DNA of 64,000 bases, taken from NCBI RefSeq assembly GCF_021502585.1, contig NZ_JAKFGM010000001.1, positions 558,001 through 622,000 of the forward strand, in the 5' to 3' direction. The notes below the pieces were generated by a model that ran no database searches, was not told the origin of the DNA, and was given only the letters and a program-made list of their open reading frames with translations. This DNA comes from Sphingomonas cremea. Its GTDB lineage: Bacteria > Pseudomonadota > Alphaproteobacteria > Sphingomonadales > Sphingomonadaceae. Shown here piece by piece: positions 1-64,000 of the stretch (the stretch's first letter is position 1; every line of letters begins with the position of its first letter). The translations under genes and the position numbers were made by a program.

Positions 1-273
1 CTGGCGATCACCCCGGTGGCGCGCATAGAGCAGCCTGACGATGCGCTGTTTCGCTCCCTGATTCGCCTGCTGTTCGCCGACCGCGGATTGCACATGCCCG
101 ATGAAGGCCTCAAATTTATCGGTGAGCGGGTCGAGCGAAGCTATTTGATGGCCGAGCGGGTCGTTGAAGCCATCGATAGATTTGCAATTGCCGAGCGCGC
201 CCGACTTACCCTTCCGACGATTCGCCGTGCGCTTGGCGAAGGCGGCATCATCGATACCCGAGGTGCGGCATGA
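1..273 (+). CDS. hdaA: HdaA/DnaA-like replication regulator, C-terminal part only
   Basis: The gene enters from the left edge: the frame is open back to base 1, so the GTG at 16 is probably internal. The 90 visible residues resemble the helical lid end of the AAA+ domain in DnaA-related proteins (FRSLIRLLFADRGLHMPDEG), and there is no DnaA DNA-binding domain after it. That fits HdaA, which with the sliding clamp promotes hydrolysis of DnaA-bound ATP after initiation. The stop overlaps the ppk1 start as ATGA, so the two are probably co-transcribed; hdaA-ppk order is usual in sphingomonads. The assignment depends on this fragment and on context. Confidence 0.7.
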   Translation: MAITPVARIEQPDDALFRSLIRLLFADRGLHMPDEGLKFIGERVERSYLMAERVVEAIDRFAIAERARLTLPTIRRALGEGGIIDTRGAA

Positions 274-2399
274 CCGTGCAGGGAGAGGCGATCAGGGCCG
301 CTCCGGCCAGGCTGTTCAACCGTGAGTTGAGCTGGCTAGCCTTCAACCGGCGTGTCTTGGAAGAAGCCACCAATACGGCGCACCCGCTGCTTGAGCGCCT
401 GCGCTTCCTTTCGATTTCGGGAATCAACCTGGATGAGTTCTTCATGGTCCGGGTCGCGGGCCTTATGGGTCACCAGCTGCAGGGAATTGAGGATTTAAGC
501 GCAGACGGAATGACCGCAACGCAGCAGCTCGACGCCATCTCGGAGCAAGCTGACTCGCTTGTGGTTGCCCAACAGACGGAGTGGATCCTGCTTCGAGAAG
601 CCCTGGCCGACGAAGGGTTGCAGGTCATCGGCGAAGATGAGCTGACGGCGACCGAACGCGAATGGCTCGCCGATCATTTTCGCGAACAGATATTGCCCGT
701 TCTGACGCCCCAGGCAATCGACCCCTCTCACCCGTTCCCGTTCATCCCGAATGGCGGCTTCAGCCTGGTGTTCGACCTAAAGCGAGGGAAGAAGGCCGAA
801 ACTGTCGTAGAGCTGCTGATGATTCCGCCGACGCTGCCGCGTTTCCTGAAACTTCCCGGCGCGAAGGTTCGATTCATCTCGATCGAAAATACGATCCGCG
901 CCCATTTCGACCAGCTTTTCCCGGGCTTCGACAAGATCCACGCAGGTGCATTCCGGCTCATCCGCGACAGCGACATCGAGGTTCAGGAAGAAGCGGAGGA
1001 TCTGGTCCGCTACTTCCGCAGCGCCATCAAGCGCCGCCGCCGCGGGCGGGTCATCCGGCTCGAATTCGCAGCCGACACTCCGTCCGACCTCGAGAAGATG
1101 GTCCGAGATGGCCTAAACGCCGATACCGCACTGGTCGTCGAAAGCGCGGGATTTATCGGCATTGCCGACCTGGGCCAATTGGTCGACGTCGATCGGCCCG
1201 ATTTGAAATTCCCGCCCTACACGCCCCGCTTTCCCGAGCGAATCCTGGAGCATGACGGCGACTGTTTCGCCGCCATCAAGGCCAAGGATTTCATCGTTCA
1301 CCACCCCTATGAGAGCTTTGAGGTGGTGGTTGCATTTCTTCGGCAGGCTGCCGAGGATCCGGACGTGGTCGCGATCAAGCAGACGCTTTATCGCGCGGGA
1401 AAGCAATCGGCGATTATCGATGCGCTGGTAGCGGCGGCCGAGGCCGGCAAATCGGTCACTGCCGTCGTCGAGCTGAAAGCCAGGTTCGACGAGGAGCAGA
1501 ACTTGCTCTGGGCAAGCCGTCTCGAACGTGCCGGGGTGCAGGTCATCTACGGTTTCGTCGAATGGAAAACCCACGCCAAAGTGTCGATGGTCATCCGTCG
1601 CGAAGGCGGTGTGATGCGAACCTACTGCCATTTCGGGACCGGCAATTATCACCCGACCACCGCCAAAATTTATACAGACCTCAGCTATTTCACCTCATCG
1701 CGCCGCGCGGCGAGGGATGCCGCCAAGCTGTTCAACCTCACCACGGGATATGTGCAGCCCAAAGGTCTTGAGCTGCTGACGCTCAGCCCGGTCGGCATGC
1801 GCGAGAAGATATTGGCCCTAATCGATGCGGAGATCGCCAACGCGAAAGACGGGCAGCCGTCGGCAATCTGGGCCAAGATGAACAGCCTGGTCGATAACGC
1901 CGTTATCGAAAAGCTATATCAGGCCAGTGAGGCGGGCGTTTCAATCGAGCTTGTCATACGCGGTGTTTGCTGCCTGAGGCCGGGCGTGCCTGGGTTATCC
2001 TCGAATATCCGAGTTAAATCGATTGTCGGCAGATTCCTTGAACATAGCCGCATCTTCGTTTTCGCCAACGGCGCGCGGCTGCCGAGCCGCAAGGCGCGCG
2101 TGTACATAAGCTCCGCCGACTGGATGCCGCGCAACTTCGACCGGCGGGTTGAATGCATGTTGCCGATCGAGAATCCGACGGTTCATGCCCAGGTCCTGGA
2201 CCAGGTCATGATCGCCAATCTTATCGATAATGAGCAGAGCTGGGTCCTCAACTCCGACGGGAGCTACACTCGTCTCAAGCCGGGCAAACGCCATTTCAAC
2301 CTCCACCGTTATTTCATGACCAATCCATCGCTTTCCGGTCGCGGCCAGGCACTGGCCGGCAAGGCGGTGCCAAAGCTGCGCCTGACGCAGCGCGGCTGA
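270..2399 (+). CDS. ppk1: Polyphosphate kinase 1
   Basis: Reversibly transfers the ATP gamma phosphate to inorganic polyphosphate. At 709 residues the protein has full family length. The N-terminal FNRELSWLAFNRRVLEEA block is typical of PPK1, and the phospholipase-D-like catalytic half carries HFGTGNYHPTTAKIYTDLSY. The histidine of HFGTGN is residue 454 and corresponds to the autophosphorylated His of the family. The ATG start overlaps the upstream stop by four bases, indicating translational coupling. The exopolyphosphatase gene starts one base after the stop, so synthesis and breakdown of polyphosphate are encoded in one unit. Confidence 0.96.
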   Translation: MTVQGEAIRAAPARLFNRELSWLAFNRRVLEEATNTAHPLLERLRFLSISGINLDEFFMVRVAGLMGHQLQGIEDLSADGMTATQQLDAISEQADSLVVAQQTEWILLREALADEGLQVIGEDELTATEREWLADHFREQILPVLTPQAIDPSHPFPFIPNGGFSLVFDLKRGKKAETVVELLMIPPTLPRFLKLPGAKVRFISIENTIRAHFDQLFPGFDKIHAGAFRLIRDSDIEVQEEAEDLVRYFRSAIKRRRRGRVIRLEFAADTPSDLEKMVRDGLNADTALVVESAGFIGIADLGQLVDVDRPDLKFPPYTPRFPERILEHDGDCFAAIKAKDFIVHHPYESFEVVVAFLRQAAEDPDVVAIKQTLYRAGKQSAIIDALVAAAEAGKSVTAVVELKARFDEEQNLLWASRLERAGVQVIYGFVEWKTHAKVSMVIRREGGVMRTYCHFGTGNYHPTTAKIYTDLSYFTSSRRAARDAAKLFNLTTGYVQPKGLELLTLSPVGMREKILALIDAEIANAKDGQPSAIWAKMNSLVDNAVIEKLYQASEAGVSIELVIRGVCCLRPGVPGLSSNIRVKSIVGRFLEHSRIFVFANGARLPSRKARVYISSADWMPRNFDRRVECMLPIENPTVHAQVLDQVMIANLIDNEQSWVLNSDGSYTRLKPGKRHFNLHRYFMTNPSLSGRGQALAGKAVPKLRLTQRG

Positions 2400-2400
2400 C

Positions 2401-3864
2401 ATGGCGGCCAAGCAATTCGGTCCGATCGGGATCATCGATATCGGATCGAACAGCGTTCGCTTCGTGGCCTATGGCGGAATTGCCCGCGTTCCGTCGGTTC
2501 TCTTCAATGAGAAAGTGATGGCCGCGCTGGGCCGCGGCCTGGCGCGCGATGGAATGCTGGACGAGCAGGCGATGGAGCTGACCCTCCGGTCGCTGGCGAG
2601 ATTTCGTCAGCTGGGGAGGGAGATGGGGCTCAAGAAGCTTCACACAGTGGCAACGGCCGCAGTGCGCGATGCCAGCAATGGGCCGGCATTCCTCAAACGC
2701 ATTGCGGCGCTCGGCCTCAAGCCGCGGCTGCTGCCTGGACAAGAGGAAGCGGAATTGTCGGGGCTGGGGGTCATCTCCGCGATTCCGCAGGCCCGAGGAG
2801 TTGTCGCGGATCTTGGCGGCGGCAGCCTGGAGCTGATCGGTGTCGCGCGCGGAGCGGCGGGGGAGGGGGTGTCACTTCCGCTGGGCTCGCTTCGGGTCGG
2901 CAGCGCCCCTGACAAGGCCGTGATCGTCGGCGCGCTCAAGGCCGGACTTAAGCAAAGCCGGCTGCGCAGTGCCGCCCGGGACCAAGGACTCTACCTGGTC
3001 GGCGGATCGTTCCGCGCCCTCGCGCTGCTCGACATGAAGACGTCCGGGCACCCGCTCCCGATCGTCCACAATCATCGGATCGCGGCAGGGCGGTTGTCCG
3101 ACCTTCGAGCCATACTGGGTACCTTGGCAATCGAAGAACTGGGGATGCTGACGGGAATTTCCAGCTCCCGCATCCCGACGCTTCCGGCGGCCGCAACAAT
3201 ATTAGAGGCGATGATCGAGACGCTTGGCCCGAAGCGAATCGTGGTTTCGGCGTTCGGCCTTCGTGAAGGCCTGCTCTACCGTGACCTCACGGAAGATGTG
3301 CGACATCAGGATCCGCTGCTCGCCGCGGCCGTGGAGGTTGGGGAGCAGCTCGGCAGGTTTGGTGACCATGGCGCCGCAATCGATCAGTGGATGGATCCGA
3401 TCTTTCCCGACGAAAGCGCCGAAATGCAGCGTTTGCGCCTGGCCGCCTGCCTTTTGGGCGACATCGCTTGGAATGCTCATCCCGACTTTCGTGCCGAGCG
3501 CGCTGTCGACATGGCGATCCATGGCAATTGGGTCGGCATAGACGCCCATGGCCGAGCGGTATTGGGTCGGGGCCTGAGCGCTGCTTTCGGCGGAGACAGC
3601 GGGTTCGATCCTCGCTTGGCGGCGCTGTTGAAGCCTGGAGAATCCGACCGGGTACTCTCCTGGGGACGCGCGCTGCGCCTTGCCCAGCGCCTATCGGGAG
3701 GGACCGAGGCATTGCTAAGAAGGACGGAGATTGCGCTCGAGCCCGGCAGGGTGGTCCTGATGATCCCGGCCAAATATCGCGAACTATATGCGGGTGCGGT
3801 TGAGCGGCGGCTCCAGCAACTTGCCAAGTCGCTTGGCCGGATTGGTGAACCGCGCTTTACCTAG
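2401..3864 (+). CDS. ppx: Exopolyphosphatase, Ppx/GppA family
   Basis: Releases terminal phosphates from polyphosphate; some family members also hydrolyse pppGpp. The ASKHA-fold phosphate-binding motif IIDIGSNSVRFVAYGG is at the N-terminus and the second glycine motif DLGGGSLELIGVARG around residue 140. The 487-residue length includes the C-terminal helical HD-like half of the long Ppx type. It starts one base after ppk1, so the pair is an operon. Its TAG stop lies in a CTAG shared with the stop of the convergent gene. Which substrate it prefers cannot be read from the sequence. Confidence 0.93.
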   Translation: MAAKQFGPIGIIDIGSNSVRFVAYGGIARVPSVLFNEKVMAALGRGLARDGMLDEQAMELTLRSLARFRQLGREMGLKKLHTVATAAVRDASNGPAFLKRIAALGLKPRLLPGQEEAELSGLGVISAIPQARGVVADLGGGSLELIGVARGAAGEGVSLPLGSLRVGSAPDKAVIVGALKAGLKQSRLRSAARDQGLYLVGGSFRALALLDMKTSGHPLPIVHNHRIAAGRLSDLRAILGTLAIEELGMLTGISSSRIPTLPAAATILEAMIETLGPKRIVVSAFGLREGLLYRDLTEDVRHQDPLLAAAVEVGEQLGRFGDHGAAIDQWMDPIFPDESAEMQRLRLAACLLGDIAWNAHPDFRAERAVDMAIHGNWVGIDAHGRAVLGRGLSAAFGGDSGFDPRLAALLKPGESDRVLSWGRALRLAQRLSGGTEALLRRTEIALEPGRVVLMIPAKYRELYAGAVERRLQQLAKSLGRIGEPRFT

Positions 3865-4151
3865 CCGCAGCTTGCACGCTCGACGCGATTTGCCTCGTCG
3901 AGGGCGACGGTGACCCGGTCGGCGCGAAAATCCATCGTTACCGCGCCCCCCTTGGGCACCCAGCGTATGACCCGGCTACCGGATGCGGCCAGAATGCGGG
4001 CACCCAGTTCCTGGCTAGCCGGCTGCCCTAAGAAGCTATCCAGCTTTTCCTGGCGGCAAGCAGCCATCGGCATTCCGTCGACAGGCTTGGATTCGGCGAT
4101 CGTACAGGCTGCCAGCGGGATCATGGCGAGGGCGATAATCGGACGGTGCAT
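3861..4151 (-). CDS. I78-family peptidase inhibitor, probable lipoprotein
   Basis: Small exported protein of 96 residues. It begins MHRPIIALAMIPLAACTIAE, a signal peptide ending in a lipobox (LAAC). The mature part (CRQEKLDSFLGQPASQELGA, then RVIRWVPKGGAVTMDFRADR and a closing cysteine) matches the potato-inhibitor-I-like I78 family of serine protease inhibitors. I chose the ATG at 4151 rather than an in-frame start at 4178 because AAGGAG sits seven bases before it and the signal peptide begins there. It converges on ppx, sharing the CTAG that contains both stops. Target protease unknown. Confidence 0.85.
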   Translation of the reverse strand: MHRPIIALAMIPLAACTIAESKPVDGMPMAACRQEKLDSFLGQPASQELGARILAASGSRVIRWVPKGGAVTMDFRADRVTVALDEANRVERASCG

Positions 4152-4185
4152 GCTATGCTCCTTCAGGTTGCGCGGCAATATGACC

Positions 4186-5379
4186 CTAGGCAGCCTGATC
4201 GGTTGCTGAATCGCCTGAGATTCGGCTCAATTTAAGTTTTCCGTTCGCGGTGGCGAATGCGAGGCGCCCTTCCACGAGGTCGAGCGCATCGCGGCCGAAC
4301 TCTTGGTACCGCCAGCCATCCAGTATGTTGAGATTGTCGCGAACCCCGGCGGCAAGGGACTCAAGCTCGTCGGAACGGGCAATCAGCTTGGCCGCCACGC
4401 CGGCCTCCTTGGCGCGGATCTTGAGCAGCAGCTTCAACAAATCGCTGACCAAGGCTGCATCCTTGGTAAGTCCGGGCCGGCGCGGCTCGCGGGCCGGCAG
4501 TTCTTCGGGATCCATCGGCTTTGCCGTGGCCAGCGCCGCCATCAGCCGTGCGCCGATGTCGTTGGTCCTCCAGCCCGAAGAAAGGCCGCGAACCTTGCCG
4601 AGGTCGTCCTGGGTCTTGGGAGGATGGCTGGCGAGTTCGTTCAGCGTATCGTCCTTGACGATCCGGCCGCGTGGAAGGTTCTTCGATCGGGCTTCGCCCT
4701 CGCGCCACCCCGCAAGTGCCCTCAACCGGCCCAGGATGGCCGGATTGCGGCTGGGAAGCTTCAATCGTTTCCAGGCATCTTCCAGCTCAAAGGCAAAGCT
4801 CGACGGATCGGCCAGCCGGTCCATTTCCTCGTCAAGCCAGTCGCCGCGGCCCGTCTTGACCAGCTTTTTGACCAGCATTGGAAAGATTTCGGCCAGATGC
4901 GTGACATCGGCGATGGCGTAATCGATCTGGCGCTTGTCGAGCGGCCGCCGCGACCAGTCGGTAAAGCGCGCGCCCTTGTCGAGCGTATGGCCGAGCACGC
5001 TTTCGACCAGGTTCGAATAACCAATCTGCTCGCCGTAGCCCAAGGCCATTGCCGCGATCTGGGTATCGAACAGCGGATTGGGCACCTTGCCGGTCAGGTT
5101 GTGAATGATCTCTAGGTCCTGCCCGCCGGCATGAAATACCTTTAGCGTGTCATGATTGTCGACCAACAGGTCGAGCAGCGGCGCCAGGTCGATGCCGTCC
5201 GCCTTGGGGTCGATTGCCGCCGCTTCGCCGTTGCCGGCAATCTGCACCAGGCATAGGTCGGGCCAGTAGCTGTTCTCGCGCATGAATTCGGTGTCGACCG
5301 CGACAAAGTCGTCGGTGGAAATGCGGGAGACTAGGGCGGCTAGTTCGTCGGTAGTGGTGATCAGCGGGTGAATTTTCAT
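4186..5379 (-). CDS. rnd: Ribonuclease D
   Basis: 3'-5' exoribonuclease that trims tRNA and other structured RNA 3' ends. The DEDD active-site motifs are present in order: FVAVDTEFMRENSYWPDLCL near residue 25, HAGGQDLEIIHNL near residue 82, and IDYAIADVTHLAEIFPML near residue 155. An HRDC-type helical domain follows (about residues 210-290). The length of 397 residues fits alphaproteobacterial Rnd. It is divergent from aspS with about 115 bases between them, a neighbour pair usual in sphingomonads. The first in-frame ATG fits the family start MKIHPLITTTDELAALV. Confidence 0.95.
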   Translation of the reverse strand: MKIHPLITTTDELAALVSRISTDDFVAVDTEFMRENSYWPDLCLVQIAGNGEAAAIDPKADGIDLAPLLDLLVDNHDTLKVFHAGGQDLEIIHNLTGKVPNPLFDTQIAAMALGYGEQIGYSNLVESVLGHTLDKGARFTDWSRRPLDKRQIDYAIADVTHLAEIFPMLVKKLVKTGRGDWLDEEMDRLADPSSFAFELEDAWKRLKLPSRNPAILGRLRALAGWREGEARSKNLPRGRIVKDDTLNELASHPPKTQDDLGKVRGLSSGWRTNDIGARLMAALATAKPMDPEELPAREPRRPGLTKDAALVSDLLKLLLKIRAKEAGVAAKLIARSDELESLAAGVRDNLNILDGWRYQEFGRDALDLVEGRLAFATANGKLKLSRISGDSATDQAA

Positions 5380-5495
5380 CTGGGGCGGCCCATAGCGACC
5401 TCTACGCGCCTTGACAAAGGGATGGACGAAAGGCGAAGCGGCGGCGCGAAATTTCGCACCTGCGAACTGCCCCTATCCTCAGCGAGCCCATTTTC

Positions 5496-7286
5496 ATGCA
5501 CGCCTATCGTACCCATACATGCGCCGACCTTCGTGCCAGCGATGTCGGATCAACCGCCCGCCTGTCGGGCTGGATCCATCGCAAGCGCGATCATGGCGGC
5601 GTATTGTTCGTCGACCTGCGCGATCATCATGGCCTCACTCAGATTGTCGCCGCAGCCGGAAGCGAAGCACTGAAAATCCTCGACGGCCTTAGGGTCGAAT
5701 CGGTGGTGACCATCACCGGCGAGGTTGTCGAACGCGAAGGTGGGGCGGTGAACCCCAAGCTGGCCACCGGTGAAATCGAAGTGGTTGCCAAGGAAGTCGC
5801 CGTGCAGTCGTCGGCGGCCGAGCTGCCGATGCCGGTCGCGGGCGAGGCCGATTACCCCGAGGAGATTCGCCTCAAATACCGCTACCTCGACCTTCGCCGC
5901 GACCGGCTGCATCAGAACATCATGCTCCGATCGAAGGTGATCGCGTCGATCCGCCGCCGGATGATCGACCAGGGTTTCACCGAGTTCCAGACGCCGATCC
6001 TGACCGCGTCGAGCCCAGAGGGCGCGCGCGACTATCTGGTGCCGAGCCGTGTGCATCCCGGCAAATTCTACGCGCTCCCGCAGGCACCGCAGATGTTCAA
6101 GCAGCTGCTGATGGTCGCCGGATTCGATCGTTATTTCCAGATCGCCCCCTGCTTCCGGGACGAGGACGCGCGCGCCGATCGCTCTCCGGGGGAATTCTAC
6201 CAGCTCGATTTCGAAATGAGCTTCGTCACGCAAGACGATGTGTTTGCGGCGATCGAACCGGTCCTTTCGGGCGTGTTCGACGAGTTCGCGGGCGGAAAAT
6301 ATGTGACTCCCGCGGGCGAATATCCGCGCATCCCCTACAAGGAAGCATTGCTGAAGTACGGCAGTGACAAGCCCGACCTGCGCAATCCGCTGATCGTCCA
6401 CGATGTCGGCCCGCACTTTGCTGGCTCTGGTTTCGGTCTGTTCTCCGGAATCGTCGAGAAGGGTGGCGTGGTTCGAGCCGTGGCGGCGCCGGGAACGGCT
6501 GAAAAGAGCCGAAAATTTTTCGACGATATGAACGACTGGGCGCGCGGCGAAGGCTTTGCCGGACTTGGCTATGCCACCCGCAAGGGCGGTGAATGGGGCG
6601 GGCCGATCGCCAAGAACCATGGCACCGAAGGCATGGACAAGATCGCCGCGGTCATGGGCCTCGGCCCGGATGACGGAATTTTCTTCGCTGCCGGCAATGA
6701 GGCCGAGGCCGCCAAGCTCGCTGGCCTGGCCCGAACCCGGGTCGCGGAGCAACTTGACCTGATCGAGAAGGACGCTTTCCGCTTCTGCTGGATCGTCGAC
6801 TTCCCAATGTTCGAGTACAACGAAGAGCAGAAGAAGATCGACTTCAGCCACAATCCTTTCTCGATGCCTCAGGGCGGGATGGAAGCGCTGGAAGGCAAGG
6901 ATCCGCTCGACATCCTCGCCTGGCAATATGACATCGTTTGCAATGGGGTGGAGCTGAGCTCTGGCGCGATCCGCAACCATCGCCCCGACATCATGTACAA
7001 GGCGTTCGACATCGCCGGCTATAGCAGCGAAGAGGTCGACACGAACTTCCCGGGCATGATCGGCGCGTTCAAATATGGCGCGCCGCCGCACGGTGGGTCG
7101 GCGCCAGGCATCGACCGCATCGTGATGTTGCTGGCCGATGAGCCGAACATTCGCGAGGTCATCGTCTTCCCGATGAACCAGAAGGCGGAAGACCTGATGA
7201 TGAACGCGCCTGCGTCGGTGATGGCTAAGCAGTTGCAGGAACTGCATATTCGCATCGTCGCGCCGGAGGCTCCGAAGGCCTCCTAA
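5496..7286 (+). CDS. aspS: Aspartate--tRNA ligase
   Basis: Class II synthetase charging tRNA-Asp. An OB-fold anticodon-binding domain lies at the N-terminus ([20 protein letters not shown]), followed by the catalytic core with motif 2 ([16 protein letters not shown]), the family signature [14 protein letters not shown], the GAD insertion in the middle and motif 3 ([20 protein letters not shown]) near the end. The length of 596 residues is normal for the bacterial type. The start at [12 protein letters not shown] matches the family. Organisms lacking AsnRS use a non-discriminating form that also makes Asp-tRNA-Asn; the sequence alone does not settle which form this is. Confidence 0.97.
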
Positions 7287-7383
7287 CGGTTCATGGCAAA
7301 CTTGCCACGGCAAGGCGCTCTCATTGTAGGACAGTCGACGCAGGGCAATTGCGGGCGATAATCCTTTCGGTTAGGCCTCGCTT

Positions 7384-8166
7384 GTGCCGATCGATTTAAC
7401 AAAATTTGAACGGGGAGCTCCGTTCAACGGAGACCCGGCTGAAGCGCTTGTGGCGCTTCAGGACCGCCTTGCGCGCCTTCAGCTTTCCCAGATCGTCCAT
7501 CGCCGTCGGGCTATCATCCTGTTTGAAGGCTGGACCGGTTCGAACAAGAAATCAGCATTGAAGCAGCTGGTCGGGTCGCTGGATCCGACCCATGTTCGAG
7601 TGATCAATGTCGGGGGTGCTGACGAGGCCGACGACGATCGTCACTGGCTGGCGCCGTTCTGGAGCCGGATCCCAGCCGCTGGCGATACGACTATCTTCTA
7701 TCGCAGCTGGTACCGCCGCATCATCGAGGAGCGGGTGTCGGGCAAACTCGATGACAAGCGCTGGGCACGGTCTTGTGACGAGATCAACGAGTTCGAGGCG
7801 CAGCAGAAGGACCATGGAACGCTGGTCGCAAAGCTGTTTTTTCATGTTTCGGCCGAGCAGCAGGCCGCAAATCTAAGGGAGCGCCAGGAGGATCCGTGGC
7901 TTCGCCATATCCTGTCCCAGGACGCCGTGGCAGGACTTGGCCAGCGCGACCGCACGATGGATGTGGTGCATGACCTCTTTGCCCACACCAATACGCGCTG
8001 GGCCCCCTGGAGCGTCGTCGACGCCAATGACAGGGTGGGGGGCTGCATTACCGCGCTGGCGACGATTTGCGACCTGATGGAAAAGGCGATGCCAGCCGAA
8101 CCGCCGGCTAGCGGAGAGACGGTCGTTCAGTTTCGCTCCAAGACAGGCGAGCCCAACCGCGCTTAA
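7384..8166 (+). CDS. PPK2-family polyphosphate kinase-like protein with altered motifs
   Basis: The 260-residue protein has the PPK2 fold: IILFEGWTGSNKKSALKQL in the Walker A position, TIFYRSWYRRIIEERVSG in the Walker B/lid position, then PWSVVDANDR near the C-terminus. In textbook PPK2 enzymes the first motif reads G-x-D-A-A-G-K-G-G and the second has an Asp before RSWY. Here the Gly before the Lys is Asn, and the Asp before RSWY is Tyr. It may use a different chemistry or be regulatory. The start is a GTG at 7384, giving the expected N-terminus. Its TAA is in a TTAA shared with the stop of greB. PPK1 and Ppx lie 4-5 kb upstream. Confidence 0.75.
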   Translation: MPIDLTKFERGAPFNGDPAEALVALQDRLARLQLSQIVHRRRAIILFEGWTGSNKKSALKQLVGSLDPTHVRVINVGGADEADDDRHWLAPFWSRIPAAGDTTIFYRSWYRRIIEERVSGKLDDKRWARSCDEINEFEAQQKDHGTLVAKLFFHVSAEQQAANLRERQEDPWLRHILSQDAVAGLGQRDRTMDVVHDLFAHTNTRWAPWSVVDANDRVGGCITALATICDLMEKAMPAEPPASGETVVQFRSKTGEPNRA

Positions 8167-8648
8167 CCCGGATAGCGGATCGACAGGATTTCGTAGCTTT
8201 TCTCACCCGCGGGAAGGCGAACCAGGCGCTCGTCGCCGACCCTCGCTCCAATCAGCGCGCGGGCAATCGGGGCGGCCCAGCTGATCTGACCGTTGGAAGC
8301 GTCGGCCTCGTCCTCGCCAACCAGCGTGATGATGCGCCGCTCGTCTTGCTCGTCAGCCAGCTCGATGGTTGCTCCAAATCGCACGGTGTCGAGCTGCCCC
8401 TGCTTGGCGGGATCGACCACCTTGGCCAGTTTCATCACCTTGGCGAGAAAGGACAGCCGCCGGTCGATCTCGCGCAGGCGCTTTTTGCCGTAGAGATAGT
8501 CGGCATTCTCCGACCGGTCGCCGAGCGACGCCGCCCATGACACAGTCTCGACGATTTTCGGCCGCTCGACGGAGAACAGCTCTTCATATTCGGCGCGGAG
8601 CCGAGCGAAACCCTGCGGCGTGATGAACCGCGGCGGACGGTCTGACAT
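8163..8648 (-). CDS. greB: Transcription elongation factor GreB
   Basis: Binds the RNA polymerase secondary channel and stimulates cleavage of backtracked transcripts. At 161 residues it has an N-terminal coiled-coil finger and a C-terminal FKBP-like domain. The finger contains SWAASLGDRSENADYLYGKK, with the acidic D and E at its tip, and the YLYGKKRLREIDRRL continuation is the GreB rather than GreA form. The C-terminal domain contains DEADASNGQISWAAPIARAL. It ends in the TTAA tail shared with the PPK2-like gene. It lies nine bases upstream of the lytic transglycosylase gene's stop on the same strand. Confidence 0.95.
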   Translation of the reverse strand: MSDRPPRFITPQGFARLRAEYEELFSVERPKIVETVSWAASLGDRSENADYLYGKKRLREIDRRLSFLAKVMKLAKVVDPAKQGQLDTVRFGATIELADEQDERRIITLVGEDEADASNGQISWAAPIARALIGARVGDERLVRLPAGEKSYEILSIRYPG

Positions 8649-8657
8649 GTGGCGCTT

Positions 8658-10643
8658 TTAGCCCGGCCGCGACGATTTGCCGAGATAGGCCGAGATATGG
8701 ACCGGCTGGGGTGCGGGAAGCGACGGGTTCAAACGGTCGTAGACGACACTGTTTTCCAACACGCGCTGCACATAGCCCCGGGTTTCCTCAAACGGGATTT
8801 TCTCGATCCACGAGACGATGTCGACATTACCTCTCGGGTCACCGTAGCTGTTGACCCAGCGGCGGACGTTGCCGGCACCGGCATTATAGCTGGCGACCGC
8901 CAACGGATAATTGCCGTCCCACATGTTGACCAACCGCTGGAAGTAAGCGCTGCCGAGCATGACGTTATAGCTTGGATCGGAAGTCAGCCGACCATAATCA
9001 TAGCCGATGCCCATTTTCCCTGCCTGCTCACGCGCCGTGCCGGGCATCAACTGCATCATTCCCCGGGCATTAGCGGGGCTCACCGCGCCCTGATCAAAGC
9101 TCGACTCCTGGCGCGTGATGCCATGAACCAAGGACCAGGCACGGCCCGAAGGCACATTGGCCAAATGGGTCGGAAAAGCTGCCCTGTAAAAGAAGGCCGA
9201 GCCGGAGTTGCGTGCCGAGCGCGCAGTCCATACCGCAAGGTCCTGCCGATAAATTTGGCTTGCCAGCTCAACCGACAACAGCCGTTCGGCGTCGGTGTCA
9301 GTGTCTTCAGACAGAGCGCGAATGAACAGGCTTTGCTCGTCGCGCCGCCCTTGCTGGCCTAGCAGCCGGACCGCCCGGACCAGCCGCTTCTGATAATAGG
9401 CCTGACGCTGGGCGTCGGTCACAACCAGTGCAGGCGCGGCTGCGGGTGCCGGGACGATGCGGCCGAGCCGTTCTAGCGCAAGTTGGCCGTAGAAAAGCTC
9501 CGGCGTCGCGGCGGCGCGCTCGAAATAGGACCTGGCCCGCAACGGGTCGCCGCTTTGTGACGAAGCTCGTCCAGCCCAGTACCAACCTTTCGTCGCGACC
9601 TGGAGCGAACGGCCGGCACGGGCATATTTGTCGAACAGGCCGATCGCGTCGCGGGGCCGATTCATGCGCTCGAGCACGGCGGTGGCCGCGTTCCAGGTCA
9701 ATGTCGTATAATCGTCGCGGATCGCATAGCTCTTCAGGCTGATATCGGCGCCGGGCCCAAACAGGTCATCGGTCTGGCGGCCAATGTCATAGGCGATCTG
9801 CCATTGCCGGTCGCCCATGGCCGCCTTGGACAATAAAACCATCATGTCCAGGAAACGCTCAGGGTCCGTCGGGCGATAGGTGAAGCTATGCGAGCGCGCC
9901 AACAGCTGGCGGGCGGCCTGCTCATATCCGCTCTCCCGCAAATAGCGGGCACGGTCCATCATCAGGCCGGCATCGGTGGTGACCTGTCCAATCACCGCCT
10001 GATAGCGCTGCTCGGCATCTGGCGATCGCGATAGCATCGCGATCCGTGCCGAGAGCGAAGCACGCCGTCCGGGACTGGTCCAGGGCAGCATTCGGTAGGC
10101 ATCGGTAGTTTTCTTGTCGAACAGGAGCGCGTCGACCCGCTTGTCATGATCGTCGGCGGTCAGCTGAGACCCGAAGCGGGAAAAGAGCAATTGCTCGTCA
10201 TATTGGCTGAGGTCGCCCGAAACCCATGCGCCACGCGCGGCGGCGAGCGCTTCGCTGGTCTTGCCGGTCGCAGCATAGGCCTCGGCGAGCCGGGCCCAGC
10301 CATTGCCGCTTTGCGGCTCGGTGGACCGATAGAAGGCAAGGACCGTAACCGCGGCTTCGCCCGGCCGCATGGCTTTTTCGGCACTACGGCGAATCCCGGC
10401 TTCACCGGGCCAGCCGGGGTTGGCGTTCACGAAGCGGGCATAATCGGCAAATGAGTATCCATCGCTGGCACGCAGTCGCCGCCAGTCGGCCAGGGCATAG
10501 TTGATGTCATAGACGGCAGCTTGGCTGGTGGCCTGGATTGAAGCGGGGGTGCTCGGAGCAGGGGTGATTTGCTGAACGGAGGCAGCCGCCATGGTCGACA
10601 AAAGCAGCGAACCGAAAATCCCTACGCTCCTCATACTGGACAT
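8658..10643 (-). CDS. Soluble lytic murein transglycosylase (Slt70-like)
   Basis: Periplasmic enzyme cleaving the MurNAc-GlcNAc bond of peptidoglycan to 1,6-anhydro products. The protein has 661 residues: an N-terminal signal sequence (VGIFGSLLLSTMAAASVQQ), a long alpha-helical superhelix and a C-terminal GH23 domain. The motif RQESSFDQGAVSPANARGMM contains the catalytic Glu513, followed by QLMPGTA and NYPLAVASYNAGAGNVRRW. The frame runs on to 11591, but that extension is antisense to dapA; the signal sequence begins at the ATG at 10643. It is divergent from dapA with about 90 bases between. Confidence 0.92.
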   Translation of the reverse strand: MSSMRSVGIFGSLLLSTMAAASVQQITPAPSTPASIQATSQAAVYDINYALADWRRLRASDGYSFADYARFVNANPGWPGEAGIRRSAEKAMRPGEAAVTVLAFYRSTEPQSGNGWARLAEAYAATGKTSEALAAARGAWVSGDLSQYDEQLLFSRFGSQLTADDHDKRVDALLFDKKTTDAYRMLPWTSPGRRASLSARIAMLSRSPDAEQRYQAVIGQVTTDAGLMMDRARYLRESGYEQAARQLLARSHSFTYRPTDPERFLDMMVLLSKAAMGDRQWQIAYDIGRQTDDLFGPGADISLKSYAIRDDYTTLTWNAATAVLERMNRPRDAIGLFDKYARAGRSLQVATKGWYWAGRASSQSGDPLRARSYFERAAATPELFYGQLALERLGRIVPAPAAAPALVVTDAQRQAYYQKRLVRAVRLLGQQGRRDEQSLFIRALSEDTDTDAERLLSVELASQIYRQDLAVWTARSARNSGSAFFYRAAFPTHLANVPSGRAWSLVHGITRQESSFDQGAVSPANARGMMQLMPGTAREQAGKMGIGYDYGRLTSDPSYNVMLGSAYFQRLVNMWDGNYPLAVASYNAGAGNVRRWVNSYGDPRGNVDIVSWIEKIPFEETRGYVQRVLENSVVYDRLNPSLPAPQPVHISAYLGKSSRPG

Positions 10644-10733
10644 AATGTGCCCCGAGTCCTTATCAGCCGCTGAACAACACCCTCGATTTCGCGAGCCTAA
10701 CTCCGCGAGCGAGTCCCGGTGAAGGAAAAATTC

Positions 10734-11606
10734 ATGTTTTTCGGGTCGATACCGGCGCTGTTGACGCCTTTTGCGGCAGGCCGAGTGGATGAGGCGGCAT
10801 TCCGAGACTTGGTCGAGTGGCAGATTGACGAAGGTTCGAACGGACTGGTGCCCTGCGGCACCACAGGCGAATCCGCGACCTTGTCGGCCGAGGAGCATCG
10901 CCGGGTCATAGAAGTGACGGTGGAAGTGGCCCGTGGCCGGGTTCCCATTCTCGCCGGTTGCGGCTCGAACAATACGGCTCACGCGATTGAGCTCACCAGG
11001 AATGCCAAGCAAGCGGGCGCCGATGCTGCGCTTCATGTGCCGCCTTATTACAACCGGCCGAATCAGGACGGCATTTACGCGCACCTGGCCGCGGTCGCGG
11101 AACTCAATCTGCCGATCATCCTGTACAATGTGCCTTCGCGGACCATCACGGACATATCGGTGGATACGATGAAGCGTTTGTCGCGTCTGCCAAACGTCAT
11201 CGGCGTGAAGGATGCGACGGGTAATCTTGCGCGCGTTTCGGCGCAGCGGTTGGCTTGCGGAGAAGGGTTTATCCAGCTGTCCGGCAATGACGATATGGCG
11301 CTCGGCTTCAATGTCATGGGCGGCGCGGGGTGTATCTCTGTTACGGCCAACGTCGCGCCCAAGTTGTGCGCCGAGTTCCAGGCGGCGACGCGTGAAGGCC
11401 GCTGGGATGATGCGTTGGCACTGCAGGACCGCCTCTATCCACTGCACGCCGCGCTGTTCAGCGACGCGTCGCCGGGACCGGCCAAATATGCACTGTCCCG
11501 GGTTCGCCCAGGCTTTTCGACCGAACTTCGCCTGCCGATGACCGAGCCGTCGGCGGCGTCGAAAGCGTCGGTCGATGAGGCGCTTGTCCATGCAGGATTG
11601 ATCTGA
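10734..11606 (+). CDS. dapA: 4-hydroxy-tetrahydrodipicolinate synthase
   Basis: Condenses pyruvate with aspartate semialdehyde, the first committed step to diaminopimelate and lysine. The TIM-barrel motifs are clear: [16 protein letters not shown] (pyruvate site), [13 protein letters not shown] with the catalytic Tyr, and [10 protein letters not shown] whose Lys159 forms the Schiff base. I chose the ATG at 10734 (290 residues) over the in-frame GTG at 10719 because AAGGA lies seven bases upstream of the ATG and the protein then begins [13 protein letters not shown] as in homologues. smpB starts six bases after the stop. dapF and asd of the same pathway are elsewhere in the window. Confidence 0.97.
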
Positions 11607-11611
11607 CGCCC

Positions 11612-12094
11612 GTGAGCAAGCCGCCCGTCACCGAGTTCGACAAGGTCAAGGTCGTCGCCGAGAACCGGCGCGCCAGGTACGATTATTTTGTCGAAGAACG
11701 GTTCGAAGCAGGAATCGAGCTTCGGGGCACGGAGGTGAAGGCGCTGCGCACTGGCGAAGGATCGATCGCCGAAAGTTATGCGCTGGTGGAAGGCGACGAA
11801 GTGTTCCTGATCAATTCGTCGATCCCCGAATATAGCCATGGCAACCGAATGAACCACGAGCCTCGGCGCCGGCGACGCCTGCTGATGCGGGCTCGGGAGA
11901 TCGCCAAGCTCCAGGGCGCGATCACTCGCCAGGGACTGACGGTCGTTCCGCTGTCGGTCTACTTCAATTCGCGGGGACGAGCGAAGGTCGAGCTCGCGCT
12001 GGCTCGGGGCAAGAAGGTCCACGACAAGCGGGAAACAATCAAGGAACGCGACTGGAAGCGTGAGCAAGGACGATTGATGAGGCAACGTGGCTGA
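11612..12094 (+). CDS. smpB: SsrA-binding protein SmpB
   Basis: Partner of tmRNA in rescue of stalled ribosomes. At 160 residues it shows the family core: [59 protein letters not shown] and the basic tail with [14 protein letters not shown], which enters the decoding centre. It starts at a GTG six bases after dapA, so the two are probably one transcript. The last eight bases overlap the next gene. No tmRNA gene was seen in the window. Confidence 0.97.
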
Positions 12095-12650
12095 CATCGC
12101 AAATTTTGTCCGTGGCCTCATGCATCGGCATGCGCCATCGCGCGAAGAAGTCCTCGACAGCCCGTGGCTGAAACCCTTCGGCAAGCGGATCCGGCATAGC
12201 GAGCTATGGCGTTTCACGCGGCGCTCGGTCCCGCGTGCGGTGTTTGCCGGCTTGTTTATCGGCATCTTCCTGATGGTGCCCGGGCTTCAAATCGTCGGGG
12301 CTGCCCTTTTGGCGATACCTATGCGGGCCAATATCCCGATCGCGGTGGCCATGACTTTCCTGTCCAACCCGCTGACGACCCCCTTCTTCCTTTATGCGGC
12401 CATTGGAGTCGGCACCCGGATTGGCTTCCATACCGATCTGGCCGCGTTCCTCGCCCTGCGCGGCGAAAGTGCCAGTCAATGGATCGCGTGGCTGCTTTCC
12501 GATGCCGCCCCGGCATTGGTTTCGGGCCTTTTCTTGATCGGGCTCGGCGTGGCTTTGGTCGGCTATATCGTGTCGCTGGTCGGATGGCGCTGGTGGGTTG
12601 GCCGCAAATGGCGGCAGCGCTTCGCGCGGCCGGAAGAAGTCTTGGGCTGA
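12087..12650 (+). CDS. DUF2062 membrane protein
   Basis: A 187-residue inner-membrane protein starting at a GTG inside the end of smpB. The conserved DUF2062 segment is [20 protein letters not shown] followed by a helix and [20 protein letters not shown]. Three or four transmembrane helices are apparent, the last being [19 protein letters not shown], and the C-terminus is basic. In proteobacteria the family often sits beside smpB or lipid-related genes, but its function is not established. The overlap suggests translation coupled to smpB. Confidence 0.85.
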
Positions 12651-12677
12651 CAATAATTCGAGATCGGGAGGGTATTG

Positions 12678-14741
12678 ATGGTTCGTTGGATGACTTTTCT
12701 CGCCGCGAGCACGGCACTTGCGGCATGTACGGCGTCACCACCACCGGAGGTCGCAGCCCACGCCGCGCCGGCGGAAGTCGCGGCTCCCGAACCGGCTCCG
12801 AAGCCCGAGCTCGGCACGTTCGGGTTCGATACTGCGGGAATGGAACGCTCCATTCTTCCGGGCGATAATTTCTACCAATATGCCAATGGCACCTGGGCCA
12901 AGAACACGCCCATCCCGGAGGACAAGTCCAACTATGGAATGTTCACCAAGCTCGACGATCTTTCGAAAGAACGGACTCGGTTGATCATCGACGAGGTCGC
13001 CAAGGATCCGACCAACAAGATCGGCGTGGCCTATAATTCCTATCTCGATACCGCCGGGATCGAAGCCAAGGGGCTTCAGCCAATCCAGCCGTGGCTCAAC
13101 GAGATCAAGGGGCTCAACGCCCGATCCGGCTATGCTGCGCTGGTTGCCAAGGCAGGTCGCAACAGCATCAGCATCCCGTTTGGCCTGTTCGTCGGGCAGG
13201 ACGACAAGCAACCCGATCGTTACGTAACCGCCATGTTCCAGGGCGGGATCGGTATGCCTGACCGCGACTATTACCTGTCGAAAGACGCCAAGATTGCTGC
13301 GGTTCGGACCGCCTATCTCCAGCATCTTACCAATGTGCTGACCCTCGCCGGGGAGCCAAATGCCGCTACGCGGGCCAAGGCTCTTCTCGCTTTCGAGACC
13401 GAGGTCGCCAAGGTTCACTGGACCCAGGTCGATAGCCGCGATGCGACCAAGACTTATAACCTGATGCCACTGTCGAAGCTGAATGCCGACGCAAAAGGTT
13501 TCGATTGGGCGACATTCCTTCGGGACAGCGGCCTTTCAGCCGCCACCGAAGTCAATGTCGCCCAGCCAAGCGCAATTAACGGCATCTCCAGGCTGGTGGC
13601 CAAGGCTCCGCTGGGCGTGTTGAAGGACCAGCTGCTGATCCGCTCGCTCGACCAATACGCGCCTGTGCTGCCCTCCGCGTTCGATAGGGAAGCTTTCTCC
13701 TTCTATGGGACAACATTGTCAGGGACGCCGCAGCAGGAGGTCAGGTGGAAGCGGGGCGTGACCTTCGTCACCGGCGCGCTGGCCGACGATGTCAGCAAAA
13801 TCTATGTTGAGCGCTATTTCCCGCCGGAGACCAAGGCCGCAGCCGACAAGCTGGTCAAGAATGTCGTCGAGGCAATGGGCCGCCGGATCGACGGACTAAG
13901 CTGGATGGCGCCAGAGACCAAGAAAAGGGCGAGAGCCAAGCTGGCCAACTTCACGACCAAGATAGGTTATCCGGATCGCTGGCAGGATTATTCGGCGCTG
14001 ACGATCCAGGCCGGCGATGCCCTCGGCAATGCGATGCGCGCTGCTCAGTGGCAGCATGAAGACAACGTCAAGAAACTCGGCGAACCGATACGTCGCTGGG
14101 AATGGGGCATGACCCCGATGACCATCAATGCCTATGCCAACTTCGGCATGCAGGAAGTCGTCTTCCCCGCCGCGATCCTGCAACCGCCGTTCTTCGATCC
14201 CAACGCAGATCCAGCGATCAACTATGGCGGCATCGGCGCGGTAATCGGGCATGAGATCAGCCACCACTTCGACGACCAGGGCGCCAAGTATGACGAGCAT
14301 GGCCGGCTCAACGAATGGTGGACGGAGTCGGACAGGAAGGCGTTCGAGGCGGCCGGAAAGGCGCTGATCTCCCAATATGATGCCTATGAAATTTTCCCAG
14401 GCGCGAATGTGAAGGGCGCTTTCACGCTGGGCGAGAATATCGGTGATCTTGCCGGGCTTACCGTCGCCTATGACGCCTATAAGCATTCGCTTGGCGGAGC
14501 CGAGGCGCCTGTTCTCGACGGCACGACCGGCGATCAGCGATTCTATCTCGGCTGGGCGCAGGTGTGGCGGCGCAATTATCGAGAGGCGAACCTTCGCCAA
14601 CGGCTGATCACCGATCCGCACTCGCCATCGGAACAGCGTACATGGGTCGTGCGCAATCTCGACCCATGGTATCCTGCGTTCCAGGTGCAGCCGGGGCAGA
14701 AGCTCTATCTGGCGCCGGAACAACGCGTCCGAATGTGGTGA
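12678..14741 (+). CDS. M13-family metallopeptidase (PepO/neprilysin-like), lipoprotein
   Basis: Zinc endopeptidase of 687 residues, probably anchored to the membrane facing the periplasm. The N-terminus MVRWMTFLAASTALAACTAS ends in a lipobox. The catalytic domain has the zinc motif HEISHHFDDQG (His525 to His529) and the third ligand in ENIGDLAGL (Glu586). YPAFQVQPGQKLYLAPEQRV closes the protein as in the family. I chose the ATG at 12678, preceded by GGGAGG six bases upstream, over the adjacent TTG. cckA begins three bases after the stop. Confidence 0.93.
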   Translation: MVRWMTFLAASTALAACTASPPPEVAAHAAPAEVAAPEPAPKPELGTFGFDTAGMERSILPGDNFYQYANGTWAKNTPIPEDKSNYGMFTKLDDLSKERTRLIIDEVAKDPTNKIGVAYNSYLDTAGIEAKGLQPIQPWLNEIKGLNARSGYAALVAKAGRNSISIPFGLFVGQDDKQPDRYVTAMFQGGIGMPDRDYYLSKDAKIAAVRTAYLQHLTNVLTLAGEPNAATRAKALLAFETEVAKVHWTQVDSRDATKTYNLMPLSKLNADAKGFDWATFLRDSGLSAATEVNVAQPSAINGISRLVAKAPLGVLKDQLLIRSLDQYAPVLPSAFDREAFSFYGTTLSGTPQQEVRWKRGVTFVTGALADDVSKIYVERYFPPETKAAADKLVKNVVEAMGRRIDGLSWMAPETKKRARAKLANFTTKIGYPDRWQDYSALTIQAGDALGNAMRAAQWQHEDNVKKLGEPIRRWEWGMTPMTINAYANFGMQEVVFPAAILQPPFFDPNADPAINYGGIGAVIGHEISHHFDDQGAKYDEHGRLNEWWTESDRKAFEAAGKALISQYDAYEIFPGANVKGAFTLGENIGDLAGLTVAYDAYKHSLGGAEAPVLDGTTGDQRFYLGWAQVWRRNYREANLRQRLITDPHSPSEQRTWVVRNLDPWYPAFQVQPGQKLYLAPEQRVRMW

Positions 14742-14744
14742 GCC

Positions 14745-17135
14745 TTGCTTTACGAGCAGTTCGACCTCGGTGAATCAAAGCCGCTCGACGGCGGCCTTCG
14801 CTGGCTTGTACCGGCGTTGGTCGTCGCCGCGGCCGCCAGCGGAGCGCTGCTTTTCTACCTGATTGGGCTGCCGCTTTACGGCGGTCTGTTCCTGGCCGGC
14901 TTCGTCGCCATGTTGGTGGCGGCATTCGTGATCGACCGCCGCGGAGCTCGGCGGATCGAGGTCGAACCCGTGATCCTGCCAGACCTGGCATTGGTAGGAT
15001 CGGCCTTGGGGTTCTCGTCGGATCCGGCGGCGATGACCCAGGCAGATGGATCGCTGAAGTCGATCAACCCGGCCTACAAAGTCCGGTTCGGCCAGCAGGC
15101 TCCGCTCGACCTTGGCAAAGGCAAGCAGGCAACCAAGGCCATCCAGTCGTTGCGGGAAAGCGCCGTACGCGACGGCGAAAGCTCGATGGCCGACATTCCG
15201 CTGACCGGCGGCCCGGCAAACGTGCAAGTCGCGCGGGCTGGGGCCAATGGCGACCTGCTATTGTGGCGGTTTGTTGGGGCCGCCCCTCCCGATCTTCTGG
15301 CCGTCGCTGCCAAGCGTGTCTCGGGTGCCACCGGCGACCGCCTTGCAGCAGCCGGAGTCTTGGCAGCGCTGGTAGACGGCAATGGCCGGCTAATCGCTGC
15401 CAATGGCCTGTTTACCGAGCGGGCTTTGACGGGCCCGCTGACGCTGAACGAGGTTCCGCCGTTTCCCGAGGTCATCGAAACTTCATCTGAAGGCGCAGTA
15501 AGGCTTGTAGCCGAAGGGCCGGAAGGGCGGCCGCTTCGATTGATCAGCATTCCGCTCGAACCAGCGGGAGAGGGCGGCGCAGCGACGATGCTGCTGTTCG
15601 ATTGGGAAGAAGGGCCAAGCCTTGCCACCTCCACCAACGTGCAGGTGCTGCTGGAGATGCTGCCGATCGGACTTGCGCTGGTCGATCGCGATGGACGCTT
15701 CCTGATGATGAACAAGGCGTTTCGTGTCGCCGGTGGCCTGCCGACAGACGAAATGCCCTCCTATCCCGGCGACCTGGTCGTGAAGGAAGACAAGGCCGCG
15801 GTCGCCGATGCCGTACGGCGCAACGCCCGCGGGCCCTCGATGTCGGGCGATCTTCCGGTGCGACTGGCCCACCAGCCTGGGGAGCCGGTGGCCTTGACGG
15901 TGGCGGGTCTGCGGGGCCTGGGCGATGCGGCGGTACTCCTGCTGCTCAAGGACAATAGCGAGGAAGCCAAGCTCAAGCGCCAGATCGCCCAGGCAACAAA
16001 AATGCAGGCGGTCGGCCAATTGGCCGGGGGCGTAGCCCACGACTTCAATAACATTCTGACTGCGATCATCGGTCATTGTGACCTGATGCTGATGCGGCAC
16101 ACGCCCGGCGACACCGACTATGACGATATCCAGCAAATCAAGTCGAATTCGAACCGCGCCGCCGGCCTGACCCGCCAACTGCTCGCATTCTCCCGCCAGC
16201 AAACGCTTCGCCCCCAGCTGTTGCAGCTGCCCGATGTCGTCAGCGAAGTTTCGCACCTGTTGAAGCGGCTGCTGGGTGAGACGGTCCAGCTGGTGGTCAA
16301 GCATGGACGCGATCTCGGCCCCGTCCGCGCCGACCCGGGGCAGTTGGAACAGGTGATCGTCAACCTGGCCGTCAACGCGCGCGACGCGATGATGTCCAAG
16401 GGAGGAGGGGCGCTGACCATCCAAACCTATGCGGTTCGGGCCGACCAGGTTGCCGACCTTGGAAGCGAGATCCTGCCGATCGCCGATTATTCCGCTTTGT
16501 CGATTTCCGATACGGGGACCGGCATCCCCGCATCGATCCTCAGCAAGGTTTTCGAACCTTTCTTTACGACCAAGGAGGTCGGCAAGGGCACCGGCCTTGG
16601 TCTTTCCACGGTCTATGGCATCGTCAAGCAGTCTGGCGGATACATCTTTGCCGATTCCAAGGTAGGCGAAGGGACCCGCTTCACCATTTACCTGCCGGTT
16701 CATCATGTCGAAGCAGAGAAGTCGTCCGGCCGCCGCCCGGCCAAGGCAGCTGCTGAAAACGAGCTTTGGGGCACGGGTACGATCCTGTTGGTCGAAGACG
16801 AGCCGATGGTTCGCACGGTGGCCGAGCGCGCGCTCACCAGGCATGGCTATAAAGTACTGACCGCCAACAATGGCGAGGAAGCACTGGAGATCATCGACCG
16901 AGGCGACGAGATCGCACTGCTGATTTCCGACGTGGTGATGCCATTGATGGACGGTCCGACCATGGTCAGGCAGGCACGCAAGACGCGGCCGGACCTGCCG
17001 ATACTTTTCATGTCAGGCTATGCCGAAGAGCAGCTCAGAAAGTCGATCGACATCGCCAATGTCGCGTTTCTGCCCAAGCCCTTCTCGGTTCAGGAGCTGG
17101 CCGAGGCCGTGCGTAAGGCCTTGTCCGACAATTAA
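14745..17135 (+). CDS. cckA: Cell-cycle hybrid histidine kinase CckA
   Basis: Membrane-bound hybrid kinase that in alphaproteobacteria feeds phosphate through ChpT to CtrA. The 796 residues show two N-terminal transmembrane helices ([20 protein letters not shown] and the next), PAS-like regions (about 110-410), HisKA with [20 protein letters not shown] (His432), an HATPase with [20 protein letters not shown], and a C-terminal receiver with Asp729 in [15 protein letters not shown]. The only start that keeps both helices is the TTG at 14745, three bases after the M13 peptidase gene. CckA is known to act as kinase or phosphatase depending on cell stage. chpT lies 12 kb downstream. Confidence 0.92.
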
Positions 17136-17174
17136 TTCTTTCTTCCGCCGTAACGGCTGCTATTCCCTGCGGTC

Positions 17175-17540
17175 ATGATGGGGTCGCGTTCAATCCTGAT
17201 CGTCGAGGACGAGCCGCTAATCGCGATGATGCTGGAGGATTTTATCCTCTCGCTCGGGCACGAGGTGAGCGGAAGCTGCGACAGCGTCGGAGCCGCACTT
17301 CGAGAGATTGAGAACGGCGAATGCGATCTCGCCATTCTCGACGTCAACCTGAAAGGTGAGAGCGTCTGGCCGGTCGCGACGGCGCTGCGCAAGAAGGGAA
17401 CGCCGTTCGTCCTTGCCTCAGGCGGCCACGTCGATCCTCCACCGGCCGAATTCGCAAACGTTCCGATGATCGAGAAACCCTATACGATCGATCGGGTTAC
17501 GCCGATCATCGAGGCGGTGCTGGCGAGCTCCGAGACCTAG
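17175..17540 (+). CDS. Single-domain response regulator
   Basis: A stand-alone receiver domain of 121 residues with no output domain. The acidic pocket is in SILIVEDEPLIAMMLEDF, the phospho-acceptor is Asp56 in DLAILDVNLKGESVWP, and the conserved Lys occurs in MIEKPYTIDRV. The ALDVNL and FVLASG patterns resemble receivers partnered with HWE-family kinases. The ATGs at 17175 and 17178 are both possible. It follows cckA by 39 bases, but whether it belongs to that pathway is not shown. Its partner kinase is unknown. Confidence 0.88.
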   Translation: MMGSRSILIVEDEPLIAMMLEDFILSLGHEVSGSCDSVGAALREIENGECDLAILDVNLKGESVWPVATALRKKGTPFVLASGGHVDPPPAEFANVPMIEKPYTIDRVTPIIEAVLASSET

Positions 17541-17573
17541 GCCGTGGTCGGGGCCCAGAGAATCTGGGCGTCC

Positions 17574-18386
17574 ATGATCCTGAAACTGGCTTTTGCGGCG
17601 TTACTGGCGGCTGCTACGTTATTGCTCATCATGAGATTTTCGCAGACCGAGATGCTCTTCCCGACCCATGCCGTGCCGCCGGCCGGGCCTCTGCCGCCAG
17701 GCGCGGCGGAACTGGAGTTGAAAACCGCGGCCGGCGATCGGCTCCGTGGCGTGCATATCCAGCCAAAAGCGAATGGCGTCGGTCCCCGAACGCTAATTCT
17801 CGGATTCGGCGGCAATGCCTGGAATGGCCAGGACGTCGCCGAATATCTGCACCAAGTCTTCCCCGAGGCGGATGTGATCGCGTTCCATTATCGCGGCTAC
17901 ACTCCATCCACCGGTAGCCCGTCCGCCGAAGCATTAATGAAGGATGCGCCGCTGGTGCACGATCTGGCCGTCGATCTGGTAAAGCCGGAACGGGTCGTGG
18001 CGGTCGGGTTCAGCATCGGTAGCGGGGTTGCGGCCAGTCTCGCTCGAAGGCGCGATTTGGATGGACTGATTTTGGTGACGCCATTCGATTCGCTGAAGGC
18101 TGTTGCCGCTGACATGTTTCCCTGGCTGCCGGTCGGGCCAATTTTCCAGCATGAACTCGCGACTGCCGAGGAGTTGGAGGGCGGAAGAACTCCAGTTGCC
18201 GTTCTTGCCGGGGAGCGCGACGAAATTGTCCTTCCGGCCAGGACTGCCGCCCTGCGAAACCGCGTGCCAAACTTGGTGTTTGACCGGACGATTGCCGGGG
18301 CAGGGCATAACGACGTTTATGCAATGGATGATTTTCAGGAGAGTCTTCGTCAGGCCCTGAAAGTGGTTGTTTCGACAGCGAAATGA
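17574..18386 (+). CDS. Membrane-anchored alpha/beta hydrolase
   Basis: About 270 residues with an N-terminal membrane segment (ILKLAFAALLAAATLLLIM) followed by a serine hydrolase domain. The nucleophile elbow is VAVGFSIGSGVAASLARR; the oxyanion region LILGFGGNAWNGQDVAEYL and the distal His in GAGHNDVYAMDD are present. It resembles the ABHD/FrsA-like family with a Bem46-type arrangement, substrate unknown. The frame also allows a GTG at 17544; the ATG at 17574 places the anchor at the very N-terminus but has no strong ribosome-binding site. It ends just before the recA control region. Confidence 0.82.
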   Translation: MILKLAFAALLAAATLLLIMRFSQTEMLFPTHAVPPAGPLPPGAAELELKTAAGDRLRGVHIQPKANGVGPRTLILGFGGNAWNGQDVAEYLHQVFPEADVIAFHYRGYTPSTGSPSAEALMKDAPLVHDLAVDLVKPERVVAVGFSIGSGVAASLARRRDLDGLILVTPFDSLKAVAADMFPWLPVGPIFQHELATAEELEGGRTPVAVLAGERDEIVLPARTAALRNRVPNLVFDRTIAGAGHNDVYAMDDFQESLRQALKVVVSTAK

Positions 18387-18390
18387 ATGT

Positions 18391-18422
18391 ATTTGTTCGC
18401 GCCTTGTTCCAAGTGAACAAAT
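18391..18422 (+). promoter_or_regulatory. SOS box / LexA operator of recA
   Basis: The direct repeat GTTCGCGCCTTGTTC (18395-18409) is the GTTC-N7-GTTC operator known for LexA in alphaproteobacteria. It is embedded in a perfect inverted repeat, ATTTGTTC at 18391-18398 and GAACAAAT at 18415-18422. It lies about 65-95 bases before the recA ATG, where the recA promoter is expected. Confidence 0.85.
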
Positions 18423-18484
18423 AGGATACGACATGGCATTCTCCGGGGGCAAATAGCTACCCGATTGACGAAGGGATAAAGGCC

Positions 18485-19561
18485 ATGGCAGCGCAGCTCA
18501 AAGTCGTCGGCATGAATGGGGACAGCGTGAACACAGACCGTCAAAAGGCATTGGATGCGGCGCTCGCGCAAATCGATCGCGCGTTCGGCAAGGGCTCGGC
18601 AATGAAGCTTGGCAGCCGGGAAAAAATCGAGATCGATACCGTGTCGACCGGCTCGTTGGGCCTCGACATCGCGCTTGGCGTCGGCGGCCTGCCGCGCGGC
18701 CGGGTGATCGAAATCTATGGTCCGGAAAGTTCGGGCAAGACGACCTTGGCGCTGCATGCCATTGCCGAGGCGCAGAAGGAGGGTGGAACCGCCGCCTTCG
18801 TCGACGCCGAGCACGCGCTCGATCCCGTTTATGCCAAGAAGCTGGGCGTCAATATCGACGAGCTGATCGTGTCGCAGCCCGACACTGGCGAGCAGGCGCT
18901 GGAGATCGTCGACACGCTGGTCCGATCCAACGCAATCGACGTGCTGGTGATCGATTCGGTGGCGGCGCTGGTACCGAGGGCCGAAATCGAGGGTGAAATG
19001 GGCGACAGCCATGTCGGCCTCCAGGCCCGGCTGATGAGCCAGGCGCTGCGAAAGCTGACCGGATCGATCAGCCGATCGCGTTGCACCGTCATCTTCATCA
19101 ACCAGGTGCGGATGAAGATCGGGGTCATGTACGGCAATCCGGAAACGACCACCGGCGGCAATGCGTTGAAATTCTATGCCAGCGTCCGGCTCGACATCCG
19201 CCGCACCGGCCAGATCAAGGATCGCGACGATATCGTCGGCAACACTACCCGGGTGAAGGTGGTAAAGAACAAGGTCGCGCCGCCGTTCAAGCAGGTCGAG
19301 TTCGACATCATGTATGGCGAGGGCGTCAGCAAGGTCGGCGAGATACTCGACCTCGGCGTCAAGGCCGGGCTGGTCGAAAAGTCAGGTTCCTGGTTCAGCT
19401 ATGACTCGATCCGCATCGGCCAAGGTCGCGAGAACGCCAAGCAGTATCTGAAGGAAAATCCCGACGTGGCGCAACGGATCGAAAATGCGATCCGCGGCAA
19501 GACCGAAGAGGTGGCCGAGGCGCTGATGGTCGGACCCGCAGACGACGATATTGAAGGCTAG
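18485..19561 (+). CDS. recA: Recombinase RecA
   Basis: ATP-dependent strand-exchange protein and co-protease for LexA. The 358 residues show Walker [20 protein letters not shown], Walker [20 protein letters not shown], the L1/L2 loops around [15 protein letters not shown] and [20 protein letters not shown], and the acidic C-terminal tail. The ATG at 18485 gives a short N-terminal extension before [20 protein letters not shown], usual for sphingomonads; a start at VNTDRQ would also work. It is monocistronic, preceded by an SOS box and followed by a hairpin terminator lying in the 3' end of the convergent gene. Confidence 0.99.
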
Positions 19562-19584
19562 TCGTCAGCGTTCATGGTAGTGAA

Positions 19585-20856
19585 TCAAAGTTCGGGCGGG
19601 GGGATGACCTCCGCCCTTTCGATTTGAGGGTCGATACCCCCGAACAGCCGTCCGCGCTCGGTCCACAGGACCAGCACCAGTGCAGTGGCGCCGCACACCG
19701 CCAGGCCGGCCAGGAACGGCAGTTGCGTTCCGTCGAACGACTGGCCGATCGTAAGGCCGATCAGCGCACCGCCTATGGTCCCGGTCACGCCCTGGAACGA
19801 TGAAGCGGTGCCCGCGATCGGTGCCATGTTGCGCATCGCCAACGTGCCGAAATTCGACGTCGTGAAGGCAAAGGCAACAAAGGTCAGCGCCATCATGACG
19901 ATGAACAGCCAAAGCGGCTCGACGGTCAGTTCCGCGATCAGCACATGGGCGGTCGCCACGGTGACGAAAGCCAGAAGCCCGGAATGCCCCGTTCGGCGCA
20001 GGCCGAAGCGGCCGACGACGCTTGCATTGCCCCAGCTCGCTAACGCCATCGGCGCGGCAATCGCCGCGAACACCAGCCCGATAAAGTTGGCGGCATCGAA
20101 CACATCAAATACGATCTGCTGGATGGACGATATATAGGCGGTGAGCCCGCCGAATACCGCGGTCAGGGCCAGCGTGTAGCCAATGGAAAGCCGGTCGCTT
20201 GCGGCGGTTTTGACCGCTTGCCAGATTTCACCGGTGTTGAGGTCGCGCCTGTATTCGGGGTGAAGCGTCTCCGGCAGCCGGATGAAGCTCCACAGCCAGA
20301 TCGTCACGCCATAGCTGGCCAAGACCAGGAAGATCGTCCGCCACGGCCCAACCAGCAGGATCGCCTGGCCAATGTTGGGGGCGAGCACCGGCACAAGCAT
20401 GAAGACCATAAACACCAGGCTCATCACCCGGGCCATGGCCTCGCCTTCGAACAGGTCGCGGACCATGGCGGTGACCAGGACTCGCGTGACGGCTGCCGAA
20501 GCGCCCATCGCGATCCGGCCGGCGATCAGCAAGGTGAAGCTCTCCGCGATCCCGCACAGCAGGGCGAAACCGGTGTAGAGGGCAACTCCCGCGCCAAGGA
20601 TCGGCTTTCGCCCGAACCGGTCGGCCAGTGGGCCCCAGAAAATCTGGCCGAACCCAAATCCTAGGAAATATGCGACCACCACCAGTTGGCGGCGGTTCTC
20701 CGTTTCGACTCCCAACTCGGCACCGATAGCCGGAAGCGCGGGAATCATCGCGTCGATCGCAAAGGCATTGAGCGCCATCAGTCCGGCAAGCAGCGCGACA
20801 GTTTCCCGCGTGCCCGGAAGTTTCCTGGTTCCGACGATTCCCGATTGTTCGAACAT
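19585..20856 (-). CDS. MFS drug exporter, Bcr/CflA family
   Basis: Twelve-helix proton antiporter of about 423 residues. The early motif LNAFAIDAMIPALPAIGAEL and FGQIFWGPLADRFGRKPILG (motif A) are typical of the Bcr/CflA/MdfA-like group; GASAAVTRVLVTAMVRDLF in helix 4-5 also matches. Twelve hydrophobic segments can be followed to LAGLAVCGATALVLVLW. The frame allows a TTG at 20877; the ATG at 20856 is more likely, though neither has a strong ribosome-binding site. It converges on recA and is divergent from the peptidase gene at 20922. Substrate not predictable. Confidence 0.88.
   Translation of the reverse strand: MFEQSGIVGTRKLPGTRETVALLAGLMALNAFAIDAMIPALPAIGAELGVETENRRQLVVVAYFLGFGFGQIFWGPLADRFGRKPILGAGVALYTGFALLCGIAESFTLLIAGRIAMGASAAVTRVLVTAMVRDLFEGEAMARVMSLVFMVFMLVPVLAPNIGQAILLVGPWRTIFLVLASYGVTIWLWSFIRLPETLHPEYRRDLNTGEIWQAVKTAASDRLSIGYTLALTAVFGGLTAYISSIQQIVFDVFDAANFIGLVFAAIAAPMALASWGNASVVGRFGLRRTGHSGLLAFVTVATAHVLIAELTVEPLWLFIVMMALTFVAFAFTTSNFGTLAMRNMAPIAGTASSFQGVTGTIGGALIGLTIGQSFDGTQLPFLAGLAVCGATALVLVLWTERGRLFGGIDPQIERAEVIPPPEL
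19594..19620 (+). terminator. Probable recA terminator
   Basis: GGGCGG (19594-19599) and CCGCCC (19611-19616) extend with G-U and G-C pairs to a nine-base stem with a five-base loop, followed by TTTC. It starts 32 bases after the recA stop and lies in the last codons of the convergent MFS gene. The U-tract is short. Confidence 0.55.
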
Positions 20857-20921
20857 CGGCCGCTGCTGGCGGATCAATTACTGCTGTGCAACAGTCGTGC
20901 ATCCAAAAGATGGGGGAAGCG

Positions 20922-22193
20922 ATGATTTCTGTCTCGACCAGCCGCCGCAACCTGCTTGGTGGAGGGGCTACACTGGCCGCCGCCGCACTGCTTCCACGAA
21001 GTTCGGCAGCTTGGGGCGCGGTCCAGCAGGCGGCCGAGCTCAAGCCAATCCCGCTCCCCCCACCCATCACCCCCGCCGAGCGGCTTTCACGGCTCAATAA
21101 GGCACGCGACCTGATGCAGCGCCGCGGCATTGGCGCGGTGCTGGTCGAGTCTGGCCCCAGCCTCGATTATTTTACCGGCATCCAATGGTGGCGCAGCGAA
21201 CGGCTGACCGGCGTCGTCATTCCTGCCGAGGGCGACCCGATCATCGTCACGCCTTTCTTCGAACAGCCGACAATCAAGGAAATGTTGGCGGTTCCGGCCG
21301 AGATTCGAACCTGGCAGGAGGACGATGAACCACTCAAGCTGGTCGCAGATTTCCTCAAGGAGCGGAATCTTGCCTCCCAGCCCATCGGCTTTGAAGAAAC
21401 CAACCGTTTCTTCCTGATGGATCGGCTCCAGCAGCAATTGCCGTCCACGCCGATCGTCAGCGCCAACCCGGTTGTACGCGGGCTCAGGATGATCAAGTCG
21501 CCCGCCGAAATTGCGCTTATGCAGGCTGCGGCGGACATTATGGCAGCGTCATTGCGCTATGCCGGCGAGCGGACCCGAGAGGGAATGGCTCCGCCGGAGG
21601 TCGATGCCATGATCGCCGCCGCTCAGAAGAAGTTGGGCGCGGATTATGACGGCGGCCTGATCCTGATCAGCGAGGCCAGTGCTTATCCGCATGGCAGCAA
21701 GCAGCAGCATGTCGTCAAGCGCGGCGAGGTCATATTGCTCGACTGCACTTGCTCGGTGCATGGCTACCAGGCTGACATTACCCGCACATTCGTTTTCGAT
21801 GCCGATGCCAGCGCGGAACAGCGCAAGGTATGGGACCAAGTGCATCGGGGGCAGCAGATCGCCATGGCCGCGGCGAAGATCGGCGCCCCTGCCGGCAGCG
21901 TCGATGATGCAGTGCGCAGCACCTATGAAAGCTGGGGCTATGGGCCGCGATACAAGCTACCCGGGACATCGCACCGCACGGGACACGGTATCGGCATGGA
22001 GGTGCACGAGCCGGTGAATCTCGTCCACGGCGAAATGACCCCGCTGGCCGTCGGAATGTGCTTCTCCAACGAACCCGGGATCTACGCTCCGGGCAAGTTC
22101 GGAGTCCGACTTGAGGACTGTTTCCACATGACCGAGAGCGGACCGAAATTCTTCACCACGCCGCCGCCGAGCATCGATCGACCATTTGATTAG
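20922..22193 (+). CDS. Xaa-Pro peptidase (M24), Tat-exported
   Basis: Dinuclear-metal aminopeptidase of the creatinase/prolidase type, 423 residues. The N-terminus ISVSTSRRNLLGGGATLAAA has a twin-arginine motif and hydrophobic stretch, so the folded enzyme is probably exported. The five metal ligands of M24 are recognisable: Asp in ILLDCTCSVHGYQADITRT (twice), His in TGHGIGMEVHEP, Glu in FSNEPGIY and Glu in GVRLEDCFHM. The ATG at 20922 follows GGGGAAGCG and starts the Tat signal; an upstream in-frame start at 20886 is less likely. Substrate is probably X-Pro peptides. Confidence 0.92.
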   Translation: MISVSTSRRNLLGGGATLAAAALLPRSSAAWGAVQQAAELKPIPLPPPITPAERLSRLNKARDLMQRRGIGAVLVESGPSLDYFTGIQWWRSERLTGVVIPAEGDPIIVTPFFEQPTIKEMLAVPAEIRTWQEDDEPLKLVADFLKERNLASQPIGFEETNRFFLMDRLQQQLPSTPIVSANPVVRGLRMIKSPAEIALMQAAADIMAASLRYAGERTREGMAPPEVDAMIAAAQKKLGADYDGGLILISEASAYPHGSKQQHVVKRGEVILLDCTCSVHGYQADITRTFVFDADASAEQRKVWDQVHRGQQIAMAAAKIGAPAGSVDDAVRSTYESWGYGPRYKLPGTSHRTGHGIGMEVHEPVNLVHGEMTPLAVGMCFSNEPGIYAPGKFGVRLEDCFHMTESGPKFFTTPPPSIDRPFD

Positions 22194-22200
22194 GCGCGAT

Positions 22201-23517
22201 CTAGAAATGGTCGTCGATGGGCTCGGTTCGCACAACATGCGTCGGGGCATGGGGGGGCTCGATATCGGCCGGCTCCATCGGGTCTAGCGTCCCCTCCCAT
22301 TTGGCCACGGCGACCGAGGCGACTGCATTGCCGACGACGTTCGTCGCGCTCCGTCCCATGTCGAGGAAATGATCGACAGCCAGGATTAAAAGCAAGCCGG
22401 CCTCGGGAATGTTGAAGAGCGAAAGCGTGGCGGCAATGACGACGAGGCTCGCCCTTGGGACGCCTGCCATGCCCTTGGACGTGATCATCAGCACCAGCAG
22501 CATGGTGATTTCCTGGCCGAGCGTCAGGTCGATGCCATAGGCCTGCGCGATGAAGATCGACGCGAAGGTCATGTACATCATCGAGCCGTCCAGATTGAAC
22601 GAATAGCCGAGCGGCAGGACGAAGCTGGCGATCCGGGGCGGCACGCCGAACCGGTCCAGCGCCTCGAGCGTGCGGGGATAGGCCGCTTCGGATGACGCGG
22701 TGGAGAAGGCGAGCACGATCGGGTCGCGAATGTATCGGATCAGATACTTGGTCCGCGCGCCGACGAACAGGTAGGCGGCGCCGATCAGCAGCGTCCAAAG
22801 GATCGCCAGGCCAAGGAAGAAGCTACCGACAAATCGGCCGAAATCGATGATGATCGCCGGACCCTGTTCAGCGATCGCGGCGGATACGGCGGCAAACACC
22901 GCGACCGGTGCAACGCGCATCACATAGTCGGTTACCTGCAGCATTACGTGAACGAGCGCTTCAATTCCCTTCACAAGCGGACGCGCTTTCTCTCCCAGCG
23001 CGGTGATCGCCACGCCGAAGAAGACAGAAAAGATTACGATTTGCAGGATTTCGTTCTTGGACATTGCATCGGCGATCGATGCCGGCACCAGGTGGGTCAC
23101 GAATTCCTTCAGGGAGAATGCGGCCTTTTCGACGCCACTTGCCGCATCCGCCGCCGGCAGGGCCAGATTGAGTCCGACCCCTGGTTGAAGTGCATTGACC
23201 AGGATTAGCCCGAGGGTGAGCGAGACCAGGCTGGCGCCGACGAACCAGATAAGGCTGCGCAAGCCGACCCGCCCCAGCGCAGCCGTGTCGCCCATGTGAG
23301 CGATTCCGACCACAAGGGTCGAAAACACCAGCGGCGCGATGATCATCTTGATCAGGCGCAGGAACAGCGCGGTGATAATGCCGAGATATTCCGCGATCGA
23401 TTTGAGTTGCTCCGCGGACTGGGCCGAGCCGTCGTCAATCGCGGCATTTGTCGCCCATCCCGCCACGATCCCGAGGACCAGCGCGAACAATATGTAGCGG
23501 GTGAGATTCTTGGCCAA
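22201..23517 (-). CDS. Dicarboxylate/amino acid:cation symporter (DAACS family)
   Basis: Inner-membrane symporter of 438 residues related to GltP and DctA. Family signatures include FLRLIKMIIAPLVFSTLVVG, the serine-rich hairpin region FSTASSEAAYPRTLEALDRF and FVLPLGYSFNLDGSMMYMTF, with KGMAGVPRASLVVIAATL near the end. The start is a TTG at 23517, preceded by AGGAGG six bases upstream, which supports it. The 3' end lies seven bases from that of the M24 peptidase gene. Glutamate, aspartate or C4-dicarboxylates are likely substrates; the sequence does not decide. Confidence 0.92.
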   Translation of the reverse strand: MAKNLTRYILFALVLGIVAGWATNAAIDDGSAQSAEQLKSIAEYLGIITALFLRLIKMIIAPLVFSTLVVGIAHMGDTAALGRVGLRSLIWFVGASLVSLTLGLILVNALQPGVGLNLALPAADAASGVEKAAFSLKEFVTHLVPASIADAMSKNEILQIVIFSVFFGVAITALGEKARPLVKGIEALVHVMLQVTDYVMRVAPVAVFAAVSAAIAEQGPAIIIDFGRFVGSFFLGLAILWTLLIGAAYLFVGARTKYLIRYIRDPIVLAFSTASSEAAYPRTLEALDRFGVPPRIASFVLPLGYSFNLDGSMMYMTFASIFIAQAYGIDLTLGQEITMLLVLMITSKGMAGVPRASLVVIAATLSLFNIPEAGLLLILAVDHFLDMGRSATNVVGNAVASVAVAKWEGTLDPMEPADIEPPHAPTHVVRTEPIDDHF

Positions 23518-23610
23518 TACGCCCTCCTGAAACTGATTTCACCCAAGCCGCTGGCCGCGATGGCGTCAAGGCACCTTGCCATGGCCTGGCCGTCGCGCCA
23601 TCGCGGCGGC

Positions 23611-24411
23611 ATGGATGATCTCGACAACCTCGACGCACGCTATCGCGCGATCCTGTGCGACATCTGGGGTGTGGTCCATGATGGCGGCCGCATCTTGCCG
23701 GGGGTCGAGGAACGCCTGCTTCGCTGGAAATCCGAAGGCCGCGCGGTCGTACTCCTGACCAACGCTCCGCGATCCGCGGACGCGGTTCAACGGCGTCTGG
23801 ACGAGCTGGGATTGCCGCGGGCTGCCTATGACGAAATCAGCAGCAGTGGCGAGGTCGGGATCGATGCCTTGACCAATCCGTCACGCCCGGTCGGTTTTCT
23901 CGGTACGACGATGGATCGAGCGGACCTGGTCAGGCGAGGTGTGATGCTGGCCGAAGAAGATTTTGCCGAGTTCGCTTGCACAGGCTTGGACGAATGGCGC
24001 GATGATCCGGCGGAATATCGTTCGCAACTGGTTGAATGGGCAGAGCGGGGGTCGGTCATGCACTGCCTAAACCCAGACCGCATCGTTATCCACTGCGGCA
24101 GGCGCGAAGCCTGTGCCGGAGCCTTGGCCGACATTTATGAGGCACTGGCAGGCACGGTCGAATGGTATGGTAAGCCACATGGCCCGATATACGATCATGC
24201 AAGAGCGCTGATCGGCGGCCTGCCCCGGGAAGCGATGCTCGCGATTGGCGACGGCCTGCAGACCGACATGCTGGGCGCGGGCCGCTACGGCATCGACGCA
24301 ATCTATGTCAGCCACGGAATTCACGCAGGCGAACCCGTGCCGGACGATTTTGCCGCACGGCACGGGCTGGGCGACTGGCACCCAATAATGACCGTTAAAG
24401 GCCTCGCCTGA
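23611..24411 (+). CDS. HAD-IIA phosphatase (TIGR01459-type)
   Basis: About 266 residues of a haloacid-dehalogenase phosphatase. Motif I is in ILCDIWGVVHDGGRILPGVE, motif II in VVLLTNAPRSADAVQRRLDE, the Lys motif in VEWYGKPHGPIYDHA and motif III in MLAIGDGLQTDMLGAGRYG. The IIA cap lies between motifs II and III. Homologues of this alphaproteobacterial subfamily are of the same length and have no assigned substrate. The frame is open to 23296, but upstream of 23520 it is antisense to the symporter. Starts at 23581 and 23611 are both possible. Confidence 0.85.
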   Translation: MDDLDNLDARYRAILCDIWGVVHDGGRILPGVEERLLRWKSEGRAVVLLTNAPRSADAVQRRLDELGLPRAAYDEISSSGEVGIDALTNPSRPVGFLGTTMDRADLVRRGVMLAEEDFAEFACTGLDEWRDDPAEYRSQLVEWAERGSVMHCLNPDRIVIHCGRREACAGALADIYEALAGTVEWYGKPHGPIYDHARALIGGLPREAMLAIGDGLQTDMLGAGRYGIDAIYVSHGIHAGEPVPDDFAARHGLGDWHPIMTVKGLA

Positions 24412-24414
24412 TCG

Positions 24415-26442
24415 TCAGGCCGGCTCGGCGACCTGTTGCTGCACCACCTTGTCGGCGAGATGCCCGTTAAGCTCGGCCAAATGGTCGAACTCGGCCTCAT
24501 AGCTCGCCAATCCCTGGCTCAAGGAGCGCAGCTCCGCCTCCAGGCCATCGAGTTCGGCCTCGGGAACCAGTGCCTCGATCCGGTCCCATCCGGTCCACCC
24601 ATCGCGCGGGCCCATGCCGAGCATTTGACCGCGCCGACTGGCGACCGCCGACGACATGCGGCTAGCGGAGGAGGCAGGGCCCACCAGCACCAGTTTGTGC
24701 ACGGGTTCGAGCAGGTGCGGTACGGCCTCGGCCAGCGCCTCCTGCATCGCAATCCGCCCGGCCAGGCGGAACGCAAGCTCGCTCGAATCGACGCTGTGGT
24801 AGCTGCCGTCGATCAGGGTCACCGCGACATCGACTACCGGGAAGCCGAGCGGCCCCTTTTGCATCGCGTCGCGGACGCCTTGCTCGACCGCCGGGATCCA
24901 CTGCTTGGGTACCGCGCCGCCGGAGATTTTCTCCTCGAAGCGGAAGCCCTCGCCGCGCGCCAGTGGGCGAAGCTCGATGATCACATCGCCATATTGGCCG
25001 TGGCCCCCTGACTGCTTCTTGTGGCGGCCACGCTGGGTCACGGGCCGGCGGATGGACTCGCGATAGCCGATCGATGGAGCATGATGTTTTACGTCCACGC
25101 CATAGCGGCGCTTCAGCTTGGCCAGCGTGGTCTTCAGATGTTCGTCATTGACACCGCGAAGCCGCATTTCATGGCTCGCCTCATCCTGCTCCAGCGACAG
25201 GCTTGCATCCTCTTCGAGGATCCGGGCGAGCGCGCCGGATAGGCGGACATCGTCCTTCCGATCCGCAGGCTCAATCGCGAACGCGCAGTTGCGGGAGGGA
25301 AGGGCGGTTTCGATTGGCGGCGGCAACTTGCCGGAACCGAGCCAATCGCCAGCCTTCACTCCATCGGCCTTGGCCACGGCGACCAAGTCGCCGTTGCCTG
25401 CCTCGGCAATCTTGGTGGTCTTGTCGCCCTGAATTGCGAAAAGCGCGCCAAGCCGTCCGACTTCACCGCTGCTGCTCTTGAAATCGCTGCTTTCATGGAC
25501 CGGGCCACCAATGGCGCGGGCCAGAGCTAGGCGGCCCGCCGAGCCGCCGTGCGAGACTTTGAAGGCATAAACGGCAGGTGCGTCGACCCCCAGGCGCGCC
25601 GCCGTGGCCTCGGGCCCGGGCGCCTCGTGGCGAAGCGCCTTCAGCAATCGGTTGATGCCCCAGCGATTATGGGCCGATCCGAACAGGACCGAGACACCAA
25701 GATTGTCGCTGGTCTCACGCCGAAGGTCCGCGAAAATCGTGCCCGGTTCGGGCACCTGGTCCAGCAGCAATTGTTCAAGCAGCGTGTCGTCATGGTCTGC
25801 CAGCTGTTCCAGCAGCTGAGTTCGCGCCTGTGCTTCACGTTCAGCCAGTTCCTCCGGAAGGGCGATCGGTTCGGACGGCTTGCCGGGCACATAATGATAG
25901 GCGCGTTCGAGCGCGACATCGACGAAGCCAGTCACCTTTTCGCCTTCGCGGATCGGAATTTGCCGGGCGATCAAAGGCGAAACGCTCATTGGCTGGAGTG
26001 CGGTCAGGAGATCGCGGATCCGTCCGTGCGCTTGGTCGATCCGATTGACGAACAGGATGTGCGGAATGCCTTGCTCATCGAGCATGCGAAGCGCCGGCGC
26101 GGCCAGGGCGGCACGTGCCGGATCGGGATCGACCACGACGATCGCCATATCGGCCACCGCCACGCCGCGCGCGGCGTCGGCTGCGAAACCAATCGAGCCG
26201 GGTGCGTCGATGAGGGCGTATTTGTCGCCGAGATAGGTGAAATTATAGAGGTTGGTTTCGGTAGATCCGCCTCGCTGGCGAGCCTCGGCGCTATTGTCGC
26301 CAATGCTCGATCCGTTGGCCACCGATCCCTGTCGGTCGGTCGTACCGCTGGCATAGAGTAAGGCCTCCGCCAAGCTAGTCTTGCCCGCGCCGGCCGGACC
26401 GACCAGCGCGATAACCCTCGTGCCTTTGGATTCTCCAGGCAT
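24415..26442 (-). CDS. Divergent elongation factor G-like GTPase
   Basis: A 675-residue EF-G paralogue with all domains: P-loop IALVGPAGAGKTSLAEALLY, a DxxG region LIDAPGSIGFAADA, and domains III-V ending with AVPHLLEPVHKLVLVGPASS. In canonical EF-G the DxPG motif is followed by the catalytic His and the guanine motif is NKxD; here they are Ser (APGS) and NRID. Domain IV is present (GGHGQYGDVIIELRPL). This suggests a paralogue rather than the main translocase. The ATG at 26442 has GGAGGAAGGAG upstream and gives MPGESKGTRVIALVG; the upstream part of the frame to 26703 is discounted. It converges on the HAD gene. Confidence 0.85.
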   Translation of the reverse strand: MPGESKGTRVIALVGPAGAGKTSLAEALLYASGTTDRQGSVANGSSIGDNSAEARQRGGSTETNLYNFTYLGDKYALIDAPGSIGFAADAARGVAVADMAIVVVDPDPARAALAAPALRMLDEQGIPHILFVNRIDQAHGRIRDLLTALQPMSVSPLIARQIPIREGEKVTGFVDVALERAYHYVPGKPSEPIALPEELAEREAQARTQLLEQLADHDDTLLEQLLLDQVPEPGTIFADLRRETSDNLGVSVLFGSAHNRWGINRLLKALRHEAPGPEATAARLGVDAPAVYAFKVSHGGSAGRLALARAIGGPVHESSDFKSSSGEVGRLGALFAIQGDKTTKIAEAGNGDLVAVAKADGVKAGDWLGSGKLPPPIETALPSRNCAFAIEPADRKDDVRLSGALARILEEDASLSLEQDEASHEMRLRGVNDEHLKTTLAKLKRRYGVDVKHHAPSIGYRESIRRPVTQRGRHKKQSGGHGQYGDVIIELRPLARGEGFRFEEKISGGAVPKQWIPAVEQGVRDAMQKGPLGFPVVDVAVTLIDGSYHSVDSSELAFRLAGRIAMQEALAEAVPHLLEPVHKLVLVGPASSASRMSSAVASRRGQMLGMGPRDGWTGWDRIEALVPEAELDGLEAELRSLSQGLASYEAEFDHLAELNGHLADKVVQQQVAEPA

Positions 26443-26584
26443 GCGACTCTCCTTCCTCCGGTGTTGGCGGGGGCGCCGAGTCGCATGTCGAGCGGCCAGC
26501 GCTCTCCAAAGGAAGAGCGTCGGACTCTTTCGGGCGGAAGGCAATAGGGTTGGAACGAGTCCGTCAAAACTGCGATTGAGCGAT

Positions 26585-27661
26585 ATGGACGCAAATCCTG
26601 ATCCAACGGATCGGGGCCGCAAGGCGGCCTCACCGTGGCAAATGCCGCTATCCGCATGGAAAGATGTGGCCATGCGGGTGTGGAACGAAAGCTGGGTCGA
26701 CAATATCGGCCTGGTTGCCGCCGGCGTTGCCTTTTATGGTTTTCTTGCAGTGGTGCCGCTGCTCGGCCTCCTGGTTCTCAGCTATGGCATGGTCACCGAT
26801 CCGGACACGGTCGTGAGCCACGTTATGGTATTGATCCACGTGCTGCCGGCCGATGTGGCGGTGCTGATCGGCCAATTATTGATGAATGCCGTTCAGACGT
26901 CGGAACAGACCAAAGGGTTCGGCTTCCTGATTGCCGTTCTTGTTGGACTTTATGCCGGGGGGAATGGGGCGGGATCCATCATGACGGCGCTCAACATTGC
27001 CTATGAGGAGGAGGAAAAGCGAAGCCTGTCCCGCTTCTATCTGATCGCGTTCACCATCACGGCGGCCGCCGTACTCCTGGCTCTGGTGGCGCTGGCAGCA
27101 ACGGCTACGGTTCAGGCGCTCGACAGGCTGATCCCCCCATTGTCCGGCACCTCCACATTGGCAGTGGGAAAAGCGGGCCTTTATATCTTGATTGCGCTGA
27201 TTGCGGCCGCGGTTGCGGCAACTCTCTATCGCTACGGTCCGTCGCGTGAGGACGCACGATGGCAATGGCTGACGCCGGGCTCGATTTTCACCGCTGCCGT
27301 TTGGCTCGCCCTCACCAACGGCTTCGGTTTCTACGTGACCCGGCTAACCGACTATAACGCAATTTACGGATCGATCGCCGCTGTCATCATGCTCCTAACG
27401 TGGATGTACCTATCCGCCTATGTCTTCCTGTTCGGTGCTGAACTGAATGCCGAGCTTGAGCATCAGACGGCCATCGACAGCACCACCGGCCGCCCCGAAC
27501 CATTGGGCGAACGCGGCGCTTGGGCCGCCGACCATGTGGCAGGTGTTACCGATGATGGCACATCAGACGGCCCGAGCCTTGGGGAGGCCGGTCCCCCCAG
27601 TCCTGCGGAAGAACCGGTTAAGCGGCAGGAAGAAGCCGCTGCTCCCCCGCGAGCCGAATGA
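26585..27661 (+). CDS. YihY/BrkB-type membrane protein
   Basis: About 358 residues. The YihY core has six transmembrane helices: NIGLVAAGVAFYGFLAVVPL, then GFGFLIAVLVGLYAGGNGAG, FYLIAFTITAAAVLLALVAL and LNAELEHQT at the end of the membrane domain. GSIAAVIMLLTWMYLSAYVF is a signature of the family. The family was once called RNase BN but is not a nuclease; its role is unknown. A soluble acidic tail of about 70 residues follows. The ATG at 26585 follows the spacer to the divergent EF-G-like gene. The last 44 bases overlap the convergent rpoH gene. Confidence 0.87.
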   Translation: MDANPDPTDRGRKAASPWQMPLSAWKDVAMRVWNESWVDNIGLVAAGVAFYGFLAVVPLLGLLVLSYGMVTDPDTVVSHVMVLIHVLPADVAVLIGQLLMNAVQTSEQTKGFGFLIAVLVGLYAGGNGAGSIMTALNIAYEEEEKRSLSRFYLIAFTITAAAVLLALVALAATATVQALDRLIPPLSGTSTLAVGKAGLYILIALIAAAVAATLYRYGPSREDARWQWLTPGSIFTAAVWLALTNGFGFYVTRLTDYNAIYGSIAAVIMLLTWMYLSAYVFLFGAELNAELEHQTAIDSTTGRPEPLGERGAWAADHVAGVTDDGTSDGPSLGEAGPPSPAEEPVKRQEEAAAPPRAE

Positions 27662-28523
27662 GAGCCGCCTGTAGCTTTTCGAAAGCTCGAACCTCGATCT
27701 GCCGAATGCGCTCGCGGCTTACTCCATAGACCTGCGAGAGATCTTCCAAGGTCTTGGGCTCGTCGATCAGTCGCCGTTCGGTGAGAATATGCTTCTCGCG
27801 GTCGTTGAGGCATTCCATCGCTTCGACCAGCAGGTCATGGCGGACGCGGCGCTCCTCGTCATCGGCAAGAACCTCATCCTGCAGCGGCCCGCCATCGACC
27901 AGGAAATCCTGCCATTGTCCCTCGCCATCGGTGTCGCGCAGAGGCGCATTCAGGCTGGTGTCGCCGCCCATACCCATGCGGCGGTTCATCGAGACCACCT
28001 CTTCCTCGGTCACGCCGAGGTCGGTGGCGATCTTTGTGACCGCTTCGGGCTTAAGGTCGCCTTCTTCGAACGCGTCGATCTGGTTCTTCATCCGGCGAAG
28101 GTTGAAGAACAGCTTCTTCTGCGCAGCGGTGGTGCCCATTTTGACGAGGCTCCACGAACGCAGGATGAATTCCTGGATTGAGGCGCGGATCCACCACATC
28201 GCATAGGTGGCAAGGCGGAAACCCCGGTCGGGCTCGAACTTCTTCACGCCCTGCATCAGGCCGATATTGCCTTCGGAGATGAGCTCGCTCACCGGCAGGC
28301 CATAGCCGCGGTAGCCCATCGCAATCTTGGCGACGAGCCTCAGGTGCGAATTGACGAGCTTGGCGGCAGCGTCGGTGTCGCCATGCTCGCTCCATCGCTT
28401 GGCCAGCATATATTCTTCCTCAGGAGCGAGGATCGGGAATTTCTTGATCTCGCTGAGGTAGCGGTTGAGCCCGGCTTCCCCGCCCGAAGCGGGAATCGAC
28501 ACAACCCCTTTCGCATTCGCCAT
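27618..28523 (-). CDS. rpoH: RNA polymerase sigma-32 factor RpoH
   Basis: Heat-shock sigma factor of 301 residues. Regions 1.2-2.4 contain LSEIKKFPILAPEEEYMLAK, LRLVAKIAMGYRGYGLPVSE and YAMWWIRASIQEFILRSWSL. The RpoH box that distinguishes this group is seen as QKKLFFNLRRMK. Region 4.2 with SQVYGVSRERIRQIEVRAFE binds the -35 element. I chose the ATG at 28523 because AGGGAG is eleven bases upstream; the GTG at 28535 is immediately adjacent to it. It follows rluD on the same strand by 56 bases. In alphaproteobacteria RpoH is controlled by DnaK and often by several paralogues. Confidence 0.95.
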   Translation of the reverse strand: MANAKGVVSIPASGGEAGLNRYLSEIKKFPILAPEEEYMLAKRWSEHGDTDAAAKLVNSHLRLVAKIAMGYRGYGLPVSELISEGNIGLMQGVKKFEPDRGFRLATYAMWWIRASIQEFILRSWSLVKMGTTAAQKKLFFNLRRMKNQIDAFEEGDLKPEAVTKIATDLGVTEEEVVSMNRRMGMGGDTSLNAPLRDTDGEGQWQDFLVDGGPLQDEVLADDEERRVRHDLLVEAMECLNDREKHILTERRLIDEPKTLEDLSQVYGVSRERIRQIEVRAFEKLQAALIRLAGEQRLLPAA

Positions 28524-28579
28524 CGTATCGTTCACTCCCTGGCCGGGACGGCAAGCCGCCGCCCATAGCCTTGTTATTC

Positions 28580-29533
28580 CTATACACCAAGTGCGGTGAA
28601 CAGTTCCTGCATGTCCGACGGAAGAGCACTGTCAAACGACAAACGACCCTTCGTGACGGGGTGGATGAAGCCCAAGTGTGCGGCGTGCAGCGCCTGACGC
28701 TTGAAGTCCAATTGATTGAGCAAATCTCTGTGAACGCTTTTTCCACGGCCATAGACCGGGTCGCCGAGCAACGGGTGGCCGATTGAGGCCATATGCACAC
28801 GGACCTGATGGGTCCGCCCGGTTTCAAGCGTGCATTCGACAAGCGCGGCGTCCTTGAGAATTATCAACCGCTTCCAGTGGGTTACTGCCCGTTTTCCGCG
28901 ACCTTCCTTAACAATCGCGATCTTTTTCCGGTCGTGGGCAGAGCGGGCGAGGGGGGCGTCGACCACGTCCCCGGCAAGCCGCGGAACGCCGGAGACGATG
29001 GCCAGGTAACGACGGTCGATCGAATGATCGGCGAACTGCTTGGCCAGCCCCACATGTGCCTTGTCATGCTTGGCGACGACGAGCAGTCCGGACGTGTCCT
29101 TATCGATCCGGTGGACGATTCCCGGGCGCGCAACCCCGCCAATGCCGCTCAGCGTTCCGCCGCAATGGTGAAGCAGGGCGTTGACCAGTGTCCCGTCGCG
29201 GTTACCCGCCGCCGGGTGGACGACCAGCCCTGCGGGCTTGTCGACGACCAGCAGATGCTCGTCCTCAAACACAATCGGCAGGGTTATTTCCTGCGGTTCA
29301 TTATGCGCCGGGGTCGGGTCAGGCAGAGCCAGCGTGAAACGCTCGTCGCCTTTAACCTTTACTGCGGGGTCGCGGAGCGCATTGCCTTCACGAGTCAGCG
29401 CGCCGGCCTTTGTCAGTACTTTAAGCCGTTCACGCGACAGGCTGGGGACGACAGCGGCCAGCGCCCGGTCCAGCCGCCACCCGGCATGGCTGGCGTCCAG
29501 CGCTATTTCGATTTTGGTATGCCCCCCGGCCAT
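28580..29533 (-). CDS. rluD: RluD-type ribosomal large subunit pseudouridine synthase
   Basis: Isomerises uridines of helix 69 of 23S rRNA. The 317-residue protein has an N-terminal S4 domain (WRLDRALAAVVPSLSRERLK), then the catalytic signature GIVHRIDKDTSGLLVVAKHD, whose second Asp is the nucleophile. VECTLETGRTHQVRVHMASI and GDPVYGRG follow as in the family. Length and motifs fit RluD rather than RluC. It is divergent from chpT and upstream of rpoH. Confidence 0.93.
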   Translation of the reverse strand: MAGGHTKIEIALDASHAGWRLDRALAAVVPSLSRERLKVLTKAGALTREGNALRDPAVKVKGDERFTLALPDPTPAHNEPQEITLPIVFEDEHLLVVDKPAGLVVHPAAGNRDGTLVNALLHHCGGTLSGIGGVARPGIVHRIDKDTSGLLVVAKHDKAHVGLAKQFADHSIDRRYLAIVSGVPRLAGDVVDAPLARSAHDRKKIAIVKEGRGKRAVTHWKRLIILKDAALVECTLETGRTHQVRVHMASIGHPLLGDPVYGRGKSVHRDLLNQLDFKRQALHAAHLGFIHPVTKGRLSFDSALPSDMQELFTALGV

Positions 29534-29617
29534 GTGGATCCTATTTGGGAACAGTGTCGAGGCCTTTCAATGGTGCATACTCTTGCTTCAGGTTAAACTC
29601 TCGCGCATCAGCAGGCC

Positions 29618-30256
29618 ATGAATGCAATTGAGCTTGCCAGCCTTCTCTGTTCGCGTCTCTGCCATGACCTTCTGTCACCGGTTGGCGCGCTAAATAACGG
29701 AATTGAATTGCTCGCCGACGAGCAGGACCCGGAGATGCGCGAGCGCTGCCTGGAACTGTTGGCCGAAAGCGCCCGGGCAAGCGCCAACAAGCTGAAATTC
29801 TTCCGATTGGCATTTGGCGCCGGCGGCGGCTTTGGCGACGAGATCGACACGCGCGAAGCAAAGGTCGCGCTGGAAGGCTTGTACGGCGCGGACAAGCGGA
29901 TCGAGCTTGGTTGGATGGTTGCCGACGACAAACTGCCCAAGGGTGCGGTGAAGCTGTTGCTGAACCTGGCGATGATCGCAGGCGATGCACTTGTCCGCGG
30001 CGGTCGACTGGATGTCGGGGCGGAGCATCGCGATGGTGCTCTGGAAATGGTGATCAGGGCCGAGGGACCGCGGATATTGCTCGATCCCAAGTTGCGCGAA
30101 ACCATTGCGACCGGCCAATCGGGGGGTGAGGTCGAGCCGCGTGCCGCCGGTGCCTGGCTGGCGCACAGCCTGGCGGCAGAAGCGAACGGCACAATCCAGC
30201 TCAGCGATCCTGCAGCCGACGTCCTGTTGATTGGTGTGACCTTACCCAACGGCTAG
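29618..30256 (+). CDS. chpT: Histidine phosphotransferase ChpT
   Basis: Shuttles phosphate from the CckA receiver to CtrA and CpdR. The 212 residues resemble a dimeric histidine-kinase core that has lost ATP binding. The phospho-acceptor His16 is in LASLLCSRLCHDLLSPVGAL, and NNGIELLADEQDPEMRERCL continues the first helix pair. The C-terminal pseudo-HATPase ends with LIGVTLPNG. CckA is encoded 12 kb upstream; CtrA is not in the window. It is divergent from rluD and precedes the chemotaxis cluster by 94 bases. Confidence 0.93.
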   Translation: MNAIELASLLCSRLCHDLLSPVGALNNGIELLADEQDPEMRERCLELLAESARASANKLKFFRLAFGAGGGFGDEIDTREAKVALEGLYGADKRIELGWMVADDKLPKGAVKLLLNLAMIAGDALVRGGRLDVGAEHRDGALEMVIRAEGPRILLDPKLRETIATGQSGGEVEPRAAGAWLAHSLAAEANGTIQLSDPAADVLLIGVTLPNG

Positions 30257-30282
30257 TTGGGCTTGCCAAATTGGGGACAGGG

Positions 30283-30298
30283 CTAACGGGGCGTTAAC
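30283..30298 (+). promoter_or_regulatory. Near-consensus CtrA box upstream of cheA
   Basis: CTAACGGGGCGTTAAC fits the CtrA site TTAA-N7-TTAAC with one mismatch in the first half (CTAA). It lies 52 bases upstream of the cheA start, between chpT and cheA. Binding is inferred, but the position suits a promoter. Confidence 0.5.
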
Positions 30299-30350
30299 TC
30301 CTTGGCGGCATAGAGGACCTGCAACTTATCTGCGTGGGGCCCTGCCACCG

Positions 30351-32696
30351 ATGGACGATCTTATTGCCGATTTCGTGGCCGAGTGCCGGGAAATGCTTGA
30401 AGCGCTGGGCGGCGAAATAGTCGCCTGGGAAGCCAATCCTGACGATCGCGCACGCCTCGACAGCATTTTCCGCTTTGTGCACACGGTGAAGGGCAATTGC
30501 GGCTTCTTCGATTTTCCGCGTCTTGAAGCGCTTAGCCATGCCGCCGAGGATGCACTGGCCGATTGCCGGACCGGGCGCCGTGCACCAGACGCGACGTTGG
30601 TTAGCGCTGTTCTCGCCATTATCGACCGTATCGGCGAAATGATCGCGGCGATCGATGCCGGAGAGGAACTTCCTGAAGGCGATGACAGCTCGCTGATCGA
30701 CGCGCTCGCCCCGGGTGCGGAAGGAGCGGCCGCCCAGGCGGCGACACCTGCGGCAATGGAAGCCGGACTGAAGGGCACTTCCACGCCGCGCACCATTCGC
30801 CTTTCCGTCGAGCTTCTCGATCGGGTGATGTCGGGGGTGTCCGACATGGTACTGGCCCGCAACGAACTTGCTCGCCGACTGCGTGAGGCCCCGGGCGAGG
30901 TCGAGGTTGACGGCGCGTTCGAGCGGCTTTCCGGCATCATCGCCGAAATGCGCGACGCAATTACGCGGACACGCATGCAGCGGATCGAGAATCTGTTCGT
31001 GGCCCTGCCGCGCATGGTCCGCGACCTGTCGGCCGAGCTCGGCAAGCAGGTGCTGGTCGATATCGACGGCGGCGACGTCGAACTGGATCGCGAAATGATC
31101 GAGATGATCCGCGACCCGCTGACCCACATTATCCGTAATGCCGTGGATCATGGGATCGAATTGCCCGCCGAGCGCATGAAGTCGGGCAAGCGCGAAATCG
31201 GCCTCCTGTCGGTTTCGGCACGCCAGTCGGGCAACCAGATCCTGATCGAGATCGCCGACGACGGCAAAGGCATAGAAGCATCGAAGCTGGTCGATAAGGC
31301 TGTCGCCAATGGCGTCATCGAGCGCGACGCGGCGCAGAAAATGACTCGCGGTGAGCAGCTGGCATTGATCTTCGAGGCCGGCCTGTCGACCGCCCAATCC
31401 GTAACCGCCATTTCCGGGCGCGGGGTGGGGATGGACGTCGTTCGCTCGAATGTCGAGCGGATCGGCGGCGTGGTTGAGGTTGATTCGACACCGGGCAAGG
31501 GCACCAGGATGATCCTGCGGGTCCCGCTCACCCTGACCATCATACCGGCCCTGACCGTATCGATCGGAACTCAACATTTCGCGATTCCACGATCCGCCAT
31601 TGAAGAGATCGTTCGCGCCAACGGCAGCAGCGTAACCCTCGAGAAAATTGGTGGAGCGGGCGTTGCCACGATCCGGGGACGCCGCGTTCCGGAAGTGGCA
31701 CTTGCCGACATATTGGGCTTGCCCAGTTCGATGGAAGACAATGAGCGCACCCTGGTGGTGCTGAGGCCGGCTGGCGGGGACGTTTATGCCCTGGCGGTTG
31801 ACCGGATCCATGACCATGAAGAGCTGGTCGTGAAGCCGGCTGCACCGGCGGTGATGGCAACTGGCCTATATGCCGGAACGACGTTGGCTGACGATGGAAG
31901 CCCGATCCTGCTTTTTGATCCGGCCGGCCTTGCCCAGGTTGGCGGCGTTCGCCTGGAGGCAGTTGAGCGCGGCGGACGGGGTGTCGAAAGTGCCGTCCCC
32001 GTCAACTCGAATGATGTACCCGTATTGCTGTTTCGCGGGCTCGACGGAGCGCGACGCGCGCTTCGCCTCGGCGTCGTGGACCGCATCGAGGAAGTGGTCG
32101 CGAGCGAGGCGATCCGGCCGAGCGCCGGTCAGCTTCGGGTGCAACTCGGCGAAGCAATCCTGCCGCTGGCCGGCGTCGAGAACGTCGATGAGTTTGAGGG
32201 CAAGGTCCGGGTGTTCCGCCTAAACGATGGCGAACATGAGATCGGATATGCGTTTCGCGAAGTCATCGACCTGATGAATATCGACCGCGAGGTCATCCCC
32301 GCCGAAATTCCGGGCGCCATCAGCGGTGTCACGCTGATCGACGGCGAGCCGGCCGAGCTGATCGACGCCCATTGGCTGTTCGCCGAGCACCTGGGGGCGA
32401 TCGTGCGTCCCCAGACGCAGCTGGTTTGCAGACTGCCGGAAGGCGATGCCTGGATGCAGAACATGCTTCGACCGATCGTCGAGGCGGCCGGCTATTTGGT
32501 CATCGGCGAAAATGACGAACTCAGTGCGGACGTGACCATCGTGTCGCAGGGCAAGGACATCGAGCCGGATGAAGGTGGCCGAATTCTCCGCCTCGCAACC
32601 GATCCGGACGCCGCCGACGGAGAAGACAGTGTCTACCGTTATGATCGTGCCGGACTGCTGATGGCACTCAAGACCTCGAGCGCGGGGAAACGCTGA
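30351..32696 (+). CDS. cheA: Chemotaxis histidine kinase CheA
   Basis: Soluble kinase phosphorylating CheY and CheB. The 781 residues show an HPt domain with His44 in IFRFVHTVKGNCGFFDFPRL, a P3 dimerisation region with IRLSVELLDRVMSGVSDMVL, an HATPase (MIRDPLTHIIRNAVDHGIEL, then ISGRGVGMDVVRSNVERIGG), and a CheW-like P5 domain after about 440 ending with a further CheW-like repeat. No separate CheY-binding P2 stands out between the HPt and P3. The stop overlaps the cheW start as ATGA, so cheA and cheW are translationally coupled. A probable CtrA box is upstream. Confidence 0.95.
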   Translation: MDDLIADFVAECREMLEALGGEIVAWEANPDDRARLDSIFRFVHTVKGNCGFFDFPRLEALSHAAEDALADCRTGRRAPDATLVSAVLAIIDRIGEMIAAIDAGEELPEGDDSSLIDALAPGAEGAAAQAATPAAMEAGLKGTSTPRTIRLSVELLDRVMSGVSDMVLARNELARRLREAPGEVEVDGAFERLSGIIAEMRDAITRTRMQRIENLFVALPRMVRDLSAELGKQVLVDIDGGDVELDREMIEMIRDPLTHIIRNAVDHGIELPAERMKSGKREIGLLSVSARQSGNQILIEIADDGKGIEASKLVDKAVANGVIERDAAQKMTRGEQLALIFEAGLSTAQSVTAISGRGVGMDVVRSNVERIGGVVEVDSTPGKGTRMILRVPLTLTIIPALTVSIGTQHFAIPRSAIEEIVRANGSSVTLEKIGGAGVATIRGRRVPEVALADILGLPSSMEDNERTLVVLRPAGGDVYALAVDRIHDHEELVVKPAAPAVMATGLYAGTTLADDGSPILLFDPAGLAQVGGVRLEAVERGGRGVESAVPVNSNDVPVLLFRGLDGARRALRLGVVDRIEEVVASEAIRPSAGQLRVQLGEAILPLAGVENVDEFEGKVRVFRLNDGEHEIGYAFREVIDLMNIDREVIPAEIPGAISGVTLIDGEPAELIDAHWLFAEHLGAIVRPQTQLVCRLPEGDAWMQNMLRPIVEAAGYLVIGENDELSADVTIVSQGKDIEPDEGGRILRLATDPDAADGEDSVYRYDRAGLLMALKTSSAGKR

Positions 32697-33142
32697 TGAA
32701 AGAGCTTTTGCTAATCGTGTCCATCGCCGGAAGCAGGGTCGCGTTGCCCGCGGCGGCGGTTGAGAGCGTGGTCGAGCTGGAATCGCTAATTCCCGTTCCC
32801 CGGGCCCCCAATCATCTCGCCGGGCTTTCTGCGCTCCGCAGCCGAGTTTTGACGGTCATCGACTGCCAGCGTTCGCTCGAACTTGGCTCAACCAACCTCA
32901 ACGACGGCAAATTGCACGAGGCCGCGGTCGTCGAGATGGATGGCCATCATTATGCGCTGACCGTCGATGCGGTCGAGGATGTGGTCGAAGCCTTGTCCGA
33001 TCCGGCACCGATCCGCGCCGCCATGGGCGACGGATGGGAGCGGGTGTCCAAGGGCATGGTCGAGACGGAAGAAGGCCCGCTGCTATTGGTAGACATTGTT
33101 GCGCTGGTGGCCGGGCCGGGCGCCGAGGCCCGTGCAGCTTAA
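32696..33142 (+). CDS. cheW: Chemotaxis adaptor CheW
   Basis: Couples receptors to CheA. The 148-residue CheW domain begins ELLLIVSIAGSRVALPAAAV and includes IPVPRAPNHLAGLSALRSRV and LTVIDCQRSLELG, the usual double beta-barrel pattern. The ATG sits in the cheA stop codon (ATGA). It is the only free-standing CheW in the window. Its partner receptors are not encoded here. Confidence 0.92.
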   Translation: MKELLLIVSIAGSRVALPAAAVESVVELESLIPVPRAPNHLAGLSALRSRVLTVIDCQRSLELGSTNLNDGKLHEAAVVEMDGHHYALTVDAVEDVVEALSDPAPIRAAMGDGWERVSKGMVETEEGPLLLVDIVALVAGPGAEARAA

Positions 33143-33196
33143 GAGGTTCGTTACCCTTATCGCTTAGAGACGACGTTAAATCGGACGGAAGAAATT

Positions 33197-33562
33197 ATGA
33201 AAACCTGCCTCATCGTCGACGACAGCAAGGTCATCCGCAAGGTTGCCCGGCACATTCTCGAAACCCTGGAGTTCCAGGTCGAGGAAGCGGGCGACGGGCG
33301 TGAAGCGCTCGACCGTTGCGAAGCGAAGATGCCGGACGTGGTCCTGCTCGACTGGAACATGCCGGTGATGAGCGGGATGGAATTCCTGAAACTGCTTCGT
33401 CAGCGCGGCCATAGCGATCAGCCGAAGGTCGTGTTCTGCACCACGGAAAATGACATGGCCCATATACGTGCCGCCCTCGAAGCCGGCGCGGACGAATATG
33501 TGATGAAGCCGTTCGATCGCGAAACGCTCCACATCAAGCTGCAACTCGTCGGCGTAGCCTGA
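33197..33562 (+). CDS. cheY: Chemotaxis response regulator CheY-type
   Basis: Single receiver domain of 121 residues. The acidic pair is in TCLIVDDSKVIRKVARHILE, the phospho-acceptor is Asp52 in VVLLDWNMPVMSGMEFL and the conserved Lys is in ADEYVMKPFDRETLHIK. It is encoded between cheW and cheB in the cluster, so control of the flagellar motor or signal sink are both possible. The ATG at 33197 is preceded by GGAAGAAATT. The aromatic switch position looks like TTEN-region usual for CheY. Confidence 0.9.
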   Translation: MKTCLIVDDSKVIRKVARHILETLEFQVEEAGDGREALDRCEAKMPDVVLLDWNMPVMSGMEFLKLLRQRGHSDQPKVVFCTTENDMAHIRAALEAGADEYVMKPFDRETLHIKLQLVGVA

Positions 33563-33572
33563 GGCTCTGGTC

Positions 33573-34682
33573 GTGAACCGGGCGCACGCCATCACCCGGT
33601 CCAGCGAGCGGGCTGGTTCCGGCCAACAATCGCGTCGGCCGATCAAGCTGATGATCGTCGACGATTCGATGGTCGCGCGCGCCGTTCTCAGCCGGATGAT
33701 CGATGCCGACGGCAATTTTGATATCGCTGGCGTCGCGGGCACCGCCGAAGATGCGATCGAGGCGCTCGGCCAGGTAATGGTCGACATCGTCCTGCTCGAC
33801 CTGGAAATGCCGGGCCTCGGCGGGTTGAAGTCAATTCCCCGTATCCTTGAGGCAGCCAAGGGCGCGAAAGTGCTTATCGTGTCCTCGCTTGCCGAAGAAG
33901 GTGCCGAGGAAACCGTTGCCGCTCTCGCGCTGGGTGCAGCCGATACATTGCCCAAGCCCGGCACGGGCCGGTTCAACGGCCGCTTCTCCGAAGTGCTTCT
34001 CGGCAAGCTTCGCGAGCTCGGCTACGCCGATCGCGCCGCTCCCCGTGTCAGCCTGGCAGCCCCGCCGGCCAATTTGCTCCGCCAGCCGAACGACCAGCCG
34101 CTAAAGCTGCTGGCCATCGGCGCGTCGACCGGCGGAATTCACGCGTTGGGCGTCTTCTTCGCTGCGCTGCCCAAGCGGATCGGCGTGCCAATCCTTGTCA
34201 CGCAGCATCTGCCGCCAGCCTTCATGACCGTGTTCGCCCGCCAGCTTTCGGTTGCGGCCGGGCGCCCGGCCGTGGTTGCGGAGGACGGGACGGAGCTTCT
34301 GCCCGACCGGATCGTCGTCGCTCCGGGCGAAGCTCACCTGCTGGTCGATGAGGTCAAGGGAAAGCTCGTCGCGCGCCTGCTTCAGACGAAGGTTTCAAGC
34401 GGCTGCATGCCTTCGGTCGATCCGATGCTGGCTTCGGCCGGAAAGATTCTCGGCGCAGGCGCCCTCGGCGTGGTGCTCACCGGAATGGGTCGCGACGGCG
34501 CCGAAGGGGCCAAGCGGCTGGTCGAGGCCGGCGGATCAGTAATGGCTCAGGACGAGCAAAGTTCGGCCGTTTGGGGGATGCCGCGCGCGATCGCCGATGC
34601 CGGGCTTGCCTGCGCGGTCTTGCCGCCTGACAAGCTTGCCCGGCGCGTTGCCGGACGGATCGAGGACGGCTCGTGCAAGTAA
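33573..34682 (+). CDS. cheB: Chemotaxis methylesterase CheB
   Basis: Demethylates and deamidates chemoreceptor glutamyl residues. The 369 residues have an N-terminal receiver (IKLMIVDDSMVARAVLSRMI, Asp in VDIVLLDLEMPGLGGL) and a C-terminal esterase with the catalytic Ser in LLAIGASTGGIHALGVFFAA, His in PILVTQHLPPAFMTVF and Asp in VVLTGMGRDGAEGAKRLVE. It starts at a GTG ten bases after cheY. The last ten bases overlap cheR. Confidence 0.94.
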   Translation: MNRAHAITRSSERAGSGQQSRRPIKLMIVDDSMVARAVLSRMIDADGNFDIAGVAGTAEDAIEALGQVMVDIVLLDLEMPGLGGLKSIPRILEAAKGAKVLIVSSLAEEGAEETVAALALGAADTLPKPGTGRFNGRFSEVLLGKLRELGYADRAAPRVSLAAPPANLLRQPNDQPLKLLAIGASTGGIHALGVFFAALPKRIGVPILVTQHLPPAFMTVFARQLSVAAGRPAVVAEDGTELLPDRIVVAPGEAHLLVDEVKGKLVARLLQTKVSSGCMPSVDPMLASAGKILGAGALGVVLTGMGRDGAEGAKRLVEAGGSVMAQDEQSSAVWGMPRAIADAGLACAVLPPDKLARRVAGRIEDGSCK

Positions 34683-35524
34683 GCGACAGTTCGAGCCGCA
34701 TTCTCGCCGGCCTCCTCGAAGCACGCACCGGGCAGCAGCTTACCATGAGCCGTCGGTGGCGGATTGAGACCGCGCTTGCAGCCCTGCTGCGCGAACGCGG
34801 GATCCCGACGCTGGATGAGCTCATCACCATCCTGGTCATGGGCCGCGAGCCGAGCCTGGCGACCCAGGTAGTCGAGGCACTGTTGAATAACGAAACTTAC
34901 TTCTTCCGCGATCGGACCCCGTTCGATCTGCTGGCCAAGGCGGCATTGCCCAAGCTGGCGCGGCGTCGGGAAGGTTCCAAACGGCTCCGCATTTGGTCGG
35001 CCGGCTGCTCGACCGGGCAGGAGGCCTATTCGCTGGCGATGCTGTTCGCCGAGGATCCGGTGCGCTGGGCGGGCTGGACGATCGACATATTGGGCACTGA
35101 CGTCAGCGAGAGCGCCGTTCGCCGCGCCCGGGACGGAATATACAGCCAGTTCGAAGTCCAGCGGGGCCTTGGCGTGACCCAGATGATTCGCTGGTTCGAG
35201 GAATCCGATGACGGTTGGCGTGCGATCGAGCCATTGCGGCGAATGGTTCGCTTCCAGGTCCAGAATTTGCTCGAGCCGCCGCCGCATCCCGGCCAGTTCG
35301 ACATCGTGCTGTGCCGCAACGTACTCCTCTACCTCAACATCGAGCGCAGGTCGCAGATCTTTGAGCGAATCGGGTCCGCGATGGCTCCTGACGGCTGGCT
35401 GATGCTCGGGGCAGGCGAAACCGTAATCGGACAGACCAAACGGTTCGAGGCTGATGCGGAATCCCGGGGTCTCTACCGGCCCGTCAACCTTGGTGAAGCA
35501 GCCCAAATCGCATTGGGGGCTTGA
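34673..35524 (+). CDS. cheR: Chemotaxis methyltransferase CheR
   Basis: Transfers methyl groups from S-adenosylmethionine to chemoreceptors. The 283 residues start with the small helical domain (ILAGLLEARTGQQLTMSRRW) and ALLNNETYFFRDRTPFDLLA, then the SAM-binding core LRIWSAGCSTGQEAYSLAML and DIVLCRNVLLYLNIERRSQI. It begins at a GTG inside cheB, which couples methylase and esterase expression. It is the last che gene of the cluster; no CheD or CheZ follows. Confidence 0.94.
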   Translation: MQVSDSSSRILAGLLEARTGQQLTMSRRWRIETALAALLRERGIPTLDELITILVMGREPSLATQVVEALLNNETYFFRDRTPFDLLAKAALPKLARRREGSKRLRIWSAGCSTGQEAYSLAMLFAEDPVRWAGWTIDILGTDVSESAVRRARDGIYSQFEVQRGLGVTQMIRWFEESDDGWRAIEPLRRMVRFQVQNLLEPPPHPGQFDIVLCRNVLLYLNIERRSQIFERIGSAMAPDGWLMLGAGETVIGQTKRFEADAESRGLYRPVNLGEAAQIALGA

Positions 35525-35540
35525 CCGTTACCCATATCCC

Positions 35541-36236
35541 ATGTGCCATGCGGCCATGGACGTTACGCTCCGCCCTTCGCCGAACTTCGACGAGCGTGCG
35601 CTGCCGGTCTCGATGATCGTTCTTCACTATACCGGAATGCCGGACGCCGAGAGCGCGATCGATCGGCTGACCTCGCCCGATGCCAGGGTCTCCGCCCATT
35701 ATGTGGTCAAGGAAGACGGGGAGGTGCTGCAGCTGGTCGATGAGGAAAAGCGCGCCTGGCACGCCGGCAAAAGCTATTGGCGGGGAACGACCGACGTTAA
35801 TTCCGCCAGCATCGGGATCGAGATCGTCAATCCCGGACACGAATTCGGCTACCGCCCGTTTCCGGACGAGCAAATCGCTTCCGTCATCCCCTTGGTTGCC
35901 GACATCAAGGATCGGCACGGCATCGGCCGCGGCAATATCGTCGGGCACAGCGATGTTGCGCCGGGCCGGAAGGAAGATCCGGGCGAGCTGTTTCCCTGGG
36001 CCGCACTGGCCAAGCGCCGCCTCGCGTTACCCAGCCCGACGCGCGATTTGATGGACCCATACTGGACCGACGCCGGCTTCCTGCTCGCGCTGGAACGCTT
36101 CGGTTACGACGTCACCGACAATCAGAAGGCAGTAATTGCCTTCCAGCGGCGATTCCGGCCCGACCTGATTGACGGGATCATCGACGGGGAATGCCGAGCC
36201 AAGCTGCTCGCGCTCTTGCTGCCAAGGCCGCAGTAA
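35541..36236 (+). CDS. N-acetylmuramoyl-L-alanine amidase (AmiD-like)
   Basis: Zinc amidase of the amidase_2 family that cleaves the amide between MurNAc and the stem peptide. About 231 residues: SMIVLHYTGMPDAESAIDRL with the first zinc His, VSAHYVVKEDGEVLQLVDEE, KRAWHAGKSYWRG and VGHSDVAPGRKEDPGELFPW with the last ligands. A C-terminal peptidoglycan-binding-like helical domain follows (VIAFQRRFRPDLIDGIID). No signal peptide is obvious, so it may act on recycled murein. Starts at 35541 and 35556 are both possible; the frame extends to 35454 inside cheR. Confidence 0.9.
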   Translation: MCHAAMDVTLRPSPNFDERALPVSMIVLHYTGMPDAESAIDRLTSPDARVSAHYVVKEDGEVLQLVDEEKRAWHAGKSYWRGTTDVNSASIGIEIVNPGHEFGYRPFPDEQIASVIPLVADIKDRHGIGRGNIVGHSDVAPGRKEDPGELFPWAALAKRRLALPSPTRDLMDPYWTDAGFLLALERFGYDVTDNQKAVIAFQRRFRPDLIDGIIDGECRAKLLALLLPRPQ

Positions 36237-36248
36237 GTCGTGGCGCAG

Positions 36249-36267
36249 CGCATGCCGGGGGCATGCG
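36249..36267. repeat. Perfect hairpin downstream of the amidase gene
   Basis: CGCATGCC and GGCATGCG form a perfect eight-base stem around a GGG loop. No U-tract follows, so it is a weak terminator candidate or simply an inverted repeat. Confidence 0.45.
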
Positions 36268-36283
36268 TGAGCAACGGCTCTAA

Positions 36284-36309
36284 TGTCCGCTTTCCACCCA
36301 TTGCGGACA
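36284..36309. repeat. Short palindromic repeat, copy 1
   Basis: First of four copies in 4.3 kb of a 26-base element with ends TGTCCGC and GCGGACA around TTTCCACCCATT. The ends pair perfectly over seven bases. It lies between the amidase gene and a small exported protein gene. Elements of this kind recur in sphingomonad intergenic regions, as far as I recall. Confidence 0.8.
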
Positions 36310-36432
36310 CCCGGCTCAATGACCTGCGGAATACAGCCTTTAGTCCGTAAGGGACTTACCTGAGTGTCACGCTCGCTTCCCTTCGCTACTTTGCATCGCA
36401 TCCATTTCAATGGCGATCTCGGAGGAGGCTTG

Positions 36433-36843
36433 ATGAAGGGATATTTCCTCAGGATTGGAGCGGTCCTTGCATTTAGCGCGGTTGCCGTTCCGCTGATCGC
36501 CGAGGCGGCACCCAGGACCGAGCGGGTGACTTTCGCCAAGGGCGCCAGTTCAAAGACCGTCAAAGGGTCCATCAAGGGCTACGACTATGTCGATTACGTG
36601 ATTAACGCGCGCGGCGGCCAGCAGATGGCCGTCAAACTGACCACCAACCGCGGATCAAACTATTTCAATATCATGCCGAAAGGCAGCGAGACGGCTTATT
36701 TCATAGGCTCGCGGGACGGGAATGATTTTAACGGGCCCGTTCCGGCAAGCGGCGACCAGGTCATCCGCGTCTACCTCATGCGTAATGATGCGCGGCGCGG
36801 AGTGACGGCGAACTACACACTGCGCATCTCGGTGGTGGATTGA
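36433..36843 (+). CDS. Small exported protein, PliG/pre-peptidase-like
   Basis: A 136-residue protein with a signal peptide (FLRIGAVLAFSAVAVPLIAEA) and a mature beta-rich domain. VTFAKGASSKTVKGSIKGYD, YVINARGGQQMAVKLTT and DQVIRVYLMRNDARRGVTAN resemble proteins of the inhibitor-of-g-type-lysozyme (PliG)/PPC-like fold, sometimes mislabelled DNA breaking-rejoining protein. The family is mostly uncharacterised, so no substrate is claimed. The ATG at 36433 follows GGAGGAGGCTTG. It stands alone, in the accessory stretch between the amidase and osmC genes. Confidence 0.75.
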   Translation: MKGYFLRIGAVLAFSAVAVPLIAEAAPRTERVTFAKGASSKTVKGSIKGYDYVDYVINARGGQQMAVKLTTNRGSNYFNIMPKGSETAYFIGSRDGNDFNGPVPASGDQVIRVYLMRNDARRGVTANYTLRISVVD

Positions 36844-36996
36844 AGATCGCGCGGTTCATAGCTGGTGTTTATCCTTGTTCAGCCCTGCGGTCCTGCTTGC
36901 CGGGCTGATCGGAGTAATGATTTTCGACTTCAGCCTATTTTTCGGGCTGGAGGCGATCGTGTCACGCGTATCTCACACGACCTAATGGAGAATCTA

Positions 36997-37338
36997 ATGC
37001 GCATGCCTTTCCTGAAAGCGTCAGCTATTTTGCCGGCAGTAGTAATTGCGCTGGCTGCACCTGCCACTGCGCAGGTCAAAGAAACCGCTACGTGCAAGCT
37101 TACCAATACCGCGAAGGGCACGACCCTGTTCGAGGGGCCTTGCCGGGTAAAGCAAAGCCAAAGCGGAGCGAACACGACCTTTTCAGTAAAGATGGGTGAC
37201 ACTGAACCGTTCATGTTCGCCGGCCAGCGGGGCAGTTCTAATTGGATGCACGGTCCTGACCGCACCCAATTCACGGACCTGCCAAACGGCGGCATCTTCC
37301 GCTGGGGCGACTTCGCCCTCGTCGTCGCCGAGAATTGA
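36997..37338 (+). CDS. Small exported protein of unknown function
   Basis: About 113 residues. The signal sequence is MPFLKASAILPAVVIALAA, cleaved near PATAQVKETA. The mature part contains TCKLTNTAKGTTLFEGPCRV with two cysteines that could pair, then MFAGQRGSSNWMHGPDRTQF and IFRWGDFALVVAEN. I do not recognise the family. The ATG at 36997 has GGAG six bases upstream; in-frame ATGs at 36985 and 37003 exist. The next gene starts three bases after the stop, so they are probably co-transcribed. Confidence 0.7.
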   Translation: MRMPFLKASAILPAVVIALAAPATAQVKETATCKLTNTAKGTTLFEGPCRVKQSQSGANTTFSVKMGDTEPFMFAGQRGSSNWMHGPDRTQFTDLPNGGIFRWGDFALVVAEN

Positions 37339-37341
37339 GGC

Positions 37342-38001
37342 ATGAAGGGCCGGACGCTCCTGGCTGGGGCAACTCTTCTCACTCTCCTCTGCGGCTGCGC
37401 TCAGAGAGGGCCTGACCCTGTCGTGAATGGCGTTGAGCTTGACGAGGACATGGTTTTCGTCTGGCCGGACAATCTCAAGGTCATGGGCATATACCCTAGC
37501 CCCGGCAATTCTTGCCGGCTGCTTGGGGAAACGCCGGCGACATCGCCTTTCCTCGATCATGACGCGACCTTGATCGGGTGCCCGTCCGAGAGTGACGCGC
37601 GCGCGATTCCAGGGACAATTGTCGGAAGGGTGAGGGGGATAGCGCTGGTCTCAATACCCAATGACAAGGTTCTTCCCATCGAAGGTGTCGATGCGAAGGT
37701 TGAAGGTACGGGCTTCGACGCGACGGCGGCTATCCCGTGCAGCGGCTTCGGCAATGTTAAGAGCTGCGACGCGGGAGTCCAGCGGGGAAGCGAGCGCATC
37801 ACCGTTCACGTCACGCTTCCAAACGGGGCACTGCGAACGCTAATCTTCAGCCCCAAAGGTCAGTTCATAACCGCCGGTACCGCGCGCGCCGACGGAAGCG
37901 CCGACTACAAGATCTCGTCCAGCAGGGTGGATGACTGGACCGATGTGGATGTCGGGCCGGAGCATTATCGCGTGCCCGATGCATTCCTTTTGGGAGGCTG
38001 A
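37342..38001 (+). CDS. Putative lipoprotein of unknown function
   Basis: A 219-residue protein. The N-terminus RTLLAGATLLTLLCGCAQRG is a signal peptide with a lipobox-like LCGC. The mature part has no motif I recognise; VNGVELDEDMVFVWPDNLKV and YRVPDAFLLGG at the end are candidate family signatures. It follows the preceding exported protein by three bases. Together with the two genes before it, it forms a run of three small exported proteins. Confidence 0.72.
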   Translation: MKGRTLLAGATLLTLLCGCAQRGPDPVVNGVELDEDMVFVWPDNLKVMGIYPSPGNSCRLLGETPATSPFLDHDATLIGCPSESDARAIPGTIVGRVRGIALVSIPNDKVLPIEGVDAKVEGTGFDATAAIPCSGFGNVKSCDAGVQRGSERITVHVTLPNGALRTLIFSPKGQFITAGTARADGSADYKISSSRVDDWTDVDVGPEHYRVPDAFLLGG

Positions 38002-38065
38002 CGAAATAGCGGTGCTCTCGGCACGTCCGTCGCAAGCAGATCTGTCTTAGCTCGGGCTAGCCTAG

Positions 38066-38091
38066 TGTCCGCTTTCGACCCATTGCGGGCA
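38066..38091. repeat. Short palindromic repeat, copy 2
   Basis: TGTCCGC, TTTCGACCCATT and GCGGGCA; one base in the right end breaks perfect pairing. It lies between the lipoprotein gene and the osmC terminator. Confidence 0.78.
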
Positions 38092-38093
38092 CC

Positions 38094-38134
38094 AAAAAGA
38101 GCGGGCGCCCTGGCCGGACGCCCGCTCGAATTTT
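38094..38134. terminator. Bidirectional terminator, chiefly for osmC
   Basis: GAGCGGGCG (38099-38107) and CGCCCGCTC (38119-38127) pair perfectly over nine bases with an 11-base loop. On the minus strand the hairpin is followed by TTTTT, on the plus strand by GAATTTT. It can end the osmC operon and the convergent lipoprotein transcript. Confidence 0.8.
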
Positions 38135-38152
38135 GCCTACCCGATCGACAAA

Positions 38153-38719
38153 TCAGTAAACGGTCAGCTTGCCGTTCATCCGGATCGGGCGGCTGATATT
38201 GAAGTAATTGGGTGAGGTCTTCATGACTGTCTGGTGGATCGCCTCGAAATCCTCGGCCGATCCATCGCCTTTGATTCGAACCTCGTAATCGATCGATTCA
38301 TACCCAGGAGCGACCTCGTCGCTCAACCCCAGGAAGCCGCGCAGGTCGAGCTTGCCCTTGGTCAGGATTTCAATCGATTCCAGGTTGATTTGCCGAAGCG
38401 AGGCGCCGGCCACATAACCAACCATCATGCAGGCGTTGAGCGCGCTCATCAGCAATTCCTGCGGGTTCGGAGCGCCATCTGCGCCGAGCAGCTCGTGCGG
38501 TTCGTCGGCGATTATCTTGTGGCTGCGCTGAATTCGCTCACCGGCCATCGTAAAGCCGGTAACGGTCGATTCACTGCGGGTCTGCCCCGCCCAACGAGTG
38601 GCCACATCGAACTCGACAATCGCCTTGGTCGGGTCTTTGCCGATGGCATCGACAACCTCGCCAAGCGCGACGAGGTCCAGGCCGTTCACGGGGGCATTTT
38701 TTACGGTATCCAACATCAT
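38153..38719 (-). CDS. OsmC-family protein
   Basis: A 188-residue protein of the OsmC/Ohr superfamily, thiol peroxidases acting on organic hydroperoxides. The conserved active-site region is NPQELLMSALNACMMVGYVA with a Cys, and QSD is absent in favour of VTGFTMAGERIQRSHKIIAD. I see one conserved Cys in the LNACMM block and do not find the second typical VCP cysteine, so peroxidase activity is uncertain. ATG at 38719 or 38716 (AAGGAG precedes both). It is the last gene of a minus-strand operon with two small proteins. Confidence 0.85.
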   Translation of the reverse strand: MMLDTVKNAPVNGLDLVALGEVVDAIGKDPTKAIVEFDVATRWAGQTRSESTVTGFTMAGERIQRSHKIIADEPHELLGADGAPNPQELLMSALNACMMVGYVAGASLRQINLESIEILTKGKLDLRGFLGLSDEVAPGYESIDYEVRIKGDGSAEDFEAIHQTVMKTSPNYFNISRPIRMNGKLTVY

Positions 38720-38750
38720 TTTCTCCTTGGGTTAGTAGGTGGCGGGTGAC

Positions 38751-38948
38751 TTAACGGAAACGCGGATCCGCGTAGGTGGCTCGCGCCCAGCGGCTTTGCA
38801 GCTGGCAGCCGATGACGGTTTCAACCGGGTTGGGATTGGGTCTGGCCTCAGCCATCAAATCCCGATCCAGGTGCGCGACACTGTCCGACTGCGGCTGCGG
38901 CCTAAACGATGACGCCTCCGCTTTTCGAAAATCGTAATTAAACTGCAT
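38751..38948 (-). CDS. Small hypothetical protein
   Basis: A 65-residue frame starting MQFNYDFRKAEASSFRPQPQ and rich in Arg, Pro and Gln. It has no hydrophobic segment and no recognisable family. It sits 31 bases upstream of the osmC start and 23 bases after a 35-codon gene, the spacing of an operon, and AGAGA lies nine bases before its ATG. That context is the main support. Confidence 0.5.
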   Translation of the reverse strand: MQFNYDFRKAEASSFRPQPQSDSVAHLDRDLMAEARPNPNPVETVIGCQLQSRWARATYADPRFR

Positions 38949-38971
38949 GAAAATGTCTCTTTGCTAAAGAT

Positions 38972-39079
38972 CTAGACAATGGCTGGCGTAACCGCAGCGG
39001 CAATCATCGTGAGACTTGCCAGGGCAGTGAAGAACACTGCCACAATCTTTCTCTGGTTTAGGGTCGTATTGCTCGACAT
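38972..39079 (-). CDS. 35-residue small membrane protein
   Basis: A short frame missed by length-filtered gene calling. It starts MSSNTTLNQRKIV and continues AVFFTALASLTMIAAAVTPA before ending IV, so one amphipathic N-terminus is followed by a single transmembrane helix. GAGGGAAG precedes the ATG at 39079 by six bases. It opens a minus-strand operon with a 65-residue protein and osmC, and faces an AraC-type regulator gene 174 bases away. The ribosome-binding site, the hydrophobicity pattern and the operon spacing all point to a real gene. Function unknown. Confidence 0.65.
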   Translation of the reverse strand: MSSNTTLNQRKIVAVFFTALASLTMIAAAVTPAIV

Positions 39080-39188
39080 ATATTCTTCCCTCTGCATTTC
39101 TTGACCGCGAGCTCTTCTGCTTGGCAGGGCAATGCCATTCCAATTGCGGGATCATTCGCCGTGTTTGATGATTGTTGTTTAAATCAGA

Positions 39189-39219
39189 TACCGGTTTGCC
39201 AAAATGATTGGGTTACCGG
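39189..39219. promoter_or_regulatory. Candidate regulator site between osmC operon and araC-type gene
   Basis: TACCGG occurs twice in direct orientation at 39189-39194 and 39214-39219, 25 bases apart, in the divergent promoter region. AraC-family dimers often bind such direct repeats. Only two six-base matches support it. Confidence 0.3.
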
Positions 39220-39253
39220 ATAAATTGACTGAAACGCCGAACTGGGAGCCGGC

Positions 39254-40198
39254 ATGGACGTTCTCGACGATATTCTCGCATCGCTGAGGCTGACCGGTGG
39301 GGTCGTTATCGACGGCGGATTTTCCGGAGAGTTTTGCGTACACGCCGAATTCACGCCGCAACATTGCGCCCCCTTCTTCCCTTTGCCGGATACGCTCATC
39401 AGCTATCATTACGTTCGATCGGGAAGGCTTATTATTCAGATCGATGATCAGCCGGCGGTCACCCTGGAGGCAGGAAGCATCGCCATCCTGCCACGCAACG
39501 ACCCGCATATTCTCGCCAGTCGTTGCGGCCTGCCTGCGGCGGAGGTGGACGAAATCGGCTGGATCACCGACGAAGGGGTGCATCACGTGTCGGCGGGAAC
39601 GAACGGCCGGCGGGCGGATGTGTGGTGCGGCTTTCTCGGTACAGCCAAGTCAAGCGAGCATCCGCTGCTCGATGCGCTGCCGGCGCTGCTGACACTCAAC
39701 GTGACGCAGGGCCAGGCACAGTGGCTCGACAGCTCCATGCGGTTCGTCGCCGAACAGAATCCGCCGTCCGAGACCGTTGCACGCCTCGCCGAGTTGCTAT
39801 TGTCGCAGGCGATCCGCGAATATGTGGAGCAGATGCCGGCTGAAGCGCAGGGCTGGCTGCGAGGACTGGTCGATCCTGCTGTCTCCAAGGCATTGTCGAT
39901 CATTCATAGTCGCTACGCAGAGGATCTGGATGTCGAAGGCATTGCGCGCGAGGTTGGTGTGTCTCGGTCGGTACTGGGAGATCGGTTCGCCGAGCTGATT
40001 GGAGAGCCACCCATGCGCTATTGCGCCAAGTGGCGGATGAGAGTGGCGGCCAATAAATTGAGAGACGGAAAGGATAATGCCGCCAGCATTGCTTATGCAG
40101 TCGGCTTCAATAGTGAGGCCGCTTTCAACCGAGCCTTCAAGCGCGAATTTGGCGAGCCGCCCGCTACATGGCGACGCAAGTTCGAACTGGCAGATTAG
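39254..40198 (+). CDS. AraC-family transcriptional regulator with cupin domain
   Basis: The 314-residue protein has an N-terminal cupin of the cupin_6 type (about residues 10-190; YHYVRSGRLIIQIDDQPAVT, GSIAILPRNDPHILAS) and a C-terminal double helix-turn-helix. The latter reads YAEDLDVEGIAREVGVSRSV and NAASIAYAVGFNSEAAFNRA, then FKREFGEPPATWRR, as in AraC. It is divergent from the small-protein/osmC operon, and autoregulation or control of that operon is the simple expectation. The effector is unknown. Confidence 0.9.
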   Translation: MDVLDDILASLRLTGGVVIDGGFSGEFCVHAEFTPQHCAPFFPLPDTLISYHYVRSGRLIIQIDDQPAVTLEAGSIAILPRNDPHILASRCGLPAAEVDEIGWITDEGVHHVSAGTNGRRADVWCGFLGTAKSSEHPLLDALPALLTLNVTQGQAQWLDSSMRFVAEQNPPSETVARLAELLLSQAIREYVEQMPAEAQGWLRGLVDPAVSKALSIIHSRYAEDLDVEGIAREVGVSRSVLGDRFAELIGEPPMRYCAKWRMRVAANKLRDGKDNAASIAYAVGFNSEAAFNRAFKREFGEPPATWRRKFELAD

Positions 40199-40222
40199 GG
40201 GAGGCTAAGCGCCGGGAGCGAA

Positions 40223-40248
40223 TGACCGCTTTCGACCCATTGCGGCCA
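40223..40248. repeat. Short palindromic repeat, copy 3
   Basis: TGACCGC, TTTCGACCCATT and GCGGCCA; the outer ends pair only partly. It overlaps the start region of the next small frame. Confidence 0.72.
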
Positions 40249-40275
40249 TTGGCTCCGAACCGTTATTGCTTCTGC

Positions 40276-40506
40276 ATGGAGCCTTGGTTCGGATGGTCAT
40301 ATTTGCTTGGCATCAAGCCAGTTCACCCTAACGGCTGGGCTGCGCTGGGCGTGTGGTTTCTGGTCACCATTCCACTGGGCTTGGGCGCCCTCGGGGGCTT
40401 TGGGGAGCACCCAATCCTCCGGGCGATTTGCTCCGTCGCCTTCGTCGCGAGCGCGCTCGCGTTCTTCTGGCTTGTGTTCTGGAAGTTTGAGGAGCGGCCC
40501 GACTAG
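40276..40506 (+). CDS. Small two-helix membrane protein, hypothetical
   Basis: A 76-residue frame whose centre is two hydrophobic helices, GWAALGVWFLVTIPLGLGAL and RAICSVAFVASALAFFWLVF, followed by WKFEERPD. The frame extends upstream to 40168 through repeat copy 3, so the M at 40276 is my choice and the ribosome-binding site is not clear. It ends four bases before repeat copy 4. The helices are convincing but function and even expression are not known. Confidence 0.5.
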   Translation: MEPWFGWSYLLGIKPVHPNGWAALGVWFLVTIPLGLGALGGFGEHPILRAICSVAFVASALAFFWLVFWKFEERPD

Positions 40507-40510
40507 GTAA

Positions 40511-40536
40511 TGGCCGCTTTCCACCCATTGCGGTCA
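40511..40536. repeat. Short palindromic repeat, copy 4
   Basis: TGGCCGC, TTTCCACCCATT and GCGGTCA, flanked by TAA and TTA so that TAATG and CATTA extend the imperfect palindrome. It lies between a small membrane protein gene and rnpB. Confidence 0.78.
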
Positions 40537-40730
40537 TTAGTCGCCGTTCGAATTTGCTGTCCTACAGCTAGTCTGACGTGAGATGAGGAAGGCTCGCTCC
40601 TTCGCATCGTCAACCAGGCAAGAATCGTCGCGCCCTCCCAAACTGTTAAATTCACAAAAATGGCGCCTGTCCCCATGAAATTAGTGAAGTTAGCGGCCGA
40701 CTCGAAAAAGCTTGCGGTTCCTCCTATATG

Positions 40731-41112
40731 GCCTCTGCCAGGGGACCGGGCGGCCGCGGCTCACTTCGGTGAGGCGAGGAAAGTCCGGGCTCCACGGAAT
40801 AACGGTGCCGGGTAACTCCCGGCGGGGCGGCTTCGGCCGCTTCAGGGAAAGTGCCACAGAAAGCATACCGCCCGGCTTCGGACGGGTAAGGTCGAAAGGG
40901 TGCGGCAAGAGCGCACCGCGCGGCCGGCAACGGACGCGGCACGGTAAACCCCACCGGGTGCAAGACCGAATAGGGGCGGCATATGGGCCTGTTCCGGCTC
41001 GTCGCCCGGGTTGGTCGCTGGAGGCGAAGGGCAACCTTCGTCCTAGAGGAATGGTCGCCCAGGTGCCGCAAGGCGCTGGACAGAACCCGGCTTACAGGTC
41101 CCCTGGCAATTT
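40731..41112 (+). ncRNA. rnpB: RNase P RNA
   Basis: Catalytic RNA of RNase P, which cuts the 5' leader from pre-tRNAs. The universal 5' core GAGGAAAGTCCGGGCTCC (around 40773) and the 3' core ACAGAACCCGGCTTACAGG are both present. The terminal P1 helix is clear: TGCCAGGGGACC at 40736-40747 pairs with GGTCCCCTGGCA at 41097-41108. Length of about 375 bases and the internal helices fit the bacterial type A RNA. The ends are set from P1, within a few bases. It lies 50 bases before the J-domain gene. Confidence 0.97.
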
Positions 41113-41164
41113 GTTTTCCTGCAGCGCTGGCGAACCGCCGCGCCGCCCTTTAATAACGAGAGTG

Positions 41165-41704
41165 ATGGCCAAGCCGACCCGATCCGATGACTGGGGCTTT
41201 CCCCGCTGGCGACCCTATGGCGCCAAGAGCCGCGCGGCGACGCGCGTGCGGCTGTGCGACCGCGAGGGTTGCAGCCAGCCCGGAGATCGCCCGGCGCCCA
41301 AGGCCCCGCACAGCCGCGAGCGCTGGATGTTCTGTGAATCGCACGCCGCCGAATATAACAAGAACTGGAACTACTTCGCCGGCCTCACCGCCGAGGAAGC
41401 GGCCAAGCGTGAGGCGGAGGAACAGAGCGGCGCTTCGGCCTTTCGCCAGAGCGCGCACTATGAGTGGGCGGGTCCGGGCGACGGAAGCCGCAGCCGCGAC
41501 GAAATGCGCGCGCTTGATGTGCTCGAGCTCGACGCGGACGCCGACTTCACCGCCGTAAAGGCCGCCTACCGTCGCCTTGCCAAGGAAGTACATCCCGACC
41601 GCAAGCCAGGGGACCGGGAAGCGGCCAAGCAGTTCCAGGCGGTTCAGGCCGCCTACGATGTGCTGCGCCGGTCCGAGGAACGGAAGACCGGGACGAAGCT
41701 CTAG
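41165..41704 (+). CDS. J-domain protein
   Basis: A 179-residue DnaJ-type protein. The C-terminal J domain reads LDVLELDADADFTAVKAAYR, then RLAKEVHPDRKPGDREAAKQ, with the invariant HPD, so it can stimulate an Hsp70 ATPase. The N-terminal 110 residues carry two CxxxxC-like cysteine elements (LCDREGCSQPG and MFCESHAAEYNKN), a possible metal site. It is too short for DnaJ itself. The ATG at 41165 starts the protein; an upstream frame through rnpB to 40712 is rejected. Its TAG shares CTAG with the convergent thioesterase gene. Confidence 0.88.
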   Translation: MAKPTRSDDWGFPRWRPYGAKSRAATRVRLCDREGCSQPGDRPAPKAPHSRERWMFCESHAAEYNKNWNYFAGLTAEEAAKREAEEQSGASAFRQSAHYEWAGPGDGSRSRDEMRALDVLELDADADFTAVKAAYRRLAKEVHPDRKPGDREAAKQFQAVQAAYDVLRRSEERKTGTKL

Positions 41705-42156
41705 GGATTGAGCATGAAGGTGCCGGTTGCATAGGCAATCGGGCGGTTAGCATCGCCGCCATGCGCAGCGCCGCGAATGAATGCCACCTGCCGGGTCAGC
41801 TTATAGCATTCGCAGCGAGCAATGACCGTCTCGCCCTTCACAGCGGGCCGGAGATAGTCGAGCCGCAAGTCGATGGTGACGAGCGGCTGGAAATGGCCGA
41901 GTGCCATCCATACTGACGATCCGCCGCATGTATCCAGCAAGCTGACGATTGCCCCCGATGCCAGGATGCCTTCCTCGGGGATGCCGACCAGCTCTTCGCG
42001 CCAGGGGAGGGCCAGTTCGATCCAATTGTCGGCGGACTGGCGATACTCGAGGCCCAGCGCGCGGCCATGCCCGACGCTTCGTGCAAGCTTGAAAAATTGC
42101 TGGGGATCGAAGCTGCCGCTCTTACGCATCGCGGCGATTTCAGGGTCTTCGCTCAT
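41701..42156 (-). CDS. PaaI-type thioesterase
   Basis: Hot-dog-fold acyl-CoA thioesterase of 151 residues. IPEEGILASGAIVSLLDTCG, VWMALGHFQPLVTIDLRLDY and LRPAVKGETVIARCECYKL are the typical segments; the active-site Asp is in LLDTCGG. Substrates of the family are aryl or medium-chain acyl-CoAs. It starts inside the end of sufE (ATGA overlap), so it is expressed with it. It converges on the J-domain gene. Confidence 0.85.
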   Translation of the reverse strand: MSEDPEIAAMRKSGSFDPQQFFKLARSVGHGRALGLEYRQSADNWIELALPWREELVGIPEEGILASGAIVSLLDTCGGSSVWMALGHFQPLVTIDLRLDYLRPAVKGETVIARCECYKLTRQVAFIRGAAHGGDANRPIAYATGTFMLNP

Positions 42157-42572
42157 GCTGCGGCTAGCCGCGCGGCGGTCTCGCGAACCAGGGCGATCAT
42201 GTTCGGCACCCCCTGCGTGCGGTTCGACGACAATTCGCGGGTCAGGTTGAACGGCTCGAGCAGCTGTCGAATGTCCATCGCCGCGACCTCGGCTGGCGGG
42301 CGATCCTGGACTGCCGACAGGATCAGCGCCACGACGCCCTTGGTGATCGCGGCATTGCTGTCGGCAAGGAAATGGAGTCGGCCATCGGGCAGGCGTGTCG
42401 GGTAGACCCAGGTCGAGGACGAGCAGCCACGGACCTTGGTAGCGTCAGTCTTAAGCGCCTCGGGCATCGGCTCAAGCTTTCGGCCCAGCTCGATCAGCAA
42501 CCGGTAGCGGTCCTCGCTGTCGAGGAACTCATATTCTTCGGCAATATCGGCAAGGGCGGGGAGGGCGGTCAT
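42153..42572 (-). CDS. sufE: SufE-like sulfur acceptor protein
   Basis: Cysteine-desulfurase partner for iron-sulfur cluster assembly. The 139 residues start ALADIAEEYEFLDSEDRYRL and carry the sulfur-accepting Cys in VRGCSSSTWVYPTRLPDGRL, as in SufE/CsdE. The ATG at 42572 is preferred to the upstream start at 42599. The last four bases overlap the thioesterase start. It lies 37 bases after the last small gene of the psp region on the same strand. No other suf genes are present here. Confidence 0.9.
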   Translation of the reverse strand: MTALPALADIAEEYEFLDSEDRYRLLIELGRKLEPMPEALKTDATKVRGCSSSTWVYPTRLPDGRLHFLADSNAAITKGVVALILSAVQDRPPAEVAAMDIRQLLEPFNLTRELSSNRTQGVPNMIALVRETAARLAAA

Positions 42573-42609
42573 TGCCCGAGCGCCTAGCGCGGACCGCACC
42601 TCAAGTCAT

Positions 42610-42852
42610 CTAGCGGTCGCGCAATTCCTCTATTTGGCGGGACAGCGTATCCTCTTTCTCGACCGCGATCCGCTCCAGAACATGGATGCGATCCTTGAGC
42701 TGCTTGACCTCATCGCGCAGCCGAAGCGTTTCCGCGCGCTCTTCGGCCGAAACTTCAGGCCCGCGATGTCGACTATGGCCATATTTCGCACGGAGGACCG
42801 ACGCGACCATCACGGCCACCACGATAACCGCTACCATTTCAAAGGGGTTCAC
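42610..42852 (-). CDS. Small membrane protein, PspB-like C-terminus (third extra gene)
   Basis: An 80-residue protein: one N-terminal transmembrane helix (FEMVAVIVVAVMVASVL) and a coiled coil. The C-terminal motif RIHVLERIAVE (from residue 55) then LSRQIEEL matches the C-terminal motif of pspB, pspC and the two neighbouring genes. Its start overlaps the stop of the preceding gene by four bases. It is the promoter-distal member of the expanded psp operon. Function unknown; membrane-associated, with a cytoplasmic coiled coil, is the inference. Confidence 0.78.
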   Translation of the reverse strand: MNPFEMVAVIVVAVMVASVLRAKYGHSRHRGPEVSAEERAETLRLRDEVKQLKDRIHVLERIAVEKEDTLSRQIEELRDR

Positions 42853-43133
42853 TGGACCTTGTCTCCCTTGGTCAGGCGCGGTGAGCGCAGCGCCTCGATC
42901 TGAGCGGCGGTTTCGATTCCGCCGTCCGTGACGATCTTTTCCAACACCCTGACGCGCGCTTCAAGCTCCGCGTTCGATGCGGCATATTGCGCGGCCTTTT
43001 CCGCAGCCCGGTTCGCCTCAATCTCCATCCGCTTTTCTTTGAGGGTGAACCATCGGTGCAGGATCAGGGTCAGCCCGATTACGGGAATTCCAACCACGAA
43101 CAGGGCAACAAAGACTTCCCCAGGGCCGATCAT
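42849..43133 (-). CDS. Small membrane protein, PspB-like C-terminus (second extra gene)
   Basis: A 94-residue protein with an N-terminal transmembrane helix (VFVALFVVGIPVIGLTLIL), a charged linker and a coiled coil. The motif RVRVLEKIVTD (from residue 60) and TAAQIEAL align with the motif in pspB, pspC and the adjacent genes. It overlaps both neighbours by four bases (ATGA), which indicates tight translational coupling. It probably anchors in the inner membrane with its coiled coil in the cytoplasm. Confidence 0.8.
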   Translation of the reverse strand: MIGPGEVFVALFVVGIPVIGLTLILHRWFTLKEKRMEIEANRAAEKAAQYAASNAELEARVRVLEKIVTDGGIETAAQIEALRSPRLTKGDKVQ

Positions 43134-43474
43134 GCATGTCCACCATTGTCGATCGCCAGCTGATCGATTTCCTTGGCCAGTCGCAGAGGCTGGTCGGTGA
43201 CAATCCGCTCAATCGTTTCAAGCCTGTCCTTGACCGAGCCAAGTTCGGCGCGGAGCTGCGCATTCTCGCCAGTAAGCAGCTTGATCCGCTCCATCGCTTC
43301 CTTGTCGGTGCGGGGATGAAGCGCCTGGCCCCATGCACCATCCAGCGGATAACCGTTCTTGATCCTGAGCCAGGTCGTCAAAACCCAGCCGCCGACCCCT
43401 ATCGCGACAATGGTGATGATGAATGGGAACATCTCGGAGACTTTTTCCAGCCAAATTGCGTTCTCAGGATTCAT
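43130..43474 (-). CDS. Small membrane protein, PspB-like C-terminus (first extra gene)
   Basis: A 114-residue protein with a short N-terminal segment, one transmembrane helix (FPFIITIVAIGVGGWVL), a linker and a coiled coil. The motif RLETIERIVTD (from residue 84) and LAKEIDQL is the closest match in the operon to pspB. GGGGGA lies six bases before the ATG. It begins 27 bases after pspC and its stop overlaps the next start. Confidence 0.8.
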   Translation of the reverse strand: MNPENAIWLEKVSEMFPFIITIVAIGVGGWVLTTWLRIKNGYPLDGAWGQALHPRTDKEAMERIKLLTGENAQLRAELGSVKDRLETIERIVTDQPLRLAKEIDQLAIDNGGHA

Positions 43475-43501
43475 GCATTCCCCCGGAATATGGGCTTTAA
43501 A

Positions 43502-43888
43502 CTATCGCAGCTGCTCGATTTCGCGGGCAAGGCTGCGGTTCTCGGTTGTGACATAGCTTTCGATGTCGGCAATGCGCCGGTCGATGTCGCGCATCCGACT
43601 GCGAATATCGCGGGCCGAGCGGGCCGGCGACTGCCGTACGCCCTGCCAGAAGCGCTGCTCCTCGCGGTCGTCCAGCGCCAATTCACGCGGTTTGTCGTCG
43701 GCGATGAAGCCGGCGATGAAATAGAGAGGAAGGACGCTTCCGCCGCTCATGAGAACGGCGCTGACGAACATGATGCGGACAAGCGTCACGTCCAGTCCGG
43801 TGTAGTCGGCAATGCCCGAGCACACGCCCATCAATTTGCCATGGCGCTTGTCGAGATAGAATTTCGTTCGGCTTGGAGGCTGGGTCAT
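43502..43888 (-). CDS. pspC: PspC envelope-stress protein
   Basis: A 128-residue PspC-domain protein: KLMGVCSGIADYTGLDVTLV, then RIMFVSAVLMSGGSVLPLYF, the usual sensor pattern. The C-terminal part is not usual PspC; RIADIESYVTTENRSLAREI (from residue 105) resembles the motif of PspB and the three small downstream proteins. PspC normally senses envelope damage with PspB. The start overlaps the pspB stop by four bases. Confidence 0.9.
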   Translation of the reverse strand: MTQPPSRTKFYLDKRHGKLMGVCSGIADYTGLDVTLVRIMFVSAVLMSGGSVLPLYFIAGFIADDKPRELALDDREEQRFWQGVRQSPARSARDIRSRMRDIDRRIADIESYVTTENRSLAREIEQLR

Positions 43889-44163
43889 TTGGCATACTCG
43901 TCGTCGGTCAGGAGGCGCTGGCGATTGCTTTCCGGCAATGCGTGCTGGCGCCAGTTGGGGTTTTCTGCGGTCATGATCCGTTCGATCGTGTTCAGCCGAT
44001 CGTCCAGGCGGCGGGCGGCATCATGCAATTCGTCGAGCAGTTTCTCATCGGATCCAGTGAGCCGAGCCGACGTCTTCCATTTGGTGATGTAGTGGAAAAT
44101 CAGCCACGGCAGCCCGATGAACAGGACCGGGACGACGATCAGCGGAACCAGGACGTCTTCCAT
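43885..44163 (-). CDS. pspB: PspB envelope-stress membrane protein
   Basis: A 92-residue protein with one membrane helix (LVPLIVVPVLFIGLPWLIF) and a coiled coil with RLNTIERIMTAENPNWRQ (from residue 56). Length and the LxxxARRLDDRLNTIERI pattern fit PspB, which with PspC antagonises PspA-PspF. It starts three bases after pspA. The stop overlaps the pspC start. Confidence 0.9.
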   Translation of the reverse strand: MEDVLVPLIVVPVLFIGLPWLIFHYITKWKTSARLTGSDEKLLDELHDAARRLDDRLNTIERIMTAENPNWRQHALPESNRQRLLTDDEYAK

Positions 44164-44166
44164 TTA

Positions 44167-44835
44167 CTAAGCCCCCTTGGCCTTGAGTGCGGCCTTCATT
44201 GCCTCCAGCTCCGCATCGACCTTGTCGGTCGAACGCAGTTCGGCGATTTCTTCCTCCAGGCTTTTCGGCCCGGTCATGCCCAGCGCATCGGCGCGGCCCT
44301 CTGCAAAGTCGGCGCGCCGCTCCAACTGGTCGAATCTCGAAAACGCATCTTCGGTGCGGCTGCCGTTGAGCAGTTCCCGTGCCTTGGCCCGGGTCACCGC
44401 GCTTTCGATCCGCGTCGCAATCGCATTCTGGCGAGCCCGAGCTTCGCGCAGCTTGCCCTGCAATTTGGCGATGTCAGCTTCATAGCCCTTCAGCGTATCC
44501 TCGATTGACGTCAGCTCGGCCTGAAGGCCTTCGGCCATGTCGGCCGCCTTTTGCCGTTCGATCAGCGCCGCCTTGGCCAGGTCCTCGCGGTCCTTGCTCA
44601 GCGCCAGTTCGGCCTTTTCGGTCCAGCTCGACTGCAATTCGTTGAGACGGACAAGCGCCCGCTTCATTTCCTTGCTGTCAGCAATCGAACGCGCGGCCGA
44701 GGCACGAACCTCGACCAACGTTTCTTCCATTTCTAGAATGATCATGCGGATCATCCGCGCCGGATCTTCGGCACGGTCCAGCAGCTCAGTGAAATTGGCT
44801 GCGAAAATATCCCGAGTTCGGGAAAAAATACCCAT
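44167..44835 (-). CDS. pspA: Phage shock protein A
   Basis: Membrane-stabilising and PspF-inhibiting protein of the PspA/IM30 ESCRT-III family, 222 residues. GIFSRTRDIFAANFTELLDR is the typical first helix, followed by DPARMIRMIILEMEETLVEV. The rest is a long coiled coil, usual length. It is the first gene of the operon and starts about 28 bases from a predicted sigma-54 transcription start. Confidence 0.95.
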   Translation of the reverse strand: MGIFSRTRDIFAANFTELLDRAEDPARMIRMIILEMEETLVEVRASAARSIADSKEMKRALVRLNELQSSWTEKAELALSKDREDLAKAALIERQKAADMAEGLQAELTSIEDTLKGYEADIAKLQGKLREARARQNAIATRIESAVTRAKARELLNGSRTEDAFSRFDQLERRADFAEGRADALGMTGPKSLEEEIAELRSTDKVDAELEAMKAALKAKGA

Positions 44836-44872
44836 CGAGCACTCCAGCTAGATAGTCCTGTTGCCAATTCAT

Positions 44873-44890
44873 ATGCAGGCTTTATGCCAA
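44873..44890 (-). promoter_or_regulatory. Sigma-54 promoter of the psp operon
   Basis: Read on the minus strand, TTGGCATAAAGCCTGCAT contains GG and GC exactly ten bases apart, the -24/-12 signature. The expected start is near 44863, 28 bases before the pspA ATG. The PspF-type activator gene is next door, on the other strand. Confidence 0.75.
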
Positions 44891-44963
44891 AATCCAAATA
44901 AGTCATGAATTCCAGTAAAACCGCCAAAATTCGACCAACGGCGGAGCGAAATATCTTGCCACA

Positions 44964-44981
44964 TGGTGGGATTTGCCACCA
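44964..44981. promoter_or_regulatory. Candidate PspF enhancer site
   Basis: TGGTGG (44964-44969) and CCACCA (44976-44981) form an inverted repeat with a six-base spacer. TTGCCAC is repeated just before each half. It lies about 80-95 bases upstream of the -24 element, a usual enhancer distance, and within 30 bases of the pspF start. Confidence 0.45.
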
Positions 44982-45009
44982 CATGTTGGCGGCATTTTTG
45001 GAGTGAAAT

Positions 45010-46050
45010 TTGGAGCGGGCCAATCAATTTGTCGGTCAAAGCCTGGCCTTTCTCGACGCTGTCGAGCGGGCGAGCCGTGCCGCACCGCTCAATCGCCCGG
45101 TGCTGGTAATCGGCGAGCGTGGCACCGGCAAGGAGCTGATTGCCGAGCGCCTCCATCACCTTTCGTCGCGCTGGGCCGGGCCGCTCGTGGCGATGAATTG
45201 CGCCGCCATGCCTGAAAATCTGATTGAGGCCGAACTGTTCGGGCATGAGGCTGGCAGCTTCACTGGCGCCGCGAAGACTCGTCACGGGCGGTTCGAAGAG
45301 TCTGACGGCGGCACCCTGTTCCTGGATGAGCTTGCGACTCTGTCGTCGCCGGCGCAGGATCGGCTTCTTCGCGCTGTGGAATATGGCGAGATCACCCGCA
45401 TCGGCGCCTCCAAGCCAATCTCTGTCGATGTGCGAATTGTCGCGGCGACCAACGAGCATCTTCCACGCTTGGTGGAAGAGGGGCGGTTCCGAGCCGACTT
45501 GCTGGATCGCTTGTCGTTCGAGGTTGTAACCCTTCCGCCGCTTCGCGCGCGCAAAGGCGATATTCCGCTGCTCGCAGAGCATTTCGGCCGTCGAATGGCT
45601 GTTGAGCTCGATTGGCCCAACTGGCCGGGCTTTTCCGCCAGCGCACTGGCGGAGCTTGAGGCATATCAATGGCCGGGCAATGTCCGTGAACTGCGCAATG
45701 TCGTTGAACGCGCGGTCTATCGCGCCGATGATCCGGAGCGCGAAATAGATGCGATCCAGTTCGACCCGTTCGCATCTCCTTGGGTGCTGAGCCATGATCC
45801 GGCCGGTGCGGTCGAGGTTGCGGCTCATGCGTCCCAGCCGACGACGGCTGCAAGCGAGGCGGCCGCTCCCGCGCCACCCGCCACCACTTCGGATTTGCGC
45901 GGCGCGGTCAACGCCTATGAAAAGGCGCTACTTGAGGACGCGCTGGCGCGCCACCGTTACAACCAACGTTCCACCGCGGCGGCGCTGGGATTGAGCTACG
46001 ACCAGCTTCGCCACGCGATGAAGCGGCATCAGTTGGCAATCAGCGGCTGA
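45010..46050 (+). CDS. pspF: Phage shock operon transcriptional activator PspF
   Basis: Sigma-54-dependent enhancer-binding protein, 346 residues without an N-terminal regulatory domain, as PspF. Walker A is GERGTGKELIAERLHHLSS, the sigma-54 contact loop GHEAGSFTGAAKTRHGRF (GSFTGA where the usual form is GAFTGA), Walker B ESDGGTLFLDELATLS. The C-terminal Fis-type helix-turn-helix is NQRSTAAALGLSYDQLRHAM. The start is a TTG at 45010 with GGAG six bases upstream. It is divergent from pspA and would be inhibited by PspA. A hairpin lies after its stop. Confidence 0.93.
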   Translation: MERANQFVGQSLAFLDAVERASRAAPLNRPVLVIGERGTGKELIAERLHHLSSRWAGPLVAMNCAAMPENLIEAELFGHEAGSFTGAAKTRHGRFEESDGGTLFLDELATLSSPAQDRLLRAVEYGEITRIGASKPISVDVRIVAATNEHLPRLVEEGRFRADLLDRLSFEVVTLPPLRARKGDIPLLAEHFGRRMAVELDWPNWPGFSASALAELEAYQWPGNVRELRNVVERAVYRADDPEREIDAIQFDPFASPWVLSHDPAGAVEVAAHASQPTTAASEAAAPAPPATTSDLRGAVNAYEKALLEDALARHRYNQRSTAAALGLSYDQLRHAMKRHQLAISG

Positions 46051-46156
46051 AAAGTTTCATTTCAACTAGTGCGTTGGGTCCCAGGCGAGCCAAGCCATCG
46101 ATTGAGCTTAGGCGGTTCAAGATCCGCCAGCTTTAGCGGTAATTCCATGGGCAGTA

Positions 46157-46180
46157 GGCCGCGCCCCGGCGGGCGCGGCC
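46157..46180. terminator. Hairpin between convergent pspF and puuD-like genes
   Basis: GGCCGCGCCC and GGGCGCGGCC pair perfectly over ten bases around CGGC. TTGT follows on the plus strand. It can terminate pspF and the convergent gene, but the U-tract is poor. Confidence 0.55.
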
Positions 46181-46190
46181 TTGTCATAAC

Positions 46191-46751
46191 TCAACGGAAA
46201 TTGGTCATTGCCAGCAACATCGGGATCGAAAGCAGGGTGTTGATCCGCGAGGTCAGCATTGCCGCCCGGGCCGCCTTGGCCTTTGCAGCATCATCGGCCT
46301 CGACCAGGCCTAGAGCCTTCTTCTGGTTCGGCCAGATGATGAACCAGACGTTGAACGCCATGATCAGCGCCAACCACATGCCAATTCCAATTAGGCGGTT
46401 CGACGGATCGTTGAGCAGCAGCGATTTCTCCTCACCGTACAGATAGGCAAGGATCAGGCCGGTAAGCACCGTAAAGGCCGCGCCCCAGCGAAAATAGAAT
46501 AATGCCTTCGGTGCGATGTGCTTGGACACGCCGGGCTTAAGTTCGGCCGGAATTTCCGGCATGGTAGGGATCTGCACGAAGTTGAAATAATAGAGCAGAC
46601 CGATCCACATCACGCCGAAGAAAACGTGCAGCCACTGGAACACGCCGATCGCCAGGGTAGCCGGCGAATAATATGGCGCCATGATCAAGGCGATCGCGGC
46701 GACAATCCCGATCAGCAAGACCAGATTCAGGTTTTCGAGTATCTTTCCCAT
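46191..46751 (-). CDS. PuuD-like membrane protein (DUF989)
   Basis: A 186-residue inner-membrane protein. The family segments are IGVFQWLHVFFGVMWIGLLY, WGAAFTVLTGLILAYLYGEE and GIGMWLALIMAFNVWFIIWP. Its full-length relatives (PuuD) are urate hydroxylases with an additional C-terminal cytochrome-c domain, which is absent here. No haem motif CxxCH is present, so urate oxidation is not supported and a general membrane role is possible. The ATG at 46751 follows GGGGGA. It converges on pspF. Confidence 0.78.
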   Translation of the reverse strand: MGKILENLNLVLLIGIVAAIALIMAPYYSPATLAIGVFQWLHVFFGVMWIGLLYYFNFVQIPTMPEIPAELKPGVSKHIAPKALFYFRWGAAFTVLTGLILAYLYGEEKSLLLNDPSNRLIGIGMWLALIMAFNVWFIIWPNQKKALGLVEADDAAKAKAARAAMLTSRINTLLSIPMLLAMTNFR

Positions 46752-46910
46752 CACTTCCCCCTTCGGAGGACGGTCGCTTCCGCCCCCTCCTGGTTGCGGG
46801 TTTAGGACCGGTAAGGGGCGGGGGGCAAGAGATTGACGGCCGGGTATGGAGCCGCAACGCGGCCGGTTCGTTAAACTGCAGACTCTCAGCCCAAACTATC
46901 GGAGTGGAAC

Positions 46911-47561
46911 ATGGCCTTCACGCTTCCCGACCTACCCTTCGCCAAGGATTCTCTAGCCCCGCATATGTCTGCGGAAACGCTCGATTTTCACCATGGCAAG
47001 CATCACAAGGCCTATGTCGACAAGGTCAACAAGCTGATTGGCGGAACTGATCTCCAGGATGCTTCGCTGGTCGAGGTGATTTGTGCCGCTCATGGCCATC
47101 ATGACAAGCCGCTGTTCAACAACGCAGCACAAATCTGGAACCACAGCTTCTTCTGGCAATGCCTGGCTCCCGAGGGCTCCACGCGGCCATCGGGTAAGCT
47201 TCGTGAGATGATCAACGAGGACTTCGGCGGCGAGCAGGCACTGCTCGACAAGCTTGCCCAGGAGAGCATCAATCATTTTGGCAGCGGCTGGGGCTGGTTG
47301 CTGCTCAACAACGGTGCGCTGGAAGTCACGTCGCTCCACGACGCCGATACGCCGGTTGCCCACGGCATGACGCCGCTATTGACGATCGATGTGTGGGAAC
47401 ATGCCTATTACATCGACTATCGCAACGAGCGGCCCAGGTTTGTCGAGAGCGTGATCGAAAATATCGTCAACTGGGACTTCGTATCTCGCAACCTGGAGGG
47501 CAGCGGCATTGCCAGCGCAGACCAGGAAGGGGCTAGGACTTCAGCCGATAGCCTGACCTGA
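46911..47561 (+). CDS. sodB: Superoxide dismutase, iron type
   Basis: Dismutates superoxide in the cytoplasm. The 216 residues carry the metal ligands in LDFHHGKHHKAYVDKVN (His27), NNAAQIWNHSFFWQCLAP (His) and TIDVWEHAYYIDYRN (Asp and His). Residues NHSFFWQ and GSGWGWLLLNNG match Fe-SOD more than Mn-SOD, though metal choice is not certain. The ATG follows CGGAGTGGAAC. The last 29 bases overlap the convergent ABC permease gene. Confidence 0.97.
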   Translation: MAFTLPDLPFAKDSLAPHMSAETLDFHHGKHHKAYVDKVNKLIGGTDLQDASLVEVICAAHGHHDKPLFNNAAQIWNHSFFWQCLAPEGSTRPSGKLREMINEDFGGEQALLDKLAQESINHFGSGWGWLLLNNGALEVTSLHDADTPVAHGMTPLLTIDVWEHAYYIDYRNERPRFVESVIENIVNWDFVSRNLEGSGIASADQEGARTSADSLT

Positions 47562-48294
47562 ACATCCACACGATCATCGTCAGCGGAAGTATGATGGAAC
47601 CGGCCATAACCGCGACGCTTGTCCATAGGGGCACGTCGATGACGTTGAAGAATGTCCAGCGATAGCCCGACACGAGATAGAGGATCGGGTTGAGATGCGT
47701 AACCGTCCGCCATGGCTCCGCAATGGCGGCGACCGAATAAAATACGCCGCCAAGGAAGGTGAGGGGAGTGACGACGAGCATCGGCACGACCTGCAGCTGC
47801 TCGAAATTCTGGGCCCAGATACCGATCGCGAAACCGAGCAGGCAGAATCCGACCGAAATGGTTGCGAGAAACGCCAGCATCCACAGCGGATGGTCGATAC
47901 TGACCTCAACGAATAAAGTGGCGGTTGCGAGAGTCACCAGCGCCAGGATCACCGCCTTGGTCGCCGCTGCGCCGACATAGGCAATGACGGTCTCCAGCGG
48001 AGAGATAGGAGCTGAGAGAAGTTCGTATATTGTGCCTGTAAACTTCGGAAAATAAATGCCAAAACTGGCATTCATGATCGCCTGTGTGAGTACTGACAGC
48101 ATGATCAGCCCGGGCACGATGAAGCTGCCGTAATTGACCCCCGCCATGTCGCTCATCCGGCTACCGATGGCCGACCCGAAAACTAGGAAATAGAGTGAGG
48201 TGGTGATGACCGGCGCGACCAGGCTCTGCCAAAGGGTTCGGCCCCACCGCGCCATTTCAAAGCGGTAGATCGCCTTGATGCCATAGGGGTTCAT
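47533..48294 (-). CDS. ABC-2 type transporter permease
   Basis: Membrane subunit of 253 residues with six transmembrane helices. [40 protein letters not shown] and [20 protein letters not shown] are the ABC-2 segments; the last is the conserved motif. It pairs with the upstream ATPase, whose stop overlaps its start by four bases. Such exporters move lipids, polysaccharides or drugs; no clue to substrate. Its last 29 bases overlap sodB on the other strand. Confidence 0.9.
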
Positions 48295-49226
48295 GCTGCG
48301 CGCTCCTCATGGACCAGGCTGACGAATATGTCCTCGAGGCTCGATTGGTGGGTAGCGAGATCCTTGTAACAGATGTGCAGTTCGTCGAGCCTACGCATCA
48401 GCCCGGGAATACCGGTATGCTCGGCATGAGTATCGAACCGGTAGCAGAGTGCGTGGCCATCATCCTCAAGCGCCAGGCCCCATTCAGCCAGGCCGGCGGG
48501 AATTTCAGCAATGGCATCGTCGAGCGTGATCTTGAGCGTTCGTTGGCCCATCTGCGCCATCAATGCTTTCTTCTCGCCTAGCGCTACAAGCTCACCCTTG
48601 CGGATCACGCCGACCCGGTCCGCCATCTCTTCGGCTTCTTCAATATAATGGGTGGTGAGGATAATCGTCGTGCCGTCGGCGCGGAGCTTTCTCACAAGCT
48701 CCCACATGTCGCGGCGGAGCTCGACATCGACGCCCGCGGTCGGCTCATCGAGAAACAGGATTTCGGGCTCGTGGCTAAGCGCCTTGGCGATCATGACGCG
48801 CCGCTTCATCCCGCCTGACAGCTCCATCATCTTGGCCTTGCGCTTGTCCCAGAGCGTCAGGCGGCGGAGGATGTCCTCGATCTTCCGGTCATCGCGCGGC
48901 TTGCCGAACAGGCCGCGAGAAAAGCTCACCGTGGCCCAAACGCTTTCGAATGCGTCGGTGGTTAGTTCCTGGGGCACCAGCCCAATCATCGACCGGGCTG
49001 CGCGAAAATCACCTTGATTGTCATGCCCATCGACAAGGATCTTGCCGCTGGTCGGCGTGACAATTCCGCAGACGATGGAAATTAGCGTGGTCTTCCCCGC
49101 CCCGTTCGGTCCAAGCAGGGCGAGGATTTCGCCTTTCTCGATGTCGAGATCGACGCCCTTCAACGCCTCGACGCCGCCGGCGTAGGATTTCTTGAGACCC
49201 TCAATGCGGATAATCGGATCACTCAT
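48291..49226 (-). CDS. ABC transporter ATP-binding protein
   Basis: ATPase of 311 residues partnering the ABC-2 permease. Walker A is [20 protein letters not shown], the signature [20 protein letters not shown] and Walker [22 protein letters not shown]-terminal domain of about 80 residues follows, as in the CcmA/DrrA-like group. The ATG at 49226 replaces a longer frame to 49340; four bases overlap yciB before it and the permease after it. Part of an operon from dapF. Confidence 0.94.
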
Positions 49227-49846
49227 TCGATCGGTCCCGGTTCTACAGGCTTGGCGGCGTCTTCGGTTGCAAGTCCGTGACGTACCAGCATGGGTACATT
49301 GGCGAGGGCAAACAGCAGGGTCGCAGGAATTGCTCCCCAAAGCTTGAAGCCAATCCAGAAATCAGTCGACGTATTGCGCCAGACCAACTCATTGATCGCC
49401 GCCATGACCGCGAAGAAGATCGCCCAGTTCCGGGTCAATTTGCGCCAACCTTCCTCGTCTAGGCCGGGATAGGTGCTGCCCAGCACTGCTTTCAGTAACG
49501 GGCGTCCGGTCGCCAAGCCAAAGGCTAGCAAGCCGGCGACGAGTGCGTAATAGACGGTCGGCTTGATCTTGATGAAATTTTCATTGTGCAACCAAATGGT
49601 TAGCCCACCAAGTACAACCACCATCACCGCCGAAAACAGCAACAATGGCGAAACATATCTGTAGCGGACGGCTGAAAAGACCAGTGCGGTCACCATCGCC
49701 GCCATGAACGCGCCGGTTGCGACGAAGATCTTCAGCGGGCCAGGCACCGGCGCCAGGAAATTAACCAGGAAGAAGACCAGCAGTGGGCCAATATCAATCA
49801 TCAGGCGTGCAGCGCCCGCTGGCTCCTGCTTGTTTTCAAGATTCAT
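49223..49846 (-). CDS. yciB: Septation protein A-like membrane protein YciB
   Basis: Inner-membrane protein of 207 residues. The family signature [15 protein letters not shown] appears here as [20 protein letters not shown], then [40 protein letters not shown] and [20 protein letters not shown]. YciB/IspZ is linked to cell division and envelope integrity. It overlaps ftsY and the ABC ATPase genes by four bases each. Confidence 0.92.
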
Positions 49847-50757
49847 AGCGGCAACCCCGCAATGGCCCGGGCAACCGCCCTGGGCTCGAACGGTCGAAGA
49901 TCATCAACGCCTTCGCCAACGCCGATCGCGTGGATCGGCAAGCCGAACTTCTCCGCCGCCGCGACCAGCACGCCGCCGCGCGCCGTGCCGTCCAGCTTGG
50001 TCATGATCAGCCCCGTTACTCCAGCCATGTCGCGGAAAACCTCGATCTGGTTGAGCGCATTTTGCCCGGTAGTCGCGTCGAGGACGAGAATAACGTCATG
50101 TGGGGCTTCGGGGTTCAATCGTCCCAGCACTCGCCTAATTTTGGCGAGCTCGTCCATCAAATGCGCCTTGTTCTGCAGCCGGCCAGCCGTATCGACGATC
50201 AGCGCGTCGATACCGGTCGCGGTTGCCTGCTTCACGCCGTCATAAACGATCCCTGCCGCGTCTCCGCCTTCCTTGCCGGCAATTACCGGCGCATGGATCC
50301 GGTTACCCCAGATCTTCAGTTGCTCGATCGCCGCGGCACGGAAAGTGTCGCCGGCAGCCAGCATCACCCCATAGTCCTGCTCCTGTAGCAGGTGGCCAAG
50401 CTTGCCGATGGTAGTGGTCTTGCCCGACCCGTTGACCCCGATAACCAAAATGACGTGCGGGCGGGGGAAGCCCCAGACGTCGAGAGGCTTGGCCACGGGC
50501 GCAAGGATCTTCTCGATTTCTTCGGCCAGGATGGTTCGCAGCCCGCGCTCGTCCAATTGTTCGAAGCGTCTGGCGGCAATGCTTTCGCGGATCCGCTTCG
50601 ACGCCTCGGGGCCGAGGTCGGATGCAATCAGCGCCTCCTCAATGTCGTCGAGGGTCGACGTATCGAGCGCCTGCTCCTTTACGAGCCCACTCAAATTCTC
50701 GCCCAGGCGATCTGCTGTTTTCTTGAAACCGCCTGTCAGGCGTTCGAGCCAACTCAT
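49843..50757 (-). CDS. ftsY: Signal recognition particle receptor FtsY
   Basis: GTPase receptor that docks ribosome-SRP complexes at the membrane. The 304 residues are NG domains with little acidic A domain. Helices KTADRLGENLSGLVKE, P-loop VILVIGVNGSGKTTTIGKLG, the insertion ATGIDALIVDTAGRLQNKAH and TKLDGTARGGVLVAAAEKFG are standard. The partner Ffh is encoded at 54669. It overlaps mtaB and yciB by four bases. Confidence 0.97.
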   Translation of the reverse strand: MSWLERLTGGFKKTADRLGENLSGLVKEQALDTSTLDDIEEALIASDLGPEASKRIRESIAARRFEQLDERGLRTILAEEIEKILAPVAKPLDVWGFPRPHVILVIGVNGSGKTTTIGKLGHLLQEQDYGVMLAAGDTFRAAAIEQLKIWGNRIHAPVIAGKEGGDAAGIVYDGVKQATATGIDALIVDTAGRLQNKAHLMDELAKIRRVLGRLNPEAPHDVILVLDATTGQNALNQIEVFRDMAGVTGLIMTKLDGTARGGVLVAAAEKFGLPIHAIGVGEGVDDLRPFEPRAVARAIAGLPL

Positions 50758-51950
50758 TCAAAAATCCCGATAAGTGTGTCGCCGTCCTTGCGTACAATTT
50801 GGACGATGCCGAGGTCGCCGCGCCTGGATCCCTCGACATGGACCGGCGCAAATCCGTCGCTGTGGCCCTTCTCGCTATTCTCGATCAGCACCGCCTGGCG
50901 AGTGCCGATCTGGCTATCCAGCCATTGGGCACGTCGCAGTGCAGCAGCTTGACGGAGTCGCGCGGCACGCGCCTTGACGATTTCCCGTTCCAGCTGGGGC
51001 ATCCGGGCTGCCGGCGTGTCCGGTCTTGGCGAGAAGGGGAAGATATGCGCGGCAATAATGTCGCAATCCTCAAGCAGGCGCAGCGAATTCTGCGCAGCTT
51101 CCTCGCTCTCGGTGGGGAAGCCGGCGATCAGGTCGGCGCCGATCGTGACATCCTTGCGCGCTGCCTTGAGGCGCTCGACTGTCGCCACTGCCTGGGCGCG
51201 GCTGTGCCGCCGCTTCATTCGCTTGAGGACGAGATCGTCGCCGGCCTGCAGCGACAAATGGAAATGGGGCAGGAGGCGAGGCTCGCCAGCGATCAGTTCC
51301 ATCAGAGCTTCGTCGATCTCGATGCTATCGAGTGAGGAAAGGCGTAATCGGTTTAATCGCGGCAAGTCGGCCAGTAGGCGCTGGCACAGCGGACCAAGGC
51401 CATCTTCGTAGCTGGTGATGTCGACGCCGGTGAGGACGATCTCCCTAGCGCCTGCGTCCAATTCACTGGCAACTGCGTCTCGCACAGCTTCGTAGGGCAG
51501 CGAACGGCTCGCCCCGCGCGCCCGCCAGATCGAGCAAAAAGTACAACGATGGTCGCAACCGGTCTGGACGGCCACGAAACTGCGTACCCTGGCGAGGAAA
51601 CCGGCGGCAACTGGCGGTGCGGGTGCCGCCATGACGTCACTGACAACTACCTTGTTTTCATTGGCAAAAGCGTCGGCGCTGTATTTGTCTGCGTTGCCAA
51701 TGACCTTGGCCACCTCAGGCATTGCCGCAAAGCCCGTTGGGTCCAGCTGTACAGCACAGCCGGTGACGATGATCCGCTTGTCCGGCGCTTCGCGATGGGC
51801 TCGGCGGATGGCCTGCCGGGTCTGGCGCACCGCCTCGTTGGTTACGGCGCAGCTGTTGATTATGATCGCATCGTCTCCCGCGAGCGAGCGCATCGCTTCG
51901 CTTTCAGCGAAGTTGAGCCGGCAGCCCAGGGTGATCGTTTGGGCAGCCAT
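50754..51950 (-). CDS. mtaB: tRNA t6A37 methylthiotransferase MtaB
   Basis: Radical-SAM enzyme adding a methylthio group to t6A at position 37 of tRNAs that read ANN codons. The 398 residues have the N-terminal MiaB-like domain (TLGCRLNFAESEAM, NSCAVTNEAVRQTR, TGCAVQLDP with its three cysteines), the radical-SAM motif VQTGCDHRCTFCSIWRARG, and a C-terminal TRAM domain. It lacks the long MiaB form. The start overlaps the dapF stop. Confidence 0.93.
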   Translation of the reverse strand: MAAQTITLGCRLNFAESEAMRSLAGDDAIIINSCAVTNEAVRQTRQAIRRAHREAPDKRIIVTGCAVQLDPTGFAAMPEVAKVIGNADKYSADAFANENKVVVSDVMAAPAPPVAAGFLARVRSFVAVQTGCDHRCTFCSIWRARGASRSLPYEAVRDAVASELDAGAREIVLTGVDITSYEDGLGPLCQRLLADLPRLNRLRLSSLDSIEIDEALMELIAGEPRLLPHFHLSLQAGDDLVLKRMKRRHSRAQAVATVERLKAARKDVTIGADLIAGFPTESEEAAQNSLRLLEDCDIIAAHIFPFSPRPDTPAARMPQLEREIVKARAARLRQAAALRRAQWLDSQIGTRQAVLIENSEKGHSDGFAPVHVEGSRRGDLGIVQIVRKDGDTLIGIFE

Positions 51951-52750
51951 CAGCCGAACTGCTCCAGCTCGATCTCACCCTTGAAGACAAGGGTTGCGCC
52001 GCCACGCATCCTGATCGGCTCGCCTTGTGCCCAGCTGATCGTCAGCGCGCCACCACGCATATGGACCTTGACCGGGGACGTCGCCTTCTTCTGGACGATC
52101 GCGGCTACTGCGGTTGCGCAAGCTCCGGTGCCACAGGCCAAGGTCAGTCCCGCCCCGCGCTCCCAGGTGTGGAGGTGGATGCCGTCTTCATGGATCGATG
52201 CGACGTTGACGTTGATCCGCTCTGGGAAGGCGGGGTCATGCTCGATGCTTGGGCCTTGTGCCTCCAGGTCGATCTTGGTCTCGTCAGGTACAAAGAAGAT
52301 CAGGTGCGGGTTGCCGACGCTGAGCGCCATCGGATGCTCAAGCGGTCCCCAGGCCAGGGGCAGCTTTGCGGTATCCATCGGATAGGTCAGCGGCACTTCG
52401 TCCCAGGCGAAATGCGGTGGAGGAAGGCTGACCTCGACTTCGCTCCCCTGGCTCGATCCTTCGACGATGCCGCCGCCGGTCTCGAGAGTCTTGGCGCCAG
52501 TCAGCGCAACGACGCAGCGCGAGGCATTGCCGCAGCTCTGAACTTCGCCGCCATCATGGTTCCAAATGCGCATTTTCACGTCGGCGATCATTGACGGCTC
52601 GATCAGGATCAGCTGGTCGCAGCCAATGCCGAGGTGGCGGTCGGCAAGTGTCTTGGCCAGCGTCGTCGTCATGGCAATCGACTGCTCGCGTCCGTCGAGG
52701 ATCACGAAGTCGTTTCCAAGCCCATGCATCTTATGGAATTGCCGCGTCAC
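51950..52750 (-). CDS. dapF: Diaminopimelate epimerase
   Basis: Converts LL- to meso-diaminopimelate. The 266 residues show both catalytic cysteines, in WNHDGGEVQSCGNASRCV and TLACGTGACATAVAAIVQKK. The start is inferred at a GTG at 52750, giving TRQFHKMHGLGNDFVILDGR as in the family; the longer frame to 53194 is antisense to the next gene. The ribosome-binding site is weak. It leads the minus-strand operon dapF-mtaB-ftsY-yciB-ABC. Confidence 0.95.
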   Translation of the reverse strand: MTRQFHKMHGLGNDFVILDGREQSIAMTTTLAKTLADRHLGIGCDQLILIEPSMIADVKMRIWNHDGGEVQSCGNASRCVVALTGAKTLETGGGIVEGSSQGSEVEVSLPPPHFAWDEVPLTYPMDTAKLPLAWGPLEHPMALSVGNPHLIFFVPDETKIDLEAQGPSIEHDPAFPERINVNVASIHEDGIHLHTWERGAGLTLACGTGACATAVAAIVQKKATSPVKVHMRGGALTISWAQGEPIRMRGGATLVFKGEIELEQFG

Positions 52751-52816
52751 GCGGCGGGACTTAGGGAGCGTGTCGCGCCGAGTCCACTGGGGCTTCGACG
52801 AAGCAGGAGAGTTAAG

Positions 52817-53230
52817 GTGCAACGAGCCGCGTCCGAAGTCATGCAATCGATCCTGCTTTCGGCGGTCATCGACGCGCTGGAGGCAATGAAGGCCGCGTCG
52901 GGCGGCGTGCCCAACAATATGTTGCGCGATCTGCAGAGCGTCCACCGCAACACCACCTTTGCCGACTTGCCCAAGTCGGTGCAGGATTCGATTGCGCAGA
53001 GCGTGCGGGCCGCCTTCACGCAGTTCCTGAAGGAGGGCTATGCGGTCGGCCCCAAGCAAGCCGTCCAGCAATCGCGGCCAATGGACCGGGTTCCGGAGCG
53101 CGACCGCCGCGGCCCGCAGGATCGCCGCGATTTCCGCCAGAATCCAGGGCGGAGAGGGCCTGAACGCCCGGGTGGCGCCCCGGGTGGAGGGCACCGTGGC
53201 GGCCCTCCGCGGGGCAAGCCGACCAAGTGA
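52817..53230 (+). CDS. Conserved small protein with Arg/Gly/Pro-rich tail
   Basis: About 137 residues. The N-terminal half is helical and looks folded (MQSILLSAVIDALEAMKAAS, then NMLRDLQSVHRNTTFADLPK). The C-terminal 60 residues are low-complexity RGP-rich (RDRRGPQDRRDFRQNPGRRG, GGAPGGGHRGGPPRGKPTK), similar in composition to RNA-binding RGG tails. I do not recognise the family. The GTG at 52817 has GGAG seven bases upstream. It is divergent from dapF and overlaps the next gene by four bases. Confidence 0.7.
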   Translation: MQRAASEVMQSILLSAVIDALEAMKAASGGVPNNMLRDLQSVHRNTTFADLPKSVQDSIAQSVRAAFTQFLKEGYAVGPKQAVQQSRPMDRVPERDRRGPQDRRDFRQNPGRRGPERPGGAPGGGHRGGPPRGKPTK

Positions 53231-53778
53231 GAGGCGGCCCCGCCGACTTCGCCCGCGCCGTCATTCAATTCTGGTGCGAGGAGCTCACGCCGGAGCAGTA
53301 TTGGAAGAAGGATCCGGCGGTCGATCGGCATATCGCCGAGCGGTTCGGCACGATCCGCGAGGAGGTGCTGAAGAGCAGGGCCGCGGGCTGGCGCGACGAG
53401 CCGGAAACTTTGGTCGCGGCGATCATCCTGCTCGACCAGTTCAGTCGCAACATGTTTCGCGGCAAGGCCAGAGCGTTCGAGGCCGATGGTCTTGCGCTGG
53501 AGCTATGCAAGGAGGCGCTCGCCAAGGGCTGGGTCGACAAGGTACCCAAACCGTTGCCGAGCTTCATGCTGATGCCGCTCCAGCACAGCGAGAATTTGGC
53601 CGATCAAGAGCGGTCAGTGGCCGAGTTCCGCGAGCGTGATCCCCAGAACTACCGCTTCGCCATCCTCCACCGCGACCAGATCAAGCGCTTCGGCCGCTTC
53701 CCCGGCCGCAACCGGGCGTTGGGCCGTGTCTCGACGCCCGAGGAGCGGGAAGCGTTGGAGGCCGGCGCGGCCTTTTGA
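53227..53778 (+). CDS. DUF924 family protein
   Basis: A 183-residue helical protein of the DUF924 family. The signatures are VIQFWCEELTPEQYWKKDPA, ETLVAAIILLDQFSRNMFRG and SFMLMPLQHSENLADQERSV with the family's PxxHSE. ILLDQFSRN is characteristic. The function is not established. It starts at a GTG overlapping the preceding stop. Confidence 0.9.
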   Translation: MRGGPADFARAVIQFWCEELTPEQYWKKDPAVDRHIAERFGTIREEVLKSRAAGWRDEPETLVAAIILLDQFSRNMFRGKARAFEADGLALELCKEALAKGWVDKVPKPLPSFMLMPLQHSENLADQERSVAEFRERDPQNYRFAILHRDQIKRFGRFPGRNRALGRVSTPEEREALEAGAAF

Positions 53779-53827
53779 TTGCATCCGCGTGCCGCGTTTG
53801 CCAATCCTTGGCCGGGGGGAGCGACGC

Positions 53828-54529
53828 GTGAAGATTCCATCACCACTCAATGGCTGGCGCGTTTTCGCGGGCGAGGTCGGAGTCATCGTGCTCGGCGTGC
53901 TGTTGGCACTTGGCGCGCAACAGCTCGTCGAGGACATCCAGATGCGCGCCGAGGTGCGTGAATTCCGCAAGACCATCGATCATGAAATCGGGCTGAACCT
54001 GTTCGTCTACGATGTCCGCAGCCAAGGCAGCGCCTGCAACGAAAAGCGGATTCGGGAACTGGCAACGTGGGTGCGCGATGCTCGCGACGGAACTCCGCTG
54101 CCGCAGATCGAGCCTTACGGCCCGCCGTACATGGCCGGTTATCGCAGTTCGTGGGACTCGCGCGATGGCACTGTGTTCGCCAATGTCCCGCTCAAGGCGC
54201 GGCGCAAATATGCGGAGTTCTACGACGAACTTTCAGGGAACATGAGCCGCTTGGAGATGGAGGAGCGCGCGTGGGCGGAACTCCAGCGCTACGTGATCAG
54301 GGGACCGATCTCGATCGACGACCGGCGCGCGATCATCGGCACGTTGAATGACGCCATGCGGCAAACTGCTTCTTGGGACTCCAACATGCCGGTCGCCAGG
54401 AAAATCGCCGACGAACTGGGCATCAAGCCGATCAAGCCGGATAACGTCAGCGACGCGTTCCTCAACGAGGTCAAGACGTGCGACCCGATGTTCGTCGCGT
54501 CGGGAGCAGGCGGTCCAACGAGGAGTTGA
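53828..54529 (+). CDS. Membrane-anchored protein of unknown function
   Basis: About 233 residues with one N-terminal transmembrane helix (VFAGEVGVIVLGVLLALGAQ) and a soluble remainder. The helix followed by QQLVEDIQMRAEVREF is seen in an unnamed proteobacterial membrane-protein family. Two cysteines (ACNEKRI and TCDPMF) are the only notable residues. The GTG at 53828 has GGGGGAG six bases upstream. It stands between DUF924 and the ffh operon. Confidence 0.7.
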   Translation: MKIPSPLNGWRVFAGEVGVIVLGVLLALGAQQLVEDIQMRAEVREFRKTIDHEIGLNLFVYDVRSQGSACNEKRIRELATWVRDARDGTPLPQIEPYGPPYMAGYRSSWDSRDGTVFANVPLKARRKYAEFYDELSGNMSRLEMEERAWAELQRYVIRGPISIDDRRAIIGTLNDAMRQTASWDSNMPVARKIADELGIKPIKPDNVSDAFLNEVKTCDPMFVASGAGGPTRS

Positions 54530-54668
54530 ACTTCTCGACCGCTTGGGCTAGGGCGCGCCCCGTCTTTACGGACATACATCGCTGACGCCTTTCGGGGCAC
54601 GCTGGCCGGTGAGGTTTCACCCGCCGGCGTCGTTTGCGTTGTGACCGTTGGTTTGATGAGGAATTTTG

Positions 54669-56120
54669 ATGTTCGACAGCCTTAGCGATCGCCTTGCCGG
54701 CGTCTTCGACAAGCTCCGCGGCCGCGGTGCTCTTTCGGAAGACGACGTTCGCTCGGCGATGCGCGAGGTGCGTGTCGCACTGCTCGAGGCCGACGTCGCG
54801 CTGCCGGTGGCGCGCGATTTCGTCGACCAGGTCACCGAGCGCGCGGTCGGCGCCGAGGTCATCCGCTCGGTTACGCCGGGCCAGATGGTCGTTAAGATCG
54901 TCAACGACGCACTGGTCGAAATGCTGGGTAGCGACACTGCCGAGCTTCACATCGACGTCAATCCGCCCGCCGTGATCATGATGGTCGGCCTTCAGGGTTC
55001 GGGCAAGACGACCACCACTGCGAAACTCGCCAAACGACTGGCGGAACGCGAGCGCAAGCGGGTGCTGATGGCCTCGCTCGACGTCGCCCGCCCAGCGGCG
55101 CAAGAGCAGCTGGCAGTGCTCGGCCGCCAGGCGAGCGTCGACACGCTGCCGATCGTTGCTGGCCAGACCCCGGTCCAGATTGCCCAGCGCGCGCTGCAGT
55201 CGGCAAAATTGCAGGGATATGACGTCCTGCTGCTCGATACTGCGGGCCGCCTCCATGTTGATGACACCTTGATGGCCGAGATGAAGGCGGTCGCTGCCGC
55301 CTCCAACCCGGTCGAGACGCTGCTGGTCGTCGACAGCCTGACCGGACAGGACGCGGTCAATGTCGCCAAGGGCTTTGCCGGCGAGGTCGACCTTAGTGGC
55401 GTCATTCTGACCCGCATGGACGGCGATGCCCGCGGCGGCGCGGCGCTCAGCATGCGCGCGGTCACCGGCAAGCCGATCAAGTTTGCCGGCGTGGGCGAGG
55501 CGATCGACGCACTCGAGGCTTTCCACCCCAGCCGGGTCGCCGGTCGTATCCTCGGAATGGGCGACGTCGTCAGTCTCGTCGAGCGTGCAGCCGAAACGGT
55601 TAAGATCGAGGACGCCGAGAAGCTCGCCCGCAAGATGGAGAAGGGCAAGTTCGATCTCGACGACCTGCGCCTCCAGATCAGCCAGATGCAGCGCATGGGC
55701 GGGCTTGGCGCGCTGGCCAACATGCTTCCGGGTATGAAGGGCCTGAAGGGTGCTAATGTCGACGACAAGGCGCTGGTGCGGCTTGAGGCGATGATGTCGT
55801 CAATGACTGCCAAGGAGCGCGCGCGGCCCGAAATCATCAATGCCAAGCGCAAGATCCGCGTGGCCAAGGGCAGCGGGACCACCGTCCAGGAGGTCAACAA
55901 GTTGCTCAAGATGCACCAGGAGATGTCCAACGCGATGAAGCGGCTGAAGAAGCTCGGCGGCTTCGGCAAGCTGGCATCGATGTTTTCCAGTGGCGGTATG
56001 GAGAAGGCGCTGGCGGGCGTAGCGCCCGGTGGCCAGCTGCCTGGTGGCTTGCCCGGACTTCCGGGCGGAAGCTCACCATTCAACCTGCCTCCAGGTTTTG
56101 ACAAGTTTACAAAAAAATAG
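54669..56120 (+). CDS. ffh: Signal recognition particle protein Ffh
   Basis: GTPase of the SRP. The 483 residues have the N domain (MFDSLSDRLAGVFDKLRGRG), the G domain with P-loop VGLQGSGKTTTTAKLAKRLA and VLLLDTAGRLHVDDTLMAEM, and the methionine-rich M domain (QMQRMGGLGALANMLPGMKG). The ATG at 54669 has GAGGA upstream and is preferred to the adjacent TTG. It heads the operon ffh-rpsP-rimM-trmD-rplS, interrupted by a minus-strand gene between rimM and trmD. 4.5S RNA is not in the window. Confidence 0.98.
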   Translation: MFDSLSDRLAGVFDKLRGRGALSEDDVRSAMREVRVALLEADVALPVARDFVDQVTERAVGAEVIRSVTPGQMVVKIVNDALVEMLGSDTAELHIDVNPPAVIMMVGLQGSGKTTTTAKLAKRLAERERKRVLMASLDVARPAAQEQLAVLGRQASVDTLPIVAGQTPVQIAQRALQSAKLQGYDVLLLDTAGRLHVDDTLMAEMKAVAAASNPVETLLVVDSLTGQDAVNVAKGFAGEVDLSGVILTRMDGDARGGAALSMRAVTGKPIKFAGVGEAIDALEAFHPSRVAGRILGMGDVVSLVERAAETVKIEDAEKLARKMEKGKFDLDDLRLQISQMQRMGGLGALANMLPGMKGLKGANVDDKALVRLEAMMSSMTAKERARPEIINAKRKIRVAKGSGTTVQEVNKLLKMHQEMSNAMKRLKKLGGFGKLASMFSSGGMEKALAGVAPGGQLPGGLPGLPGGSSPFNLPPGFDKFTKK

Positions 56121-56146
56121 CGTAATTTACTGAAAGGATAAGAAAA

Positions 56147-56851
56147 ATGGCAGTTGCAATTCGTTTGGCCCGTGGCGGCTCCAAGAAACGCCCTTATTAT
56201 CGCCTGGTGGTGGCGGACAGCCGCAATTCGCGTGACGGCCGCTTCATCGAGAAGGTCGGCACCTACAATCCCCTGCTGGCGAAGGATTCGCCGGAGCGCG
56301 TAAAGCTCGACGCCGATCGCATCGCGCACTGGCTGTCGGTCGGCGCCCAGCCCTCGGACCGCGTCGCCCGCTTCCTCGATGCCGCCGGCATCCGCGAACG
56401 CGCCGCGAAGCTTAACCCGAAGAAGGGTGAGCCGGGCGAGAAGGCCAAGGAGCGCGCCGAAGAGCGCGCCAACAAGGCTGCAGAGGCTGCTGAAGCCGCT
56501 GCCGCGCCGGCCATTGAGGAAGCCAAGGTTGAAGAGGCCGAGGCGGTAGTCGCCGAGGCGGTCGAGGAAGCAACCGCCGAGCCGACCCCTGAGGCCGAAG
56601 CCGTTGCAGAAGCAGTCGCCGAAGAAACTCCGGCCACCGAGGCAGCTGCCGCGGAAGCCGTGACTGAGGCAGAGGAAATCGCCGAAGAGCAGGCCCCGTC
56701 GGATACCGCCGACCTGCCGGCAGACGAACCGGTCGCCGAAGAAGCTGCCGTTGAAGCATCGGCGGGCGAAGAAGCCCCGGCCGAGCCGGTTGCCGAGGAA
56801 GCAGCCGAAGCTGCTGCCGAGGAATCGGCCGGCGAAGAGAAGGCCAAGTAA
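56147..56851 (+). CDS. rpsP: Ribosomal protein S16 with long acidic tail
   Basis: The first 95 residues are normal S16 ([56 protein letters not shown]). The remaining about 140 residues form an Ala/Glu-rich low-complexity tail with a [19 protein letters not shown] stretch and repeated [10 protein letters not shown]-like units. Typical S16 is 80-90 residues; alphaproteobacterial forms are longer, though 234 is at the high end. The tail is probably disordered. Ribosome-binding GGATAAGAAAA precedes the ATG. Confidence 0.95.
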
Positions 56852-56854
56852 TCC

Positions 56855-57352
56855 ATGACGTCACCGGCGACCGACAAGCGCGTCGCGCTCGCGGCGGTCG
56901 CCGGGGCTCATGGAGTGAAGGGCGAGTTGAGGCTCAAGCTGTTCGCGGACAGCGCCGATAGCCTCGCTCGTCATTCGCATTTGTACGTCGGCGGCCGCGA
57001 ATTGATCCTCCGTGACGTGAAGGGTGGCGGCAAGACTGCCATCGCCCGCTTCGAAGGGGTCTCTGACCGCTCCGCAGCCGAAGCGCTGCGCGGCCAACTG
57101 GTAGAGATCGATCGCGACAAGCTCCCTCCTCTCGAAGAGGGCGAATATTATCACGCCGACCTGATCGGCCTTTCGTGCGTAGACGATAGCGGAAATCCAC
57201 TCGGCAAGGTCGTCGCGGTCGAGAATTTCGGCGCCGGTGACCTCCTCGAGGTTGAGCGATCCAACGGCCAGCGCTCGCTGATCCCGTTTCGTGAACCCAT
57301 CGCGCGCCAAGATGGCGAGCGGATCGTCATCGATCCCGAATTCCTAGCGTAG
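56855..57352 (+). CDS. rimM: 16S rRNA processing protein RimM
   Basis: Maturation factor for the 30S head. The 165 residues show ALAAVAGAHGVKGELRLKLF (RimM N domain), YHADLIGLSCVDDSGNPLGK and ERSNGQRSLIPFREPIARQD (PRC barrel). It starts three bases after rpsP. Its last nine bases overlap the convergent oxidoreductase gene. Confidence 0.94.
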   Translation: MTSPATDKRVALAAVAGAHGVKGELRLKLFADSADSLARHSHLYVGGRELILRDVKGGGKTAIARFEGVSDRSAAEALRGQLVEIDRDKLPPLEEGEYYHADLIGLSCVDDSGNPLGKVVAVENFGAGDLLEVERSNGQRSLIPFREPIARQDGERIVIDPEFLA

Positions 57353-58267
57353 TAGCGGTCGATCCTTCGCCAGATCGTTGCGGATGGTCGTCGCCGCAAT
57401 TCCTCCCTGGCCCATGGCGTTGCTGATCTGGTCGAGCCCGATGACCAGGTCGCCCGCTGCATAAACCCCTTCGACGCTGGTCCGCATGTGTGCATCGACC
57501 CCCGCGCAACCGTCGTCGCCCAGCCGCGCGCCGACCATTTCCGCCAGCTGACAGTGCACGTCCGAACCAAGAGCTGGATAGACGCTGTCGAAGGTAAAAT
57601 GTCCCTCTGCAGTGTCGACGGTGATGCTGTCATGAGCGATCGCTACCGCCTCTGCCGGCCCATCGACCGTCTTTATGCCTGCCTGATCAAGAGCCACCCG
57701 GTCGGCCGCCGAGACCTTCATTGCCTTGTCCGGTGCGATCAGTGTGATGTCCGCGGTATAGCCACGCAGGAACAGCGACTCAGCCACGCCACGACCGCCA
57801 CTGCCGATCACGCCGATTTTCTTGTCGGTCACCTCATAGCCATCGCAGATTGGGCAGTAGCGGATGAGGCCGCGCGCCAGCGCATCATCATGAAGCGCTT
57901 CGTCCATCGGCGGGCGCCGGTTGGTTACTCCTGTCGCAAGCAAGACGGACCTAGCCAGCCATTTTCCTGAGCCCCACTCCGCCTCGAACGGGCCGGCCTC
58001 CTCATCCTGGTGGAGGCGGCTGACAAAGCCGTCGGCGATTTTCGCGCCGTAGCGTTGCGCCTGTGCCTTCATCCGCTGGATAAGGTCCTTGCCTGTGATG
58101 CCGTCAGGAAAGCCGGCATGGTTGTGCGTGCAGGGAATGGTTGCTGCACGGCTTTTACCGCCGTCAACGACCATGATGTCGAGGTGAAAGCGGGCGAGGT
58201 AAATGGCCGCAGTCAGGCCGGCAGGGCCGCCTCCGATCACAAGGCAGTCGAGTGGTTTGTCATCCAT
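57344..58267 (-). CDS. Thioredoxin-reductase-like NAD(P)/FAD oxidoreductase
   Basis: Two-dinucleotide-binding flavoprotein of 307 residues. The FAD site is [20 protein letters not shown], the redox pair is in [20 protein letters not shown] and NADPH binding follows, and [20 protein letters not shown] is the C-terminal FAD motif. The CPIC position is that of thioredoxin reductase, but substrate (thioredoxin or other) is unproven. The ATG at 58267 is chosen over an upstream start at 58378. It lies on the minus strand inside the ribosomal operon. Confidence 0.88.
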
Positions 58268-58323
58268 CAGGGCCCAATGCCGGGCCTTCCGCGCTTGTTC
58301 CCGCTGGGCTAGGAGCGCCGGCC

Positions 58324-59046
58324 ATGAGCTTTCGCGCCACCGTTCTGACGCTCTATCCGGAAATGTTCCCCGGCCCACTTGGCGCGAGCCTCGCCGGGCG
58401 AGGGCTGGCGGAGGGCGTGTGGAGTCTCGAAGCGCGGAATATCCGCGACCATGCGATCGACAAGCATCGTACGGTCGACGACACGCCAGCCGGAGGCGGG
58501 GCGGGGATGGTGTTGCGTTGCGACGTACTGGCCGCTGCGCTGGACGCGGTCGCCGACGGACGGCCGATGCTGGCGATGACGCCGCGCGGCAAGCCGCTGA
58601 CCCAGCATCGTGTCCGCGAATTGGCGGCGGGCGAGGGGGCGATCATCCTGTGCGGCCGGTTCGAAGGCTTCGACGAGCGGATCTTCGAAGCAAGGCCGGT
58701 AGAACCCGTTTCGATCGGTGATTATGTCCTTTCCGGCGGAGAGCTGGGCGCTATGGCGATGCTTGACGCTTGCGTTCGGCTGCTTCCCGGGATAATGGGC
58801 GCGACCTCCAGCGGAGAGGAGGAGAGCTTCGAAGAAGGGCTCCTAGAATATCCGCACTATACCCGACCTGTCGAATGGGAAGGGCGCACGATCCCTGAGG
58901 TGCTGCGATCGGGGGATCATGCGAAGATCGCTCAGTGGCGAAAGCAACGTGCGATCGAGGACACACGGCTAAGGCGGCCGGACCTGATCGTGCGCCATGG
59001 GGGCGCTCGGGAGGCACCGCCCTCTGGTGCGCAGCGTGAAGATTAG
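58324..59046 (+). CDS. trmD: tRNA (guanine37-N1)-methyltransferase TrmD
   Basis: SPOUT methyltransferase making m1G37. The 240 residues start [20 protein letters not shown] and contain [12 protein letters not shown], the knot segment [20 protein letters not shown] and [20 protein letters not shown]. The ATG at 58324 has GGAG upstream; the frame extends to 58252, which is not used. rplS follows by 14 bases. Confidence 0.97.
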
Positions 59047-59060
59047 GAAATGACAAGACA

Positions 59061-59450
59061 ATGAACCTGATCCAGACGCTCGAGGCGGAACAAGTCGCCG
59101 AGCTCTCCAAGGGTCGCAAGATCCCCGAATTCCGTCCCGGTGACACGCTGCGTGTCGGCGTGAAGGTAGTCGAAGGTGACCGCAGCCGCGTCCAGATGTA
59201 TGAAGGCGTGTGCATCGCTCGCGCCAACAAGGGCGTGAACTCCAACTTCACCGTCCGCAAGATTTCGTTCGGCGAAGGTGTCGAGCGCGTCTTCCCGCTC
59301 TATTCGCCGATCATCGATTCGATCGACGTCGTCCGCCGCGGCGCCGTCCGTCGCGCCAAGCTCTATTATCTCCGCGGCCGCCGCGGCAAGTCGGCGCGTA
59401 TCGCCGAGCGCCGCGACACGCGACCGGAGAAGGGAAGCAGCGAGGAATAA
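59061..59450 (+). CDS. rplS: Ribosomal protein L19
   Basis: The 129 residues include [40 protein letters not shown] and [20 protein letters not shown], all conserved in L19. It closes the ffh-rpsP-rimM-trmD-rplS group and a terminator follows. Confidence 0.98.
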
Positions 59451-59474
59451 TCATCCTCACTGCTCGTCGATTAA

Positions 59475-59505
59475 GGGGCGTCCGGAGCGATCCGGGCGCC
59501 CTTTT
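59475..59505. terminator. Terminator after rplS (bidirectional)
   Basis: GGGCGTCCGGA (59476-59486) and TCCGGGCGCCC (59491-59501) form an 11-base stem with one G-U pair and a GCGA loop, followed by TTTT. The mirror strand can serve the convergent VOC gene, whose stop is at 59511. Confidence 0.85.
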
Positions 59506-59510
59506 CGCGT

Positions 59511-59885
59511 TCAAGCGTAATTGACCAGCTCAAACTCGATCCCATTGTGATCGAAGAAGTAAAACCGCCGGCCAGGCTCATAATCGGCATGGGCAAATGG
59601 AGCGAGACCGGCTTCGATGACCCGCTGCTCGGCGCCGTCCAGGTCGTCGACGACCAGCCCGACGTGATTAAGGGGTTCACCCTTGGGGTATTGTTGTTCG
59701 CCGCCCTCTGCCGGAGCGAATAGGGCCAGGTAAAATGTGTCGTCCCCGACGTGGACGGCGCGCCCTCCATCACGGGCCGGGCCGCTCCAGCGAATCTTCC
59801 ACCCAAACAGGCGGTTCATCAATTCCGCGCTGCGTTCCGGGTCGGTTACGGTCAAGTTTACATGTTCGATGAAGGCGGTTCGCAT
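59511..59885 (-). CDS. VOC-family (glyoxalase/bleomycin-resistance fold) protein
   Basis: A 124-residue vicinal-oxygen-chelate protein. FIEHVNLTVTDPERSAELMN is the first beta-alpha unit, GEPLNHVGLVVDDLDGAEQR the second, and the end reads FYFFDHNGIEFELVNYA with the conserved Glu. Metal ligands His8, His74 and the C-terminal Glu are plausible. The ATG at 59885 has AGGA ten bases before it. A SoxR-type promoter points directly at it, so redox-cycling compounds probably induce it. Substrate unknown. Confidence 0.88.
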   Translation of the reverse strand: MRTAFIEHVNLTVTDPERSAELMNRLFGWKIRWSGPARDGGRAVHVGDDTFYLALFAPAEGGEQQYPKGEPLNHVGLVVDDLDGAEQRVIEAGLAPFAHADYEPGRRFYFFDHNGIEFELVNYA

Positions 59886-59920
59886 GCCGATAATCCTGTG
59901 TTGATTGCGTTGCGCCCGAT

Positions 59921-59951
59921 TCGATACAACCTCAATATAAGTTGAGGTCAA
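59921..59951 (-). promoter_or_regulatory. SoxR-activated promoter for the VOC gene
   Basis: On the minus strand TTGACC (59951-59946), a 19-base spacer and TATCGA (59926-59921) form the stretched promoter of MerR-family activators. The spacer carries the sox box CCTCAATATAAGTTGAGG (59930-59947), nearly the CCTCAAG...CTTGAGG of enteric soxS. soxR starts on the other strand ten bases away. Confidence 0.8.
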
Positions 59952-59956
59952 GCGCC

Positions 59957-60400
59957 ATGCATAAGAATGATCTGATCACCATTGGGGAGCTCGCTTCCAG
60001 AACCGGGCTGAGCGTTTCTGCGATCCGCTTCTACGAGGCCAGGGGACTGGTCGAGCCGATCCGCACGCGCGGCAATCAGCGGCGTTTCCTGAGGTCTGAC
60101 ATCCGGCGACTGTCGTTCGCGATGATCGCCCAGAAGTGCGGACTGACAATCGACGAAATTGCGGCGGAGTTGGCAAAGCTGCCAATGGGCCGAACGCCGA
60201 CATTGACTGACTGGCAGCGGATTAGCCGCACATTTGTCCAGGACATAGAGCGCCGCATTGCCTTGCTTGAACGGACCCGGGACAAGCTTTGTGAATGCAT
60301 TGGCTGCGGATGCCTGTCGCTTGAACGTTGCGGGCTCGTCAATCGAGAGGACAGCGCATCGCTCGAAGGACCCGGACCTCGATATGTATTGAGCCGCTGA
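59957..60400 (+). CDS. soxR: Redox-sensitive transcriptional activator SoxR
   Basis: MerR-family regulator of about 147 residues. The winged helix reads ELASRTGLSVSAIRFYEARG and GNQRRFLRSDIRRLSFAMIA. The [2Fe-2S] cluster motif is CIGCGCLSLERC (CxxCxC-x5-C), the redox switch of SoxR. The ATG at 59957 gives MHKNDLITIGELAS; the frame reaches back to 59942. It is divergent from its apparent target, the VOC gene. No soxS is present, as in most non-enteric bacteria. Confidence 0.95.
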   Translation: MHKNDLITIGELASRTGLSVSAIRFYEARGLVEPIRTRGNQRRFLRSDIRRLSFAMIAQKCGLTIDEIAAELAKLPMGRTPTLTDWQRISRTFVQDIERRIALLERTRDKLCECIGCGCLSLERCGLVNREDSASLEGPGPRYVLSR

Positions 60401-60458
60401 TCCGAGGGTCTTGCGGCTCAACGCCAAGGGCCTATGTGGTCCGGCAAGGAGAACGGGA

Positions 60459-61490
60459 ATGAGTGGTTACCGGGTTGCAGTGGTAGGCGCGACGGGCAAC
60501 GTCGGACGCGAGATTCTCAATGTGCTCGCGGAGCGGCAATTCCCGCTGGCCGAAGTGGCCGCAGTCGCCAGCGCTCGCTCGACCGGGGACATCATCGACT
60601 TTGGCGATACCGGCCAGGAACTGAAGGTCAAGAACCTCGACCACTTCGATTTTGAGGGCTGGGACATGGCGCTGTTCGCCGCCGGCTCGGAAATCTCCAA
60701 GGTCCACGTGCCTCGCGCCGCCGCAGCCGGTTGCACGGTGATCGACAATTCGTCGCTCTACCGGATGGACCCGGACGTTCCGCTAATCGTGCCGGAGGTG
60801 AACGCCCACGCCATCGACGGCTATCGGGCCAAGAACATCATCGCCAATCCCAACTGCTCGACCGCGCAAATGGTCGTTGCCTTGAAGCCACTCCATGACG
60901 TCGCACGGATCAAGCGCGTGGTGGTCGCGACCTATCAGTCGGTCTCCGGCGCTGGAAAGGCCGGCATGGACGAGTTGTTCGAGCAGAGCCGCAATATCTT
61001 CGTTGGCGACGCCAATGAGCCCAGGAAGTTCACCAAGCAGATCGCCTTTAACGTCATTCCCCACATCGACAGCTTCCTGGAGGACGGATCGACCAAGGAA
61101 GAGTGGAAGATGGTGGTCGAGACCAAAAAGATTCTCGATCCCCGGATCAAGATAAGCGCGACTTGTGTCCGCGTACCGGTTTTCGTCGGTCATTCGGAAG
61201 CGGTCAATGTCGAGTTTGAAGAAGAGATCAGCGCAGAGGAGGCACAGGCGATCCTGCGTGAGGCGCCGGGCGTTATGCTGGTCGATAAGCGCGAGGACGG
61301 CGGTTACGTCACTCCGGTCGAATGCGTTGGCGATTATGCTACCTTCGTTAGCCGGGTGCGCGAGGACCCGACCGTCGACAGCGGCCTTTCCATGTGGGTG
61401 GTAAGCGATAACCTCCGCAAAGGTGCCGCCCTGAACGCGGTGCAGATTGCGGAGTTGCTTGGCCGGCGGCATTTGCAGAAGGCTGCGTAG
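60459..61490 (+). CDS. asd: Aspartate-semialdehyde dehydrogenase
   Basis: Makes aspartate semialdehyde for lysine, threonine and methionine. The 343 residues have the NADP fold GYRVAVVGATGNVGREILNV, the catalytic Cys in NIIANPNCSTAQMVVALKPL, GAGKAGMDELFEQSRNIF and the closing ALNAVQIAELLGRR. The ATG at 60459 has AAGGAG upstream and is preferred to 60411. It feeds DapA encoded at 10734. The next gene starts one base after the stop. Confidence 0.97.
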   Translation: MSGYRVAVVGATGNVGREILNVLAERQFPLAEVAAVASARSTGDIIDFGDTGQELKVKNLDHFDFEGWDMALFAAGSEISKVHVPRAAAAGCTVIDNSSLYRMDPDVPLIVPEVNAHAIDGYRAKNIIANPNCSTAQMVVALKPLHDVARIKRVVVATYQSVSGAGKAGMDELFEQSRNIFVGDANEPRKFTKQIAFNVIPHIDSFLEDGSTKEEWKMVVETKKILDPRIKISATCVRVPVFVGHSEAVNVEFEEEISAEEAQAILREAPGVMLVDKREDGGYVTPVECVGDYATFVSRVREDPTVDSGLSMWVVSDNLRKGAALNAVQIAELLGRRHLQKAA

Positions 61491-61491
61491 C

Positions 61492-61872
61492 GTGCATTCC
61501 GGGTCTTGCTTGTGCGGGGCCGTAACTTTCCAGGTCCGATGCGAACTGCAACCGCCTGATGCATGCCATTGCCGTCAATGCCGCAAGACGTCCGGTCATT
61601 ATTGGGCCTCAACCGATGTCCCTCGGGAAATGCTGACGATCATCGGCGAGGATCGGGTCAGCTGGTATCGGTCCTCCGAGAAGGTGCGGCGCGGATTCTG
61701 CGTGAATTGCGGTTCTTCGCTTTTCTGGGATGTCGAAGGGCGGCCACGACTTGCCATCGCGATGGGTGCGTTCGACCAGCCGACGAATACTCACTTGGAA
61801 AAACATATCTTCGTCGCGGACAAGGGCGATTATTACGAGATCGCAGACGGCCTTCCTCAGGAAGGGCTGTAA
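61492..61872 (+). CDS. GFA/CENP-V family protein, first of two
   Basis: A 126-residue zinc-binding protein of the glutathione-dependent formaldehyde-activating (GFA) fold. The metal motifs are GSCLCGAVTFQVRCE, CHCRQCRKTSGHYW and CVNCGSSLFW, with paired cysteines. Enzyme activity of most members is unproven. It starts at a GTG one base after asd. A second member follows 15 bases after the stop. Confidence 0.87.
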   Translation: MHSGSCLCGAVTFQVRCELQPPDACHCRQCRKTSGHYWASTDVPREMLTIIGEDRVSWYRSSEKVRRGFCVNCGSSLFWDVEGRPRLAIAMGAFDQPTNTHLEKHIFVADKGDYYEIADGLPQEGL

Positions 61873-61887
61873 CCGCAGGAGACCAAG

Positions 61888-62334
61888 GTGAGCGAAATGA
61901 TGACTGGCGGCTGCGCATGCGGCAAGGTTAGGTTCGAAGCCGCCGTTGAGCCGCATGAGGCCTATCTCTGCCACTGCCGAATGTGTCAGCGCTCGACCGG
62001 CTCGATTTCAATAGCGTTCGTCAATGCCAAGCTCAGCGACGTACGATGGGCCGGCGAGCCGGATTGGTACGAAAGCTCGCCGATTGCGCGGCGGCCATTT
62101 TGCGCTCGATGCGGCACGTCGCTGGGGTTCATGTTCAGCGAAGACGCTGAAAAGATGGACCTGGCGGTGGGCAGCTTCGACGACCCAGCGCCATTCCGCC
62201 CCAAGCATCACTTCGGGATCGAAAGCATGCATCGGGCGTGGATCAACACTGAAGGGCTGCCCGAATACCGCTCTGATGAGTATCAGGCCCTGGTCGACAG
62301 GTGGGTCGAAGCAGTGGGCAAGATGCCCGAGTAG
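61888..62334 (+). CDS. GFA/CENP-V family protein, second of two
   Basis: A 148-residue protein with the same cysteine pattern: GGCACGKVRFEAAV, CHCRMCQRSTGSIS and CARCGTSLGFMF. Sequence outside the metal sites differs clearly from its neighbour, so this is an old duplication or two separate members. The GTG at 61888 has GGAG upstream. The end contains MHRAWINTEGLPEYRSDEYQ, a region absent from the first copy. Probably co-transcribed with asd. Confidence 0.87.
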   Translation: MSEMMTGGCACGKVRFEAAVEPHEAYLCHCRMCQRSTGSISIAFVNAKLSDVRWAGEPDWYESSPIARRPFCARCGTSLGFMFSEDAEKMDLAVGSFDDPAPFRPKHHFGIESMHRAWINTEGLPEYRSDEYQALVDRWVEAVGKMPE

Positions 62335-62353
62335 CAGGGGTTGCGATTGAGCC

Positions 62354-63112
62354 ATGATTGGCGCGGAGACTCATTTTTGGACGGCGTCGGATGGCGTGAA
62401 GCTTGCTTGGCGTGAATTGGGCGAAGGTCGGCCGGTTATCCTGGTCCACGGCCTGTTTAGCGATGCCAATACAAATTGGATCAAGTTCGGCCATGCCGAG
62501 CGGATCGCGGCTGTTGGCTTCCGCGTGATCATGCCGGACCTCCGCGCGCATGGGCTCAGCGATAAGCCGCAGGATCCCCAGGCATACCCATGCGGCGTAC
62601 TTGCCCGCGACTTGCATGAGTTCATCGCCCATCTCGACTTGACGGATTTCGACCTTGGCGGTTTCTCGCTGGGCGCAAGAACGACGGTGCAGGCGGTCGG
62701 TGAGGGTGAGCGTCCGCGCAAGGCGATCCTCGCCGGCATGGGGCTTGAGGGTCTTAGCGATTGGAATCGGCGTCAGGCCTTCTTCCACGAAGCGATTGCT
62801 CAGTTCGATATCGCGCGGCGCGGCGATCCGTGGTGGATGGCGATCCAGTTCATGAAGACGATGAAGGTCGACCGGGTCGCGGCGGGGCTTTTGTTGCGCA
62901 CCTTTGAGGATGCGCATCCCGAATGGCTCAATGAATTCATGATGCCGACTCTGATTTTGTGTGGTTCGGAAGATCAGGACAATGGCTCGGCGTCCAACCT
63001 GGCCGAAGCGCTGCCCAATGCGACCCAAATAACCGTGCCCGGAACGCATATGAGCAGCGTTGCCAAAGCCGAATTCGGAGTGGCATTGGCGGAATGGCTT
63101 TCCCCTGCTTGA
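62354..63112 (+). CDS. Alpha/beta-fold hydrolase
   Basis: About 252 residues. The oxyanion segment is VILVHGLFSDANTNWIKFGH, the nucleophile is in FDLGGFSLGARTTVQAVGEG, the acid is near LILCGSEDQDNG and the His in VPGTHMSSVAKAEFGVALAE. It is soluble with no signal peptide. Substrate unknown. It starts 19 bases after the second GFA gene. Confidence 0.87.
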   Translation: MIGAETHFWTASDGVKLAWRELGEGRPVILVHGLFSDANTNWIKFGHAERIAAVGFRVIMPDLRAHGLSDKPQDPQAYPCGVLARDLHEFIAHLDLTDFDLGGFSLGARTTVQAVGEGERPRKAILAGMGLEGLSDWNRRQAFFHEAIAQFDIARRGDPWWMAIQFMKTMKVDRVAAGLLLRTFEDAHPEWLNEFMMPTLILCGSEDQDNGSASNLAEALPNATQITVPGTHMSSVAKAEFGVALAEWLSPA

Positions 63113-63182
63113 CGTCGGCGCGACGGCGTCACATTCCTCGCCCCACGCGAAAATCATGACGTTCAGGACGAGGAGCCTACCC

Positions 63183-64000
63183 TTGAAGATACTTGCTGCT
63201 TCCGTGTCGCTTGTTGCGCTGTCGCTGGCCGGTTGTGCCACAACTCCGCCGGCCGAAATGGCCGCTTCGGCGCCTGCCGTTGCGGCTGCTGGCGTGCCGG
63301 CCGACGCATCGACGGCGACTACATTTCCGCTGACCCCCGACGGCGCCCGCGCATTTGTGGCCCAGGTCGAGAAAGAATTGTTCGATCTCAGCATCATCAG
63401 CGGCCGCGCCGCATGGGTCAACGCGACCTACATCACCGACGATACCGACGCCCTCGCCGCATATTTCGGCACGATCGCGACCGAAAAGGGCGTCCAATAT
63501 GCAGGCGAAGCCGCAAAATATGCCCGCGTCCCCGGTCTCGATTTCGACACGGCGCGAAAGCTCAACATCCTGCGCGGCGCGCTGGTCCTTCCGGCCCCGA
63601 CCACCCCGGGCGCGGCGAATGAGCTCAACACCATCGCCACCCGGCTCCAGTCGACCTACGGCAAGGGCCGCGCCAGCCTGCACGGCAAGCCGCTGACCGG
63701 CGATGACGTCGAGGCGCAGATGGGCACAAACCGCAATCCGGCAGAGCTCGCCGAGATGTGGCGCACGTGGCACGAGAATGTCGGCCGGCCGATGCGAACT
63801 GACTATACCCGCCTGGTCGAACTGGCGAATGCGGGCGCCAAGGACCTGGGCTATGCCGACACCGGCGCAATGTGGCGCTCGCAATATGACATGACGCCGG
63901 AACAGTTCGCGACGATGTACGATCGACTGTGGTCGGAGGTGAAGCCGCTTTACGACGACCTTCACTGCTACACCCGGACCAAGCTCAACCAGAAATATGG
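63183..64000 (+). CDS. M2-family peptidyl-dipeptidase (ACE-like), lipoprotein, 5' part
   Basis: The frame runs off the right edge with no stop. It begins KILAASVSLVALSLAGCATT, a signal peptide with a lipobox, at a TTG at 63183 that has GAGGAG eight bases upstream; an in-frame ATG at 63156 lacks such a site. The body matches bacterial M2 peptidases: LTPDGARAFVAQVEKELFDL, ISGRAAWVNATYITDDTDAL and NPAELAEMWRTWHENVGRPM. The HExxH zinc motif lies beyond the window. It would be a carboxydipeptidase in the periplasm. Confidence 0.88.
   Translation, partial: MKILAASVSLVALSLAGCATTPPAEMAASAPAVAAAGVPADASTATTFPLTPDGARAFVAQVEKELFDLSIISGRAAWVNATYITDDTDALAAYFGTIATEKGVQYAGEAAKYARVPGLDFDTARKLNILRGALVLPAPTTPGAANELNTIATRLQSTYGKGRASLHGKPLTGDDVEAQMGTNRNPAELAEMWRTWHENVGRPMRTDYTRLVELANAGAKDLGYADTGAMWRSQYDMTPEQFATMYDRLWSEVKPLYDDLHCYTRTKLNQKY

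Follow-up and report, generated by a model that had tools for sequence, protein, structure and literature searches.

A family-wide expansion of the Psp membrane module in sphingomonads: PspB-related proteins with a PspC-type tail

The closest described systems to the locus studied here are the membrane components of the Psp response in Escherichia coli and the variants of this response found in genome comparisons. In E. coli, passages of one study of PspB and PspC report that a leucine zipper in the C-terminal part of PspC is needed for the interaction with PspA and for psp induction, that the contact between PspB and PspC maps to their membrane regions, not to the zippers, and that the PspB zipper binds ArcB (PMC3068692). 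Regarding gene content, passages of Ravi et al. 2024 report fusions in which a divergent PspB forms the C-terminus of PspC, as well as PspB duplicates in some operons (PMC11237479). The Psp survey of Popp et al. 2022, in the passages on gene copies, reports several paralogues in >10% of PspA-only or PspC-only genomes and proposes that PspC copies may integrate different stimuli (PMC9239133).

The operon that we analysed is encoded on the minus strand of a window of 64,000 nucleotides from Sphingomonas cremea (the window being the whole stretch of DNA that was analysed; the genome has 2.55 Mb). It has the order pspA-pspB-pspC-X-Y-Z, then sufE, with a divergent pspF (Table 1). The four psp genes score above the TIGR equivalog cut-offs and are also positive in Pfam; all of them score below the cut-offs of the like-named NF/PRK models. 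The frames of X, Y, and Z are open, and each protein has one hydrophobic stretch near the N-terminus. Neighbouring genes overlap by 4 bases at pspB-pspC, X-Y, and Y-Z, and a gap of 27 bases separates pspC from X. A previous sequence-only reading of this DNA had given the order of pspA, pspB, pspC, and three further overlapping genes, the coordinates 42610-44163, and a single transmembrane helix for each of the three; the order and coordinates agree with the sequence, and each of the three has one hydrophobic segment. Among the best 80 of 124 loci chosen by an X relative, the most similar X proteins from named species are those of Sphingomonas caseinilyticus (74%) and S. edaphi (72%). The dN/dS of X, Y, and Z is 0.03-0.37 against the loci L061 and L062, at high dS (0.63-2.17).

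Table 1. Coordinates of the psp locus, of the tails of its small proteins, and of a promoter-like site in the window.
Feature	Coordinates	Strand	Details
sufE	42153..42599	-	downstream neighbour of Z
gene Z	42610..42852	-	80 aa, GTG start; hydrophobic segment near start, tail
Z tail RIHVLERIAVEKEDTLSRQIEELR	42619..42690	-	alignment and column counts
gene Y	42849..43133	-	94 aa; hydrophobic segment, AEKAAQYAA coiled coil, tail
Y tail RVRVLEKIVTDGGIETAAQIEALR	42885..42956	-	alignment and column counts
gene X	43130..43474	-	114 aa; hydrophobic segment, K[NH]GYPLxxxW juxtamembrane motif, coiled coil, PspC-type tail
X tail RLETIERIVTDQPLRLAKEIDQL	43157..43225	-	alignment and column counts
pspC	43502..43888	-	TIGR02978 128.5 bits, cut-off 104, matched to the model's last position
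PspC tail RIADIESYVTTENRSLAREIEQLR	43505..43576	-	both halves
pspB	43885..44163	-	PF06667 93.2 bits; TIGR02976 86.1 bits, cut-off 51.7
PspB tail RLNTIERIMTAENPNW	43951..43998	-	contains just the tail's first half
pspA	44167..44835	-	TIGR02977 264 bits, cut-off 243
sigma54-promoter-like site TGGCATAAAGCCTGCA	44874..44889	-	54 nt before pspA; 2 mismatches to a sigma54 consensus
pspF	45010..46050	+	divergent sigma54 activator; TIGR02974 485 bits, cut-off 443.6

Profile comparisons relate the extra proteins to each other and to PspB. With hhalign, X, Y, Z, and a further class, X', give 97-99.9% against each other. Against the whole PspB of the outgroup (psp loci of the same order but outside the family, which is Sphingomonadaceae in the GTDB sense, as judged from named relatives), Y gives 95.6% and Z 91.0%, and X gives 16.3% directly and is linked via X' (65.2%), Y, and Z. 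The value of X against the family's PspC is 89.5%. Profiles restricted to the tail give 11-36% for the outgroup PspB tail and 0.5-18% for the outgroup PspC tail. The Pfam model of PspB (PF06667, cut-off 25.6 bits) is not reached by Z (25.3 bits at full length, 25.0 without the first residue) or Y (15.6 bits) and has no match in X; at E<=0.01, it matches 3/26 Z, 6/22 Y, and 0/24 X among the family members. The cut-off of TIGR02976 (51.7 bits) is not reached by Z either (22.7 bits, first residue missing), and X and Y have no listed match to this model. Since they are under the PspB cut-offs, we class X, Y, and Z, all encoded within the pspF-pspABC locus, as PspB-related and not as PspB. The PspC model TIGR02978 matches residues 56-106 of X (E=0.0029).

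Single X proteins match bZIP_1 (10/24), DUF4164 (6), and ZapB (5) in Pfam at E<=0.01, and not PspB, as one would expect if the extra proteins were generic coiled coils, alike by chance. As a control we used FtsB, a coiled-coil protein that spans the membrane once, taken from the same bacterial family (17 of the 30 fetched loci, the other 13 being dropped when a simple pattern missed the gene). In hhalign, none of X, X', Y, and Z exceeds 1.4% against FtsB, and the W class gives 5%. The searches were also specific. In its own genome, the Z profile matched X, Y, and Z only at E<=1e-4, with 19 of the 33 first-look candidates scored. Across the class, it matched 7/289 genomes (4 labelled as the same family, G507 at 1.8e-19, and two weak ones), and the X profile matched 4/289, all labelled as the same family; these counts come from the best 16 (X) or best 19 (Z) first-look candidates per genome, in a set whose share of family members is not fixed, as the matchless genomes are only partly named. 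The control and the specificity searches contradict a chance likeness, which we regard as extremely improbable, and they rule out generic coiled coil as the explanation of the tail. The sequence-only reading would have dropped its array idea had the motif proved to be generic coiled coil and the gene order not been kept in homologues; neither is the case in these searches and in the family operons sampled.

The tail has two parts, of the form R...hE..h.T, then L..EI[ED].LR, which stand in the same register in X and Y, and Z has an indel in the second part. All five C-terminal strings that the sequence-only reading had quoted, for PspB, PspC, X, Y, and Z, are present in the sequence. Its view that the five proteins share one motif holds for the first half, common to all five; it does not hold for the second element, EI[ED]xLR, which is present in PspC, X, Y, and Z (with the indel) and absent from PspB. 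The same reading had supposed that PspC normally lacks this tail, which is wrong: the tail occurs in E. coli PspC (L141), whose C-terminal end is RLREMERYVTSDTFTLRSRFRQL, and in 19/19 outgroup PspC, all with T-S at +5/+6 and L at +18. In this numbering, the R at -4 and the E at +1 served as anchors and are at 100% by construction. By these comparisons, the PspC of the window is not unusual, and the gain of a tail by PspC here is not supported. When 482 extra proteins were scored with tail profiles built from outgroup sequences only, the PspB-tail profile exceeded 15 bits in 115 of them (best shuffle 5.9 bits), and the PspC-tail profile did so in 57 (best shuffle 11.4 bits). Being present in E. 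coli and outgroup PspC and described in PMC11237479, the likeness between the two tails is old and already published. The extra genes reuse it.

Within each class, the N-terminal part and the core of the tail are kept to different extents. The mean pairwise identity of the N-terminal part is 0.43 in X, 0.31 in Y, 0.30 in Z, 0.54 in X', and 0.57 in PspB, and that of the tail core (-8..+6) is 0.72, 0.79, 0.66, 0.74, and 0.65, respectively. Identity is lower in the second half of the tail, at 0.49 in X, 0.42 in X', 0.30 in Z, 0.35 in PspB, and 0.64 in PspC. In the loci L106 and L109, PspB, PspC, X, and Z are 97-100% identical and the Y genes 56%, with a different membrane helix and a similar tail. 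Another locus, L081, holds both forms of Y, and differential loss of duplicates therefore explains this pair. The second half carries a charge pair at +16/+19 that is minus/plus in 117/118 family PspC, 110/128 X, 58/72 X', and 130/135 Y, and plus/minus in 14/19 outgroup PspC (the anchor pattern lost 4/122 PspC, 1/121 PspB, and 1/282 Y/Z/W, and Z was left out because of its indel). The minus/plus state, which is derived, ties the tails of the array to the family's own PspC. Two family operons without an array (L225 and L228) nevertheless keep the minus/plus PspC tail. We also considered concerted evolution of the tails within a genome and rejected it, as nine pairs of classes, compared with shuffles in 18 tests, showed no excess in 15 of them. 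The three low comparisons (<=25/1000 shuffles) were those of X and PspC in the second half (0), X' and Y in the first half (3), and Z and X' in the second half (21), each with an identity difference of ~0.02.

The combination of a shared tail with differing membrane parts suggests several sensors feeding one response. The reading we favour, to which we give about an even chance, is that the Psp response has further membrane adaptors in X, Y, and Z, i.e., several receptors feeding one PspA-PspF switch. They would be divergent relatives of PspB, expanded between pspC and sufE in the sphingomonad family, each made up of a membrane helix at the N-terminus, a coiled coil in the cytoplasm, and a tail of the PspC type. 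The membrane parts, which differ, would sense different membrane conditions or localise the proteins to them, and through the kept core of the tail all would dock on the same surface of a partner, either PspA or the tails of PspB/PspC. We infer this docking and sensing role from sequence comparisons. Given the PspC-type tail, the likeliest roles are those of extra docking sites for PspA or of extra partners of the PspC tail, and a common docking surface would fit the published work on E. coli PspC. The likeness of the tails does not fix the partner, because in E. coli PspB and PspC meet in the membrane and the PspB zipper contacts ArcB. An extended version of the adaptor reading, in which sphingomonads have a modular receptor set of <=7 adaptors that differ in their sensing helices and have in common a kept tail for docking PspA, marked by a charge pair in its second helix that the family's own PspC also has and that is reversed relative to most other families of the order, so that different membrane insults converge on one switch, is possible, although we are inclined to doubt it.

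The co-occurrence of the genes was assessed in 199 genomes of Sphingomonadaceae, 170 of which have matches to the X profile: 169/186 genomes with PspA against 1/13 without it (Fisher 1.1e-10), nine matchless genomes being identified by elimination. The lone X-positive genome without PspA (G122) is 66% complete. We take this as support and not as proof of a link between X and PspA, because the genomes are related and the genes are linked; the loss of X together with pspA may reflect linkage in the operon. If the adaptor reading is right, one kept tail with many membrane parts in one operon would be a natural separation of docking from sensing. The proteins of the array could then serve to identify the PspA-binding residues and the signal that each membrane helix answers to, which bears on the mechanism of stress sensing by PspB and PspC and of the handover of PspA.

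Flores-Kim and Darwin reportedly found in 2015 that the C-terminal domain of PspB keeps the PspC tail from PspA in Yersinia. The extra proteins might similarly be additional clamps of the OFF state, with tails that pair with that of PspC and keep it from PspA. This would suit Y and Z, which are closest to PspB in hhalign and in which the PspC-tail profile beats the PspB-tail profile in only 21/150 and 25/132 proteins, respectively. It suits X less well, since the PspC tail scores higher in 112/200 X, and X, Y, and partly Z have the second tail half of PspC that PspB lacks. We judge the clamp role unlikely.

The sequence-only reading had further proposed that the operon builds a membrane array; the physical existence of such an array is a guess. 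A heteromeric membrane scaffold of coiled coils, in which the extra proteins assemble together with PspB and PspC, would make use of the coiled coils and the common tail, and has a parallel in the self-association of PspB reported in a passage on E. coli (PMC3068692). The AlphaFold2 model of the X monomer, with a membrane helix at 3-39 and a long helix at 57-109 (pLDDT 77), speaks against it with a pTM of only 0.31, and we consider such a scaffold very unlikely. The monomer model of PspC has tail helices at 92-114 and 118-127. Searches of solved structures gave no match to PspC up to E=1, and for X and PspB they gave unrelated coiled-coil or helical chains only (E 0.26-0.68). Of the X, Y, and Z proteins, 97%, 98%, and 83%, respectively, have a charge bias that fits an N-out, C-in orientation, against only 38% of X'. 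From hydropathy and charge only, X, Y, and Z are predicted to span the membrane once.

The extra genes are found throughout the family in variable numbers. Searching within the genus with a single X sequence matched 18/25 genomes and gave no match in 7/25. From the 186 family genomes with PspA, we drew 40 loci, each from a different genus (profile E<=1e-3, W-type genes counted): 38/40 operons have 1-7 extras, and the numbers of operons with 0 to 7 extras are 2, 1, 3, 16, 7, 5, 4, and 2. The three extras described by the sequence-only reading are therefore the modal count, and not a fixed one. The best 80 of 124 loci, which are biased to X-holding operons by their choice, have 2-7 extras with a mode of 4 (40/80). 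The gene order, which that reading had proposed to check across sphingomonads, is kept throughout the family operons sampled. Of these 120 loci, 112 reach sufE, and in those 112 there are no same-strand extras outside the interval from pspC to sufE. Spacing is close, with a median of 12 bases over 600 gaps (the rule for choosing starts favours closeness), and X, Y, and Z are on this ground probably co-transcribed with the operon. A copy number that varies from 0 to 7 between operons, and near relatives (L106 and L109) with different Y copies, could reflect tandem PspB duplicates without distinct roles, under dosage or neutral turnover. However, the same classes recur across the family, dN/dS is <=0.45 in every gene across the five pairs measured, and a separate juxtamembrane motif distinguishes X, so that we regard this explanation as quite unlikely.

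Outside the family, we retrieved 20 stretches, of which L199 was left aside (it has a Z-like gene and no psp genes), leaving 19 psp loci. No PspB-like extras were found in 17 of them; the exceptions are a second PspB in L193 and a PspC-like and a Z-like gene in L202, and L185 has an extra PspC. The operon of L202, where a short PspC-like and a Z-like gene follow pspC (2659-3232), is the closest to an array that we found outside the family. Downstream of pspC, sufE, a gene of iron-sulphur assembly, occurs in 12/19 of these loci, which belong to several families of the order, possibly with intervening genes. Z-like genes also occur away from psp loci: in L199 (2971-3219, MGVFEMVVLIVLI...), from another family of the order, on a 6 kb stretch next to a 983-residue frame that by eye resembles an efflux pump, and as a pair in L293 (3727-4209, minus strand), from another family, beside genes resembling, by eye, dut, coaBC, and ubiB. 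The simplest history starts from pspABC with sufE downstream; the sphingomonad family would later have acquired a PspB-like or Z-like gene that then expanded there, the Z-like genes of L293 and L199 being possible sources or relics.

Two other kinds of genes were observed. A small membrane protein near sufE in L231 (3015-3266, minus strand) ends in KLEAIAAGVDL; this type has 21 members in the sample, is weakly related to Y and Z, and has none in the window. The genome of the window has a second locus, pspA2-pspC2 (L142 4234-5431, on G000:C4), with no pspB or pspF called in 10 kb. PspA2 is 75% identical to PspA, and the C-terminal end of PspC2 is LAREIEALRGEK. A second pspA beside a PspC-type gene is also found in the genus-mates G117, G185, and G237.

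Upstream of pspA, a sigma54-like site hints at a putative promoter. Its only support is its position, and that L061 and L062 have a comparable site at 54-55 nt; in the scan of the window, sigma54-like matches were at chance level (28 against a mean of 29.9 in shuffles). As raw counts, a strict pattern lies <=170 nt from pspA in 9/114 loci, and a looser one <=600 nt from pspA in 81/113 loci, with the chance rate not subtracted.

The expansion of the Psp membrane module is real, family-wide, and little described in the searchable literature, although the components it is made of are known. Searches combining PspB, PspC, and Sphingomonas (supplements outside the search), or phage shock, PspB, and Novosphingobium, found nothing; one on PspB paralogues returned unrelated matches only, judged by title, and a broad search on the genus gave none on Psp among the matches listed. 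The entry AOL22920.1 may come from an Erythrobacter. The main text of Ravi et al. 2024 has no Sphingo- or Erythrobacter names, and its passages on PspB mention neither the size of an array nor classes nor a pattern of kept tails (PMC11237479). Popp et al. 2022 deal with copies of PspA and PspC, in a main text without a Sphingo- or Alphaproteobacteria term (PMC9239133).

Compared with PspB itself (PF06667, TIGR02976), X, Y, and Z differ in scoring under both curated cut-offs and in carrying the PspC-type second tail half, and X alone has the K[NH]GYPLxxxW linker. They share with PspB the operon, the N-terminal membrane helix, the cytoplasmic helix, and the tail core of the R...[LIV]ERI type, and Y and Z align with it over almost their full length. 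Compared with PspC, the three proteins are without its PspC domain (PF04024, no match in Pfam), and what they resemble is its C-terminal tail (TIGR02978 positions 70-121), of which X and Y have both halves at equal spacing.
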